Shown here piece by piece: positions 1 through 55,330 of a stretch of 55,330 nucleotides of DNA (position 1 is its first letter; each line of letters begins with the position of its first letter). The notes below the pieces were generated by a model. The model saw only the letters and a program-made list of their open reading frames with translations, was not told where the DNA came from and made no database searches. The translations under genes and the position numbers were made by a program. The stretch comes from Dehalococcoidales bacterium (GTDB taxonomy: Bacteria > Chloroflexota > Dehalococcoidia > Dehalococcoidales > UBA3254). The stretch spans positions 1 to 55,330 of the forward strand of contig JAFGOB010000028.1 of the NCBI GenBank assembly GCA_016926695.1. Reading direction: 5' to 3'.

Positions 1-194
1 AATGACGAGGGTTATTCCGGTTTCTGTAATTCGGTCATTCGAATTTGTTTCGGATTTCGTATTTAGTGCTTCGAATTTATGTTTCGTGGAAAAGGTGTAT
101 TATCGGGCGGGCGGGTCGGAGACCTCGCCCCTGCACACGGCTTTGCGCCGTCAATTCAATCGGTCCACTCATCACTCGAAACTCGAAACTGAAG
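1..194. other. Low-complexity intergenic DNA at window start
   Basis: No convincing gene is seen. The stretch has imperfect short repeats (TTCGAATTT-like words near 46 and 80, a doubled CTCGAAA word at 176-190) and a GC-rich word with dyad character around 107-130. Open frames here have biased, non-protein-like composition. I read it as degenerate intergenic repeat DNA of the kind that is scattered in this genome (compare 2413-2900). Confidence 0.5.
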
Positions 195-270
195 TGGTGA
201 GCCGCCTGGGGCTCGAACCCAGCACCACCTGATTAAAAGTCAGATGCTCTACCAACTGAGCTAGCGGCCC
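195..270 (-). tRNA. tRNA-Lys (anticodon TTT)
   Basis: On the minus strand a full cloverleaf can be drawn. The 7-bp acceptor stem pairs 264-270 with 199-205 with a single G-U. The D arm carries AGCTCAGTTGGTAGAGC, the anticodon loop reads CTTTTAA (anticodon TTT, lysine), and the T arm contains GGTTCGAGCCCC. The discriminator base is A at 198 and the CCA end is encoded in the DNA (195-197). It lies alone in low-complexity DNA upstream of dxs. Confidence 0.97.
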
Positions 271-419
271 ATATACTGAAGAAACCGCCCCTCCACAACC
301 ACATCCCGCATTTGATTGTATCAAAAGAACGCCTTTTACGCAAGCGTTCAGAATGAACGGTAAACGTTTTTTAAACGTAAACGTCCCTTCAAGCGTTGAA
401 CCTGGCAACGTTGAACCTG

Positions 420-448
420 TTGAACGACTGAAAACATGTACCTATTAG
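420..448 (+). promoter_or_regulatory. Possible promoter for dxs
   Basis: TTGAAC (420-425) is followed after 17 bp by TATTAG (443-448). It is a moderate sigma-70-type match placed 66 bp before the dxs start codon. The surrounding DNA is repetitive (TTGAACCTG words at 398-420), so the match may be chance. Confidence 0.3.
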
Positions 449-513
449 ATTATTTCTCCATTCTGTATTAAAATTGGTAAGAAGCAAAAAACCCGGCACT
501 AAGAGGAGCCCTA

Positions 514-2412
514 ATGTCAGCTATCCTGGACAGGATAAATTCGCCGGAAGACCTTCGCCCGCTGACCTACCCCGAGCTCGACCAGCTCGCCCGTGAGCTG
601 CGCCGCGAGATCATCGGCACTATCTCCATCAACGGCGGGCACCTGGCCTCCAGCCTCGGTGCGGTGGAGCTTACCATCGCCGTCCACAGGGTCTTCAACT
701 CCCCCCATGACAAGATCGTCTGGGACGTCGGCCACCAGGCCTATGCCCATAAGCTCCTCACCGGACGCCGCGACCGCTTCTCAACCATACGCAGCCGGGA
801 CGGTCTCTCACCCTTCCCCTGCCGGGAGGAAAGCCCCTATGACGCCTTCACCACCGGCCACGCCGGGACCTCTATCTCCGCCGCACTCGGAATGGCCCTC
901 GCCAGGGACCTGGACCGCCGCTCCTTCCAGGTGGTCGCCGTCACCGGTGACGGCTCACTCGGCGCCGGTATGGCCTTCGAGGCCGTTAATCACGCCGGCC
1001 ACCGCGGCTCCAAGCTCATCGTCATCCTCAACGATAACGGCATGTCCATCTCACCCACCCCCGGCGCCATGGCCAAACTTCTCAACCAGGTGCGCCTCGA
1101 CGCCAGATACGAGACTGCCAAAGACCGGTTCAAATGGGCCTCAAAACGCGTGCCCTTCGGAAAATGGTTCCTCGATATCACCATGAAAATCAAGACCGGC
1201 TTCAAAAGAGTGCTCCTCCCCAGCGCCTTCTGGGAACAGCTCGGCTTTCTCTATATCGGCCCCCTCGACGGCCATAACATCCGCGAGATGGAGGCCGCCC
1301 TCATCCGGGCCCGCGACCACGAGTCAAAGCCCATCCTGATCCATATTCTGACCACCAAGGGTAAAGGACATGCCCAGGCCGAAAAAGACGCCACCCTCTA
1401 CCACGGCATCGCTCCCAGGATTGCCGAAAACGGTAACGGCCACTCCTCCTACAGCCAGGTCTTCGGCAGCACCCTCCTGGAACTCATGCACCGCAATAAA
1501 AAGATCGTCGCCGTCAGCGCCGCCATGATAGACGGCACCGGACTCGCCCCCGTCGCGGCCAAATTCCCCCGCAGGGTCATCGACGTCGGCATCTGCGAGC
1601 AGCACGCCGTCACCCTCGCCGCCGGACTCGCCGCACAGGGCTATATCCCCGTCGTCGCTATCTATTCCACCTTCCTCCAGCGCTCGTACGACCAGATCAT
1701 TCACGACGTCTGCCTCCCGCACTTGCCCGTCGTCTTCGCCGTCGACCGCGCCGGAATCGTCGGTGAGGACGGGGCCACCCACCAGGGCGCCTTCGACATC
1801 TCCTACCTCACCGGTATCCCCAATATGGTCGTCGCCGCCCCCGCCGATGAAAACGAGCTCCGCGATATGCTCCTCACCGCCGTCTCATCCGGCCGGCCGG
1901 TAGCCGTGCGCTACCCCCGCGGAATGGCACCGGGCGTAGCCATCAGGCCCGAAATGCACACCCTCCCCATTGGTAAGGGCATCGTCCTTAAGGAAGGCAG
2001 CCACCTGGCGGTCTGTGCCCTCGGTTCCACCGTTTACCCCACCCTGGAAGCGGCGGCACTCCTCCAAAAGCAGGGCATCGAGGCCGCGGTCGTCAATGCC
2101 CGCTTCGCCAAACCCCTCGATTCCGAGTTGGTCCTTGAATACGCCCGCAAGACCAAACGCCTGCTCACCGTGGAAGAAAACATCCTCCGCGGCGGCTTCG
2201 GCAGCTCCATTCTCGAAGTCCTGGCCCTGTCTGGACTCACCGGCCTGCAGACCGGGCACATCGCCCTCCCCGATGCCTTCATACAGCACGGCAAACAGGA
2301 AGACTTCCGTTCCCGGTACGACCTCGACGCCCCCGGCATCGCCCGCCGCATCCTCTCCGCCTTCCCCACTCTAATGAAAGGCCAACAGCCCACCTCCACC
2401 CCCCTCCAATAA
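514..2412 (+). CDS. dxs: 1-deoxy-D-xylulose-5-phosphate synthase
   Basis: Condenses pyruvate and glyceraldehyde 3-phosphate to DXP, the first step of the MEP isoprenoid pathway, with thiamine diphosphate and Mg2+; cytoplasmic. The 632-residue product has normal length. Visible motifs: GGHLASSLG (His43), GHQAYAHK (His74), the ThDP/metal motif GDGSLGAG (145-152) ending in NDN (173-175), and ICEQHA with the ThDP-activating Glu362. The C-terminal transketolase-C domain is complete. The ATG at 514 is preceded by GAGGAG (503-508). Codons end overwhelmingly in C, unlike most of the window, and this bias continues through the transketolase genes. It is the single-chain relative of the split transketolase next door. 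Confidence 0.97.
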   Translation: MSAILDRINSPEDLRPLTYPELDQLARELRREIIGTISINGGHLASSLGAVELTIAVHRVFNSPHDKIVWDVGHQAYAHKLLTGRRDRFSTIRSRDGLSPFPCREESPYDAFTTGHAGTSISAALGMALARDLDRRSFQVVAVTGDGSLGAGMAFEAVNHAGHRGSKLIVILNDNGMSISPTPGAMAKLLNQVRLDARYETAKDRFKWASKRVPFGKWFLDITMKIKTGFKRVLLPSAFWEQLGFLYIGPLDGHNIREMEAALIRARDHESKPILIHILTTKGKGHAQAEKDATLYHGIAPRIAENGNGHSSYSQVFGSTLLELMHRNKKIVAVSAAMIDGTGLAPVAAKFPRRVIDVGICEQHAVTLAAGLAAQGYIPVVAIYSTFLQRSYDQIIHDVCLPHLPVVFAVDRAGIVGEDGATHQGAFDISYLTGIPNMVVAAPADENELRDMLLTAVSSGRPVAVRYPRGMAPGVAIRPEMHTLPIGKGIVLKEGSHLAVCALGSTVYPTLEAAALLQKQGIEAAVVNARFAKPLDSELVLEYARKTKRLLTVEENILRGGFGSSILEVLALSGLTGLQTGHIALPDAFIQHGKQEDFRSRYDLDAPGIARRILSAFPTLMKGQQPTSTPLQ

Positions 2413-2427
2413 CCCCCACACCAGCTT

Positions 2428-2446
2428 CTTCCTTTGTTAAAGGAAG
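2428..2446. repeat. Small palindrome after dxs, related to one at 34834
   Basis: CTTCCTTT / AAAGGAAG forms an 8-bp perfect stem with a GTT loop, 15 bp after the dxs stop. The sequence continues into ACGGGAGATGGATTTT. A near-identical segment lies at 34834-34869. No T-run follows, so a simple intrinsic terminator is doubtful; a dispersed intergenic palindrome is more likely. Confidence 0.55.
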
Positions 2447-2500
2447 ACGGGAGATGGATTTTCACTCTCTCAAAACTCAAAACTCGTAACTATTTGCCCC

Positions 2501-2900
2501 TTGTACCTTGAATATTGTTTGGTTATTGTATCTTGGTTATTGGTTATTGAACTTTGTTTGGTTATTGTCTCTTGGTCATTGGTTATTGAACTTTGTTTGG
2601 TCATTGTATCTTGGTTATTGGTTATTGAACTTTATTTGGTTATTGTCTCCTGGTCATTGGTTATTGAACTTTGTTTGGTCATTGTATCTTGGTTATTGGT
2701 TATTGAATTTTGTTTGGTCATTGTCTCCTGGTCATTGGTTATTGAACTTTGTTTGGTTATTGTCTCTTGGTCATTGGTTATTGAATTTTGTTTGGTCATT
2801 GTATCTTGGTTATTGGTTATTGAACTTTGTTTGGTCATTGTATATTGGTCATTGGTTATTGAACTTTGTTTGGTCATTGTCTCCTGGTCATTGGTTATTC
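2501..2900. repeat. 39-bp tandem repeat (minisatellite), about 10 copies
   Basis: The unit begins TTGGTTATTG and recurs exactly every 39 bp. Nine full copies start at 2540, 2579, 2618, 2657, 2696, 2735, 2774, 2813 and 2852; a degenerate copy lies at 2501-2539 and a truncated one at 2891-2900. Copies are of two types, differing at GTATCTTGGTTA versus GTCTCYTGGTCA, and they largely alternate. Because 39 is a multiple of 3 and stops are absent, spurious open frames run through the block on both strands. It separates dxs from the transketolase genes. Confidence 0.95.
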
Positions 2901-2992
2901 CTTCCCCTTCCCCTCCCCGGTTTCTTTTACCCGCCTGTTGTTATATAATTACCTTTAAATGAACCAGTAAATTCCACCATATCGAGGTCAAT

Positions 2993-3847
2993 ATGTCCAT
3001 ACCGGAAATCAACAGCAAACAGCCCGAAAGACAGCCCCTCTCGATCGACCAGATGAAGTCCATCGCCAGGAAAATGAGGCGTGATATTGTCAGCATGATC
3101 GGTGCTGCCGGCAGCGGCCATCCCGGCGGCTCACTTTCCGCCGTCGAAATACTCACCGCCCTTTATTTTAAAGTGCTCAGGCACGATCCCTCCAACCCCC
3201 GCTGGGAGGACAGGGACCGCTTTATCCTGAGCAAGGGGCACGCCGCCCCCGTCCTCTATGCCGCCCTCTCGGAGTGCGGCTACATTCCCGAGAGCGAGCT
3301 CCGGACCCTCAGGAAGATTGACAGCCGCTTGCAGGGGCACCCCGAATGCACCCTCACCCCAGGTGTGGAAATGTCCGCCGGGGCACTCGGACAGGGACTC
3401 TCTTACGCCATCGGTGCGGCCCTGGCCGCCAGGCTGGATGCCAAAAACTATTACACCTACGTCCTCATCGGTGACGGCGAGTGTGACGAAGGACAAATCT
3501 GGGAAGCCGCCATGGCCGCCGCCCACTTCAAGCTGGACAGGCTGATCGCCGTGGTCGATAACAACGGCATTCAGATCGACGGCTGGAACAAAGACGTCAT
3601 GAACATCGAGCCCCTCGCCGATAAATGGAAGAGCTTTAACTGGAACGTCCTTGAGATCGACGGCAACAACCTCTCGCAGGTCATCCAGGCCCTTGAGAGC
3701 GCGCGGGCGTCGTCCGGCCGGCCCTCCGTCATCATCGCTCATACCGTCAAGGGCGCCGGCGTCAGTTTCATGGAGAACAATCCGGACTTCCACGGTAAAG
3801 CCCCCGGCGCCGAAGAGTTGCAAAAAGCCTTGAAAGAATTGGAGTAG
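2993..3847 (+). CDS. Transketolase, N-terminal (ThDP-binding) subunit
   Basis: First half of a split transketolase, which moves two-carbon units between sugar phosphates in the non-oxidative pentose phosphate pathway. The 284 residues cover the pyrophosphate-binding domain: GSGHPGGSLSAVEI near residue 41, SKGHAAPVLYA, the GDGECDEGQ metal/ThDP motif and VVDNN that closes it. The ATG at 2993 has GAGG at 2983-2986. It must pair with the product of the next gene, 4 bp downstream. Split transketolases are common in archaea and anaerobic bacteria. C-ending codon use resembles that of dxs. Confidence 0.95.
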   Translation: MSIPEINSKQPERQPLSIDQMKSIARKMRRDIVSMIGAAGSGHPGGSLSAVEILTALYFKVLRHDPSNPRWEDRDRFILSKGHAAPVLYAALSECGYIPESELRTLRKIDSRLQGHPECTLTPGVEMSAGALGQGLSYAIGAALAARLDAKNYYTYVLIGDGECDEGQIWEAAMAAAHFKLDRLIAVVDNNGIQIDGWNKDVMNIEPLADKWKSFNWNVLEIDGNNLSQVIQALESARASSGRPSVIIAHTVKGAGVSFMENNPDFHGKAPGAEELQKALKELE

Positions 3848-3851
3848 AAAA

Positions 3852-4787
3852 TTGGCTCAGGAAATATCAACCAGGGATGCCTACGGTTTAAAATTAGTCG
3901 AATTGGGTCGCAGGAATCAGGATATCGTCGTGCTGGATGCTGACCTCTCCAAGTCCACCATGACCCATCATTTCGCCAAAGCCTTTCCGGACCGCTTCTT
4001 CGATTGCGGCATCGCCGAGCAGAATATGGTCACCATCGCCGCCGGCTTGGCTGGCTCGGGTAAAATCCCCTTCGCCAGCACCTTCGCCGTGTTCCTGCCC
4101 GGACGCTGCTTCGACCAGGTCCGTATGTCTATCGCTCAGCCCGGCCTCAATGTGAAACTCGTCACCACCCACTCCGGCATCAGCGTGGGTGAAGACGGCA
4201 TTTCCCACCAGGCCATCGAGGACCTGGCCCTCGCCTGCGCACTGCCCGGTGTTACCGTTATCGTGCCCGCCGACGCCGTCGAAACCGCGCAGGCTATCGA
4301 AGCCGCTGTGGACACAGAAGGACCCTTTTATATCCGGCTGGGCCGTCCCAAGGTGCCTGTCGTCTTTCCCGAAGACTATCGCTTCAGCATTGGCAAAGCG
4401 GTCAAAATGCGCTCCGGCAAAGACGTCGCTATCATCGCTTGCGGCATCATGCTTAAAGCAGCCCTCGATGCGGCGGATGACCTGCAAAAAGAGGGCATTG
4501 CTTGCACTGTTTTGAATATGTCCACGCTCCAGCCGGTGGACGCCGATGCCATCATCGAGGCGGCTAATACTACCGGCGCTATCGTAACAGCCGAAGAGCA
4601 CCTCCTTCACGGCGGACTGGGCAGCATCGTCGCCCGCGTAACAGCCGCCAGCCGCCCCGTTCCCATCGAGTTCATCGCCATGAAAGGCTATGCCATGTCC
4701 GGCAAGCCCGATCAACTGCTTGAGAGATACGGCCTGACTTCCGCTGGTATCCGCGAAGCAGTCATCCGGGTGCTCAAACGTAAATAA
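3852..4787 (+). CDS. Transketolase, C-terminal (pyrimidine-binding) subunit
   Basis: Second half of the split transketolase: the pyrimidine-binding and C-terminal domains in 311 residues. CGIAEQNMV carries the glutamate that activates the ThDP aminopyrimidine ring, and THSGISVGEDGISHQAIED is typical of the family. The start is a TTG at 3852. Its ribosome site GGAG (3841-3844) lies inside the end of the previous gene, so the two are probably translationally coupled, which suits a 1:1 complex. Confidence 0.94.
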   Translation: MAQEISTRDAYGLKLVELGRRNQDIVVLDADLSKSTMTHHFAKAFPDRFFDCGIAEQNMVTIAAGLAGSGKIPFASTFAVFLPGRCFDQVRMSIAQPGLNVKLVTTHSGISVGEDGISHQAIEDLALACALPGVTVIVPADAVETAQAIEAAVDTEGPFYIRLGRPKVPVVFPEDYRFSIGKAVKMRSGKDVAIIACGIMLKAALDAADDLQKEGIACTVLNMSTLQPVDADAIIEAANTTGAIVTAEEHLLHGGLGSIVARVTAASRPVPIEFIAMKGYAMSGKPDQLLERYGLTSAGIREAVIRVLKRK

Positions 4788-4791
4788 TATC

Positions 4792-4820
4792 GGGAGGTTT
4801 CCGGCCGGACGTCGGCCGGA
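4792..4820 (+). promoter_or_regulatory. Shine-Dalgarno followed by an 8-bp hairpin before the exonuclease gene
   Basis: GGGAGG (4792-4797) is followed at once by the perfect stem TCCGGCCG (4800-4807) / CGGCCGGA (4813-4820) with a 5-nt loop. The hairpin ends exactly at possible start codons ATG 4820 / TTG 4823. No T-run follows. Either the folded stem brings the ribosome site next to the start, or it is a regulatory or attenuating hairpin between tkt and this gene. Confidence 0.5.
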
Positions 4821-5353
4821 TGTTGCCGAAAAAGTCAATGAAAAAGATTACACAGCCCCCCATGGAGGCTTTCCTGGATATTGAGACCACCGGGTTGAAC
4901 CCTGAATACGATGAGATAACGGTCGTCGGCATTTACCTGACTGACGGTACCGCTGAACGTTGCGTTCAGCTTGTGGGCAGTAAAATATGCGCGGACGCCA
5001 TTCTCGAGCCGCTGGAAGGAATACGCAACATCTATACCTATAATGGTCACCGGTTCGACCTTCCCTTCATCCATATAAGGCACGGTATAAATCTTGAATC
5101 AGGTTTCAATCACTGCGACCTCATGCACCACTGCTGGAGAAACAATCTTTACGGCGGTCTGAAAGCTGTTGAGCGCAACCTCGGCATCGAAAGACGTCTC
5201 AAAGAAGTCAATGGGTATGAAGCCATAAAGCTCTGGTGGAGATATGTCAATGACTATGACCGCATGGCCCTCCAGACACTTTTGGACTATAACAAAGAAG
5301 ATATCGTTAACCTCAAGCGACTTAAAGATATACTGATTTTGAGAAAGAAATAG
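4820..5353 (+). CDS. RNase H-fold 3'-5' exonuclease domain protein (YprB type)
   Basis: A DEDD-family nuclease-like protein of about 177 residues. FLDIETTGL gives the first acidic pair (DxE), YNGHRFDLPF the second Asp, and YNKEDIVNL the last Asp near the C terminus. This arrangement matches the predicted RNase H-like YprB domain (PF13482 type, named from memory). The start is uncertain: ATG 4820, TTG 4823 or ATG 4838 are in frame and only the distal GGGAGG beyond the hairpin resembles a ribosome site. It follows the transketolase pair by 32 bp and is probably co-transcribed. The substrate is unknown. Confidence 0.8.
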   Translation: MLPKKSMKKITQPPMEAFLDIETTGLNPEYDEITVVGIYLTDGTAERCVQLVGSKICADAILEPLEGIRNIYTYNGHRFDLPFIHIRHGINLESGFNHCDLMHHCWRNNLYGGLKAVERNLGIERRLKEVNGYEAIKLWWRYVNDYDRMALQTLLDYNKEDIVNLKRLKDILILRKK

Positions 5354-5490
5354 TCCGGGGCTGTCACAACTTTCCACGCCTGATGGAAGTCCCCGCGTCC
5401 GATACCATCGTCTATTGTCGTTTAAAGTCCAGCGGGAAGACATGTAACCTTGCAGCGCCTTTATACCCGATCATGGCTTCATCCCTCAAA

Positions 5491-6867
5491 CTAATACTGC
5501 TTCAATATCTCGATCATGATATCCGTGGCTTTGAAAGCCAGGTCTCTTGTTATAGTCAGAGGAGGCATAAAGCGGAAGACATTGCCGTAACGCCCGCACG
5601 GGGTCATTATCACACCCTTGTTTAAAAGCTTCATGGCTACATCATTGCATTTATCGGTAGACAAAGGCTCTTTGGTTTCTCTATCCTCGACCACCTCCAC
5701 CCCGATCATCAGACCGTATCCACGTACATCGCCTATGATACTGACGTTCCTGGCTGCATCTTTCAGGCGGGAACGGATTTCTTCTCCCAGTATTTCAGCC
5801 CTTCCCATCAGGTCCATATCCTGGTCTGTAATAATATCGATATTGGTCATGGATACGGCACAGGCCAGGGCATTACCTGCGAATGTTCCCGGCTGCGAGC
5901 CCTCTATCAGTCTGCTGTTGATATCCGTATTAACCGTGACGCCTGCCATGGGTATGTCTCCCCCCATGCCTTTGCCCCACGTCAGCATATCCGGGACAAC
6001 AGAGGTATGCTCAATACACCACATCCTGCCTGTCCGCCCTGCACCCGATTGCACCTCATCAGCGATATAAACAGCTCCGTATTTATCAGCCGCTTTTTTG
6101 ATTATCTGGAAGAATTCCGGCGGGGGCGCCACATATCCTCCCTCGCCCTGCTCCGATTCCACGATTATCGCCGCCACATCATCCGCCGCTGTGTAGGGTG
6201 TATTCAGCACATAGTCTATATTTTTAGCGCATTGTATCTCGCATTCAGGATAGGTCATATTAAAAGCACAGCGGTAGCAATAGCCATAAGGCAGATGGAT
6301 TACGCCCGGCATCAGCGGCCCCCATCCATGACGGTATCTGAATCCGGCGGTTAAAGATGCCGAGCCGATCCACGACCCATGGTAAGCCCCATGAAAAGCG
6401 ATTATCTGGGACCTCCCTGTGTAATGCCTGGCGAATTTGATGGCGGTCTCCACTGCTCCACTGCCACTCTGGGTGAAAGTAGTATGGCAATTTCCCCTCA
6501 AACCCTCGGGCATAATACCCGATATTTTCCTGGCCAGCTCAATCCTGCGGGGATTTGTGATATCCGTGGTATGCATTATTACCCCGATCTGCTTCCTCAT
6601 CGTCTCCAGGATTCTGGGATGGTTTCGGCCGACCGCATTGACGGCTACTCCCGCCGCCATATCGATAAATACATTACCGTCGGCATCCTTTACGGTGGAC
6701 CCTTTACCCTCTTCCATGATTAAAGGCGTACTGCCTCCACCGCGTGTCATTACCTCATATTTTATTGATTCCGCCATCAACTTTTTAACTTTCGGTCCCG
6801 GTACAGAAGTAACCATTTTAGGGGCTTGTTCATAAGATAATTTGGCTAATTCCGATTCAGCTATCAT
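5491..6867 (-). CDS. Class III PLP-dependent aminotransferase (4-aminobutyrate aminotransferase-like)
   Basis: Fold-type I transaminase of the GABA/ornithine/acetylornithine class, 458 residues. FTQSGSGAVETAIKFARHYTG binds the cofactor phosphate, IADEVQSGAGRTG holds the PLP-contacting Asp, and TWGKGMGG contains the Schiff-base lysine. A cysteine-rich insert (CYRC, then CEIQC) near residues 200-215 is a variation I associate with archaeal and Chloroflexi homologues. The ATG is preceded by GGGAGG with 5-nt spacing. Substrate cannot be told from sequence; GABA, beta-alanine or another omega-amino acid is likely. It is transcribed alone after the gdhA terminator. Confidence 0.88.
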   Translation of the reverse strand: MIAESELAKLSYEQAPKMVTSVPGPKVKKLMAESIKYEVMTRGGGSTPLIMEEGKGSTVKDADGNVFIDMAAGVAVNAVGRNHPRILETMRKQIGVIMHTTDITNPRRIELARKISGIMPEGLRGNCHTTFTQSGSGAVETAIKFARHYTGRSQIIAFHGAYHGSWIGSASLTAGFRYRHGWGPLMPGVIHLPYGYCYRCAFNMTYPECEIQCAKNIDYVLNTPYTAADDVAAIIVESEQGEGGYVAPPPEFFQIIKKAADKYGAVYIADEVQSGAGRTGRMWCIEHTSVVPDMLTWGKGMGGDIPMAGVTVNTDINSRLIEGSQPGTFAGNALACAVSMTNIDIITDQDMDLMGRAEILGEEIRSRLKDAARNVSIIGDVRGYGLMIGVEVVEDRETKEPLSTDKCNDVAMKLLNKGVIMTPCGRYGNVFRFMPPLTITRDLAFKATDIMIEILKQY

Positions 6868-7144
6868 GCCTTCCTCCCAATTACTTTTTCAAATACGGGT
6901 TCAATATATCTCATATTAGCTCGTTTTAAGAGATAAAGAAAGGAGGAATGAAAGTAAGTTTGTTTGACATAATAATACAGGCTGAACATCTCTTGGGAAC
7001 ATCAGCCGGTCGAATCGCCGTCTTCACTAAATCCATCCTGCGGTTATATTCAGCAAGAAGTGATTAAATAAAAATAGCTTTTTCTTCAGATGTCGTTAAA
7101 AGCACCCATGGATAGAGAATCCTTGGCCGGTTTTGGATATAAAA
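6868..7144. other. Intergenic region upstream of the aminotransferase
   Basis: No protein gene can be supported here. It holds the 5' leader of the aminotransferase (minus strand). On the plus strand there is a 39-codon open frame (6948-7067) just after GGAGG, but the spacing of one base is too short to trust. Confidence 0.5.
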
Positions 7145-7190
7145 GCCCGGATCGCCTGTAAAGCTGGTAAAGTCAGCAGGCAATCCGGGC
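7145..7190 (-). terminator. Rho-independent terminator of the nrpR-hisF-gdhA operon
   Basis: GCCCGGAT (7145-7152) pairs with ATCCGGGC (7183-7190), and after one mismatch GCCTG (7154-7158) pairs with CAGGC (7177-7181). Read on the minus strand the stem is followed directly by TTTTAT. It stands 55 bp beyond the gdhA stop, as expected for the operon end. Confidence 0.85.
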
Positions 7191-7245
7191 ATAGTAAACA
7201 ACTAATTGTCTTTAAAAACGTATCTATATAGTTACTTTACCGGTC

Positions 7246-8517
7246 TTAGACCCATCCGCGGATCTTCATGGCATCTACAACACGTTTCACCGCTACAACA
7301 TAAGCCGCCTGGCGCATATTTATGTTGTATTTCTTGCTGGTATCCAGGACGGAGTTATAAGCAGCCGAAATACGCTTGTCAAGCCTTTCGTAGACTTCCG
7401 CTTCATCCCAGTAATACATATAAGCGTTCTGTACCATCTCGAAATAGGAGACCGTCACGCCGCCTGCATTGCACAGGAAATCGGGAATCACATGTACGCC
7501 ATTGCTGTAAAGGATGTCATCCGCTTCAGGGGTGGTGGGACCATTGGCAAGCTCAGCCACAATTTTAGCTTTAACTTTAGAAGCGTTTTTATCGGTAATA
7601 ACGTTCTCAATAGCGGCGGGAATCAGTACATCCACGTCCATGTCTATCACATCCTCATTGGAGACCTGCTCCACATCTGGTAGACTGCAGACTGAACCAT
7701 TCTTTTCCTTGCATTCAAAGGCTATTTTTGGATCGATTCCTGTCTTACAATATACTCCGCCCTTGCTATCGCAGGCCGCAACAACCTTTGATCCAAACAT
7801 CTCCTGGACCAATTTGGCAGCATAATATCCTGCATTGCCGTATCCCTGTATAGCTATGGTGGCTTTTTCCAAATCAATACCCAGATTTTTTGCCGCTTCC
7901 CGGATTGTAAACATACCGCCACGAGCAGTGGCATCGCCCCTGCCCGGTGAACCACCGACGTTGAGAGGTTTACCCGTAATAACACCAAACTGTGGTTTAC
8001 CGGCGATTACGGAATATTCATCCATCATCCAGGCCATGGTTTGAGGATTGGTATAAACATCAGGCGCCGGTACATCCTTATCAGGTCCGATAAACTGTGC
8101 AATGCTGCGGATATAAGCCCGGCTCAGACGTTCCAGCTCAGATTGAGACATTTCCTTGGGATTACATATAATGCCCCCTTTTGCTCCCCCCAGTGGAAGA
8201 TCAAGCAAGGAACATTTCCATGTCATCCATGCAGCAAGAGCCCTTACGGTATCGATAGTCTCCTCGGGATGAAAACGTATTCCACCCTTGCCGGGACCAC
8301 GAGCATTGTTATATTGTACTCTGAAGCCCTGAAATACTTTGACGGAGCCGTCGTCCATGCGTACAGGCAATGAAACATGTAACTCCTTCAGTGGATTCTT
8401 TAACAATGCTGTAACCTGGGGATCGAGTTTCAGGATTTCAGCACATTTGTCTATTTGTCTCCTGACAATTTCAAAGGGATTATTCTCTGTAACATTCTGC
8501 AAACCGGACTGTACCAT
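7246..8517 (-). CDS. gdhA: Glutamate dehydrogenase (Glu/Leu/Phe/Val dehydrogenase family)
   Basis: Interconverts glutamate with 2-oxoglutarate plus ammonium using NAD(P)H; cytoplasmic hexamer. The 423-residue protein shows the substrate site PLGGAKGGI with the catalytic lysine, VPAPDVYTN with the catalytic Asp, and a Rossmann segment [12 protein letters not shown]. The start is the ATG at 8517, preceded by AAGGAGA; an open extension upstream lacks a ribosome site. It is the last gene of nrpR-hisF-gdhA, 62 bp after hisF, so ammonium assimilation is placed under the nitrogen regulator encoded by the same transcript. Coenzyme preference cannot be told by eye. Confidence 0.95.
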
Positions 8518-8579
8518 CAATTTTCTCCTTCTATTTATAATTATCGATTTCAACATCCCGCAGTTTTTCTGTGGGAATT

Positions 8580-9356
8580 TTACTTGCTATTCATCACCGA
8601 TATTCCCCTGGCTTTAAGAAATTCCTTGGCCTGAGGAATACTGATTTCCCCGAAATGAAAGATGGAAGCGGCCAGTACCGCAGCAGCCTTTCCGTTAACA
8701 ACTGCCTCATACAGGTGTTCCAGCGTACCTGCTCCTCCTGAAGCCGTAACCGGTATATTTACAGCCTCAGCTACCGCCCTGGTCATTTCAAGATCGTAGC
8801 CGGCTTTAGTCCCATCGGCGTCTTTACTGGTCAACAGGATTTCTCCGGCTCCCAGCTTTTCAACCTTACGAGCCCATTCCACAATATCCAGACCGGTAGT
8901 CTGCTCTCCGGATTTAACCACCACCTCTAAACGCGGACTCCCGTTTGAGTCAGTATTCTTCTTGCCGTCTATGGCTACAACCAGCCTTTCTCTACCGAAC
9001 TTGTCAGATGCTTGTTTTATCAAGTCCGGGTTTTTAACTGCCGCAGTGTTAATAGAGACTTTATCCACACCCATATCGAAGACGGCCTGCATATCATCCA
9101 GGCTGTTAATGCCTCCTCCTACCGCAAAAGGAATTGTGGTAACCTGCCTGACTTTACTAGCCCATTCCAACCTGAAACGCCGGTTTTCTACAGTAGCGAA
9201 GATATCCAAAAAAACCAACTCATCGGCTCCTTGCTGACAATAGGTTCGTGCTGCTTCCACCGGATCGCGGGCATCTTTCAAATTCACGAAATTGATACCT
9301 TTGACAACCCGCCCTTCTTTTATATCAAGGCATGGAATAATTTTAACTGGTCTCAT
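8580..9356 (-). CDS. hisF: Imidazole glycerol phosphate synthase, cyclase subunit
   Basis: (beta/alpha)8-barrel that joins PRFAR and ammonia to give IGP and AICAR in histidine synthesis. The 258 residues have family length. Catalytic Asp11 (PCLD) and Asp130 (VAIDGKK) are in their canonical positions, with phosphate loops AVGGGI and TASGGAG. No other his gene lies nearby; hisH in particular is absent. The start overlaps the nrpR stop by 4 bp (ATGA), so the two are translationally coupled. Placement between a nitrogen regulator and glutamate dehydrogenase suggests expression tuned to nitrogen supply. Confidence 0.95.
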
Positions 9357-10357
9357 TTAATAACCTCTCTATAATCTATTAGTCTACCGTATTCAATAAC
9401 CGTACTCATGCTGTGGTTTTCCGATTCAATTCCGACCTCCGCGGCCGCAGCTACAGGGTTCATTCCACCAACCAAAACAATCCCGATTTTATTCATATCG
9501 ACGTTTATTTCACAGACAGCCTGACTTACTTCACCGATCTGCAATATTCCGTCCATTTCGCAACCTTTTAAAGCCGCTATTACATTCTCAGCGACAGGCT
9601 GACAAATAGCAGGAATTTCTCTGAAATTGGCCAGTATTAATCCGTTGCCGGTTGCGGCAACTTCTGCAACCGATGTCATCTTAGCTTTAATAAACATTTC
9701 AGACGGGTCTAGAGAGCAGCCATTATAATGAATGACCTCGGTGAACCTGACCGGACGGTAATCGCGTACCTGTAATATCCCTCCAAAACGGGAGTCCATG
9801 GGGATACCGGCTTTCAGAAGAGATCCGTTAACAACAATACTGCACACCGTGGCCATACCGATATGTCCAGAGGGTACCTGGATATCACCTATGTACTGCC
9901 CTTCTCCGGCGACTACTACAAGGTTACTTACACAAAATCCTTTTTCAAACACCGGTATCATCAAACGTTTTGCTTTATCAAAACGATCTTCAGGGAATAT
10001 TGATACATTTACCGGCACCAGTCCTGTACGAGTTCGAGTATCAAAGGTAGTCTTGAAAGATAAATGCTCAATCCTGGATATAGCGAATCCGATTTTATCG
10101 TTTACCAGGGCTCTTTCGATTTCGTATTGGCCTTTCTCGGTTAAAATACGACCGTCGCGATCGGTAACCAGCTTGGTTAGACCGCGTTCATCGGTAAGCC
10201 TTAGATGGTAACGAATAGCGCGCTCGCTGAGACCGACACCGTGTTCTTTGAGATGTTTGGCGATAACAACGGAGCCCGCCGGCTTTTGAAGGCTGCTTAA
10301 AACCTTCAAAATCGTCAGTATCTTTCTCTCAACAGTTTGTGGTGAAGTAAAACTCAT
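9353..10357 (-). CDS. nrpR: NrpR-type nitrogen transcriptional regulator (winged helix + DUF128)
   Basis: The 334-residue product has an N-terminal winged helix (about 10-65, including LSERAIRYHLRLTDERGL) and one NrpR/DUF128 domain (about 85-330, including FGGILQVRDYRP and GLILANFREIPA). In methanogens NrpR represses nitrogen-assimilation genes and is released by 2-oxoglutarate; this is family knowledge, not shown here. The start could be ATG 10357 or TTG 10375 (six residues longer); neither has a clear ribosome site, and the predicted transcript start is only about 30 bases upstream of the ATG. It heads an operon with hisF and gdhA and probably regulates itself. Confidence 0.9.
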   Translation of the reverse strand: MSFTSPQTVERKILTILKVLSSLQKPAGSVVIAKHLKEHGVGLSERAIRYHLRLTDERGLTKLVTDRDGRILTEKGQYEIERALVNDKIGFAISRIEHLSFKTTFDTRTRTGLVPVNVSIFPEDRFDKAKRLMIPVFEKGFCVSNLVVVAGEGQYIGDIQVPSGHIGMATVCSIVVNGSLLKAGIPMDSRFGGILQVRDYRPVRFTEVIHYNGCSLDPSEMFIKAKMTSVAEVAATGNGLILANFREIPAICQPVAENVIAALKGCEMDGILQIGEVSQAVCEINVDMNKIGIVLVGGMNPVAAAAEVGIESENHSMSTVIEYGRLIDYREVIK

Positions 10358-10366
10358 CTGCGTACA

Positions 10367-10506
10367 ATGCGGCAATCGCTTACCGTTGTCTAACTATACA
10401 ATACACCTATAAATGTTGTCAATATGTTATTTTGTTAATATTTAGTCACGATTTTGAAGTTGATACAAAGGCATCATCTTCACCAGGAAAAAAATATGCG
10501 GCAATC
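10367..10506. promoter_or_regulatory. Duplicated 11-bp word flanking the nrpR promoter
   Basis: ATGCGGCAATC occurs at 10367-10377 (between promoter and start codon) and again at 10496-10506. A second word, GGTGTATT, occurs near both copies, on the minus strand within the promoter spacer (about 10409-10402) and on the plus strand at about 10510. Paired sites around an autoregulated promoter would fit operators. The archaeal NrpR operator GGAA-N6-TTCC was not seen. Confidence 0.4.
10393..10422 (-). promoter_or_regulatory. Strong sigma-70-type promoter of nrpR-hisF-gdhA
   Basis: On the minus strand TTGACA (10422-10417) is separated by 18 bp from TATAGT (10398-10393). This is one of the two best promoter matches in the window. 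Transcription would begin near 10386, about 30 bases before the nrpR ATG. Confidence 0.75.
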
Positions 10507-10550
10507 TATAGGGTGTATTTGTACATTCGCACCTGGTTTACCAGTTAAGA

Positions 10551-11906
10551 TTATATATCGTTAGTAGACAATTGCTTCACCAGATGTAATTTTAAAGCCA
10601 GCAGACCGGGACTGAAGCTAACCGGATAAATATCCGGATTGCGGATCGCTTTATACTGTTCAGCCAGCGTCTCGAACTCCTCAAGAAAACGCTCACGTAC
10701 CTTTTTCAAAGAAACCGATGGTATTGTAATACGCCCTCTGTCCATTACCGTTTCAAGAAGCGGCAGGCCCCCTGGCAGGTTCTCTTCCTCGAGAGCAATT
10801 ACATCATGATGCATTTCCCCATCTTCCCAAAATCGAAATACCTGTTTAGCGCCCGGGAGAGACTGCTTACCAACGCTTAGCTTGATAACAGGACGATTAC
10901 CGTAAAAAACCAGCTTATATGCCATATCCGTCCATGGAGCATCGGCTGAGACACCCATCCTGGTCCCCACTCCATAAGCATCATAAGGAGCGTCCTGCCC
11001 GTATAGTTCATCCAGATCGAACTCATCCAGCCCGCCGCTGCCTACAATCTGGATCTCTCTATATCCGGCTTCGTCCAGAATATGGCGAACCTCGCGTCCC
11101 AGCTTCAGTAAATCTCCTGAATCGATACGCACTCCCTGCAATTTTTGACCCTTCGCCTCCATCTCCCGCGCTACCTGTACAGCTTTATGTGCGCCCGAAA
11201 TGGCATCATAGGTCTCAATCAATAAAATAGATCGCTCAGGGAAACTGCGGACATAGGCGCGGAAGGCATCAATCTCCCGATCATAGCTGCTGATAAATGA
11301 ATGGGCCATTGTGCCGGAGAGAGGAATGCCGTAGGTTAATCCGGCCAAAACGTTGCTCGTAGCGGAGACTCCGGCGATATAACCTGCTCTGGCCACCGCC
11401 ATTCCTGCATCAATACCCTGGGTGCGGCGCAGGGCAAAATCAACCACCGACTTTCCATGGGCTGCATACACACATCGTGCCGCTTTGCCGGCCATAATGC
11501 ACTGAAGATTTATCTGGTTTATAATAAAGGTCTCAACCAGTTGTGCCTCAATTATCGGTGCTGTGACCTCAAGTACAGGTTCATCCCGGAAAAAAAGACG
11601 GCCTTCAGAAATAGCCCTGACCGATCCTGTGAAGCGTAAACCTTTGAGATACTCCAGAAAATCATCTGAGAAAATCCCGGTATGATGAAGCTGGTCAACA
11701 GCGCCGGAGGTGAAATGAAATTCTTCCAGATAATGCAGTACATCTTCAAGGCCACAGGATACAAAGTAGCCCCGGTTGGGTGGGAATTTACGTATAAAGA
11801 GACTGAACGTGGCTTTATTATTATGATTTTCCTCGAAGTAGCTCTGAGCCATTGTCATCTCATACAGGTCAGTTAGAAGAGATGAGTTGTCCGGCGTTAC
11901 TATCAT
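10551..11906 (-). CDS. pncB: Nicotinate phosphoribosyltransferase
   Basis: Makes nicotinate mononucleotide from nicotinate and PRPP, with ATP, in NAD salvage. The 451 residues match the bacterial family from SLLTDLYEMTMAQSY at the N terminus through ALRRTQGID, GTMAHSFI and VRIDSGDL to a C-terminal VGTRMGVS-type loop. The ATG at 11906 has AAAGGA 8 bases upstream. It is divergent from the nicotinamidase-like gene at 12007. The two would act in sequence, nicotinamide to nicotinate to NaMN, and share a 100-bp regulatory region rich in AT. Confidence 0.94.
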   Translation of the reverse strand: MIVTPDNSSLLTDLYEMTMAQSYFEENHNNKATFSLFIRKFPPNRGYFVSCGLEDVLHYLEEFHFTSGAVDQLHHTGIFSDDFLEYLKGLRFTGSVRAISEGRLFFRDEPVLEVTAPIIEAQLVETFIINQINLQCIMAGKAARCVYAAHGKSVVDFALRRTQGIDAGMAVARAGYIAGVSATSNVLAGLTYGIPLSGTMAHSFISSYDREIDAFRAYVRSFPERSILLIETYDAISGAHKAVQVAREMEAKGQKLQGVRIDSGDLLKLGREVRHILDEAGYREIQIVGSGGLDEFDLDELYGQDAPYDAYGVGTRMGVSADAPWTDMAYKLVFYGNRPVIKLSVGKQSLPGAKQVFRFWEDGEMHHDVIALEEENLPGGLPLLETVMDRGRITIPSVSLKKVRERFLEEFETLAEQYKAIRNPDIYPVSFSPGLLALKLHLVKQLSTNDI

Positions 11907-12006
11907 ATCGGCAGTCCTTTCTTTTCTTTTTTATTCTAATATTATAGCTGATTATTATATCAAGATGGTATAAAATATAGACAAAGCCTTCAAACGGAGA
12001 ACAACA

Positions 12007-12942
12007 ATGGAAAATATCCCCCAGTTTTATGACGCCAAACGTACCGGCACTATATTTTATCCGGACATGACCAAAATAGCCGAAGAAGCGAACAAATCCA
12101 ACCTGTCGTCGGTACTGGAGGAACGGACAAAAATCCATCTGTTAATTGTGGATATGCAAGTTGACTTTTGCCATACTTCAGGATCGCTTTATGTCCCTGG
12201 TGCTCAAGAGGACTTACAGAGATTGATCCGTTTTATCTACGATCATGCTCAATATATAACCAATATCACCTGTTCGTTAGATTCGCATTTACCTTTTCAA
12301 ATATTCCACCCTTCATGGTGGATAGACGAACAAGGGAACCACCCGGCTCCATTCACCGTTATTACACAGAAAGATGTCTTTAAAAGTAAATGGAAGCCTT
12401 TAGTTGAACTGGAATGGTCAATTCATTACACCAGAAGACTACAGGAACAGGCTAAAAAAGAACTGGTTATCTGGCCCTATCACTGCCTTACGGGAAGCAT
12501 AGGTCAGACCCTTGATCCAGAGTTATTCTCCGCTATCCTATGGCATGCGGTTGCCCGTAACAGCCAGCCGACGTGGTGGAACAAAGGAAATATCCCCCAA
12601 ACAGAGTTCTATTCTATAATCCGGCCGGAAATCCCGGTACCCGGGCGAAGACATGAAGGCAAAAGTCAGGAATTACTCAATTTACTGAAGGATTCTGATT
12701 ATATTATTATAGCCGGGGAAGCAGCCAGCCATTGTGTCCTGGAAACGGTTGAAGACCTGGTAGAGGAGTTTGCTAGTCAACCCGAATTACTTCAGCGTGT
12801 TTATATTCTGGAAGACTGTACAAGTATAATCCGCCATTCTGAGATAGACTACGAAGCGATGACTCGTAAAATATTTGCGGAATTTGCCGACAAAGGTATT
12901 CATTTTGTGAAAAGCACCGATGAATTTCCTTTTATGAAATGA
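12007..12942 (+). CDS. Isochorismatase-fold hydrolase, probable nicotinamidase
   Basis: Cysteine hydrolase of the isochorismatase/nicotinamidase fold. LLIVDMQVDF contains the catalytic Asp, SLDSHLPFQIFHPSWW gives Asp/His candidates for the metal site, IWPYHCLTG is the conserved loop, and AASHCVLETV has the nucleophilic Cys. The 311 residues are about 100 longer than typical PncA, with an N-terminal extension of about 45 residues and a longer middle. A ribosome site GGAGA (11996-12000) precedes the ATG. The divergent pncB neighbour supports a nicotinamide deamidase role; the added length leaves a different amide as substrate possible. Confidence 0.82.
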   Translation: MENIPQFYDAKRTGTIFYPDMTKIAEEANKSNLSSVLEERTKIHLLIVDMQVDFCHTSGSLYVPGAQEDLQRLIRFIYDHAQYITNITCSLDSHLPFQIFHPSWWIDEQGNHPAPFTVITQKDVFKSKWKPLVELEWSIHYTRRLQEQAKKELVIWPYHCLTGSIGQTLDPELFSAILWHAVARNSQPTWWNKGNIPQTEFYSIIRPEIPVPGRRHEGKSQELLNLLKDSDYIIIAGEAASHCVLETVEDLVEEFASQPELLQRVYILEDCTSIIRHSEIDYEAMTRKIFAEFADKGIHFVKSTDEFPFMK

Positions 12943-12966
12943 ATACACGGAACAGGGCTCATTTGC

Positions 12967-13647
12967 TCATGATTTGAAAATATATCCTGAACCGTGTTTA
13001 TTGAGAATCATGTTCGGAGGAATATCCTGTAATTTTTTCCTCAACCGCCTGATATAAATTCGGATGTTTTCGGTATCATCATAGCTGCTTTTTGACCATA
13101 TTTCTTCCATGATATTTTGAAAAGTTACTACTTTATTCTTGTTTTTAACCAGTAAAATCAGCAACTGATATTCAACCGGCGTAAGCTTGACCAGTTGGTT
13201 ATCCACCCTGACTTTCTGGTTAATAAAATCTATATTCAGCCGTGGACTCATTACTATATTTTCATTTCCTTTAAGCAATGTACGTTCGCTTCTTCTCAAG
13301 ACCGCTTTCACTCTGGCTAAAAGTGTAAGGTAGTTAAATGGCTTGATGACATAATCATCCGCCCCGTTTTCCAGACCTTTAAGGACATCCGCATCGTCAA
13401 CCCGCACTGTTAAAATAATTACCGGCACGGATGAGAAATCGCGCAGGTTTTTCAGCACATCGAAACCGCTTGTATCAGGCAGGTTTATATCCAAAATAAC
13501 CACATCCGGGGACTCACTCTTGACAAGCTGTATTCCATCTTTACCGTTCGTAGCAGAAACAACACAAACCTCCGGCCAGCGAAACTCAAAAGCTGCTGTA
13601 ACTGCATTGATTATGCTTTGATCATCTTCAATAATGGCTGCTTTCAC
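12967..13647 (-). CDS. OmpR/PhoB-family response regulator
   Basis: Receiver domain (about 1-118) with the acidic pair Glu7-Asp8-Asp9 and phospho-acceptor Asp53 (LDINLP), and Lys in KPF; then a winged-helix DNA-binding domain (about 135-226) with VEYQLLILL and NIRIYIRRLRKKL. The start is GTG at 13647 with GGAGG about 7 bases upstream. It lies 46 bp downstream of the histidine kinase gene and is its likely partner. The target genes are unknown; the adjacent DUF58/MoxR operon upstream is one candidate. Confidence 0.92.
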   Translation of the reverse strand: MKAAIIEDDQSIINAVTAAFEFRWPEVCVVSATNGKDGIQLVKSESPDVVILDINLPDTSGFDVLKNLRDFSSVPVIILTVRVDDADVLKGLENGADDYVIKPFNYLTLLARVKAVLRRSERTLLKGNENIVMSPRLNIDFINQKVRVDNQLVKLTPVEYQLLILLVKNKNKVVTFQNIMEEIWSKSSYDDTENIRIYIRRLRKKLQDIPPNMILNKHGSGYIFKS

Positions 13648-13693
13648 AATATTACCTCCGGCCAGAACAAGCAGGTTTTAATTCAACTATTAC

Positions 13694-14908
13694 CTATTTT
13701 ACCACTATGGGAACGGTGAAAAAAAAGGTAGCCCCTCTACCCTCTGGACTCTCCATCCAAATTTCTCCCCCCTGTAGCTCTATCAGTGTTCTGCACAGGG
13801 CCAGCCCGATACCCAAACCACCGGAACGCTCTTCATGGTATTCCGAACGGTATCCAGGTTCAAAGAGTGTTTTATGACGTACTTCTGGAATCCCGGAACC
13901 AAAATCCTTGACCTCGACCTGTACAAAATCATCTTTCTCTTCGACCTTGATAATGATCCTTTTCCCATCTTTGGCATATTTAAAGGCATTATTAATTAAA
14001 TTCAATATAACTTGCCGCAATCGATCGGAATCAGCTTTTACCTCAGGCAGTTTTTCCCCCAGATCCAGTTCAATTGACATCCCGCATTGCTTTGCCAGAG
14101 CTGACGTTTCTTCTGTCAACGAACGTAATAGATAAACGATATTCACCGGTTTCAGATTCAGTCTTAGAGTTCCGATCTCTCCACGTACCAGATCGTGTAG
14201 TTCATCAATCCTGCGATTGAAATTTTCAGCGCTTTCCCAGATATATTTCGCCAGCTTGCCATATTTCTCACCGTTTGTTTCATCATACAAAAGCTGGCTT
14301 GTAGCTATCAGCGATGTCAGAGGAGTTTTCAACTCATGTATCAGTTTCCTGGTAAAGTCTACTCTGGTGCGTATTTCATCCTGCAAATTTTCACGAAGTT
14401 TTCGCTCACGCTGATAAAGAAGCCTGACGTTGTCCTCCGCGATCTTACGCTCAATGGTATGACCCAATCTCTCCGCAATAACAAGGAGTAGACTCCTCTC
14501 CTCTTTTAAAAAAGGACCCTCATCGAATTCAGTGCGTTTTTCCCGGTAATATACCTCGATTGATCCGAAGCGTTTCTGATTGACTACGATATTCTGTTTT
14601 TGACACCAGGTCGTTACCTGAAAGTCAGCGGATTTGAATTCCTTGTTTTTTAGCTTGATCCTGGCACAGGTAATATCCGGATATTGCCAGGCTGGTGGCA
14701 CCAGGTCGATTACTCCATGTAGTATTTCATCTATCGTAAGGGCCTGATTCTCAAACAAACGGGAAAGTCCGTATAAGCAATTAAGCTCTTTCACCCGCTC
14801 AGCCAGATTATTGGTTATTTCCCTTAGCTTAAGGCTGCTGGAGATACGGTGCGAGGAGGAAATGTTTTTCTCAGGTGCAACATAATCTTTTTTTAACCCT
14901 TTTTCCAT
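13694..14908 (-). CDS. Soluble sensor histidine kinase
   Basis: 404 residues without transmembrane segments. The N terminus (about 25-45) looks coiled-coil, followed by a GAF-like sensory region (about 45-155) and a helical linker. The HisKA box RKLIHELKTPLTSL has phospho-acceptor His191, and the HATPase domain shows LINNAFKYAKDG (N box), VKDFGSGIPE (G1) and GGLGIGLAL (G2). It should phosphorylate the response regulator encoded next. No strong ribosome site is seen at the ATG. The signal is intracellular but cannot be named. Confidence 0.9.
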   Translation of the reverse strand: MEKGLKKDYVAPEKNISSSHRISSSLKLREITNNLAERVKELNCLYGLSRLFENQALTIDEILHGVIDLVPPAWQYPDITCARIKLKNKEFKSADFQVTTWCQKQNIVVNQKRFGSIEVYYREKRTEFDEGPFLKEERSLLLVIAERLGHTIERKIAEDNVRLLYQRERKLRENLQDEIRTRVDFTRKLIHELKTPLTSLIATSQLLYDETNGEKYGKLAKYIWESAENFNRRIDELHDLVRGEIGTLRLNLKPVNIVYLLRSLTEETSALAKQCGMSIELDLGEKLPEVKADSDRLRQVILNLINNAFKYAKDGKRIIIKVEEKDDFVQVEVKDFGSGIPEVRHKTLFEPGYRSEYHEERSGGLGIGLALCRTLIELQGGEIWMESPEGRGATFFFTVPIVVK

Positions 14909-15013
14909 CCTGGTATTATTCTAATTCGGGAAATATCAATATACAAATATACCTTCGACCTGGAAATCCTGCCTGGCTGGTAATCGTCACACTTTTTTAT
15001 TATGTATTTATCT

Positions 15014-15697
15014 TTATTGTCCCTGTCCGGAGTTATGCCTCAAACCCAGCCAGTAGAGAAAAATAGCCAGTACGAGAATACAGATAATCCCGGGCAACAC
15101 GAAATTCCAGGGTAGTCCGGATACAGGACCTAACAATACCGTACTCAGACCCGCTGATAAAAGTATAATTGAAGATACTATCAGTATGGAGAAGGTTACT
15201 AAAGCCCAGAGCCAGATATGGTTACCGGAAAAAGCCCTCTCAATATCTTTCATTCCGGCGCCTCTTTCTTCATAAACATGTCTCTCTTTTTTTAAGATAT
15301 TTAATAGATTGAGCAGTATATGGCAGGTCATTACGGTAATCCCGATGATCAGAGCCTGTACAAAGGTCAGAGTGGTGGTGATACCGAAATCCAAATGCAC
15401 AACTTTCAGTATATTTATAGAATCAAAGGCAAGCAAAGAAGGCAAAATAAAAACAGCCGCCAGCCAGCCAAAAGCCCCGTTTCTCCCAGCAAAAATGGCC
15501 AGTAATATCCCGGCAATAAATAGCAGCAGCCAGATAATCCAGAAAAGCATCAAACCTATTTCGGGATATTTATCAGCGATCCATCCCTGTAGTCCTGCGC
15601 CCGCAATGGAATGGCTAAAGCCCAGAACACAGCACAGGCTCATTAAGATTACCAAGGCCCATTCGATAAAATTGACAATATATGACTTCTTTATCAC
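15014..15697 (-). CDS. Multi-pass membrane protein of unknown function
   Basis: 227 residues with about six hydrophobic helices (near 10-32, 45-70, 75-90, 105-130, 160-185 and 195-220). I recognise no domain. The GTG start overlaps the DUF58 gene stop by 4 bp (GTGA), so it belongs to the same operon and may be made in fixed ratio with it. It is the last gene of the five-gene transglutaminase/MoxR operon. Confidence 0.75.
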   Translation of the reverse strand: MIKKSYIVNFIEWALVILMSLCCVLGFSHSIAGAGLQGWIADKYPEIGLMLFWIIWLLLFIAGILLAIFAGRNGAFGWLAAVFILPSLLAFDSINILKVVHLDFGITTTLTFVQALIIGITVMTCHILLNLLNILKKERHVYEERGAGMKDIERAFSGNHIWLWALVTFSILIVSSIILLSAGLSTVLLGPVSGLPWNFVLPGIICILVLAIFLYWLGLRHNSGQGQ

Positions 15698-16998
15698 CCT
15701 GTCTTCACCTGTTTAAGCAGAGCATTTCCGAAGCTTTCCACCTGCGGATTCCAGTCCAGTACCGACGCTCCCAGACTTCTTAGCCCGGTGATTCTGGGTC
15801 TGGTGCTTAATTTCATAATTACAGCGGCATTGCGGTCAAAAGTTTCCCTTTGCGGAATAAGATTATACCCGGCCACATTGATAAATATTACCGGTAATTT
15901 GTGTTTATGACGTCCGCGTAGCTTCTTCAGCAGCCTCACTCCCGCGATAAGGCTGTCACCCATGCGGTTGTCCAGCCCGCTTATTACCACGCATAACGGG
16001 TTGTAACCGAGTATATAGTCCCGGCATTTCTCCACTGCTCCAGGCAATCGATCATACTCCTTACCGGCAACGAGACCAAGCAGCTCTCTGGATATTTTCA
16101 GGTATTGTTTTCTCCCTGCATCAGGATAGATCAACTTTTTGCTGTCATTAAAGATATACATTCCCACCCTATAACCTCGATCAAGGAAATAGTAAGCTGC
16201 CCCGTTGGCTGCTTCAAGACAATATTCAAAAGCATTCTCTATACTCGTACCTACTTCCAGAAACCATGAAGCATCCAGGAATATCCAGACCGCTTTTTTC
16301 CCTTCCACTTCATACTCATTGGTCAGGGGCAGGTTTCCCTGTCTTGCACTCCTGGCAGTTGCCTTCCAGTTTATGTTCTTCACCGGGTCCCCGTAGACAT
16401 AGTCTCTTATCTCGCGAAAGTCAGTGGTAGCTACCCCGATTTTGGCCATGTCAATCACGGGGAAGGGAGAGGACGCAAAACCAGGCAGCCCCCTGATTCG
16501 CCGTATATTCAATAATCTTGGATTCACCGTGATTTCTAAAGGGCTTCCCAGGCTTCCTTCCCTGGTTTGAGTCAGCCTGAGAGGGTGATTGCTTTCCCAC
16601 CTAAGGGCTGGAAATGTATACTTTCCTCTTTTGGCACAGCGTATTGTATAAGTAAAATCATATTCAGCCGCCCGCCAACCCTTCCAAAAAATATTGAAGT
16701 TGTTCCCCTTTGTAACAACAAACTGTGGAGGCAGTTCCTGGAAACAGGTAAACACACCCAGTCCTGAACCCGCCTTGAAAATATATTTGACCTCTATTTC
16801 ATCACCCGCACGTACCCTGGTAACACAATAGACACTATTAAGAACAAACCGGCCGGGAGACTGAATAAACAGCCCCGTAATCAGTACAGCCAGCGGTACA
16901 AGACTCATCCAAATAATAATCCGGTTACCCAAAAGCAGGCCTGCGATCAAGCAGGAATAAAAAAGTACCATGTATTTCAGAGAATGACCGGTAAGCAC
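15694..16998 (-). CDS. DUF58 domain protein (MoxR-associated)
   Basis: 434 residues. Two hydrophobic segments at 8-45 anchor the N terminus. A beta-rich middle follows. The DUF58 signature lies at about 190-215, with DFREIRDYVYGDP and NWKATARSA. A VWA-like C-terminal half has VWIFLDASWF as its metal-site-like strand. DUF58 proteins sit beside MoxR AAA+ ATPases and transglutaminase-like proteins in many bacteria, where they are thought to assist maturation of surface or metal-containing complexes. It starts with GTG 2 bp after the moxR stop. Confidence 0.88.
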   Translation of the reverse strand: MLTGHSLKYMVLFYSCLIAGLLLGNRIIIWMSLVPLAVLITGLFIQSPGRFVLNSVYCVTRVRAGDEIEVKYIFKAGSGLGVFTCFQELPPQFVVTKGNNFNIFWKGWRAAEYDFTYTIRCAKRGKYTFPALRWESNHPLRLTQTREGSLGSPLEITVNPRLLNIRRIRGLPGFASSPFPVIDMAKIGVATTDFREIRDYVYGDPVKNINWKATARSARQGNLPLTNEYEVEGKKAVWIFLDASWFLEVGTSIENAFEYCLEAANGAAYYFLDRGYRVGMYIFNDSKKLIYPDAGRKQYLKISRELLGLVAGKEYDRLPGAVEKCRDYILGYNPLCVVISGLDNRMGDSLIAGVRLLKKLRGRHKHKLPVIFINVAGYNLIPQRETFDRNAAVIMKLSTRPRITGLRSLGASVLDWNPQVESFGNALLKQVKTG

Positions 16999-17000
16999 AG

Positions 17001-17984
17001 TTATTGCCTTGGATAGAAATCCGTAGGAGCAGGTATTTTACCTACGATTTCCTCGATAATATTTCTTGAACTTACCCCTTCAAGGGTATCTTCAAGATTC
17101 AGGATAACACGGTGGGAAAGCGCATCCGCAGCAAAGAACTTGATATCATCGGGTACAACAAAGTCCCTGCCCTCGATCAAAGCAATAGAACGGGACAACT
17201 TTAAAAGAGCAAGCCCCCCACGGGGACTGGCACCGATCTCTATCCTGGGATGCAGCCGGGTATCACGAATGATCTGACTGACATAATCCAGTATACACCT
17301 GTCAATATAGATCTCGTTTTCAACCCGGGACTGTAAATTCAGGAACTCTTCATTCGAAAGGACAGCCTCAACATCTCCGCTGGGATCATCCTTATGCCAC
17401 TGTATCCGCCGCATCAGGATCGTGCTTTCTTCCTCCAGTGTCTCAGCATATCCCGTGGACATCTTCAGAGTAAAACGGTCCAGTTGTGCCTCGGGCAGCG
17501 GATATGTACCTTCCTGTTCAATGGGATTCTGCGTCGCCAGGACAAAAAAAGGTACCGGCAGGGGATGTGTCTCCCCTTCGATAGTAACCTGTCTTTCCTC
17601 CATTGCCTCAAGTAAAGCAGCTTGAGTCTTGGGAGGAGTGCGGTTAATCTCATCCGCCAGTAAAAGGTTGGTAAAGACCGGACCTTTCATCAGTTCAAAT
17701 GAAGCATCTTTTTGCCGCCAGATTTTAGTCCCTATAATGTCCGCCGGGAGCAGGTCAGGGGTAAATTGTATACGTGCGTAATCGAAACCGATTGCCCTGG
17801 CAAAAACCTTGGCAAGGAGGGTTTTACCCAGTCCCGGATTGTCTTCAAAGAGGACGTGTCCGTTAGCCAGTCCGGCAGCCAGCAGTCTTTTCAACAGCAG
17901 ATGGTGTCCCACAAAAACTCCGGATACCGCCTTTAAAACGCGATCGCATAGTTCCCTGGCATAAACAAGTTGAGATTCCTGCAT
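17001..17984 (-). CDS. MoxR-family AAA+ ATPase
   Basis: 327-residue chaperone-like ATPase. FEDNPGLGKTLLAKVFA is the Walker A region, LLADEINRTPPKTQAALLEAMEE the Walker B and sensor region, ATQNPIEQEGTYPLPEAQLDRF sensor 1 and the arginine-finger segment, and IGASPRGGLAL sensor 2. The ATG at 17984 is chosen because AGGAG lies 8 bases upstream; an in-frame TTG at 18005 is weaker. It is the third gene of the operon and is expected to act on, or with, the DUF58 protein. Confidence 0.94.
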   Translation of the reverse strand: MQESQLVYARELCDRVLKAVSGVFVGHHLLLKRLLAAGLANGHVLFEDNPGLGKTLLAKVFARAIGFDYARIQFTPDLLPADIIGTKIWRQKDASFELMKGPVFTNLLLADEINRTPPKTQAALLEAMEERQVTIEGETHPLPVPFFVLATQNPIEQEGTYPLPEAQLDRFTLKMSTGYAETLEEESTILMRRIQWHKDDPSGDVEAVLSNEEFLNLQSRVENEIYIDRCILDYVSQIIRDTRLHPRIEIGASPRGGLALLKLSRSIALIEGRDFVVPDDIKFFAADALSHRVILNLEDTLEGVSSRNIIEEIVGKIPAPTDFYPRQ

Positions 17985-18018
17985 AGCTCTATCTCCTGTG
18001 AGCAAAAGAATTCAAGTT

Positions 18019-19212
18019 TTAACTACCGCTCCCGGACTTATTCTCCACCAGCGAACCTGCGATATTATGGATCGTATCTTCCAATGTTTTACGCCTTTTT
18101 ATATAATTCTGACCGATAATACGCCTCCTAATGAAACCCCATGCATACCAGGGAATAGCCCGGTCGCTGTGCTCAATAATTGGCTGAAGAATAACAGCGA
18201 TTTCCTCCTCACCCAGCCCGTTATTTTCCAGTATCCGGCTAATACGGATCATCAGCTCACGGCGTGAACCTCCTGTCACATAATCCTCCTGCATCATGAC
18301 CAGTTCATTGAAATTTTCATCCATAATATCGTCTACTATTTGCACGTGTTTTTTCCATCCGGAGTCATTCAATGGAACGATGTAGCTCTTTTCCAGGTCG
18401 TTTTTAATGACGGCAAAAATACGCCATGCGATAAAACAAAAAAGCAGCCACTCGATTAAATAAGCCGTTGAAATATGCCTGAACAGGATCCCTCTGATAA
18501 AAATGAAATAGGTTGCGATAATCGCCGTCCATAGGAACTTATCCATCGTTCTGGTTGAAAGCCATCGAACAACTTCAAACAAAAGAGGATGAGATGACAT
18601 CGTTCCGTATTTTAAAAGCTTCGTAACAGCCACTACCAGAGATGAAATGAATAGTACCAGGCCGATTCCCGGCAACTGAGACCATAGATCTTCCAGGACG
18701 CTCAATCCCTTCCACAAACCAAGTCCTATCACCAACCAGCCCGCAGCCATAAAAAGGGGGGAGATGGTTTTCCTTACAGTCAACTGAACAGGCACCGACA
18801 GGGCAAGCAAAGTCTTGCCTGCTATTAAGGTAACCAAATGCCACGGAAGGTAAGATAGATTAGTAAGAAATGTTTGAATACCGGAAAATAACGGTATCCG
18901 GGTAAAAAGTGGTATTACACTGAAAAAGAAATAGGCCCCAAATGAAAGCGCAATTCCGTCTAAAATGATATACAGCAGGTAACCGCAGGAGGTAAGCATC
19001 ATGTAGTTGATCAGCCTGGAAAGAAAGTGAATCACAAAATATCCCAAAACAGGCAGGAGTAAAAAGGACAAGTCTATCCCTGAATAGCGATTGACCGGTC
19101 CTATCGGACTGAATAGTATCGCGGTAATTCCGCAGGCCGTAAGACAAAATAACAGCGACCTGATTATATACCGTCTTTGATATTTACTCAGCAGCCGGCG
19201 GTGTCGGTTCAT
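18019..19212 (-). CDS. Membrane protein of the MoxR/transglutaminase operon
   Basis: 397 residues with about eight hydrophobic segments in the first 300 residues, followed by a soluble, charged C-terminal tail of about 110 residues (VQIVDDIMDENFNELVMM onwards) rich in helices. No named domain is recognised. Its start overlaps the end of the transglutaminase gene by 29 bp, and moxR begins 34 bp after its stop. Context suggests a membrane partner of the complex. Confidence 0.75.
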   Translation of the reverse strand: MNRHRRLLSKYQRRYIIRSLLFCLTACGITAILFSPIGPVNRYSGIDLSFLLLPVLGYFVIHFLSRLINYMMLTSCGYLLYIILDGIALSFGAYFFFSVIPLFTRIPLFSGIQTFLTNLSYLPWHLVTLIAGKTLLALSVPVQLTVRKTISPLFMAAGWLVIGLGLWKGLSVLEDLWSQLPGIGLVLFISSLVVAVTKLLKYGTMSSHPLLFEVVRWLSTRTMDKFLWTAIIATYFIFIRGILFRHISTAYLIEWLLFCFIAWRIFAVIKNDLEKSYIVPLNDSGWKKHVQIVDDIMDENFNELVMMQEDYVTGGSRRELMIRISRILENNGLGEEEIAVILQPIIEHSDRAIPWYAWGFIRRRIIGQNYIKRRKTLEDTIHNIAGSLVENKSGSGS

Positions 19213-22072
19213 AGTCCCTTATTTCCTTTTGTGCCAAATACATGGTTTTGTAATTGGTTCGATCAATGGTGTGCATACTGTAGTCTGCTTCTTCGAAACA
19301 AACAATAATTTTTGCCAGGGCAGCGGGAGAAATTACCCGGCTTGATTCAGATATAATCTGTTTTATTTCACGTGGAGTTGCCCTTGATGGCAAATCCAGT
19401 CCCTTGTTGCGCAGCCACTCCAGCAGAGACTTGAAAAGTCCGACTATTTCCTCCCGGTAGTCAACTATCCTGATTGTCCGGACAGTAAGCAGTGGTTCCT
19501 GGTCGTTTTCTCCGCTGTATCTGGCTGATACCTGGTATTGTCCCTTTTTCTGGAAAGTACACTGCACAATGACTGATCCGCCTGCATCCGTGGTGACGCG
19601 GTTGGCACTTTTCCCGATCAATAAATCGATCTGTTTTGCAGCCAGGGGAGTACCGTCAGTCTTTTTCAATGAGCAAATTGCTCTAAGGTCTTCCCCCTCT
19701 CCCCACACATCCGGAAAAGGAAACTCAATATCGGGAAATTCAATACTCAGAGTAATCTGGTCATTTAAAACCTCAGTTTCGTCTTCTTCTAACTCATATT
19801 CTTCGGTTTCTTCCTCTTCTTCAGCAGGCTCAGGAATATCCTCATCTGTCAGTGCCTCTACGGAGGGAATCAGCCTTCTTCTTCTGCGCAGGAAGTAAAA
19901 CACTCCTAGAGAAATCAACACCACAGCCAGAACAATTACGGGAAAAAGCCATACATTGTTACTGGATTTTGCAGGAACAGGCGCTGGAATAATTTCGATA
20001 ACCGATTCTGCCTGAGACTCAAAAAAATAAGGAACGCCCGCATATCTGGCCTCAAAAAGGTGAAGCCCTTCCTCTTCGAAAGTGTACCTGAATGAAAAAA
20101 CGCCTTCCGCGTTGGTAACGGGTTTTTCGCCTGAAGGAACTCCGTCAACCATTATTATAATTTCCTGACCGGGGAAAGCCAGTCTGCTTTCTTCTTCGCT
20201 AAGATACCCCTCAACCGTAAAGGCCTGTTTCAGACTGGCTTTCAAGGGTGTTGTCAGGCGCAGTTGTGTAGGGGTCAGTACCTCAAAGTCAATTTCACTC
20301 TCAGAGGCCAGATAATATTCCGAGCCCTTAAAAGAAGCCCGGAGATTATATTCTCCTGAATCGCTGAAAGATTGCCATATTGAAAATTCGCCCTGTTCAT
20401 CCGTGGTTAGCGTGGTAATCAGCAAGTCTTTAAGATAGATATCTACTTTTTGACCTGAAACGGGTTTTGAAGATTCCTCTCTCAATATACCCTTCAACAT
20501 AAGCTGTTCGCTGGTTTTTATTCTTGAAGGAGCTTCAAGATCAATAAACGTCTCTGCCATCACAGTTACGTCGGGATCGCTCCATGAATCCCGGTATTTT
20601 ATGCCGCCGAGGCAGTGCGCCATCAACTGGTACTGCCCGACCTGCGTTTCAACGGGTATTTCCGCCGTAATGTCGAAAACCCCCATAGTTGACGTTCCAT
20701 TTCCGACGGGTATTCCTCCTGTGGTCTCCTTCCGTGGGTTAATGAATAGCTTCAGAGGTACTCCGTTAACAGGACTGTTGTCAGAGCTTGTCACTGTTCC
20801 CCGGATACTGAAAGTCTTTCCTTTAACTACAGGTAAATCAACCTCGGTAATATTGGTCTCGGTTATTAGCGCTCCGGAGCCTTTTCCCGTGGCATCGATA
20901 GCAATCCAGCCAAGGTCCTTTAGTTTTATCTCCGACCATGCATGAGCCTGGCTGGCATAGACTACCTGCTCGCTTGCTTCCGGATCAATTTGATAACCGT
21001 CAACCAGGCGTGAAGGAATCCCCGCGCACCTCGCCAGTACTACAAAAGCCGAGTTGAAATTGGTACAAACACCTTTCTTCTCGTCAAATAGAAACCAGTC
21101 ATTGGCTTCCTGCCCCTCAGGGGCAGGCTGGTATTCCAGATTATATTCGTAGTTATTCTCCAGGTAGCTTTCAATAGACAGTGCCTTTTGGTATGGACTG
21201 CTGCTGCCTGCGGTAATATCGGCAGCCAGCCTTTTTATCCGTTCTGAAATATTCTGGGGCAACTGCTGATATCTTGTGTCCGTATCGATTTCAGCTCCAT
21301 TAAGCTGACTATCATTGTAGGTGTAGCTGATAGTTTTAAACGAGTACGACTCAGGCAATCCCTCTGGTGAAAAAAACTGCTGTTCGCAAGGGAAATAGGT
21401 TAATGGCATTGAAGATGAGACTGAAACAGGATAAAGCCCGGTAGGCAATACCGTCCCGGAGGCAGGAAATTCTTCCAGTGATGTAACGTTGATCTCATTG
21501 ACGGTCTGCCCTGCATAGAGGTTGACCAGCGAGGTGATTTCTTCGCCTTTATACTCATAGTGTTGTGCATCAGAGGCCGGATACCAGACATTCCCGTCAT
21601 AGCAGGAAGTAACCACGCTCCTCAGAAGAGATGTACCGTCAACCCCTTCAAGCTGAAAAAGCGGAATACTGGGGGCAAGCCCTCCTTCCGGTGATATGCA
21701 GGGAGAAATCTGCTGCCCGCTGATCAGCTTTCCACTGCCGCCGCAAATAGAACAAAGGCCACTCCCTTTTTTTAGCAGCCCCTGGCACACTGGACAGGCG
21801 TCGGACGGAACTGTGACGGGTATTCCGTCCGGTACGTTCTGTACTGTGTGGGATCCGGCAGTAATAACCGCTGTCTGCTGTAAGTCGCCGCTGTGATTTG
21901 TCTCAACCGGCTTGTCCGAAACAGGCGACTGCATATCTGTACTATCAGTAGCAAGTGTTTCCGTTGCTGATAATTTTTCATTTGAAAGAAGCTGAAGTAC
22001 AACCAGCAGTCCGGATATAGTCAATCCTATAGCCGCTATTGCGATGACGGCAAAAATAATACGAAATCGCAT
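19184..22072 (-). CDS. Transglutaminase-like membrane protein with Ig-like repeats and DUF4129-type tail
   Basis: 962 residues. An N-terminal signal-anchor helix (6-28) leads to a double CxxC knuckle (Cys93/96 and Cys107/110). The transglutaminase core has Cys336 (KKGVCTNFNS), His377 (AHAWSEI) and Asp393 (AIDATG), the full catalytic triad. Several beta-sandwich repeats follow (about 415-690), then a second membrane helix (about 695-718) with a basic stop-transfer run, an acidic linker, and a DUF4129-like C-terminal region (about 880-960). The core therefore lies outside the membrane. First gene of the five-gene operon. Substrate unknown; peptide cross-linking or proteolysis is possible. Confidence 0.87.
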   Translation of the reverse strand: MRFRIIFAVIAIAAIGLTISGLLVVLQLLSNEKLSATETLATDSTDMQSPVSDKPVETNHSGDLQQTAVITAGSHTVQNVPDGIPVTVPSDACPVCQGLLKKGSGLCSICGGSGKLISGQQISPCISPEGGLAPSIPLFQLEGVDGTSLLRSVVTSCYDGNVWYPASDAQHYEYKGEEITSLVNLYAGQTVNEINVTSLEEFPASGTVLPTGLYPVSVSSSMPLTYFPCEQQFFSPEGLPESYSFKTISYTYNDSQLNGAEIDTDTRYQQLPQNISERIKRLAADITAGSSSPYQKALSIESYLENNYEYNLEYQPAPEGQEANDWFLFDEKKGVCTNFNSAFVVLARCAGIPSRLVDGYQIDPEASEQVVYASQAHAWSEIKLKDLGWIAIDATGKGSGALITETNITEVDLPVVKGKTFSIRGTVTSSDNSPVNGVPLKLFINPRKETTGGIPVGNGTSTMGVFDITAEIPVETQVGQYQLMAHCLGGIKYRDSWSDPDVTVMAETFIDLEAPSRIKTSEQLMLKGILREESSKPVSGQKVDIYLKDLLITTLTTDEQGEFSIWQSFSDSGEYNLRASFKGSEYYLASESEIDFEVLTPTQLRLTTPLKASLKQAFTVEGYLSEEESRLAFPGQEIIIMVDGVPSGEKPVTNAEGVFSFRYTFEEEGLHLFEARYAGVPYFFESQAESVIEIIPAPVPAKSSNNVWLFPVIVLAVVLISLGVFYFLRRRRRLIPSVEALTDEDIPEPAEEEEETEEYELEEDETEVLNDQITLSIEFPDIEFPFPDVWGEGEDLRAICSLKKTDGTPLAAKQIDLLIGKSANRVTTDAGGSVIVQCTFQKKGQYQVSARYSGENDQEPLLTVRTIRIVDYREEIVGLFKSLLEWLRNKGLDLPSRATPREIKQIISESSRVISPAALAKIIVCFEEADYSMHTIDRTNYKTMYLAQKEIRDYEPTPPAAE

Positions 22073-22267
22073 TTATCTCAATTACTCACCGGGTTGTCCT
22101 GAAAGAGCTATCTATCGAGAATATTTTCCATAATATACGTTTCTTATTCATAGTGAAGTATAGGGGCTTTATTAATGGCAGTCAAGGCAACCGGGATTTT
22201 ATCTGCTGGAATTGATATAATCGATTAAACAGGCTTTTCAGGCTGAAAGTAAAATTAGGAGGGCTAA

Positions 22268-23047
22268 ATGCGTAATCCTATGATTACCGGCAACTGGAAG
22301 ATGAATACCAGTGTCGGTGAAGCGATAAATTTGATCCGGGAAATCCAGCCCAAGCTGGAGTCCATTATTGACGTGGAAACTGTATTGTGTCCGCCTTTTA
22401 TTTCACTTGTGCCTGCTTTTAAATTAATCCAGGGCAGCCGTACCAAACTCGGTGCCCAGAATATTTTCTATGAAGATACGGGAGCTTTTACAGGCGAAAT
22501 ATCTCCTGTTATGCTCTCCGGGATATGCGAATATGTGATTATCGGCCATTCTGAAAGACGGCAGTTCTTCCAAGAAAACAACGAACTGGTCTCCAGGAAG
22601 ATTTCAGCAGCCATCAGGAACCACCTTAATCCTATACTCTGTGTGGGTGAAAACCTCCAGGAATACGAAGCTGGAAAAACAAAAGAAGTAGTCTCCGAAC
22701 AGTTGGTCTATTCACTGTCAGGGATAGAGAATGCGGAAAAGCTGACAATCGCTTATGAGCCGGTTTGGGCCATCGGGACAGGCAGGGCGGCTACGGGCCG
22801 GCAGGCTAACGATACCATAAGCCTGATTCGCTCTTTTATTTCCCGGAAATATGGTAACCCGCTTTCCGAAAACATGAGGATATTGTATGGAGGCAGTGTT
22901 AACTCTGGTAATATAGCAGAGTTCGTCTCACAGCCGGACATCGACGGTGCACTGGTAGGAGGGGCCAGTCTGAAAGCCGGAGAATTTATATCTATAGTAA
23001 ATATCACCTCATCCGCTAAAAAATTACGATCGAGTGAAAAAGATTAA
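22268..23047 (+). CDS. tpiA: Triosephosphate isomerase
   Basis: Interconverts dihydroxyacetone phosphate and glyceraldehyde 3-phosphate. The 259 residues form the usual barrel. Active-site residues are in place: Asn9 and Lys11 (GNWKMN), His94 (IIGHSERR) and Glu164 (AYEPVWAIGTG), with the phosphate loop YGGSVN. The ATG at 22268 follows AGGAGG (22257-22262). It overlaps miaA by 14 bp. Confidence 0.97.
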   Translation: MRNPMITGNWKMNTSVGEAINLIREIQPKLESIIDVETVLCPPFISLVPAFKLIQGSRTKLGAQNIFYEDTGAFTGEISPVMLSGICEYVIIGHSERRQFFQENNELVSRKISAAIRNHLNPILCVGENLQEYEAGKTKEVVSEQLVYSLSGIENAEKLTIAYEPVWAIGTGRAATGRQANDTISLIRSFISRKYGNPLSENMRILYGGSVNSGNIAEFVSQPDIDGALVGGASLKAGEFISIVNITSSAKKLRSSEKD

Positions 23048-23984
23048 CCCCGTTGTTCGCAAATTACCCCTTATTGCGGTCGTTGGTCCCACCGGCATCG
23101 GAAAAAGCCGGCTGGGTATCCTGCTTGCCCGGGAATTTAGAGGGGAAATAGTCAACGCGGATAGCCGCCAGGTTTACCGCCTGATGGAAATAGGCACGGC
23201 TAAACCTACTCCTTCGGATAAGGCCTCTGCTCCTCATCATCTATTTGACATAATATATCCAGATCAGGAATTCAATCTGGCACAATACCGTAAAACGGCA
23301 TTAGATACGATTAAGGATATACATAACAGGTGCTCCATTCCTGTATTGGTGGGAGGAAGCGGACAGTATGTCTGGGCCATTCTGGAAGGCTGGACCGTGC
23401 CCCGTGTTCCTCCGAATCCGGCCCTTCGTAAAAGACTGGAGAATGAAGCTTTTGAAAATGGAACAGATGGGTTATACCGGCGCCTTGAAGAGACTGATCC
23501 CGTGGCAGCGCAAAAAATAGATAAACGCAACGTACGCCGCATTATTCGCGCCCTTGAGATAACAATTGCCTCAGGTAAGCCGTTATCCAGCCTGCGGAAA
23601 AAGAAAACCCCGGAATATAATACCATTATTATCGGACTTACTGCTCCCAGAGAGGACCTGTACCGCAGGATTGATGAAAGAGTGGATGATATGATAAGGA
23701 GAGGGTTTAAAAACGAAGTACAACAACTGATAGACGGGGGCTATAATCTAAATCTACCTTCAATGAGCAGTATCGGTTATAAACAGATAGGCTGCATGTT
23801 AAGGGGTGAACTTAAAGAAGAAGAGGCTGTCAGAAAAATCAAGAATGCCAGCCACAGGTTTGCCAGGCATCAGTACGCATGGTTCAAGCTTGAAGATAAA
23901 CGCATCCACTGGTTTGATATATCGGCTGAGTATGAATCCATGGTTGTAAAAACGGTGTCCGACTGGCTTTACTGTACGGAGTAA
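23034..23984 (+). CDS. miaA: tRNA dimethylallyltransferase
   Basis: Adds a dimethylallyl group to N6 of A37 in tRNAs reading UNN codons. 316 residues with the P-loop GPTGIGKS (18-25), the tRNA-contacting NADSRQVYR (41-49), and the C-terminal region ending HRFARHQYAWFK. The GTG start at 23034 lies within the end of tpiA. Its product is the substrate for MiaB, encoded at 49844-51130. The isoprene donor ultimately comes from the pathway begun by dxs at 514. Confidence 0.95.
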   Translation: MKKINPVVRKLPLIAVVGPTGIGKSRLGILLAREFRGEIVNADSRQVYRLMEIGTAKPTPSDKASAPHHLFDIIYPDQEFNLAQYRKTALDTIKDIHNRCSIPVLVGGSGQYVWAILEGWTVPRVPPNPALRKRLENEAFENGTDGLYRRLEETDPVAAQKIDKRNVRRIIRALEITIASGKPLSSLRKKKTPEYNTIIIGLTAPREDLYRRIDERVDDMIRRGFKNEVQQLIDGGYNLNLPSMSSIGYKQIGCMLRGELKEEEAVRKIKNASHRFARHQYAWFKLEDKRIHWFDISAEYESMVVKTVSDWLYCTE

Positions 23985-24148
23985 GTTGAATGCTGTCAGT
24001 CTGCGTAAAAATATAGTGCGGCATATAATATTTGTGGTAGACGGTGTCCGATTAGCGGTTGTTCTTTAATATTTTATATTGTATCTTAAATAGAGTACGG
24101 CCCTGGAGCGGAAAAAATACTAAACTAAATTAGTGAAGGTGGATAAGC

Positions 24149-25321
24149 ATGAAGTTTTCTCAAAGAGTTGAAAACCTGCCCCCCTATCTTTTTGTTGAGA
24201 TAAGCAAGAAAATAGCGGCAAAAAAAGCCAGAGGAGAAGAAGTAATCAGTTTCGGCATCGGAGACCCGGATATTCCCACTCCTCAAGCGATTGTTGACGA
24301 ACTTTGCAGGGCAGCCGGTAATCCTGTCAATCACCGTTATCCTGAATCCGAAGGACTGCCCGAGCTGCGCGAGGCTATTGCCCGGTGGTATCGTAAACGT
24401 TTCGGAATAACCCTCGACCCGGAAAAAGAGGTACTGCCCCTGATAGGTGCTAAGGAGGGCATCGCTCACATCGCCCTGTGTTTGATAGACCCGGGAGATA
24501 TCGCTCTGGTACCCGATCCATCGTATCCTGTTTACGCGATCGGTACCAATCTCTGCGGAGGAACACCCTATTATCTGCCGCTCAATGAAAGTAATTCTTT
24601 TTTGCCGGACCTGGACTCTATTCCTGAGAATATACTGAAAAAAGCCAGAGTACTCTGGCTGAACTATCCCAATAATCCTACCGGGGCTGTTGCCGGACTG
24701 GATTTTTTCACCAAATCGGTTGAATTTGCTCAAAAACACGGCCTTGTTATCTGCCATGACGGGCCTTATACCGAGGTCTATTTCGATAATTATGTTCCTG
24801 TTAGCTTTTTGCAGGCGCCGGGAGCTATAAACGTTGGTATAGAGTTCCATTCTCTCTCCAAGAGTTATAATATGACCGGATGGCGTATCGGCATGGCCGT
24901 GGGCAATGCCCAAATAATCGATGCCCTGCGCAGGATCAAGTCAAACCTCGATTCTGGCATACCTCAGGCCATACAATACATGGCCATCCAGGCCCTCGAC
25001 GGACCCCAGGATTGCATCTCCGAGCATAATCTCATCTATCAAAAAAGACGTGATAAGCTGGTTGAAACACTGAATAAACTGGGACTCAAAGCCTGCTTGA
25101 CTAAGGCCAGCCTGTATGTCTGGGCTGCCTGCCCGCCAGGATTTACATCGGCTGAATTCGCCGGGGATCTGCTGGAACAGGTGGGCGTCGTGGTTACACC
25201 GGGCAATGGATACGGTCCCAGCGGGGAAGGCTATGTGCGCCTTTCCCTGACTATTTCGGACCATATGCTGGACAAAGGTATAGCCAGGCTGAGCGAATGG
25301 AAAAACAGAAAAACAGGGTAG
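24149..25321 (+). CDS. dapL: LL-diaminopimelate aminotransferase-like (class I/II aminotransferase)
   Basis: 390-residue fold-type I transaminase. ISFGIGDPDIPTP and HRYPESEGLPELREA are characteristic of the DapL-like group, NYPNNPTGA contacts the cofactor, and the PLP lysine is Lys238 in SLSKSYNMTGWR. DapL makes LL-diaminopimelate from tetrahydrodipicolinate in one step, for lysine and peptidoglycan. Related class I enzymes with other substrates cannot be excluded, and no other lysine gene is adjacent. A GAAGGTGG ribosome site precedes the ATG. Confidence 0.82.
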   Translation: MKFSQRVENLPPYLFVEISKKIAAKKARGEEVISFGIGDPDIPTPQAIVDELCRAAGNPVNHRYPESEGLPELREAIARWYRKRFGITLDPEKEVLPLIGAKEGIAHIALCLIDPGDIALVPDPSYPVYAIGTNLCGGTPYYLPLNESNSFLPDLDSIPENILKKARVLWLNYPNNPTGAVAGLDFFTKSVEFAQKHGLVICHDGPYTEVYFDNYVPVSFLQAPGAINVGIEFHSLSKSYNMTGWRIGMAVGNAQIIDALRRIKSNLDSGIPQAIQYMAIQALDGPQDCISEHNLIYQKRRDKLVETLNKLGLKACLTKASLYVWAACPPGFTSAEFAGDLLEQVGVVVTPGNGYGPSGEGYVRLSLTISDHMLDKGIARLSEWKNRKTG

Positions 25322-25399
25322 TTCATTGTTACTCTATCAGCCAATAGCGTGAAAGTGCATTTGCCTGGCATCTATTAGTAACATTTTATATTTTACATA

Positions 25400-26569
25400 A
25401 TGGAGGCTAACATTTCAAAAAATATTATTTACAGCACACAAAAACCGCAGGAAAAGGTGGTCCTGGTAGCGGTATCAACTCCGGAATCCGGCAGCAAATG
25501 GTCAACCGAAGATTCTCTGACGGAACTGGCAGGCCTGTCTGAAAGCGTTGGAGCCGGTATTGTGGGAAAAATAGTCCAGAAAATGAAAAGACCCTCAACG
25601 GTTCATTACCTGGGAAAGGGGAAATTGGAGGAACTGCTGGCCTTAAAAGAAAACCTGGCTTATGATACCGTTATCGTTGATGATGAAATAACCCCGCAGC
25701 AGCAGCACAACCTGGAGGAATTTCTCCATTCCAGGGTAATTGATCGTATCGCTTTAATTCTGGATATATTTGCCAGGCGAGCCCGGACACATGAGGGTAA
25801 ATTGCAGGTGGCACTGGCGCAATATGAATATAATCTGCCCCGTCTAACTGGTAAATGGACACACCTTGAAAGATTGGGAGCAGGCATCGGCACCCGCGGA
25901 CCCGGTGAGTCCCAGCTTGAGACAGACAAGCGTATCATCCGGCAAAAAATCGCGCGTTTGAAAAAAGATATCGAAGATGTGCGTGAACACCGCTACCTGT
26001 ACAGGCAAAAACGCAGAAGAAGCGGTATTCCCGTAGTTTCCCTGGTTGGTTATACCAATACCGGAAAAAGTTCCCTGCTTAATGCCCTGAGCCGTTCTGA
26101 CATTCTGGCGAAAAATGAGCTATTCAGCACACTGGATCCTACTACCCGGCGCATGATATTGCCCGATAAACGGCCTTTTCTTCTTACGGATACGGTTGGA
26201 TTCATCCGAAAACTACCGCCTGCCCTGGTTACGGCCTTCAGGGCCACACTCGAGGAAATACATGAAGCCGATTTGCTGGTCCATGTGGTTGATATTACAT
26301 CGCAGAATGCCGCAGAACAGTGCGAAACTGTTGAAGACATACTGAAAGACCTTGGAGTATTCGAAAAACCACGTATAACAGTCCTGAACAAAATAGATGT
26401 CCTGCAGCCTCCCGGTGGAAAATGGGACGAAAAAAAAGCCATGGAATACTGCATCGCTCAATCAGGCCAGCCTGCTCCAGATACTGTACTGATTTCGGCC
26501 TACAGGAAATGGGGATTCAACGCCTTGCTGGAGGCCATTAAAGAAAAACTGCCTTTTACTACTGCTTGA
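25400..26569 (+). CDS. hflX: GTPase HflX
   Basis: Ribosome-associated GTPase that splits stalled or stressed 70S ribosomes. The 389 residues contain the HflX N-domain (LGKGKLEEL at 71-79, IDRIALILDIFARRARTHEGK), the glycine-rich linker GTRGPGESQLETDKR, a coiled segment, and the G domain: GYTNTGKS (217-224), DTVGFIRKLP, NKID. The annotated start is ATG 25400, but it has no ribosome site. A GGAGG (25402-25406) begins inside that ATG and is ideally spaced for an in-frame ATT at 25412, so the true start may differ by four codons. Confidence 0.95.
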   Translation: MEANISKNIIYSTQKPQEKVVLVAVSTPESGSKWSTEDSLTELAGLSESVGAGIVGKIVQKMKRPSTVHYLGKGKLEELLALKENLAYDTVIVDDEITPQQQHNLEEFLHSRVIDRIALILDIFARRARTHEGKLQVALAQYEYNLPRLTGKWTHLERLGAGIGTRGPGESQLETDKRIIRQKIARLKKDIEDVREHRYLYRQKRRRSGIPVVSLVGYTNTGKSSLLNALSRSDILAKNELFSTLDPTTRRMILPDKRPFLLTDTVGFIRKLPPALVTAFRATLEEIHEADLLVHVVDITSQNAAEQCETVEDILKDLGVFEKPRITVLNKIDVLQPPGGKWDEKKAMEYCIAQSGQPAPDTVLISAYRKWGFNALLEAIKEKLPFTTA

Positions 26570-26742
26570 CAGGCTGTTTCAATCCGGTAAGAAATAATTA
26601 ATATTACAGTACTTCGAGGTTAAAAAACCTGTTCGTTATGTCATCTGTGCCTGCAAATGGGATAAAAATAAGTTCGCACAATATATGTTATGTAAGCTCT
26701 GAGTAAGCTTTTAACAAAATAATGCAATATGTTCCGTGAAGT

Positions 26743-27291
26743 TTATGAGTCCAGCTTGCCGACCTCTATAGTACCTGTTCCTTTACAGTACAGGCATTTC
26801 TCTTTTAATATGGGATGGTCATCGCAATACGGGCAGGATATTCTCAACTTGCTCTTGTCCTGAATATCCAGGTCCTTGACCTTCCATGACAGCTCTTTTT
26901 CCGAATGTACCTGTGTCCCGCCTACACTGGTCACCAGCTTGCAGTTTATCTTGCGGCAGGTTTCTGCTTCAGGAATATTCTCAGGCCCGGTGCGGTTGCC
27001 GCCTTTGGCAAAAATATCCGGCTTTACCATTTCCAGCGTCTTGCGCACAGTCTGGTCTTCATCAATTGAAGCAACAACTTCAGCAACTCCCTTGACGTTT
27101 TCCAGTATCTCTTTCCTTTCCTCAAAAGGAATGAATACAAACCCCTTTTTTCTCAGGAGAAAATCATCGCTGTTTAATATCACTACCAGTTTGTCACCCA
27201 GCTTTGCGGCCTCGCTGATATATCTGACATGACCGACGTGGATGGGATCGAAAGCCCCGCTTACCGCTACAGTTACATGTTGCTGTTTCAT
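26743..27291 (-). CDS. Cytidylyltransferase-family protein with C-terminal zinc ribbon
   Basis: 182 residues. The nucleotidyltransferase core has GAFDPIHVGHVRY with the HxGH motif (His18, His21), which binds the nucleotide triphosphate. A short C-terminal module has two CxxC pairs (SCPYCDD, then KCLYCKGTG) resembling a DnaJ-type zinc ribbon. The usual ISSTxI signature is not evident; GGTQVHSEKEL occupies that region. The ATG at 27291 has AGGAG 8 bases upstream, and a promoter at 27334-27361 lies between it and an upstream in-frame extension, which supports the shorter start. Substrate unknown (glycerol phosphate, pantetheine phosphate or another alcohol phosphate). Confidence 0.8.
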   Translation of the reverse strand: MKQQHVTVAVSGAFDPIHVGHVRYISEAAKLGDKLVVILNSDDFLLRKKGFVFIPFEERKEILENVKGVAEVVASIDEDQTVRKTLEMVKPDIFAKGGNRTGPENIPEAETCRKINCKLVTSVGGTQVHSEKELSWKVKDLDIQDKSKLRISCPYCDDHPILKEKCLYCKGTGTIEVGKLDS

Positions 27292-27333
27292 CTCAACTGC
27301 TCCTCTGCATACTGGAAATTTGCTACCAGACTT

Positions 27334-27361
27334 ATTGTAGCATAACGGCGTATAATGGCAA
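27334..27361 (-). promoter_or_regulatory. Promoter of the cytidylyltransferase gene
   Basis: Minus strand TTGCCA (27361-27356), 16-bp spacer, TACAAT (27339-27334). Each hexamer matches consensus at 5 of 6. Predicted transcription start about 27327, giving a leader of about 35 bases to the ATG at 27291. Confidence 0.6.
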
Positions 27362-27548
27362 GAGGTCAGGCTGTTACAGACGGCCCTGTTTTCAGCGCCT
27401 CTAATAAAGTTCTCCCAGTGAACTGATGTAGTATTTAGGATGTTCACAACTGCCCTTTTGCAGGCGTAAGTCCAGCCTGCGCTTGTCCTTCAACAGAGAT
27501 TTTCAACCGGCTTGGTTATTGTTATCGTTGTCATCCAGCAGTCCTCCC
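27362..27548. other. Intergenic region between divergent promoters
   Basis: Part of the 516-bp gap between the cytidylyltransferase and imuB-like starts. I see no gene in it. The gap also holds a MITE-like element and the SOS promoter listed separately. Confidence 0.5.
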
Positions 27549-27635
27549 AGTGTAGTGCCTCATAAACAGCTCTATAAGTAGCTTGAAGCTAAAAGCGTTC
27601 TGAACACTGTAGACTTAATTGACTGTCACTACACT
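27549..27635 (+). mobile_element. MITE-like element, copy A (87 bp)
   Basis: Bounded by perfect 9-bp inverted ends, AGTGTAGTG (27549-27557) and CACTACACT (27627-27635). The interior, including CATAAACAGC, AAGCTAAAAG and TAATTGACTG, is shared with copies at 34744-34829 (inverted) and 45593-45677. No open frame is present, so it would need a transposase from elsewhere. It lies just upstream of the SOS promoter of the mutagenesis cassette. Confidence 0.85.
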
Positions 27636-27750
27636 AGCCTTCATTCCGGAATAATTATATCCTGCCTGCATTACAAGCTGGTTAAGATTAAGTTAACTCT
27701 CTGTAAAAACGGCGTAAAATTATCGGCATCATTCGTAAAGACAAAGGCCC

Positions 27751-27779
27751 TTGACAATAGAACGTTTGTTCTATAAAAT
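27751..27779 (+). promoter_or_regulatory. SOS-regulated promoter with LexA-type box in the spacer
   Basis: TTGACA (27751-27756), 17-bp spacer, TAAAAT (27774-27779). The spacer contains the dyad GAAC-GTTT-GTTC at 27760-27771, which matches the Gram-positive LexA box (GAAC-N4-GTTC). A repressor bound here would block RNA polymerase directly. The imuB-like ATG follows 28 bp later, with GAGAGG at 27796-27801 as ribosome site. Confidence 0.85.
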
Positions 27780-27807
27780 GTAACTACCGGATATTGAGAG
27801 GCGATTT

Positions 27808-28986
27808 ATGAGGATTATGAGCGTTCTGGTACCCCATTTTCCCCTTAAGTGCGAAGCGTTAAGGAGCCCTTCCGTAGAGGGTGTCCCGTCCGTGGTAACC
27901 TATGCGGAGGGATCGCAAAACCTGGTACTGGACTGCTCCGGCAGTCTGAAGGATATCCAGCCGGGCATGACACTTCAGCAGGCCCTTTCCCTGCACGGGG
28001 AACTCAAGCTGGTCTATGCTGATCTACCCTATTATCGCTCCGTTTTCAGTGAACTGCTGGACGGCCTGGCATCGAAGAGCCCTCTGGTTGAGGAATCGGA
28101 CCTGGGCTGCGCTTACCTGGGACTGGACGGGCTCCAGTCGCTTTATCCGGACGATGAGTCCCTTGTGACCGCCGTCAGAGAAGCTGTTCCGGCCGTCTTC
28201 ACGGCACAGATGGGTATAGCTGAAGGCAAATTCCCGGCTTATCTAGCCGCTTTATACAGTACTCCCGGCGGCTACCGCAGCCTGACAGGCGATCCCGGGC
28301 CTTTCCTCAAGGACCTGGACTGCGATGTACTGCCTATCTCATTTAAAAACAAGAGCAAGCTGCGCGAATTCGGAATACGTACCCTGGGGCAGTTGGCCGC
28401 TTTGCCTCCGGGACCGCTCCGCTCCCAGTTCGGCGCTGAAGGCAATAAGATAGTGAATTTGGCCGGGGGCTGTGATTACACCCCCCTTTTCCCTCGCTGC
28501 ACGGAAGAAACAATCGAAGAAAGTACCACGCTCTCTTCCCTGACGGTCTCACTGGAAGCCATCCTGATTATACTGGAGACACTTCTCTCCCGCTCTTTCA
28601 ACAGGGATAGTCTTAAAGGCAGGGGCATCAGCAGCCTTACCCTCTGGACCAGGAGATGGGGTTCAGGACACTGGGAGCAGGAAATCCATTTCAAAGAGCC
28701 TGCCGCGGATATCAAATACATCCTCTCGCGGATTAAGCCGGTACTGGAAAACTGTCCTCAGCCGGGACCGGTTGAACAGGTGGGAATAAAACTGACCGGG
28801 CTGGGTTACCGCAGCAGCCGGCAGAAAAGCCTTTTTTCGGAAGTCAGGGCCAGAGACCATTTGCTGGAGGATATCAGGCATCTGGAAGATAGACTGGGTA
28901 GCCCCCAGGTTTTCAAGATAAAGGAGGTGGAACCTTGGTCCAGGATCCCGGAAAGGCGCTACGCACTGATTCCCTTAAACCGGTAA
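27808..28986 (+). CDS. imuB: ImuB-like, probably inactive Y-family DNA polymerase protein
   Basis: 392 residues with Y-family polymerase layout: palm/fingers (1-200), helix-hairpin-helix-like thumb (FGIRTLGQLAALPPGPLRSQFG, near 194-215) and little-finger region. The acidic residues of active Y polymerases are missing: the first strand reads SVLVPHFPLK where DxD is expected, and CAYLGLDGL stands where SxDE is expected. This is the hallmark of ImuB, a non-catalytic hub that links DnaE2 to the sliding clamp. It heads the SOS cassette; the next gene overlaps its end by 52 bp. Confidence 0.85.
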   Translation: MRIMSVLVPHFPLKCEALRSPSVEGVPSVVTYAEGSQNLVLDCSGSLKDIQPGMTLQQALSLHGELKLVYADLPYYRSVFSELLDGLASKSPLVEESDLGCAYLGLDGLQSLYPDDESLVTAVREAVPAVFTAQMGIAEGKFPAYLAALYSTPGGYRSLTGDPGPFLKDLDCDVLPISFKNKSKLREFGIRTLGQLAALPPGPLRSQFGAEGNKIVNLAGGCDYTPLFPRCTEETIEESTTLSSLTVSLEAILIILETLLSRSFNRDSLKGRGISSLTLWTRRWGSGHWEQEIHFKEPAADIKYILSRIKPVLENCPQPGPVEQVGIKLTGLGYRSSRQKSLFSEVRARDHLLEDIRHLEDRLGSPQVFKIKEVEPWSRIPERRYALIPLNR

Positions 28987-29222
28987 ATATCCCCGGGCTG
29001 GTAGAGGTGGAGGAAGATTCCCGGGGACTACCGGCGACAGTCAGGCTCAAGCGAAAACAGGCCGTCGCTGCCATTGAGGACAGATGGAGAATCGACGATG
29101 AGTGGTGGCGGGGCGAAGAGGCGATCTCGCGGCTCTATATCGCTGTCATTTTCAGCTCCGGTCAGCGGCTGGTCCTGTATAAAGACCTTATCCGGGACTG
29201 CTGGTACCGCCAGAACTGCTAA
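28935..29222 (+). CDS. Small DUF6504-like protein of the mutagenesis cassette
   Basis: 95 residues. The core RWRIDDEWWR followed by SRLYIAVIF, VLYKDLIRDCWY matches my memory of DUF6504 proteins, which occur beside or fused to Y-family polymerase proteins; treat the name as provisional. The TTG start at 28935 has a near-perfect ribosome site AAGGAGGTG (28921-28929), and it lies inside the end of the imuB-like gene. dnaE2 begins 2 bp after its stop. Tight packing implies a part in the same translesion complex. Confidence 0.75.
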   Translation: MVQDPGKALRTDSLKPVNIPGLVEVEEDSRGLPATVRLKRKQAVAAIEDRWRIDDEWWRGEEAISRLYIAVIFSSGQRLVLYKDLIRDCWYRQNC

Positions 29223-29224
29223 CG

Positions 29225-32200
29225 ATGTCTTACGTTGAATTGCACTGCCATAGCTACTATTCTTTTCATGACGGGGCTTCTTCACTGGAAGAGCTCCTGC
29301 TACAGGCCAGGAAACTCGGCTGCCGTGCCCTGGCCTTGACCGATCATGATAACCTGTGCGGGGCCATGCGCTTTGCACACCTCTCCCGCTCGCTGGAAAT
29401 GCAGGGCATAATAGGCGCCGAGATTACACTCAAAGGGGGCAGTCACCTTACCCTTCTGGCACGGGACCGCCCGGGCTACCGCAATCTGTGCCACCTGATA
29501 ACTGCCGCCCACAACTCAGGGGAGCGTGACAGGCCCGAGTTGCCTCCCGCTCTGCTCGGGGAACATGCGGCGGGGCTGGTTGCCCTTTCCGGCTGTCCCG
29601 GCGGAGAACTGGCGCAACTGGCAGCCGGACAGCGTTTCCCTGAAGCTCGCCGCCTGATCAGGCAATACCTGGAGTGGTTCGGCTGCGAAAACTACTACCT
29701 GGAGTTACAGCAAAACCTGGTAAAAGGAGACACCGGGCGCAACAAAAGACTGTTGGGTCTGGCCCGGGAAACAGGCGCTCAGGTGGCAGCCACAGGCAAT
29801 ACCCACTATCACCTGCGCCAGAGATCCCGGCTACAGGACTGTCTGGTCGCCATCCGTCACTGCAAGAGCCTGGATGAAACACACCGGGAACGCCGCCCCA
29901 ACTCCGAGTTCTATCTCCGGACGCCGGCAGAAATGGAAGCCCTCTTCCATGATTGCCCGGAAGCCCTGGACAATACCCTTAAGATAGCGGAGCGCTGCAC
30001 CCTCGACCTCAGCACCGACCTCAGCTACAGCTTCCCGGACTATCCCTCGCCGCCGGGATATACCCCCGACAGCTACCTGGAAAAGCTTTGCCACGAAGCG
30101 GCCCTGAGACGCTACGGCTCCATCACTCAGGACATCAAAGAAAGACTCGACCACGAGTTCCGCCTGGTCCGTAAATACAACCTGGCCGGCTTCCTGCTGC
30201 TCTATCATGAGGTGATCAAGATCGGAAGAGAGGTAATGATAGACCTGGGACTGAGCGATCCCTCTTTGCCTCTGGAAGAGAATCCCCCGGGCAGGGGACG
30301 CGGCTCTTCGGTCGCTTTATTGATAGGTTATCTGATCGGTCTTTCCCATATAGACCCGCTTAAATACGATCTTTCCCTGGAAAGGTTCCTGACCGAGGAC
30401 GGTATGTCCAACGTTCCCGATATCGATCTTGATTTCCCACGCAGTATCAGGAAGGAGCTTATCCTGAGGACCCACCGAAAATGGGGCTGGCAGAATGCCG
30501 TCCTTACCGGCACCATCGCCACCTATATGGTAAAAGGGGCCGTACGAGACCTGGGTAAAGCCCTGGGACTGCCTGAAGCCGAGGTCGATCAGCTCGCTAA
30601 AGAGGTCGACTGGGGCAGCGCTAAAAGCCTTGAGAAGCAGATGAAGAACTCACCCCGCTTCCGGGACAGGATAAACGATCCCGTCTGGAAAGACCTGATC
30701 AGTCTGGCCTGCGAGCTGGACGGTTTTCCCAAGTACCTGGGACAGCACCCCGGCGGAATGGTCATTTCCTCCACTCCCTTAACCGATATTGTACCTGTTC
30801 AAAGAGGGGCCATTGACGGACGCTATGTCTGCCAGTGGGACAAGGACAGTATAGACGATGCGGGCTTTGTCAAGATCGATTTTCTGGCACTGGGAGCCCT
30901 ATCCCAGATCCAGGAAGCCCTGGAACTGATCAAGCAGCGCACCGGTAAAAGAATCGATCTCTCCCGTATCAATTTCGAGGACAGGAAGGTCTACGATATG
31001 CTCTGCCGTGGAGATACCATCGGCATCTTCCAGATAGAATCGGCAGCCCAGATGCAGACTATCACCAGGCTCCGGCCCGCCAACCTGCTGGATATGGCCC
31101 ATGAGGTGGGAGCGGTCAGGCCCGGCGTGGGTGTTAACGGCGGAGTCCAGGAATACCTGGCACGCCGCAGCGGCAAAAAGCCCCTGGTCTACGACCATCC
31201 CCTGGAAAAGCGGGCCCTGGAACGCACCCTGGGCGTGGTGCTTTTCCAGGACCAGGTAAACCAGTTGGCCATAGATGTCGCCGGGTTCGCTCCCAGCGAG
31301 GCCGACCGCCTGCGCCGCGCCTTCGGCAGAAAACACAACGCCGAACTCATCGAACAGTACCGCCAAAAATTTTTTGAAGGGGCTAAAAGCCGAGGAGTGG
31401 AAGCAGATGCCGCCGGCACCATCTTTAAAAAGTTCAACGGCCTGTATATGTTCCCGGAATCGCATGCCTTTGCTTTCGGAGTAACAGCCTACCAGGCCTC
31501 ATGGCTGAAACTATATTTTTCCCTGGAGTTCTTCACGGGTATTTTCAATCAGCAGCCCATGGGCTTTTACAGCCTGGAAACCTTGAAAGAGGACGCCCGC
31601 AGACACAATATCCGGGTGTTGAACCCGGATATCAACCGCAGCCTTGCCAGGTGCACCATCGAAGACGGCGCTCTGCGGCTGGGTCTGTTGAATGTCCTGG
31701 GACTGGGAGCAAACTCAGCCGGTAAGATCGAAGAGAGCAGGGCAAAATACGGGGCCTTCAGGAACATCGGAGAATTTCTGGAACGCAGCGGAGTGATGGA
31801 AGAAGCAGCCTTTAACCTGGCCGGCGCCGGGGCCTTCGATAGCCTTGAACCCAACCGCAGGAAGGTAAAATGGGAGATCGGTCTCAGATACCGTCCGGTG
31901 AATTCTCAACTGCCTCTGCCTCTGCCGGTGGAGCAGGACCTGGTAGAACTGGAGCCGCCCGGCCGCTGGGAAAGCATGAAAGACGAGTACAGCGTGCTCA
32001 ACCTTTTCCCTGCCGGACATATCATGGCCAGCCTGCGGCCGCGTTTTAACCGCAGCGTTCTTTGCAGCAGGGATATTGCGGGACTGGTTGACGGAGCGGA
32101 AATAACCGTTGCCGGGCTGGTAATTCGCCGCCAGAGGCCGCAAGGCAAGGTGGTCTTTATTACCCTGGAGGACGAATTCGGTCACATTCCGCTGATGGTC

Positions 32201-32362
32201 TTCCCCCATATATACGAACGGCATGAACATAAGTTCAAATCGCCCTTCCTGGTGGTGCAGGGCACACTCTCGAGACGTGAAGGTACGCACAATATCGTTG
32301 TATCCCGGGTACAGCCTTTCAACGCTCTTGATAAGCCTCTTCAATCGAAAGACTGGAGATAA
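29225..32362 (+). CDS. dnaE2: Error-prone DNA polymerase III alpha-type subunit (DnaE2)
   Basis: 1045-residue C-family polymerase. The N-terminal PHP domain has ELHCHSYYSFHDGAS and ALTDHDN. The palm carries PDIDLDF (near residue 399) with the two catalytic Asp, and KIDFLALGAL with the third. A helix-hairpin-helix region and an OB fold (ITVAGLVIRRQRPQGKVVF) follow at the C terminus. Length and cassette context point to DnaE2 rather than the replicative DnaE1. Expected to perform SOS-induced translesion synthesis with the ImuB-like protein. No imuA gene is seen here. GC-rich, CTG-rich codon use spans the whole cassette. Confidence 0.92.
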   Translation: MSYVELHCHSYYSFHDGASSLEELLLQARKLGCRALALTDHDNLCGAMRFAHLSRSLEMQGIIGAEITLKGGSHLTLLARDRPGYRNLCHLITAAHNSGERDRPELPPALLGEHAAGLVALSGCPGGELAQLAAGQRFPEARRLIRQYLEWFGCENYYLELQQNLVKGDTGRNKRLLGLARETGAQVAATGNTHYHLRQRSRLQDCLVAIRHCKSLDETHRERRPNSEFYLRTPAEMEALFHDCPEALDNTLKIAERCTLDLSTDLSYSFPDYPSPPGYTPDSYLEKLCHEAALRRYGSITQDIKERLDHEFRLVRKYNLAGFLLLYHEVIKIGREVMIDLGLSDPSLPLEENPPGRGRGSSVALLIGYLIGLSHIDPLKYDLSLERFLTEDGMSNVPDIDLDFPRSIRKELILRTHRKWGWQNAVLTGTIATYMVKGAVRDLGKALGLPEAEVDQLAKEVDWGSAKSLEKQMKNSPRFRDRINDPVWKDLISLACELDGFPKYLGQHPGGMVISSTPLTDIVPVQRGAIDGRYVCQWDKDSIDDAGFVKIDFLALGALSQIQEALELIKQRTGKRIDLSRINFEDRKVYDMLCRGDTIGIFQIESAAQMQTITRLRPANLLDMAHEVGAVRPGVGVNGGVQEYLARRSGKKPLVYDHPLEKRALERTLGVVLFQDQVNQLAIDVAGFAPSEADRLRRAFGRKHNAELIEQYRQKFFEGAKSRGVEADAAGTIFKKFNGLYMFPESHAFAFGVTAYQASWLKLYFSLEFFTGIFNQQPMGFYSLETLKEDARRHNIRVLNPDINRSLARCTIEDGALRLGLLNVLGLGANSAGKIEESRAKYGAFRNIGEFLERSGVMEEAAFNLAGAGAFDSLEPNRRKVKWEIGLRYRPVNSQLPLPLPVEQDLVELEPPGRWESMKDEYSVLNLFPAGHIMASLRPRFNRSVLCSRDIAGLVDGAEITVAGLVIRRQRPQGKVVFITLEDEFGHIPLMVFPHIYERHEHKFKSPFLVVQGTLSRREGTHNIVVSRVQPFNALDKPLQSKDWR

Positions 32363-32419
32363 ATTGATTGCCGCCCGCGTCACCTGCCGGCATTTTTATT
32401 ATTGGCGCTTATCTGCGAT

Positions 32420-33859
32420 CTAATACAGGTAATCCCTCAATTTAGCCTTGTTCTGCGGGTCGCGCAGGATTTTCAGTGCTTTCAACTCTATTTGCCGTAC
32501 CCGTTCGCGGGTTATGCCCATCTCCTGGCTTACTTCTTCTAGTGTCCGGCCTGCTCCGTTATCCAGTCCGAATCTGAGTTCTATAACCTGTTTTTCCCTT
32601 TCCGGCAGGGTATTTATCAACCCTCTGATCTGCTCTCTGAGGAAAGACTGTGTGGCCTCATCCTCAGGTCTTAATATGGACTGGTCTTCGATACAATCGC
32701 TCAACTGGTCATCATCTTCCCCGATAGGAGTTTCCAGCGATACCGGCTCCAGAGATATGGCTTCCAGTAAAGCGTTGACGGCAGGCGTCGTTATTCCCAT
32801 GGACTGGGATAGCTCGTCATTGGTCGGTTTTCTGCCATACTCCTGAAAAAGTTTTTGCCTGGCAGCGGACAGCCTTTTACTGGTATTGACCATATGTACC
32901 GGTAGCCTGATTGTACGGGAACTGTCAGCTATAGCCCGGCTGATTGATTGCCTGATCCACCAGGTGGCATAGGTACTAAATTTAAAGTTCTTCCTGTGGT
33001 CGAACTTCCTCATGGTGCGGATGAGGCCCAGGTTTCCCTCCTGGATCAAATCGGAGAGTGACAGACCCCTCCCGACAAATTTTTTCGCTATGCTGACTAC
33101 AAGGCGCAAGTTCGCCACGATCAGATGGTTGCCGGCTTCAGACGCCCGCTTCCTTATTCTCTGGAAATGCGCGGCGATTTCAGTTTCTTTTTTCTCCAGC
33201 CCTTCTTTGAATTCCTGGCTTCTTACAACATACGTTAAATCTGAAATGGAATGTGTCTGCCCGGCCGGCTTTACTAGAGACCAGTCGATCAGCAAATTGC
33301 TTAAAGAAAGCTGTACCAGGGCCTCTTCTGCTTTTGCCTGGGCCAGGCCGGTTTTACCTGTCACAAAATCAAGTAGTTGTGGATCAAGATACCCATCGAT
33401 AGCCAGGTGTAGTCTGGGATCTTCCGCTTTTTGTGCGATAGTATACTCTTCATTTATTCGGCAATACCGGCTAACTGCTTCAAAGACTCGGCTGGATTTG
33501 ACAAAGCCTTCGATTGCTTCAGACATTATTTCACTTTGCGTAATACCATTTTTATTTTTCGCTGTCAGGTTTTCTTCTACTTGATTTAAGTAATTACCCT
33601 GCTCAATCTGGCTACCCAGCCTTTTTTCTTCCTCTGCATTAAGTTTAGGTGTCTGGCCCATCTCGGACAGGTAAAGATAGACCAGGTTATCCATATCAGC
33701 TACACCCGTAGGAACGCTTCGGGATTCTCCACCTTGCCAGGTTTCTTCCATTTCAGACTCTACATGGTTTGGATTAAGGGGTAAAAGTACTTTATCTCCG
33801 GAGGCATCTTTTTTACTGGTTTGAAATACGCTTTTCTTGATTCTGGTTTTTGTAGTCAT
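32420..33859 (-). CDS. RNA polymerase sigma factor, sigma-70 group 1/2
   Basis: 479 residues. Region 1.2 ([22 protein letters not shown]), a non-conserved insert of about 150 residues, region 2 ([30 protein letters not shown]), region 3, and region 4 with [15 protein letters not shown] and [18 protein letters not shown]. The residues match promoter-recognising primary sigma factors, so SigA/RpoD is likely, although a group 2 paralogue cannot be excluded without the rest of the genome. The ATG at 33859 has GGAGG 5 bases upstream. Convergent with dnaE2 across 57 bp. Confidence 0.92.
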
Positions 33860-34048
33860 ATTAACCTCCAAATTGCGTATTCGGACTTGGACCCGTTATA
33901 ACTAAGATACAGGCATCCCGGCTATTGTTGTATCCGTATAGGTACTCAGTAAAACGCTGAAAGTACCGTAATACGGCGCGAAAAATCCCGTAGAAAGAAA
34001 TGCACTGGGCTTAATACATGTTAAGAGTCCAGGAAGAAAGTAGTTATG

Positions 34049-34495
34049 TTAATAGGGTAAAGCTGATGCGTTGATGAAAGTGGACCGGCTGTAATCCGGG
34101 CAGGACTTTAAAGAAGGGCTGATATAGCGTTGCCCCGCTATAACAGCCCGGATTGCTTCGATCAATTCTTCGCAAGGGGATTCTTTAAGAATGTAAGCCA
34201 TAGCTCCCGAGGTCAAGGCAGATACTAAATAGGCTTCATGGTTTTGCAGGGTTAGAATTATTGCACGTGTTTCCGAATTCCTTTCACGAAGCTGGCGGAT
34301 GACCTCCAATCCATTAATCCCGGGCATCACCATGTCCAACACCAAAACGTCAGGTTTTAGATCAGTCACCAGATTTACTGTCTCCAGCCCATCCCCTGCT
34401 TCCCCGATAATATCGAAATCTGACTCGGTATTCAGAAAGGCTTTCAGTCCTTTCCTTACTACCACATGGTCATCCGCCAGCACAATTTTAATCAT
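34049..34495 (-). pseudogene. Truncated NarL-type response regulator (receiver only)
   Basis: 148 residues. The receiver domain is intact, with Asp8-Asp9, phospho-acceptor Asp54 (LVLDMVMPG) and Lys in LKES. It is clearly a paralogue of the regulator at 34905-35555, but the LuxR-type helix-turn-helix is gone and is replaced after about residue 127 by an unrelated 21-residue tail. No HTH remnant was seen in the following 180 bp in any frame. It may be a decayed duplicate or a stand-alone receiver that draws phosphate from the kinase. A nested inverted repeat (34093-34154) sits at the truncation point. Confidence 0.7.
34093..34154. repeat. Nested inverted repeat at the receiver truncation point
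   Basis: The outer arms AATCCGGGC (34093-34101) and GCCCGGATT (34146-34154) are perfect over 9 bp. Inside, TATAGCG (34123-34129) and CGCTATA (34136-34142) form a second 7-bp stem. The structure lies in the codons of the aberrant tail of the truncated regulator. Confidence 0.7.
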
Positions 34496-34743
34496 TACCC
34501 TAACCGATATTCGGATTATCCCCTTTATCTTGTTCTTTTAGTTTTTAAGATTTTTATTTTTCCATCACTGATTAAATTATACGGCGGGTATTCTCTTGTT
34601 TGTTATCCGTAAAGACACGTAAAAAAGCCTGTAAATGCTCGTATACAGTCACGTTTCCCATACGGATTGTTTCGGTTTCAATACCGGAGGAGTATCTGTT
34701 ACGTAATCAATTTTAACACTGATCCGTTTCTAAAGGCATATCG
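34496..34743. other. Intergenic region between tandem response regulators
   Basis: No gene is seen. It would hold any promoter of the truncated receiver gene (minus strand). A MITE-like element and a small palindrome fill the rest of the gap up to 34904. Confidence 0.5.
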
Positions 34744-34829
34744 AGTGTAGTGCCAGTCAATTAGGTTTACAGCTTTCAGCGCGCTTTTAGCTTCTATCTA
34801 CTTTAATGCTGTTTATGAGACGCTACACT
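34744..34829 (-). mobile_element. MITE-like element, copy B (86 bp, inverted)
   Basis: On the plus strand it begins AGTGTAGTGCC and ends GACGCTACACT, an 11-bp inverted repeat with 2 mismatches. Its reverse complement aligns along its length with copies A and C (CTCATAAACAGC, AGAAGCTAAAAGCG, AATTGACTGGCAC). It lies between the full-length and the truncated response regulator genes. Confidence 0.85.
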
Positions 34830-34833
34830 AGCG

Positions 34834-34869
34834 TCTTCCCTTCCTAAAGGAATACGGGAGAAGGATTTT
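34834..34869. repeat. Second copy of the palindrome found after dxs
   Basis: CTTCCCTTCCTAAAGGAA followed by TACGGGAGAAGGATTTTA matches 2425-2462 closely. It abuts MITE copy B. Confidence 0.6.
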
Positions 34870-34904
34870 ATTGAAATGATTGAAACACCCTGTGAATAAC
34901 CGCC

Positions 34905-35555
34905 TCAGGTCTTTCCGGGGATGATGCCGTGCTGAATGGCAAACTGGATTAACTGTGCATGATTGGCCAAATTCAGCTTCCTCATCAGATGGGTCCGGTG
35001 TGTTTCAACCGTCCTGGGGCTGATAAACAAACGTGCTGCAATATCGTTATTGGTGCTGCCCTGGGCAGCCAGTTGCAGTATTTCCAGTTCCCGTGTGGTC
35101 AACTGATCGAAGGGGTCCATGGGTTTCGTTTCAGTCTTCTGAGTATAGGCTTCTATAGCTCTTTCACTCAGCGGCGCGCTCAGGTAGCGGTGCCCTGAAG
35201 AAACTTCTCTTATCGCCCTCACCAGTTCCTCCGGCGGCGATTCTTTCAAAATATACGCCCTGGCCCCGGAACGTAATGCCTCCAGGACATAGGCTTCATT
35301 GCTGTGCATGGACAATACAACAATACCGGTCCCCGGGCTTTTCTTATTCAACTGCCGGGTCACTTCCAGACCGTTAATCCCCGGCATCATCAGATCCAGC
35401 ACAAGGATATCAGGTTTGAGTTCTTCAACCAGTTTAACTGTATCAAGTCCGTCCCCGGCTTCTCCGATAATCTCAAATTCCGGTTCGGCATTCAGCAGTG
35501 CTTTCAGGCCTTTTCTTACCACCTGGTGGTCATCGGATAAAACTATCTTAATCAT
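34905..35555 (-). CDS. NarL/LuxR-family response regulator
   Basis: 216 residues. The receiver (1-120) has phospho-acceptor Asp54 (LVLDLMMPG). The C-terminal LuxR-type helix-turn-helix (about 148-210) reads LTTRELEILQLAAQG, then PRTVETHRTHLMRKL. It starts 29 bp after the stop of the large histidine kinase gene, which has the matching HisKA_3 type, so the two form a pair. Target genes are unknown. Confidence 0.94.
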   Translation of the reverse strand: MIKIVLSDDHQVVRKGLKALLNAEPEFEIIGEAGDGLDTVKLVEELKPDILVLDLMMPGINGLEVTRQLNKKSPGTGIVVLSMHSNEAYVLEALRSGARAYILKESPPEELVRAIREVSSGHRYLSAPLSERAIEAYTQKTETKPMDPFDQLTTRELEILQLAAQGSTNNDIAARLFISPRTVETHRTHLMRKLNLANHAQLIQFAIQHGIIPGKT

Positions 35556-35584
35556 AGCGTCTGGGATTATTATAGCAGGTATTG

Positions 35585-38428
35585 CTATTTAAGTGGTATT
35601 TCAGCCTCAAGGCATGTTCCTGACCCAGGGAGGGTCCTGATATCGAGCTTGCCGCTTAATGATAAAACCCTCTCGCGCATTCCGGATATGCCCGTAGAGG
35701 TACTTGAGTACAGGTCTGAGGGTTTGAAACCCCTCCCATGATCTTCTAGCTTGAGTACTATTTTATTATCATCTGACCAGATTGTTATGTTAACTTCTTT
35801 GGCATTCGCGTGCCGGGCGACGTTAGTCAATGCTTCCTGGATGATACGATATATGGCTGTGTTCACTTCCGGAGAAAAGTCACCCTGTAATCCCCAGTGC
35901 TCGAATTCTACCTTGATTCTGGTCTGTAAAGTATAGCGTTCGATGTACCATAACAGTGTCGGCAGCAGTCCCAGATCGTCCAGCATGCTCGGCCTCAAGC
36001 TGAGCGATATATCCCTTACCTGCCTTATCAGTTCGGTCACGACTTCCTGTGCCTCTAAGATATTTGAAAGAGAACCGTCCGATCCGGTACGGCTGATCTG
36101 GGTCATCATCAAGTTTAGCCCGGTCAATGACTGACCGATTTCGTCATGCAGTTCGCGGGCAACTGACCTTCTCTCATTTTCCTGCACATCAACCAGCCTA
36201 CGTGATAACGCCCGTAAAGCTTCCTCTGCATTCTTCTTGTCCGTAATATCGAAACTGAGGCCGATTACTCCGATTATTTTATTATTGTCTTTCAATGGCT
36301 CAACATAGCAATCAAGAATCTTGCCTTCCCAGTGTAATTCATAAGTAGCCGCCTCACCTGCCAGCGCCTTCCGGTGGGCTAGAATAGGGTTAAAATCCGG
36401 ATCACTGGTATTGTAATAATCAAATATGCTCATACCTGACAGTTGATTGGGACTCAGATTAAAGGTCTTCAATCCCGCCCCGAGTGAAAGTTCGAATATC
36501 AACTGGCGATCGGTAGTCCATAACATGCAGGGTATTTGGTTTAACATCAGGCGCAGATGGGCTTCACTTTTTCGCAGGCTTTCTGCCATGCGTTTTTGTT
36601 CGCTGATATCATGAATTGTCCTGACTATCCCTTCCAACTCCCCGTTATCATCTATCAGCGGTACCGTGTTTACTACCAGCCATACGACCAGACCGTCATC
36701 ACGTTCCAGCCCTAATTCAAAATTGAAATTACCCTTTCGAGTTTTCAATACACTGGACATCGGCAATTCCTCAACTGCCAGCGTGTGATATTCGGAATCA
36801 AATACCCTCTTCCCCAGGTCCGTACAGAGATTACCCTCTATTTCAGAAATTTTCTTGCCGGTAATCCGGCTCATGGCGGGATTGGCCTTTATCACCTTCC
36901 CCTGCTTATCTATCAGTGTTACCCCTTCAGACATGGAGTTGATCAGGTGTTCCAGTTGGGATTTGCTTTGCCTTAGTGCTTCACGTACCTTTTTGCTCTG
37001 TGTTATATCCCGCAGCATTGCCAGGTAACATGCTTCACCTTCCCACTGAGTCTCAACTACACTCATTTCGGCGGTATGTATCTCGAATTGGCTCTTCATT
37101 ATGTCAATTTCAGACTTCCCGTCCGCCATCAGGGGATATTCGAATTGCGAATTTATTAGTCCTCCCGTCTCGCATCCCAGCAATGTTTCCGCGGCAGGAT
37201 TAACCAGGCGGACTTTTCCGTCCTTATTAATGATCAGTATCCCGTCGGCGCTGCTAGCAACCAGATTCCTGAAACTGTTGGCGATAGCGAAGACCTTTTC
37301 CCTGGCCTGCCTGTGCTGCTCGATTTCACGGTTCAGGGCCAGATTTACCTTCTCGAGTTCTATGGTTCGCTGTTTAACTCGCAGTTCAAGTTCATCCTTC
37401 GATTGCGCCAGGAACTCCTCAATCTTTTTTCTCTCGGTCACATCCTGCACCTGTTCAAGATACCCTATAACTTCATGCGTTTCCTCGTTTTTCAGCGGGG
37501 TAACCAGCATATCAAGGTAGCTGATCCCTGACTTACTGGTCTCATACATACCAGAGGACTTTAATGTATTAAAATCCAGTGGAGTCTCAAATCCTACGGA
37601 TTCGCCCTTAATCAGTCTTTCTTTTAATTTTCCGCTGATATTGTTGTCTTTAAAAAGGCAATAGTCGGAATATTTGGATTGTCCTGATACTCCAAAGATA
37701 TCCAGACAGGCCTTATTTGCAGTGATTAATTTGCCCTCGCTGTCCAGTATTTGAATCCCGATAGGTGAGTTTTCAAATATTCCCCGAAACCTCTCTTCAC
37801 TTTTCTTCAATTTCTCTTTAGTCTGTTGATTTATCGTGTTTCCAATCAACTCCCAGCGATTCCCCTGCCTTATCAGGGAGTACTCATGATTACGCAGGAC
37901 ATCCAGCATTTCCAGGGCATTGCATTTATCCAGACAATATGTGCAAATTGCCAGCATCCTGCGTCCGCGGATTGCCCTGTTTACGGCTGTTTCGTATTCT
38001 ATGAAGTTACCCCAGTCCTTCTTTTTCAGCCAGGCTGAATCCCCGGTCACTCTCAACCCTTTAAACCCGCTGGATAAAGCGCCGTCCAGTTTTTCTATCC
38101 AGGCATCCAGGACCTCTTCCATACAAAAAGAGCCAGACTTCAGGTACCAGTCTGTATAAGGAAATAACTGGATTTCCCCACTCTTGAAATACCTTTCTAT
38201 GTCCGGTATTTTTTTCTCCAGGGCTTCCCTTGCATCCCGCTCGCTGATAGAATCAGACAGAATCCATACACAAAGCTCATCATGTTGCAGACCGGCTTTG
38301 AAATACGGCACGATGATATCCAGCAGGTCTTCTTTCGTCTGATAGAACTGGCAGAAATGGGTTGACCAGGGTACACTCCCGATAATATCTATCCCGGTAT
38401 TTATCAGTTCCTCGATCATATCTCTCAT
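35585..38428 (-). CDS. MEDS-multi-PAS sensor histidine kinase (NarL-type)
   Basis: 947 residues, cytoplasmic. The N-terminal MEDS domain (about 15-195; HFCQFYQTKEDLLDIIVPYF, GLRVTGDSAW) is known from methanogen and methylotroph sensors such as DcmR. It is followed by four PAS/PAC units (about 210-325, 380-485, 490-610 and 620-735), with a coiled coil after the first. The HisKA_3 dimerisation helix contains RSVARELHDEIGQSL (phospho-His near 758), and the HATPase domain has EALTNVARHANAKEV and DHGRGF. The MEDS cysteines (ICTYCLDKCN) might bind metal or sense redox state. Signal unknown. Confidence 0.9.
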   Translation of the reverse strand: MRDMIEELINTGIDIIGSVPWSTHFCQFYQTKEDLLDIIVPYFKAGLQHDELCVWILSDSISERDAREALEKKIPDIERYFKSGEIQLFPYTDWYLKSGSFCMEEVLDAWIEKLDGALSSGFKGLRVTGDSAWLKKKDWGNFIEYETAVNRAIRGRRMLAICTYCLDKCNALEMLDVLRNHEYSLIRQGNRWELIGNTINQQTKEKLKKSEERFRGIFENSPIGIQILDSEGKLITANKACLDIFGVSGQSKYSDYCLFKDNNISGKLKERLIKGESVGFETPLDFNTLKSSGMYETSKSGISYLDMLVTPLKNEETHEVIGYLEQVQDVTERKKIEEFLAQSKDELELRVKQRTIELEKVNLALNREIEQHRQAREKVFAIANSFRNLVASSADGILIINKDGKVRLVNPAAETLLGCETGGLINSQFEYPLMADGKSEIDIMKSQFEIHTAEMSVVETQWEGEACYLAMLRDITQSKKVREALRQSKSQLEHLINSMSEGVTLIDKQGKVIKANPAMSRITGKKISEIEGNLCTDLGKRVFDSEYHTLAVEELPMSSVLKTRKGNFNFELGLERDDGLVVWLVVNTVPLIDDNGELEGIVRTIHDISEQKRMAESLRKSEAHLRLMLNQIPCMLWTTDRQLIFELSLGAGLKTFNLSPNQLSGMSIFDYYNTSDPDFNPILAHRKALAGEAATYELHWEGKILDCYVEPLKDNNKIIGVIGLSFDITDKKNAEEALRALSRRLVDVQENERRSVARELHDEIGQSLTGLNLMMTQISRTGSDGSLSNILEAQEVVTELIRQVRDISLSLRPSMLDDLGLLPTLLWYIERYTLQTRIKVEFEHWGLQGDFSPEVNTAIYRIIQEALTNVARHANAKEVNITIWSDDNKIVLKLEDHGRGFKPSDLYSSTSTGISGMRERVLSLSGKLDIRTLPGSGTCLEAEIPLK

Positions 38429-38743
38429 CTGTAATGTCCGGGTATATTATATCCCCTAAAAACATTATATAGTCAATAATGCCAGTTAAGTGCGCTGCTT
38501 ACTGCGAATCTCCATCCATTTTTGATATTCTATGACGGGAAACAATATTACCTTCTATAACATTACCGGCAGATGGTACTTAAGTATTTCATTATTGCTG
38601 ATAATCGCATTATGACATGTTTCAGCGATATGTTACAGGTGCAACCGGTGGCAATTGAATCCGGCTACATCAATAGCTGATTCCGCTATTATCCTCCGCT
38701 TTTGTATGGAGAACAGAAAAGAATGCAGCATCATACTTCAAAG
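38429..38743. other. Intergenic region upstream of the kinase
   Basis: Holds a candidate minus-strand promoter near the kinase start (listed separately). Nothing else is recognised; no open frame with a ribosome site was seen. Confidence 0.5.
38446..38476 (-). promoter_or_regulatory. Candidate promoter of the MEDS-PAS kinase
   Basis: Minus strand TTGACT (38476-38471), 19-bp spacer, TATAAT (38451-38446). The -10 is perfect but the spacer is longer than ideal. Transcription would start only about 10 bases before the ATG, which has no ribosome site. Confidence 0.4.
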
Positions 38744-39889
38744 CTAAATCAAGTTGAATAACAGGCGTAGCGGAGGATTAAGGGATTTGTTGAGAGTGAT
38801 ATAGTCTCTCTCTCCGCGGAGTATCCGGCAGAAAGCTCTCCAGAAGCGGTCGCTATCCTTTAGATAATGATAGAAAAAGCGAGGTGTAAGGCTGTTTATT
38901 TTCTGTATAGAACGGGCTATTTTCAATTCCGGAACGATTTCCCTCTCTACCGATATACGGTATGCCTTAAGGTCCGCCTTTCCGGACTTGTAATCCAGTA
39001 TCGCTGTGCTCGCCAGATAGGCGCTTTTAAGAGCGTAATAAATACCCTCTCCTGTCAGCGGATCAATCAGTCCTGCGGCATCACCCAGCAGCAATATCCG
39101 CTGAAAATTCAGAGGAGTTGACTTCATTCTCATCGGCATTAAGTGACCCTGGATCTTCAGCCTGTCAGGGCGACCCAGTTGATAGGCTTCTATCAATTTA
39201 CGGGTGTACAGTTCGAGATTCCTGGCTTTCCTTATGGAACCACCCGCTCCGGTATTGATCTGGTCTTTTTTAGGAAAAACCCAGGCGTATCCCCCCCTGA
39301 TGCCCCAGTCCAGGCCTATCAGACCGTCCCATTGTTTAAAACATTCAGCCGCTGCTTTAACCTGGCTGCTGAAACCCAGACCGTACTTAAAGCTGTTTCT
39401 CAGCTTCATTGAACGCGCAATAACGCTGTTCGCCCCATCCGCTCCCGCTACAAGTGGTGTAGTAAACGAGCCGGAAATTGTGTCTATTCTTACCTGGTCT
39501 TTCTCTTCTTTTACCCCCCTGACTTCCATGTTGTCTTCCACACTGACTCCCGCTTCCCGTGCTCTTTCCACTAAAAACGCGTCAAATTTTTCTCTCAAAA
39601 CCATATAAGCCAGTGGAAGATGGTAAGTCCTGACCCTCTCCGGAACGCAATTGAAGCTAAAACGGACACCGTAGATAGTGTTTTCCACGCATTCCGAAAA
39701 ATCAAATGGTAACAGAGAACCCGCTCTGACAGTTATACCGCCGGCGCATACCTTGTTACGAGGGAGCCTGGCTTTCTCCACCAAAAGGACTTTCAAACCC
39801 TTGGTAGATAGCAGATACGAAAGGAATGTACCGGCAGGTCCGGCACCGACTACGGTAACATCATACTGGCTATACCGGCTCGTTGGCAT
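38744..39889 (-). CDS. Geranylgeranyl reductase-family FAD oxidoreductase
   Basis: 381-residue flavoprotein. The N-terminal dinucleotide fold has VVGAGPAGTFLSYLL (GxGxxG at 15-20) and ends in VEKARLPRNKVCAGG, the GGR-family cysteine motif. GADGANSVIAR and LLGDAAGLIDPLTGEGIYYAL are further FAD-contact motifs. Family members saturate isoprenoid chains of lipids, quinones or chlorophyll. Here the substrate may be a membrane isoprenoid or menaquinone side chain. The alpha/alpha-toroid gene is 144 bp upstream on the same strand. Confidence 0.87.
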   Translation of the reverse strand: MPTSRYSQYDVTVVGAGPAGTFLSYLLSTKGLKVLLVEKARLPRNKVCAGGITVRAGSLLPFDFSECVENTIYGVRFSFNCVPERVRTYHLPLAYMVLREKFDAFLVERAREAGVSVEDNMEVRGVKEEKDQVRIDTISGSFTTPLVAGADGANSVIARSMKLRNSFKYGLGFSSQVKAAAECFKQWDGLIGLDWGIRGGYAWVFPKKDQINTGAGGSIRKARNLELYTRKLIEAYQLGRPDRLKIQGHLMPMRMKSTPLNFQRILLLGDAAGLIDPLTGEGIYYALKSAYLASTAILDYKSGKADLKAYRISVEREIVPELKIARSIQKINSLTPRFFYHYLKDSDRFWRAFCRILRGERDYITLNKSLNPPLRLLFNLI

Positions 39890-40033
39890 GACTAATTATA
39901 TGTTACAAAACCTCTAAAGTAAAACCACTACTCATGAAGATATATGGTCTCAAAAAGGCTTCAATTAAGAGCTAAATAAATTCTCTTCCATATACCTGTT
40001 ATTATTGGCTTCAACAGACATACCGCCTGAGAT

Positions 40034-40966
40034 TCAGGAGTTCCGGAACTCTTCAACCCTTTTTTCTATCCGGGTAATAATGAATGTCAGCAGGCGGTTG
40101 GGCTGGTTCGCTGGTTCAAGGCTGGTATATGAACTAGGGGCTTCTACAAAGTACTTGCCGTCTACGGCTTTTTTACGTACAAACTCCAGCATATTATAAA
40201 AACTGGCCTTTTTCAGAGAATAGGGAAATAGTGAAACGGCATCCATAACTCTCAGAATGCCGTACCTGGTTGCCGGATAACGAAGCGCCTGGTAACGCCG
40301 TCCAACACCGAAATACACTATTTGTATTCCCATGTTCCTCATTTCCCAGTGTTTCAGAAGGAGATCAATTGCTCCGTTAAAGCGGGGATCTTCCCGGTAC
40401 TCAGGGTACTGACCCAGTAAAAGTAAAATATTCAGATTTTCCTGGGGACATGAAGGTTCGTTCTGGAAAGGCGCACCGACATCATGGTTCGGATTACAGT
40501 ACCAGCCGCCATCCAGCCTCTGTGATGATAGATGGATCTGGAGGTACTTTTTCACATGCGGTTCATCATGGTAGCCCATGCGGGCGATAGCAGAAAGCAG
40601 AATTGCAGACTTGCAGTGATAGGTTGGTTCCATTCCATATTCGGTAATATATGTACCTTGGGGAGATTGAGTATCCAGGAATCCTTCGATTTCATCAGTC
40701 AGTCCTAATTCGGAAGCTGTCAATCCAAGATCAGCCAGAAAAAACAGGTCCCAATACGGATTCCCGTATTCATCCGAATTCATAAAGCCGCTTTTAATAG
40801 CAGGAATACCTCTCCGCGGGTTCTTTAACCGGTCAATAATTTCCTCAATCTGGCTGTCAGCCAGTACTGGCTGAACATAAGGTTTATTTCCCTTTAGCTG
40901 TAATTCCGTTGCGTACCTGAGCCAAATCGGACCTTCCATCAACCAATCGATAACTTTTCTATCCAT
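40034..40966 (-). CDS. Alpha/alpha-toroid (terpene cyclase/prenyltransferase-like) protein
   Basis: 310 residues, almost all helical, with repeated motifs of the squalene-cyclase/prenyltransferase toroid (FLDTQSPQGTYITEYG, SSQRLDGGWYCNPN). No DxDD cyclase motif or obvious prenyltransferase zinc site is seen, so catalytic function is doubtful. Two cysteines and several histidines (CKSAI, CNPNHDVG, SCPQENL) might bind metal. The GGR-like gene downstream suggests, weakly, an isoprenoid link. The plus strand of its leader may encode a small RNA. Confidence 0.65.
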   Translation of the reverse strand: MDRKVIDWLMEGPIWLRYATELQLKGNKPYVQPVLADSQIEEIIDRLKNPRRGIPAIKSGFMNSDEYGNPYWDLFFLADLGLTASELGLTDEIEGFLDTQSPQGTYITEYGMEPTYHCKSAILLSAIARMGYHDEPHVKKYLQIHLSSQRLDGGWYCNPNHDVGAPFQNEPSCPQENLNILLLLGQYPEYREDPRFNGAIDLLLKHWEMRNMGIQIVYFGVGRRYQALRYPATRYGILRVMDAVSLFPYSLKKASFYNMLEFVRKKAVDGKYFVEAPSSYTSLEPANQPNRLLTFIITRIEKRVEEFRNS

Positions 40967-40988
40967 TTCTACCGTCTTTCCCTGTCTT

Positions 40989-41016
40989 CCGACAATTTAG
41001 AAAATATTTCTATATT
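40989..41016 (+). promoter_or_regulatory. Candidate promoter for an intergenic small RNA
   Basis: CCGACA (40989-40994), 16-bp spacer, TATATT (41011-41016). The match is moderate, but it sits immediately upstream of a run of hairpins that ends in a T-tract terminator (41142-41176). Confidence 0.35.
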
Positions 41017-41022
41017 TATAAC

Positions 41023-41176
41023 GCCCTTGAAATAGCTTGCATTTCAAGATCCCGATCAATCCGGAACAGGCATTGTCTAGTTCCCTTTTCATTGCATAGT
41101 CTTCACAATATTTCGTCCTCAGGCAAAACCGGGCTGAGGTGGTTAGTTCGTGCGTAACTCTAAGCTAACTTTTTTT
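41023..41176 (+). ncRNA. Candidate structured small RNA (unrecognised family)
   Basis: About 154 nt without protein-coding content. Hairpin 1: CTTGAAAT / ATTTCAAG, 8 bp, 7-nt loop (41026-41048). Hairpin 2: CCTCAG / CTGAGG, 6 bp (41117-41139). Hairpin 3: GTTAGTT / AAGCTAAC, 7 bp with one G-U, then seven T (41142-41176), which looks like an intrinsic terminator. No plus-strand gene precedes it. It resembles none of the common RNAs (6S, SRP, RNase P, tmRNA, main riboswitches) as far as I can tell. It could instead be a leader of the minus-strand gene. Confidence 0.4.
41142..41176 (+). terminator. Rho-independent-type terminator without an upstream plus-strand gene
   Basis: The 7-bp stem GTTAGTT (41142-41148) / AAGCTAAC (41163-41169, one G-U) is followed by TTTTTTT (41170-41176). 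The nearest plus-strand gene upstream is miles of minus-strand genes away, hence the small RNA proposal. Confidence 0.5.
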
Positions 41177-41259
41177 ACTCCAACTTTTAAAATATTTGGT
41201 TCCGGCTTGTCCGGGTTAGGATGTGAAAGATCATATTATTAACCCAACCTATAAATATA

Positions 41260-41282
41260 AGCCGCAGACAGTGTCCGCGGCT
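41260..41282 (-). terminator. Hairpin, possible terminator of the small zinc ribbon gene
   Basis: AGCCGC (41260-41265) pairs with GCGGCT (41277-41282), with a short inner GAC/GTC pairing. A T-rich run lies on both sides: ATTTTTA on the plus strand and TATATTTAT on the minus strand. It stands 138 bp beyond the zinc ribbon stop and may act in both directions. Confidence 0.5.
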
Positions 41283-41420
41283 ATTTTTAATCCAGTATCT
41301 TAACTATTCTAATGAAAAACCAGATTGACGATCCTGCATGGTTGATGGTAGGTTCATTAGCAACGGCCACCCATGCATCTAAAAATACTCCCATTCTGAC
41401 ACAATGGCGGAAAAATTAAA

Positions 41421-41585
41421 TTAGTCCGGCCTGATATATTTCCAGCATAAGGACTCTTTTTGCCAGATCATATGGTTGCACTTAACACAAAAATATTGAG
41501 TTTTACTGTTTACTTGTTGTAATTTTATTCTTGACAGTTTCTGGCACTTGGGACAATACACTTTTTTTGCGGTTAACTTGACCAA
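41421..41585 (-). CDS. Small zinc ribbon protein (54 residues)
   Basis: A short gene easily missed by length cut-offs. The product, read from a TTG at 41585, has CPKC (Cys11, Cys14) and CVKC (Cys33, Cys36), an 18-residue spacing typical of a zinc ribbon, plus Cys47 and a basic N terminus (MVKLTAKKVYC). A purine-rich GAGAGG lies about 10 bases upstream. The frame is open a little further, so the start is uncertain. It has some resemblance to short Com-like zinc fingers, but I do not assign a family. Transcribed alone on the minus strand. Confidence 0.6.
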   Translation of the reverse strand: MVKLTAKKVYCPKCQKLSRIKLQQVNSKTQYFCVKCNHMIWQKESLCWKYIRPD

Positions 41586-41793
41586 CTGGACTGGACCTCT
41601 CTTCTTTGATTAATTCCTGCTCGATTCGCCTTAATATGATACTTTATCTATTATATGACTTTGTTGCCTCTGTATGCAATTTTTTACGAAAGAGCATAAA
41701 CGACTCGAAATATCCCTGGCATACGACTGATCTGATAACTGAAAAGGCAGACCCTGGATTATAATTGACAATTCTGGTACACCGGAGAGAAGG

Positions 41794-42687
41794 CTATCCA
41801 CCAAACTCGTGATTCTGACTGTCCTCTAAAAGGTCTTCTATTTCCCTGACGATGTTTTGATTAATTGTTTTATGAGGCCTGGTTTTACCTCTACGGTATT
41901 CCTTTTCCAGTAGTTTTAAATTCTCCTGCAATTCCGGTTTCTGAGCTATAGCCTTTTCTATCTTCGAGAAAAGAAATTCGCTGTCCCTTTTGGCATCTGC
42001 CAGATCGAGCTCTATTCCCATCATCCGGTTCAGTTTAAGCATAAGCTTATATGCAGCCATAAAGTTGATTACCTGGACATAGTGCGGAGTATGGGCCCAC
42101 AGGCTGATTGCAGGGATTCCTCTTTTGGCTGCTTCTACCATCAATAGTGTATATATACTTGAAGGTCCCTTGTAGTTTATCAGCTCTATCCCCTGCTCTT
42201 TAATCTCATCTGTAAGATTCGCCTGGTTAACTACCCCTGTAATGCGAACAGGAACGGTATGCGGTATTGCATCAAAAGAACCGCCGATAGTCACAATCCT
42301 GGCTACCTGATAGCTCCGTGCAAAATCCAAAAATGTATCTATATATCTTACCCATTTTTGTTCAGGTTCCGGACCGGAGGCAATAATCAGGTCATGCTCT
42401 CCCAAAAGATTGTGATAACAGCTAAAATTTGTGGTGACTATATTTACAGTCTGAATTAGTCCGTTTTCGATATTGACCAGCGGACGTTTGCGATCATTAC
42501 CTGCTGACTGGTAGACGTAGAATTCATCCGGTTTAATCTCGGCGAAAACATTAGCTTTCAGTCTTCCAATCAGATACCAGGCTACTGCCGAGGAGACCTG
42601 CCCGGCGTTACCCCAGCCGCTGAAAGCCAGCAGTAAGTTGGGTTTAGCCAGGTTGGGCCTTTCTCGCCAGACTATATCTTCATTCAT
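41794..42687 (-). CDS. PAC2 family protein (proteasome assembly chaperone fold)
   Basis: 297 residues. LLLAFSGWGNAGQVSSAVAWYL at the N terminus and GIPAISLWAHTPHYV with the middle GEHDLIIASGPEPE are PAC2 signatures. The last 60 residues are charged and helical. PAC2 proteins of bacteria and archaea have unproven function and are related to eukaryotic proteasome assembly chaperones. It follows the sirtuin gene by 11 bp with a GAGGT ribosome site, so the two are co-expressed. Confidence 0.9.
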   Translation of the reverse strand: MNEDIVWRERPNLAKPNLLLAFSGWGNAGQVSSAVAWYLIGRLKANVFAEIKPDEFYVYQSAGNDRKRPLVNIENGLIQTVNIVTTNFSCYHNLLGEHDLIIASGPEPEQKWVRYIDTFLDFARSYQVARIVTIGGSFDAIPHTVPVRITGVVNQANLTDEIKEQGIELINYKGPSSIYTLLMVEAAKRGIPAISLWAHTPHYVQVINFMAAYKLMLKLNRMMGIELDLADAKRDSEFLFSKIEKAIAQKPELQENLKLLEKEYRRGKTRPHKTINQNIVREIEDLLEDSQNHEFGG

Positions 42688-42698
42688 TGAGTCTACCT

Positions 42699-43409
42699 CT
42701 ATTGATGGGAATTTATCAGGTCGCCCAGTATTTTGACCGCCGGCGGTAAGACTTGCCCGATAGGTTCCCCAAACCGCAGGTGCGCAACACTATCAAGGGG
42801 GGTATCACCCTGGTTGATAATAACCAGGCGGGCTCCTGTCTCCAGGGCTATCCTCGGCATATCCGCCGCCGGGGTTACCACCAGGCTTGAACCGATTACA
42901 ACAAAAAGGTCGCAATCGCGGGAATACTGTATTGCCAGGTTTAGATCCTTCCGTGGGAGAGACTGCCCGAAATCAACCACACTCGGTTTCATTTTTCCGC
43001 CACACAGCGGACAGTTGCCAGCGTCTTCAAAGTTGTCCATTGTGAACTCACAAATGGTACAGCGAATTTTGGTTAAGTTTCCATGCAACTCCGCCAGTAG
43101 TTCCGGACGAATACCGGATTTCAGGTGCAGGTTATCGACATTCTGAGAAATCAGGAAATAGAGCCTGTTGAGATTTTGTATTTCAACAATGGCTTTATGA
43201 CCGGCGTTCGGTTCGACTTCATGCCATTTGACTGTTCCGGGTGATGTAACAGGAAGGCCTTTATCCTTGCGCGTCCACAAGCCGTTCGGACCTCTGAAAT
43301 CAGGCAGTCCTGACTCGGTACTGATCCCTGCCCCTGTAAACACCACCAGGTGGTGTGACTCATATATCCACTTACCCAGCCTCTCAATCCGCCGGTCTAA
43401 TTCGTCCAT
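42699..43409 (-). CDS. cobB: NAD-dependent protein deacylase, Sir2 family
   Basis: 236-residue sirtuin. NAD site GAGISTESGLPDFRG (from residue 26), QNVDNLH, catalytic His109 (ELHGNL), and the four zinc cysteines Cys117, Cys120, Cys133 and Cys136. It removes acyl groups from lysines with NAD as co-substrate, releasing nicotinamide, which could feed the nicotinamidase/pncB salvage route encoded at 10551-12942. First gene of a pair with PAC2. Confidence 0.95.
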   Translation of the reverse strand: MDELDRRIERLGKWIYESHHLVVFTGAGISTESGLPDFRGPNGLWTRKDKGLPVTSPGTVKWHEVEPNAGHKAIVEIQNLNRLYFLISQNVDNLHLKSGIRPELLAELHGNLTKIRCTICEFTMDNFEDAGNCPLCGGKMKPSVVDFGQSLPRKDLNLAIQYSRDCDLFVVIGSSLVVTPAADMPRIALETGARLVIINQGDTPLDSVAHLRFGEPIGQVLPPAVKILGDLINSHQ

Positions 43410-43674
43410 AGATCTGCCCCCCGCATTGATTCTAATTATGCCAGGTCATGCCTGAGAACGCACACCCCTATTATAGACCAACCGGCAGCCGGATTAGTAG
43501 ATCAAACCCCTCTTTGTCCGTAGTCTTTTCACTCGATCGGGTTTAAAAGACCGGATATTGAGAATATTTTCACCCTGAGCAGATCGCAGACCGTTTCTGA
43601 AAATTCCAGCAGTCGTGATTATCCTGCCGGACTATTTATAATCGCGATAGTGAAGAAAATCCATCCGGAAAAGT

Positions 43675-44352
43675 CTAAAACCAGATGTTCTTTTTCACAA
43701 AATCGAAATTTTCTCCTACTGCTTCCTTTCCCTGGATCACGCCGGGATGATCGTAAGGATGACCGCATAATAAATATTCAACGTCCAGTTGAGAAAGCAT
43801 ATCTATGCTTTTTTTCAACAAAAACGGATCGCCTCCGGGAAGGTCCACTCTGCCAGTGTTGTGGTAAAATATGACGTCCCCTACCGCCAGTGCTTTCATG
43901 GCAGGCCAGTATAATGATACTTCACCGGGTGAATGTCCCGGTGTGCGGTATACTTCAACTCCGGCCGAAGATGAACCGGGAAGCTTCAGTTCGCCTTCCT
44001 CCAGGTTGATATCAACCGGCCCCAATCCGAATCTCTGGTACATCTGTATATCGTCATTATGTAAAGCTATCATGGCACCGCTTTTCTCTTTAAATTTCCC
44101 TGCCGATTCAACATGATCCGGATGAGTATGGGTAAGCGCTATCAGACCGATATCCTCGATTTTAATGCCGTCTCTTTCAATCTCTTTTGTCAGCATTTCG
44201 AAAGCAGGTTCATGCAGATAAGGCGTTACAATATGCCCGGGATCAATCAGGATATGCCTTCCACCCGCTAATACGGCACCGAAAAGAAAGGTATTACAGT
44301 TGTTGTCGTTTCCTTTCCATACAAACGCATAAAGATTCTCAGCTAATTTCAT
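43675..44352 (-). CDS. Metallo-beta-lactamase-fold hydrolase
   Basis: 225 residues. The dinuclear metal site is clear: THTHPDH (His75, His77, Asp79, His80), GHSPGEVSLYW, AVGDVIFYH and CGHPYDHPG. The group is the glyoxalase II-like/Zn hydrolase set; the substrate is not predictable. The ATG at 44352 has GGGAG 8 bases upstream; a longer in-frame TTG start lacks a site. Single gene. Confidence 0.9.
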   Translation of the reverse strand: MKLAENLYAFVWKGNDNNCNTFLFGAVLAGGRHILIDPGHIVTPYLHEPAFEMLTKEIERDGIKIEDIGLIALTHTHPDHVESAGKFKEKSGAMIALHNDDIQMYQRFGLGPVDINLEEGELKLPGSSSAGVEVYRTPGHSPGEVSLYWPAMKALAVGDVIFYHNTGRVDLPGGDPFLLKKSIDMLSQLDVEYLLCGHPYDHPGVIQGKEAVGENFDFVKKNIWF

Positions 44353-44693
44353 CTTATTTCTCCCAGTCAATTAATAACTCAATCATGTTTGAAAGAGCCC
44401 TTTTTATTGAAAATATTTATGCAGTAGTCACATCATATCCTGCCTGCAATAGGACATCGGCTACTACCTTCCCCAAATTTTCGTCTAACTTAAATTTCAG
44501 AATATAATCCCAATTTATCGTTATGTTACTATGTTGTCAAGGTCAACCGGAGCTTTCCGGAGCAATCCATATATAAAGCCACAATTGATTGCGGATATTT
44601 TTGAGCCTGGTTAAGGCTCCAGGCATCCACGAATTTGCCTCTGCGCAGGTCTTATTATAAAATATTTATGTACATTGGGAGGTGAATTTTTTT

Positions 44694-45050
44694 ATGCCGA
44701 CATACGAATATGAATGCAGTGAATGTAACTGGCGCTTTGAGAAAAAACAGCGGTTTCAGGACGAACCTGTAGCAGAATGTCCGAAGTGCCAGTCAAAATC
44801 GAGAAGGATAATGGTACCTTCTCAAATAATCTTTAAGGGCAGCGGATTCTATGTAAACGACTACCCTAAGACTTCAAACCATGAAACTTCTGAAAAACCC
44901 AAACCTGAAGCCGGGTCTGATGGAAACTTGGTTAAATCTGGAGCAGTGCAAGCGGCAGTGGATAGCTCCAAAGGGGCCGCCGCAGGACAAACAACCGGTA
45001 GCAGCTCCAGCCAGCAAAAACAGGGGACTGATAACAAAACGGGAACTTAA
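44694..45050 (+). CDS. FmdB-family zinc ribbon protein
   Basis: 118 residues. MPTYEYECSECNWRFE is the typical FmdB start, and Cys8, Cys11, Cys29 and Cys32 form the ribbon. IFKGSGFYVNDYPK ends the conserved part, and the last 60 residues are low-complexity, rich in Ser, Lys, Gly and Gln. The ATG at 44694 follows GGAGG with a rather long 11-base spacer; an overlapping GTG at 44682 is less likely. Family function is uncertain (putative regulator). dtd follows after 6 bp. Confidence 0.9.
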   Translation: MPTYEYECSECNWRFEKKQRFQDEPVAECPKCQSKSRRIMVPSQIIFKGSGFYVNDYPKTSNHETSEKPKPEAGSDGNLVKSGAVQAAVDSSKGAAAGQTTGSSSSQQKQGTDNKTGT

Positions 45051-45056
45051 GAGGAC

Positions 45057-45581
45057 TTGAAGGCGCTTTTACAAAGAGTATCCAGGGCTTCCGTGACAGT
45101 TGAGGGTCAGGTCATGGGCAGCATTGGCGCCGGGCTGGTTGTGCTGGTAGGAGTGGCGGAAGGAGATACTGGCAAAGATGTGCATTACCTGGCTAAAAAA
45201 ACACTCGGACTGCGTATTTTTTCCGATTCTGATGGTAAATTCAATTTATCAGTATCGGATATCGGGGGTGGACTGTTGCTGATCAGCCAGTTTACTCTCT
45301 TGGCAGATGCCCGCAAAGGCCGCCGCCCGAGTTTTACCGGCGCAGCGCCTCCGGATATTGCCGAAGACCTCTTTAACCAGTTCGTCAGTGAAGTCCGCCG
45401 GAGCGGTCTCAAGGTGGAAACTGGAAGATTTCAGGCCCATATGCTGGTTGAAATACATAATGATGGACCTGTGACCCTGATGCTTGACAGCAGAGACAAA
45501 CCCTCCGGCTTTGCTGGCACTCCTGCATCTTCCGGCATTTCATCAGGGGATAGCCGTGCAGCCCGATCTCCGGACTTATAA
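45057..45581 (+). CDS. dtd: D-aminoacyl-tRNA deacylase
   Basis: Hydrolyses D-amino acids (and glycine on tRNA-Ala) from tRNA, a proofreading step. RVSRASVTVEG, the catalytic SQFTL (LISQFTLLADARKG) and NDGPVT near the C terminus are all present. The start is TTG at 45057, fixed by homology (MKALLQRV); the GAGG lies only 2 bases away. The product is 174 residues, about 25 longer than usual because of a Ser/Gly-rich tail after LMLDSR. MITE copy C begins 12 bp after the stop. Confidence 0.94.
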   Translation: MKALLQRVSRASVTVEGQVMGSIGAGLVVLVGVAEGDTGKDVHYLAKKTLGLRIFSDSDGKFNLSVSDIGGGLLLISQFTLLADARKGRRPSFTGAAPPDIAEDLFNQFVSEVRRSGLKVETGRFQAHMLVEIHNDGPVTLMLDSRDKPSGFAGTPASSGISSGDSRAARSPDL

Positions 45582-45592
45582 TCTTTATGTCG

Positions 45593-45677
45593 AGTGTAGT
45601 GCCTCATCAACAGCTTTAAGTAGCTTAAAGCTAAAAGTATGTTGAACACTGTAGACTTAATTGACAGGCACTTCGCT
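45593..45677 (+). mobile_element. MITE-like element, copy C (85 bp)
   Basis: Begins AGTGTAGTGCC (45593-45603) and ends GGCACTTCGCT (45667-45677); the 11-bp arms match at 9 positions. Interior shared with copy A almost base for base from CTCAT to AATTGAC. It fills the whole space between dtd and nadC, which converge, and its last two bases form part of the nadC stop codon. Confidence 0.85.
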
Positions 45678-46536
45678 AGTATTCCAGCTCAAGGCTGATA
45701 TCGAGCGAATTGTATGAATGAGTTAGCGCCCCTACTGAAATGAAATCCACTCCCGTTTCAGCCACGGAACGCACTGTATCCAGGTTAATGCCTCCGGATG
45801 CTTCTATCTCCGTCCTTCCCGCAATTAAACCGACCGCCTTCTTCATTTCAACTACCGTCATGTTGTCCAGCATAATGATATCCGCCCCTGCTTCAGCCGC
45901 TTCCACCGCCTCCTCTACCGTCTTGGCTTCTGCCTCCACTTTAAGTCCCTGCGGCGCTCCTGCCTTTGCCATAGCAATTATCTCCCGGATACTTCTGCCC
46001 GTAACACGCAGTGCGGCAATGTGATTGTCCTTTATCAGTATTGCATCACTCAAGTCCATTCTATGGTTTCTTCCGCCCCCGGCGCTGACTGCGTATTTCT
46101 CCAGCAGTCTGAGAGTCGGAGTGGTCTTGCGGGTATCCGCAATATCCACCTTCAAACCTCGCACTTTTTCGACATAAAGGGAGGTAGTTGTGGCAATTCC
46201 GCTTAAACGCTGCAGGAAATTTAAAGCGACTCTCTCAGCCTTCAGAATGGCTCGAACGTTCCCCTTGATGAACATGACCGTATCACCGTTCCTGACTGTT
46301 GCTCCATCCTCTATCCTGGAATCTACCAACAGCGACCGGTCAGATTTCCTGAATACTTGTTTCGCCACCGGAATCCCCGCCAGTATTCCCGGGGTTTTAA
46401 CCAGTATATTGGCCCTCCCTGTCAGCTCCGGAGGAATTAGTATTTCACTGGTTACATCTCCGTTCGGGACGTCTTCTGCCAGCGCCTGTTCCACCAGCCG
46501 GTCGACATATTCCAATGGTAGGCTTATTATTTTCAT
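45676..46536 (-). CDS. nadC: Nicotinate-nucleotide pyrophosphorylase (carboxylating)
   Basis: Converts quinolinate and PRPP to NaMN, CO2 and pyrophosphate in de novo NAD synthesis. The 286 residues have the family motifs EDVPNGDVTSEI, ADTRKTTPTLRLLEKYAV, GGGRNHRMDLSDAILIKDNHI and EASGGINLDTV. The ATG follows GAGGGGG. It lies 87 bp after nadB. Its TAG stop is formed by the end of MITE copy C, so the last residues could have been altered by that insertion. Confidence 0.97.
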   Translation of the reverse strand: MKIISLPLEYVDRLVEQALAEDVPNGDVTSEILIPPELTGRANILVKTPGILAGIPVAKQVFRKSDRSLLVDSRIEDGATVRNGDTVMFIKGNVRAILKAERVALNFLQRLSGIATTTSLYVEKVRGLKVDIADTRKTTPTLRLLEKYAVSAGGGRNHRMDLSDAILIKDNHIAALRVTGRSIREIIAMAKAGAPQGLKVEAEAKTVEEAVEAAEAGADIIMLDNMTVVEMKKAVGLIAGRTEIEASGGINLDTVRSVAETGVDFISVGALTHSYNSLDISLELEY

Positions 46537-46623
46537 TACTATCCCCCTCGCTTTTAAACGTCAAATAGTTGAATCAGCGGCCTTGATCGGGTATCGCTCC
46601 TGGATTTTATAACCCGATCGGAG

Positions 46624-48159
46624 TCAGCAGGTAAAGGTAATATTCTTTTCCCACTCCCCGGAATGCTGTGAAAAATCTGAGCGGAAATGAGCTCCGCGGC
46701 TTTCTTCCCTGCATAAAGCAGCTTCCGTTACCAGACGCCCGGTTAAAACCAGGTTATTCAATTCATAGCTTGGACGATCCGTCGGCTCTGGTAAACTGTC
46801 CTGCCATAACGCCAGTGTGTCTGCCGCCTGTATCAGGCCAGCCTGATCACGTATTATGCCGACCTTATTCCACATCAGCTCCTGTAATGCGCGCAGGCTC
46901 ACACGAGGATGAATGTCAGTTGAATTTCTCTGTGAGAGGGTGCGGTGAATTTCGGATATCTTGCGTGGTGTGCTTTCGATATCGTTCTTACCCGTCTTTT
47001 CCACTATTTTTTTACTGAAGACCAGCACCTCCAGCATGGAGTTGGAGGCCAGCCGGTTTGCGCCATGTACTCCGGTGCAGGCTACCTCGCCTGTGGCAAA
47101 AAGCCCGGTAACATTTGTCTCTCCCCAGATGTTGGTCTTCACACCCCCCATCATGTAATGGGCTGCCGGTGCTACCGGTATCAGACCTTTGGTTATATCC
47201 AGACCATGATCAAAACAATACTTGTAGATATTGGGAAAACGCGTCATGACAACACGTACCGGAAGATGGGTTACGTCCAGAAAAACTCTGTCCGAACTTG
47301 TTTTTCTCATTTCAAACAGGATGCTCCTTGCCACAACATCGCGCGGCGCCAGCTCGCCGTCAGGAGTATAGTCTTTCATGAAGGGCAACCCTTCAACATT
47401 ACGTAAAATCCCGCCTTCCCCTCTTACCGCTTCCGATATCAGGAACGGCTGTACACCCGGCAGGCGTAAACCGGTGGGATGAAATTGGTAAAACTCCATG
47501 TCCGTAATCTCGGCTCCGGCTTTGTATGCCAGGGCGATCCCGTCGCCGGTTGCAACATCCGGATTGGTGGTAAACTTAAACAGGTTGCCGGCCCCTCCCG
47601 TAGCCAGTATAAGGTGTTTTGATTCGAACTCGAGCATAGACCCGGTACGCAGATCCAGGGCCTTCACTCCCTCGGCCACACCTTCCTTTACCATAATGTC
47701 AGTCACCAGGCAATATTCCAGGACTTTGAGTTTATATTCGAGCACGCGTGTACTTAGAGTAGCCTCGATGTGAGCGCCTGTGGCATCGCCACCGGCATGC
47801 AGGACGCGCGGCACGCTGTGTGCCGCTTCCAGAGTCAGAGCAATCTCACCATCGACAGTATCAAAAGGTACACCCAGACGGACAAGATCGGAGATCCTGT
47901 CCGGGGCTTCCTGGGTTAAAATACGAACGGATTCAGGATCACACAGACCGTCTCCTGCCTTTATTGTGTCACTAAAATGAAGGTCCGGCGAATCATTTAA
48001 ACCGATAGGTGCTGCAATCCCTCCCTGGGCATGCTTGGTATTACAGTCATCGATACTCCCTTTGGTAATAATAAGCACCGTACCCTGTCCGCTGGCCAGT
48101 AATGCCGTATATAATCCTGCAATTCCGCTGCCAATAATAATATAATCATAGGTACTCAT
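46624..48159 (-). CDS. nadB: L-aspartate oxidase
   Basis: FAD enzyme that oxidises L-aspartate to iminoaspartate for quinolinate synthesis; without oxygen it can pass electrons to fumarate. 511 residues: FAD fold YIIIGSGIAGLYTALLA, HAQGGIAAPIG, ATGGAGNLFKFTTNP, QFHPTGLR, RGEGGIL and ELAPRDVVARSI, with TGEVACTGVHGANRLASNSMLE at the end of the FAD domain. The C-terminal helical domain is complete. GGAGG precedes the ATG. It follows the fumarase beta gene by 44 bp; nadA is not in this window. Confidence 0.96.
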   Translation of the reverse strand: MSTYDYIIIGSGIAGLYTALLASGQGTVLIITKGSIDDCNTKHAQGGIAAPIGLNDSPDLHFSDTIKAGDGLCDPESVRILTQEAPDRISDLVRLGVPFDTVDGEIALTLEAAHSVPRVLHAGGDATGAHIEATLSTRVLEYKLKVLEYCLVTDIMVKEGVAEGVKALDLRTGSMLEFESKHLILATGGAGNLFKFTTNPDVATGDGIALAYKAGAEITDMEFYQFHPTGLRLPGVQPFLISEAVRGEGGILRNVEGLPFMKDYTPDGELAPRDVVARSILFEMRKTSSDRVFLDVTHLPVRVVMTRFPNIYKYCFDHGLDITKGLIPVAPAAHYMMGGVKTNIWGETNVTGLFATGEVACTGVHGANRLASNSMLEVLVFSKKIVEKTGKNDIESTPRKISEIHRTLSQRNSTDIHPRVSLRALQELMWNKVGIIRDQAGLIQAADTLALWQDSLPEPTDRPSYELNNLVLTGRLVTEAALCREESRGAHFRSDFSQHSGEWEKNITFTC

Positions 48160-48203
48160 ACCAATACCCTCCGGAACAATTTATTCAGATACTGGCAGGC
48201 GAA

Positions 48204-48773
48204 TTATTTCACGCCAGTATCCGTCTCAACCCGGTACCTGGCTTTGCCCTCTTCATATAGGTCACTGCCATATATATCATTGATTACAGTCACAGGGAAG
48301 TTTTCGACCTCCAGCCTCCTCACTGCTTCAGCCCCCAGCTCTTCATAAGCTACAACCTCAGATTTCTTAATACCCTTTGCGATAAGCGCTCCGGCGCCAC
48401 CGATGGCAGCGAAATAGACCGCCTTATGGCTTTTTATGGCTTCTTTCACTACTTTGGACCGGTTTCCTTTACCGATCATACCTTTGAGTCCGGCTTCCAT
48501 CAGACGTGGTGAAAATCTGTCCATGCGACCACTGGTTGTAGGGCCGGCCGAGCCAATAACCTGCCCTGGCTTGGCCGGAGAGGGACCCATATAATATATA
48601 GTTTGTCCCCTTATATCAAAGGGCAGGGGCTGCCCCCTGTCCATAGTTTCTACCATCCTTTTATGCGCTGTATCACGAGCCACGTAAATAACACCGGTCA
48701 GCAATACATTATCGCCGGCATGAAGATCCATCACGGCTTCATCCGTTAACGGCAGCTTTACCTTTTTCAGCAT
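48204..48773 (-). CDS. Class I fumarate hydratase / Fe-S hydro-lyase, beta subunit
   Basis: 189 residues, the C-terminal part of the two-subunit class I fumarase/tartrate dehydratase family. GDNVLLTGVIYVARDTAHKRM, YMGPSPAKPGQVIGSAGPTTSGRMD and GMIGKGNRSK are signatures. It acts only with the alpha subunit encoded 129 bp upstream. AGGAGA precedes the ATG. Confidence 0.93.
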   Translation of the reverse strand: MLKKVKLPLTDEAVMDLHAGDNVLLTGVIYVARDTAHKRMVETMDRGQPLPFDIRGQTIYYMGPSPAKPGQVIGSAGPTTSGRMDRFSPRLMEAGLKGMIGKGNRSKVVKEAIKSHKAVYFAAIGGAGALIAKGIKKSEVVAYEELGAEAVRRLEVENFPVTVINDIYGSDLYEEGKARYRVETDTGVK

Positions 48774-48902
48774 CCGGTTCTCCTATCCTGAACAATACCG
48801 GTGGTTTCAATACAACCACATCATAACATATAAGATAAATCTTCTCGTTTATCAACTTCAAACAAGGTTCACCTATTAGGTTTACCCGGTTCTCGTTCGG
48901 GC

Positions 48903-49748
48903 TTATATTACAGCCTCCTTGTGCCGGGAACTATGACAGTTCAAGTTTATCGCGACAGGCATGCTGGCAATATGAGCGGGAAATACCTCCACATTAACCG
49001 CCAGGGCTGTAACCCTGCCTCCGTAACCCATGGGACCGATCCCGAGATCGTTAATCTTTTTCAAAAGCTCCACTTCCAGTTCAGCTACCTCGGGATCAGG
49101 ATTGTGTTCGCCAACTTTGCGAAGGAGAGCTTTTTTGGCCAGCAAAAGCGTTCTCTCGGCGGTACCGCCAATCCCCACTCCCACAATCAGGGGCGGACAG
49201 GGATTGGAACCGGCTTCATCAACTGCTTTTATTACCAGGTCGACAATCCCCTTTCTTCCATCAGCCGGGGTAAGCATACCCAGACGGCTCATGTTTTCCG
49301 CCCCTCCTCCCTTGGGCACAACCGTGATCTTCAGTCTGTCACCGGGTACGATCTCCGTATAAATCAGGGCCGGTGTGTTGTCTCTTGTATTTACACGAGA
49401 GGAAAAAGGCTGGTTGACCATCGATTTTCGCAGGTAGCCTTTGTCATAAGCCTGCCTCACACCTTCATTGATTGCCGTGTTGAAATCTCCGCCGCTGATA
49501 TGTACCTCTTGTCCCAGTTCGGCGAATACTACAGCGGCACCGCAGTCCTGGCAGAGGGGAATTTGTTCGGTAGCCGCGATATCGGCATTGCGGATGATCT
49601 GGTCCAGCACTTCTTTTCCTACTGCGGACTCTTCCACCCCAGCGGCTTCCTTGAGGGCCGTCAGGACATCCTCGGTTAAATAAAAGTTGGCTTCGCAAAA
49701 TAGCCTGGCTACCGTGTTGCTGATTTCATCTGCCTTGATTTCCCTCAT
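48903..49748 (-). CDS. Class I fumarate hydratase / Fe-S hydro-lyase, alpha subunit
   Basis: 281 residues. It binds the oxygen-sensitive [4Fe-4S] cluster through cysteines in LCQDCGAAVVF and NPCPPLIVGVGIGGTAE. Other signatures are VVPKGGGAENMSRLGML and GPMGYGGRVTALAV. With the beta subunit it interconverts fumarate and malate; tartrate dehydratase is a less likely alternative. The start is ATG 49748 (GGAG upstream) rather than the in-frame TTG at 49769. A pentanucleotide repeat lies in the leader. Confidence 0.93.
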   Translation of the reverse strand: MREIKADEISNTVARLFCEANFYLTEDVLTALKEAAGVEESAVGKEVLDQIIRNADIAATEQIPLCQDCGAAVVFAELGQEVHISGGDFNTAINEGVRQAYDKGYLRKSMVNQPFSSRVNTRDNTPALIYTEIVPGDRLKITVVPKGGGAENMSRLGMLTPADGRKGIVDLVIKAVDEAGSNPCPPLIVGVGIGGTAERTLLLAKKALLRKVGEHNPDPEVAELEVELLKKINDLGIGPMGYGGRVTALAVNVEVFPAHIASMPVAINLNCHSSRHKEAVI

Positions 49749-49778
49749 ATCTTTACTGCTCCGTAACAAGTAGTATTT

Positions 49779-49802
49779 CTATGCTATGCTATGCTATGCT
49801 AT
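49779..49802. repeat. Pentanucleotide microsatellite in the fumarase leader
   Basis: Four perfect copies of ATGCT (49781-49800) with partial copies on each side. It lies 31 bp upstream of the fumarase alpha start codon and downstream of the miaB stop. Changes in copy number by slippage would alter the spacing of promoter or leader elements without touching the protein. Confidence 0.85.
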
Positions 49803-49843
49803 ACTCCGTTACACAACTAAACCCCCGCTTTTCAGTCTCTTTA

Positions 49844-51130
49844 TTATCGACCGCCGGGGTAAACAGGATCGCCTGTCATCGACCACGGACTGGTATGAGT
49901 AATCTTTACCTTCGCCAGTTTGGCCTGCCATTCCGCCGTGTCCTTGAAAAATATTAGCTTGTCACTGCGTGTCCGTCCGTACCATTTTTCTCTATCCTGC
50001 CCCTCTACCAGAACCTCCACTTCCATGTTCAGCATTGCGCGGTTAATCTCAGCAGCTATCCCCGCCTGAAGGTGTTCGATTTCATTCAACCTGCTCTTTT
50101 TCACCTCCACAGGCACATTATCCTTTAGTTCCCGTGCAGCCATGGTCCCGGCACGAGGGGAGTAAGCAGCGACATGCACCACATCAAATCTAACCTGAGA
50201 GAGAAGATCAAAGGTGTGCTGAAACTGCTCATCACTTTCCCCCGGAAAACCCACGATGATATCTGTGCTCAGTGAGATTGGAGTAGCCGCCCGGCGAATC
50301 TCAGCGATAAGGTCCAGATAGTGTTCCACGGTATACCCGCGACGCATAGCCTTTAATATCTCATTATCTCCTGCCTGGATCGGTATATTGATCTGCTCGC
50401 ATACTTTACCCAGGCAGACAACAGCCTGGATTAGATCGGGCTTCATATCCTTGGGATGATTGGTCAGGAATCGAATGCGCAGAAGCCCCTCCATGGCATT
50501 CAGGCGCGTCAGCAGGTTCACCAGCCCAATCATCTCAGGTAAATCATGGCCATAAGAATCCACGTTCTGACCGAGCAGGGTTACTTCTTTCACTCCCATA
50601 CTGACAAGCGTTTTTACTTCTTCTTCAATTTCATCCGGTAATCGACTCTTTTCCCGTCCTCTGCGGTAGGGAACAATGCAGTAAGAGCAGAAATTATTGC
50701 AGCCCTGTATTATGGGAACAAAAGCGGTTACACCTGGAGAGTTGGGAACCAACTGTCCCTGACCTTTTTCATCCAGCCGGCCGGGAAATTCACCAGCCGG
50801 GAAAAAATAGTCAACGTAGGGATATTTTTTCCTAAGTATATCTGTATCAGGTTCCACAAAGCAGCCGGTCACGGCAATAATCACATCCGGCCGTTTTTTC
50901 TTAATCACTCTCAGGTTGTACAGCTTGTTTATTACACGGTCTTCTGCGCTCTGGCGCACTACACAGCCGTTAAGTAATATAAAATCGGCGCTTTCGATAT
51001 CGTCAGCGAGCTTGAAACCCTTATTTTCAAACCAGGTTGAACACCTGTCGGATTCAGCCCTGTTCATCTGGCAGCCAATAGTCCATATGTAGTAGTAACG
51101 CTCTGGTTTAAGTCTTTCGTTCATTATCAT
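49844..51130 (-). CDS. miaB: tRNA-2-methylthio-N6-dimethylallyladenosine synthase
   Basis: Radical SAM methylthiotransferase acting on the i6A37 made by MiaA (encoded at 23034). 428 residues: N-terminal UPF0004 domain with cluster cysteines Cys20, Cys56 and Cys90; radical SAM motif Cys144-x3-Cys148-x2-Cys151 (GCNNFCSYCIVPYRRGRE); C-terminal TRAM domain (EVLVEGQDREKWYGRTRSDK). No strong ribosome site is seen near the ATGs at 51130 or 51124. Confidence 0.96.
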   Translation of the reverse strand: MIMNERLKPERYYYIWTIGCQMNRAESDRCSTWFENKGFKLADDIESADFILLNGCVVRQSAEDRVINKLYNLRVIKKKRPDVIIAVTGCFVEPDTDILRKKYPYVDYFFPAGEFPGRLDEKGQGQLVPNSPGVTAFVPIIQGCNNFCSYCIVPYRRGREKSRLPDEIEEEVKTLVSMGVKEVTLLGQNVDSYGHDLPEMIGLVNLLTRLNAMEGLLRIRFLTNHPKDMKPDLIQAVVCLGKVCEQINIPIQAGDNEILKAMRRGYTVEHYLDLIAEIRRAATPISLSTDIIVGFPGESDEQFQHTFDLLSQVRFDVVHVAAYSPRAGTMAARELKDNVPVEVKKSRLNEIEHLQAGIAAEINRAMLNMEVEVLVEGQDREKWYGRTRSDKLIFFKDTAEWQAKLAKVKITHTSPWSMTGDPVYPGGR

Positions 51131-51385
51131 GGTATGTCTTTATATTAGTGGAATTACCGGAACTAGAAAAGTATAGCCAATTTGCTATAATTTACGGAGT
51201 TTAAAGCGGATTGAAATTCCTCACCGAAAAACAAGTTGTGGGTGCTCTCAAATAATGGAAAATATAAAGGTCGCAATCCTGTTTCCCGCTTCAGGATATA
51301 TAAAAGGAATTGAATAAATAACGTATAGCTTTACTAAATATCAGATTATAACAGATAAGTCCAGAAAATTCCACTGCTGACAGTC

Positions 51386-51477
51386 TGGCGGAGGGATGGA
51401 GATTCGAACTCCAGACCCCACTTTCGCAGGGCAAGCGCTTAGCAGGCGCCCGCACTAGACCACTATGCGATCCCTCC
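51386..51477 (-). tRNA. tRNA-Ser (anticodon GCT)
   Basis: Minus-strand cloverleaf with a long variable arm. The acceptor stem GGAGGGA (51477-51471) pairs with TCCCTCC (51396-51390). The anticodon loop CTGCTAA gives anticodon GCT, which reads AGY serine codons, and the T arm has GGAGTTCGAATCTCC. The discriminator G (51389) and CCA (51388-51386) are encoded. Confidence 0.97.
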
Positions 51478-51744
51478 ACACATTTTGAGAGGCCGGCAAC
51501 ACAGTTACCAGAATAATATTATCATACTCGCCGGATTTGCTCAATAACCGCCGTGCGATTTAGATACAAATATAAAACCAGATCAAGAATGTTACATTAT
51601 TATCCCCAGCCCCAACTTCTAAAGCCGGTAACATATATATCATTCTTTAAAACGGCGACACTTCTTCCATAAAGATTTATTGTGCTAAACGGCATCGTCT
51701 GAAGCATCAAAACAGGGGTACGCGGCCGGTTGAGCCTCTGAGAC

Positions 51745-52254
51745 TCAGCTTTCGTTCATCGTTTCTATCGAAATGCCCTGCGGCGTGTTTTCCGTATTTT
51801 TTTCCGGACGCTCAAAAAGGTCTCCCGCCTCGCTGTCATTCCCGTATTTTTCCGATAGCATGATATGACCGAAAAGAAAAGGTTTGCCGACTCTTTTTAC
51901 ATTCACGGGACAATGCTGTAGTCCCCTGGGAATATATATTATAGAAGTAGATGTAATAGTATGGAGCTCCCATTCTTCTCCGAGGGCTATTTCAATCACG
52001 GCATCGAATTCTTTCATATTCAACGGGTTCCCGCCGATAAAAAGGAGATATTCATCAAAATCATGTTTGTGCGGAGGGTCCGGTAGCAGATAAGGCTCGG
52101 TAACACAGTTAAGCCCGAAATTGCAGTTCATACCCGTGATCCCGGACCAGAGCTCTTCCTTACCACTAAACGAGGGAAGATGCTTCCGGTTTTTAAAAAC
52201 CGGATAAGTCACCGCGTCATGCAGTATGTATTGCCCGTATCTTGTATCAGCCAT
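51745..52254 (-). CDS. Cupin-fold protein
   Basis: 169 residues. PPHKHDFDEYLLFIGGNP has the cupin motif-1 pattern with His62, His64 and Glu68, and YIPRGLQHCPVNV stands for motif 2. The N terminus of about 50 residues is specific to this group. Metal-dependent enzyme or small-molecule binding protein; no substrate can be named. GGAGG lies 5 bases before the ATG. Single gene. Confidence 0.75.
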   Translation of the reverse strand: MADTRYGQYILHDAVTYPVFKNRKHLPSFSGKEELWSGITGMNCNFGLNCVTEPYLLPDPPHKHDFDEYLLFIGGNPLNMKEFDAVIEIALGEEWELHTITSTSIIYIPRGLQHCPVNVKRVGKPFLFGHIMLSEKYGNDSEAGDLFERPEKNTENTPQGISIETMNES

Positions 52255-52453
52255 TACATCCTCCTGAATTTCAGAATTTTAACTCTTACATTGCAGATAA
52301 TACCGTATCAGGGGAAAAAAGGAAACCGGCGTAAAAGATGGTCGTATTTAGAGGTTCAATGTAGTATACGGCTCTTATGATATCTACTAAGAAACACCAT
52401 TCTATCCAATACATCTGTGACGGGGCTGTGGGAAGGTACGGAACTCGCTGCCA

Positions 52454-53338
52454 TTAGCCGAGCATATGTAGCAGGAATGGGATCAGTATCAGGCTGATGA
52501 TAGTTGTGACAAATACCACGCTGGCTACCAGCCCTTCTTCACTCTTGTACTTGGCCGTTATCATATACGTATTTACGGCAGCCGGCATGGCTGAAACCAG
52601 CACTACCACCGATCTGAATACACCGGTCAAATCAAAAAGGGCCGCCACCAGTAAACCCAGACCCAGCCCTCCCCCCAGCCTGATCGCTGAAGCCAGTAGC
52701 GTGGTGTATATCGAGGTTATTCTTACCTGTGACAGACTATACCCCAGTGTCAATACTACCAGAGGTACAACCATGCCGCCTATAAAATCGAGAGGTTTTA
52801 CGATTATTTCCGGTACTTCTATTTTCAGGAAATTAAGTACAAGCGCCAGAATGGCCACGTATATTGTAGGTACCTTCAGCATGGTTTTCAGGTTTTCACG
52901 CCAGCTTTTTCCCGCTGAAATGAAAATACCCAGAGAATAAAGCATTAATATATTGGGAATATAATAAAGCGTAGCTACCAGCAGCCCTGCCGAACCGTAA
53001 GCCAGGCTGATAATAGGAAAGGGAATGTTGACAGTATTGGGCAGGGAAATGGGGAGATAGAGTCCGGTATGTTTCTCTTTTTTGACTCTGAATACCAGCC
53101 ATCCTGCCAGTCCGCAGCCGAGAGTCACCAGCAGATTTGAAGCCCAGACCTTGGCCGCATCCATTAAAACGATCTGCTGGCTCAAAATAGAAACGAAAGC
53201 CAGGGCCGGTAATCCCACGTAAAAAACAATATCCACCACGCCGGACATGTCGATCTTGATCGTTTTACCCAGAATATAGCCTATAAGGATGGCTATAAAG
53301 GTCGGAAGGACAACCCTTAGAATTTCAGAATAAGGCAT
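52454..53338 (-). CDS. AEC-family permease (auxin efflux carrier type)
   Basis: 294 residues with about ten membrane helices in two halves of five, the arrangement of the auxin efflux carrier/malate permease family. LPNTVNIPFPIISLAYG in helix 4 is the family asparagine motif, and VSAMPAAVNTYMITAKY marks the second half. Bacterial members export or exchange organic acids such as malate or malonate. No ribosome site is clear at the ATG. Confidence 0.88.
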   Translation of the reverse strand: MPYSEILRVVLPTFIAILIGYILGKTIKIDMSGVVDIVFYVGLPALAFVSILSQQIVLMDAAKVWASNLLVTLGCGLAGWLVFRVKKEKHTGLYLPISLPNTVNIPFPIISLAYGSAGLLVATLYYIPNILMLYSLGIFISAGKSWRENLKTMLKVPTIYVAILALVLNFLKIEVPEIIVKPLDFIGGMVVPLVVLTLGYSLSQVRITSIYTTLLASAIRLGGGLGLGLLVAALFDLTGVFRSVVVLVSAMPAAVNTYMITAKYKSEEGLVASVVFVTTIISLILIPFLLHMLG

Positions 53339-53483
53339 CGTTGATATTTTTTATCCCGGCTTCCGGGAATATACTGTTTAATCGTTTCATTTCTTTCCAT
53401 ATATTATAGGATAGTTGACTCTGTATGTGAAAGCTGCCGCTTTTAGCCTGGGGGCGCAACTTGATCCGGTTGATTTATTATGA

Positions 53484-53512
53484 TTGTGTATCGCCCTGCC
53501 TTTCGCTATACT
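53484..53512 (+). promoter_or_regulatory. Promoter of the SDR gene
   Basis: TTGTGT (53484-53489), 17-bp spacer, TATACT (53507-53512). This gives a leader of about 105 bases before the GTG start at 53624. Confidence 0.5.
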
Positions 53513-53623
53513 GCACATAGGAAAGATTACCCTTAATCAATATCCCCGTCATCATAATCTGCCTGATAAAAAACACAGGAACAAAATAATAATTTAGCAG
53601 TTTAATAAAAAAGGAGGAATCAA

Positions 53624-54436
53624 GTGGCATCACAGGGTATTTTTGATCTTTCGGGAAAAGTTGCTTTGATAACCGGCGCCAGCCGGGGACTCGGACGGGC
53701 ATTTGCGGAGGGAATGGCGGAATTCGGGGCGGATGTAGCCTGCACCGGAAGAGATAAGGCAATGTTAGACGAAACAGTTAAGATCATCGGCAAGTACGGA
53801 CACCGGGCAATCGCTATCATCGCAGATATGACCAGAGAGGATGATATTCGCAGGATGATGGATGAATGTGAAGCTAAACTGGGCAAAATTGACATCTATG
53901 TTAATAATGCCGGGGTAACCAGTCCGCCGACAAAAATCCATTTAATTGATGTGAATGACTGGGACAGGGTCATCAATACTAATCTGAGGGGAATGTTCCT
54001 GGGTATTAAATATGTGATCCCTAAAATGTTGAAAAACAAGGGCGGTTCGATTATCAATATCACATCCGTTGCAGGACTGAGGGCTGAGGTTCCCGAAGTC
54101 GCTCCTGCTCACTATGGAGCTTCCAAGGCTGCTATTATTAACCTGACCCAGGTAGCTGCTATGGAATATGCACGAGATAATATCCGGGTCAATTGCATCG
54201 CTCCCGGTATCCATTTGACGGAATTGGGACACCCCAAAGGCGTGGTACTGGATGACGAAACAATAAAAAAACTGGAAGTACGTACCAGGGAATACTGTGC
54301 CAGCGAAGTCCCCCTCGGCCGCCCAGCCCTTCCGTCAGAGCTTAAGGGACTGGCGATATTGCTTGCATCGGAGGCTTCCAGCTATATTACAGGTCAGGTA
54401 TTAGTCCAGGATGGAGGCCAATCCGCCAGGTTGTAA
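53624..54436 (+). CDS. Short-chain dehydrogenase/reductase
   Basis: 270-residue classical SDR. NAD(P) site TGASRGLG (17-24), NNAG (94-97), and the catalytic set Asn120, Ser148, Tyr164 and Lys168 are all present, with the C-terminal SYITGQVLVQDGG. Arg42-Asp43 after the second strand weakly favours NADP. The substrate is open; gluconate or 3-oxoacyl groups are usual guesses. The GTG start follows a strong AAGGAGGAA. Confidence 0.9.
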   Translation: MASQGIFDLSGKVALITGASRGLGRAFAEGMAEFGADVACTGRDKAMLDETVKIIGKYGHRAIAIIADMTREDDIRRMMDECEAKLGKIDIYVNNAGVTSPPTKIHLIDVNDWDRVINTNLRGMFLGIKYVIPKMLKNKGGSIINITSVAGLRAEVPEVAPAHYGASKAAIINLTQVAAMEYARDNIRVNCIAPGIHLTELGHPKGVVLDDETIKKLEVRTREYCASEVPLGRPALPSELKGLAILLASEASSYITGQVLVQDGGQSARL

Positions 54437-54500
54437 AAAATACCGCTATTTACGGGTGTTGATCGGGCCTTTCTTTCGGCTTTATCACACTATTGAGCTT

Positions 54501-54535
54501 CTCCGCCGGATATTTCTCGAAAGCGTCCGGCGGAG
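54501..54535. terminator. Bidirectional hairpin between convergent genes
   Basis: CTCCGCCGGA (54501-54510) pairs perfectly with TCCGGCGGAG (54526-54535), a 10-bp GC-rich stem with a 15-nt loop. It lies between the stop of the SDR gene and the stop of the OmpR-type gene. No long T-run follows on either strand. Confidence 0.6.
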
Positions 54536-54551
54536 TAGTATGAATAAAATG

Positions 54552-55247
54552 TCAATCTTGCTTCATTACCATGTAGCCTATGCCCGGTTTGGTCAAAATA
54601 TACTTGGGGCTCTTGGGATTGTCTTTCAGTTTCCTTCTTAACCGGCAGATATTAACCTGGAGCACCCTGAAGTCTCTGCAATATTCTTCACCCCAGACTT
54701 CCTCCAGCAACTGGCTGGAGGTCACCACTCTGCCTGCATTCATCGTCAGGTATTGCAAGATCCTGTCCTCCACAGCGGTTAGCTCGACCATTTCACCCTG
54801 AAGTGTAACCGTATGCCGGGAAAAATCCACCACCAGATCTCCATGTAGAAACCTCGATTCAGACGGACTTTTGGGGTTGCTCATGGTCCGGCGGAGCACG
54901 GCCTTTATACGTGAAAGCAACTCCCGCAAAGAAAAGGGTTTGGTCAGGTAGTCGTCAGCGCCGCAATCAAGACATCTCACCTTGTCCGTTTCACCCTCCC
55001 GTGCGCTTAACATGATAATGGGTATTTTAGACCATTCCCTGATTCTCCGGCAGACCTCGAAACCATCTAGCTTGGGCATCATTATATCCAGGATTATCAG
55101 GTCAGGAAGCTCTTGTTCAATAACCTGTATGGCCTCTTCTCCGTCCCCCGCCAGTAAAACCTTATAACCCCTGGCTTCCAGATTCGCTCTTACAAACTTC
55201 CTGATAGAAGAATCATCGTCCACTGCTAAGATATTTACAGTTTTCAC
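54552..55247 (-). CDS. OmpR/PhoB-family response regulator
   Basis: 231 residues. Receiver with Asp10-Asp11-Asp12, phospho-acceptor Asp54 (ILDIMMPK) and Lys in TKPF; winged helix with VEDRILQYL and VLQVNICRLRRKL. The start is set at GTG 55247 because GGAGG lies 8 bases upstream; the frame is open to 55319 but that extension has no site. Its kinase is not in the window and may lie beyond 55330. Confidence 0.92.
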   Translation of the reverse strand: MKTVNILAVDDDSSIRKFVRANLEARGYKVLLAGDGEEAIQVIEQELPDLIILDIMMPKLDGFEVCRRIREWSKIPIIMLSAREGETDKVRCLDCGADDYLTKPFSLRELLSRIKAVLRRTMSNPKSPSESRFLHGDLVVDFSRHTVTLQGEMVELTAVEDRILQYLTMNAGRVVTSSQLLEEVWGEEYCRDFRVLQVNICRLRRKLKDNPKSPKYILTKPGIGYMVMKQD

Positions 55248-55330
55248 GGGCTTACCCTCCTGTAAGTTTGAAATAGCTTTGTTTCTTCCTGTGATCGTAC
55301 CATTCAAACTGCCGGGCAAATGTGGGATAT

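Follow-up and report, generated by a model that had tools for sequence, protein, structure and literature searches.

Three segments of 85 to 87 bp in the window, by which we mean the whole stretch of 55,330 nucleotides analysed here (GC content 48%), are most probably decayed copies of one MITE family, that is, internally deleted IS630-type insertion sequences mobilised in trans into the target CTAG; we put the probability of this reading at about 0.9. The original prediction, made from the letters of the window, was of a non-autonomous element moved by a transposase encoded elsewhere, and it is supported by ends of the IS630 type, by the existence of short derivatives, by a patchy distribution, by the gene contexts of the copies and by the lack of a conserved RNA fold.

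Results

Three copies of one short element

The copies, with their flanking dinucleotides, are the following:

27548..27636, plus strand: MITE copy 1 (left CA; right TA, then G)
34743..34830, minus strand: MITE copy 2, inverted (element-left TA intact, preceded by C; element-right TC, not TA)
45592..45678, plus strand: MITE copy 3 (left GA; right TA, then G)

The segments, their lengths (87, 86 and 85 bp for copies 1, 2 and 3, respectively), the inversion of copy 2 and the alignment over the full length are all as first described. Identity over the full length is 84% between copies 1 and 2, 85% between copies 1 and 3, and 78% between copies 2 and 3, with BLAST E values inside the window of 1.1e-21, 2.7e-23, and 4.5e-14, and 95%, 87%, and 90% of the positions of copies 1, 2, and 3 match the consensus. 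None of the six 199-bp flanks of the copies matches another by BLAST within the window. The flank to the right of copy 2 contains a 36-bp repeat (34834-34869, immediately next to the copy) that is found again after dxs, at 2427-2462, with 86% identity; the GGA.TTTT end of this repeat is reminiscent of the AAGGGGGATTT-type repeat inside a family element in L155. With at most one mismatch, a 12-base core gave three matches where 0.47 were expected, a number reached by 2 of 100 shuffles. Terminal inverted repeats of 11 bp had been proposed, and the ends are indeed inverted, but imperfectly so: AGTGTAGTGCC is exact at only one end per copy, and the partner ends, read inward, are AGTGTAGTGAC in copy 1, AGTGTAGCGTC in copy 2, and AGCGAAGTGCC in copy 3. 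The features that define a MITE are therefore present, namely a length of 85-87 bp, imperfect inverted ends, and the lack of a transposase gene, together with three copies in 55 kb that stand in both orientations and in unrelated contexts, with mutually unmatched flanks.

The genes beside the copies are listed here:

26743-27447, minus strand: cytidylyltransferase-like gene, left of copy 1
27808-28986, plus strand: ImuB/Y-family polymerase-like gene, right of copy 1
34049-34495 and 34905-35555, both minus strand: response-regulator genes flanking copy 2
45057-45581, plus strand: dtd, beside copy 3
45676-46536, minus strand: nadC, beside copy 3

Copy 1 is thus found between divergent genes, copy 2 between tandem ones, and copy 3 between the convergent dtd and nadC, so that all three are intergenic and the different contexts and orientations described at the outset are confirmed by the neighbours. 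The response regulator encoded at 34049-34495 has a receiver domain but lacks a LuxR-type output domain, which is present in its neighbour across copy 2 (34905-35555). Genes for an ImuB-like polymerase, an error-prone DnaE, and a sigma-70 factor are adjacent at 27808-33871, a group that we take to be a mutagenesis-cassette arrangement; the ImuB-like and DnaE genes stand together in 68 of 80 related loci. The closest relatives of the error-prone DnaE come from Dehalococcoidales and Dehalococcoidia MAGs, with up to 77% identity (CSMAG_961; among the best 80 of 121 matches), while nadC is at best 67%, 66%, and 64% identical to its counterparts in G138, G077, and G137 (of 156 genomes of the order, 110 gave a match). 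By these values, the host is a Dehalococcoidia bacterium with no close relative among the genomes compared.

Ends shared with IS630-type insertion sequences

The end pattern TAGTGTAGTGYCTCANNAACAG was searched with up to two mismatches in 393 Dehalococcoidia genomes, with the reversed pattern as control, and gave 59 matches in 15 of them (24 in G350; 14 in G167; three each in G185, G197, G108, and G490; one each in nine others) against one for the control. Some of the 59 are probably chance matches; that in G075 lies inside a frame read as CTP synthase, and that in G340 had no second end within reach. Thirty loci from this search contained ten closed short elements of 78-146 bp. Complete insertion sequences with such ends are present in G281 (L146; 1140 bp) and G173 (L172; 1126 bp), each with a single transposase frame, of 373 and 372 codons, respectively. 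The G281 transposase reaches 267 bits with NF033545 transpos_IS630 (cut-off 100) and also matches Pfam DDE_3, and the G173 transposase is 57% identical to it; the second end of the G281 element is imperfect, with four mismatches to GAGACACTACACTA. The full insertion sequence with the same ends that the original prediction proposed to look for is hence represented by IS630 elements of two other genomes, which resemble the window copies in the left end and in the inverted repeat as a whole, but not in the right end. When the transposase was sought in 18 genomes (14 of the 15 with the end pattern plus G070, G126, G129, and G091), eight matched at E ≤ 1e-20, as did three of the 156 genomes of the order. 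Short elements without a transposase match at E ≤ 1e-20 were found in G070, G108, G126, G185, and G204, as expected for non-autonomous elements, with the reservation that MAGs may be incomplete.

In the complete elements the transposase gene reaches the very end, so that its last codons are the inverted repeat itself, and its stop codon is composed of the TA of the target duplication and the next G of the target. One end of each window copy reads in the same way:

27550..27575, minus strand: end of copy 1, counterpart of the 3' terminus of a transposase gene of IS630 type, RAVYEALH
34803..34828, plus strand: end of copy 2, counterpart of the 3' terminus of a transposase gene of IS630 type, NAVYETLH, followed by TAG
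45594..45619, minus strand: end of copy 3, counterpart of the 3' terminus of a transposase gene of IS630 type, KAVDEALH

An end peptide such as CKAVxETLH was read in 15 elements outside the window, with the stop codon next in 14 of the 15; AKEALEALH in L172 and CKAECETLD in L082 deviate. Because the TAGTGTAGTGYCTCANNAACAG pattern fixes most of these codons, the KAVxETLH reading is independent mainly in the two complete elements. A contig of G197 (L143) ends in 45 transposase codons, the last of which read HCKAVYETLH-stop, and two ends in the same genome match the model of the window copies (described below) over 31 positions (E 9e-4). At positions 12-29, the left ends of the window copies share with the transposase-3' ends of 10 of the 15 family elements a mean of 12.2-12.4 of 18 positions, a value reached by none of 2000 shuffles; against the opposite family ends the same positions give 8.6-9.1 of 18, above most shuffles (P 0.004-0.008). 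The right ends take no clear side, with means of 8.7, 9.3, and 9.1 against the upstream ends and 7.8, 9.7, and 8.8 against the transposase ends. The statement that none of the copies encodes a protein holds insofar as the window contains no transposase of this IS630 clade (best tblastn E 0.56), with the correction that one end reads as the last codons of such a gene. The family illustrates how codons from the end of a transposase gene, retained at the termini of short repeats, allow such repeats in genomes of this kind to be assigned to a transposase family.

Target site

In the relatives, the element proper starts with GTGTAG after the duplicated TA of a CTAG target. The suspicion that the true end is CTAG was right in this sense, as the relatives sit in C|TA...TA|G. 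A C precedes the left TA in 13 and a G follows the right TA in all of the 15 elements compared outside the window, and CTA was found at 23 of the 30 end-pattern loci. The elements of G070 are preceded by CTA in 14 of 19 cases (TTA in four and CTG in one), and 7 of the 11 right ends are followed by G. From these counts, CTAG is the preferred target of the family, with TA duplicated on insertion. All three window copies still have the outer C and G, and each retains one intact TA; the other, read inward, is CA in copy 1 and GA in copies 2 and 3, that is, T was replaced by C in the former and by G in the latter two. Where no clear target duplication had been seen, there is accordingly a 2-bp duplication of TA, the hallmark of IS630 and Tc1-mariner elements, complete in the relatives and half preserved in the window. 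The damaged TA (27548, 34743, and 45592) is always the left one on the plus strand, despite the inversion of copy 2, an observation on three copies from which we draw nothing.

Relatives of the 86-bp form

A sequence-only model built from the three window copies was searched in the 156 genomes of the order, where 32 gave matches at E ≤ 1, mostly partial; most of these partial matches were taken for chance, and those read were G126, 19 places in G070, G137, G077, and, at a glance, G129. Two genomes stood out. G070 has 22 matches, to about the first 27-28 positions of the model, and its element starts with AGTGTAGTGTCTCAATAACAGCTTTAC or variants of it; a right end could be located in 11 of the 19 copies read; it is near GAGACACTACACT and puts their length at 208-280 bp, by which the short derivatives in other Dehalococcoidia genomes come to span 78-280 bp. 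G126 has a relative of full length (E 1.1e-4 for one genome, or about 0.02 when multiplied by 156), and no second copy was found in that genome. Among all 393 genomes, five reached E ≤ 0.01, and the partial matches included G375, G206, and G157. A further full-length relative is present in G202, a genome of 6.5 Mb (E 1.8e-8 for one genome), together with three weak matches (E 0.18-0.83), one of them full-length.

Aligned with the three copies, the relatives in G202 and G126 leave 39 invariant positions in 90 columns, and in the 33 columns of the interior they agree with the window copies at 19-22 and 15-16 places, respectively. G181 contains a decayed relative without intact ends; its identity is 56-58% with the window copies, 61% with the relative in G202, and 64% with that in G126. 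Each window copy aligns with the relatives in G202, G126, and G181 at scores above those of all 300 shuffles. By match count alone, G126 (57-58) stayed below the highest of 200 shuffles (62, mean 47), because shuffled pairs may open more gaps. With the 86-bp form in G202 and G126, and its decayed version in G181, the short form is thus old and patchy in its distribution.

A right-end pattern matched three of the 393 genomes (G202, G051, and G181) against two for the reversed control, and no complete element with the right end of the window copies was found in this search; the match in G051 had no second end. A strict right-half pattern, CTGTARACNTAATTGACNGNCACT, had no match in the genome-contig and viral-contig collections, nor had copy 1 in the plasmid collection. 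BLAST of copy 1 against 20 related genomes returned a single 19-bp match (95% identical, E 0.085), around which the one exact word sought was absent. The genomes nearest by nadC, G138, G077, and G137, gave weak partial model matches only, and those of G137 and G077 were dropped, several being AGCTTAAAGCTAAAAGC-like tracts and none having element ends. Tracts such as AGCTTAAAGCTAAAAGC, which resemble the middle of the element, occur without its ends at five loci of G137 (L098, L217, L218, L219, and L220).

Sites without copy 3

Five relatives with convergent dtd and nadC have short spacers of 21, 60, 53, 53, and 47 nt without the element, measured from the aligned end of dtd (codon 148) to that of nadC (codon 285). 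In the window the same spacer is 181 nt long, 87 nt of which are copy 3 with its dinucleotides. The comparison with empty sites that had been recommended therefore yields five relatives lacking copy 3, which are too distant to display the exact site before insertion. Longer spacers in L191 (183 nt) and L212 (909 nt) contained only one chance-like partial end each; in the remainder of the 30 nadC loci, dtd is further off in four (L187, L202, L210, and L214) and was not found in 19. For copies 1 and 2, no syntenic relative was present in the 80 DnaE loci, none of which has the gene to the left of copy 1.

Discussion

We propose that each copy keeps approximately 30 bp of the end carrying the last transposase codons, that the other 50 bp or so should derive from the opposite, upstream end, to which the right half is assigned provisionally, and that the transposase gene between both ends was lost. 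A full IS630 element would supply the transposase in trans, presumably recognising the imperfect inverted ends (GTGTAGTGYCTC...), and would paste the short element into CTAG, duplicating TA. The parent would probably be an element of this group. The window copies have probably lost their activity, as their 95%, 87%, and 90% agreement with the consensus and the one broken TA in each suggest. Genomes with the family have from 1 to 24 end-pattern matches, besides the 19 copies read in G070.

Had the three segments been paralogous copies of a small structured RNA gene or of a regulatory RNA, pairing of their ends into a stem would be easily understood, and copy 3 does fold better than shuffled sequences (z of -2.4 and -2.5 for the two strands). 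Nevertheless, the z values of the other copies are -1.2, 0.0, -1.6, and +0.5, and while RNAalifold proposes 21 pairs for five relatives, five of which have one or more two-sided changes, its covariation term is only -0.12 kcal/mol for these five sequences. No Rfam family was reached at the gathering score, the copies stand in both orientations and in unrelated contexts, and their ends equal those of IS630 elements. The original prediction had named conservation at one site in distant relatives, with a conserved fold, as the outcome that would speak for an RNA gene; the outcome was not of that kind, since the five dtd-nadC relatives lack copy 3 and covariation is near nil. We consider an RNA gene highly improbable. 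Slightly better placed, but still very unlikely, is the idea that the copies, once mobile as MITEs, are now kept as terminators, promoters, or signals for mRNA processing, e.g., as a terminator between dtd and nadC. It would suit the intergenic position of all three copies and the convergent genes around copy 3, and in several family elements TTGACA, which resembles the -35 box of a promoter, is present at the upstream end; however, the copies differ by 15-22% with no preserved fold, and the same five relatives do without copy 3.

The 3' end of a transposase gene in the left end would also be left behind if three separate full-length insertion sequences had decayed in place and never moved as 86-bp units. 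What argues against such a history is that the copies are of equal length within 2 bp and have the same interior, by which it is nearly excluded, and that G126 and G202 carry the same form; it is the least probable of the explanations considered, with hardly any weight left to it. Since the short form is shared with these two genomes, the deletion came first and the short form spread afterward.

IS870, an IS630-family element of Agrobacterium vitis, uses CTAG as its insertion site and takes from it the stop codon of its large ORF. The family described here appears to behave alike, with a TA duplication in CTAG and a transposase frame stopped by TA and the G of the target; unlike IS870, to which they are likened by description only, the window elements are without the gene. 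IS870 itself is named in a list in one paper (PMC4678618). The closest published analogue that we found is RUP of Streptococcus pneumoniae, a 107-bp, intergenic, gene-less element with TA at the insertion point and ends like those of IS630-Spn1, by which it is proposed to be mobilised (PMC2229807). RUP resembles the window elements in being short, intergenic, and gene-less, with TA at its borders and with termini like those of an IS630 relative, and differs in the phylum of its host and in its 9-bp TIRs, a comparison made by description (PMC2229807). The ends of the window family, in contrast to RUP, carry the last codons of the transposase, and its target is CTAG. In the same source, the Correia/NEMIS elements of Neisseria are likewise short, TA-flanked, and MITE-like, with another host and 24-bp TIRs, and would be similar by description only (PMC2229807). 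MITEPsy1 duplicates CTAG or YTAA and is filed as 'IS5?' in a table of the text consulted (PMC3189936). No description of an IS630-type MITE in Dehalococcoidia was present among the literature matches listed (titles and beginnings of abstracts). Given this and the analogy with RUP, the elements are therefore a new MITE family of a well-known type; they add to the Dehalococcoidia a MITE family together with its likely parental IS group, and are otherwise ordinary mobile DNA.

A last detail concerns the gene next to copy 3:

45676..45678, minus strand: nadC stop codon TAG, formed by the TA of the CTAG target and the G with which copy 3 begins

The nadC frame ends in TAC-TAG, and the CTAG within it is the insertion site of copy 3. 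Because the element starts with G, TA and G spell the stop codon again. A MITE of the IS630 type that starts with G and has CTAG as target would rebuild TAG on both sides and could land in TAG stop codons with the protein unchanged, in which case C|TAG stops might serve as safe harbours across Dehalococcoidia if this were systematic; with copy 3 as the one case, we hold such a rule to be rather unlikely. That the insertion restores the stop codon is an elegant detail that lends itself to testing, and the full length of nadC was kept, its alignment extending to residue 285 of 286 in relatives.
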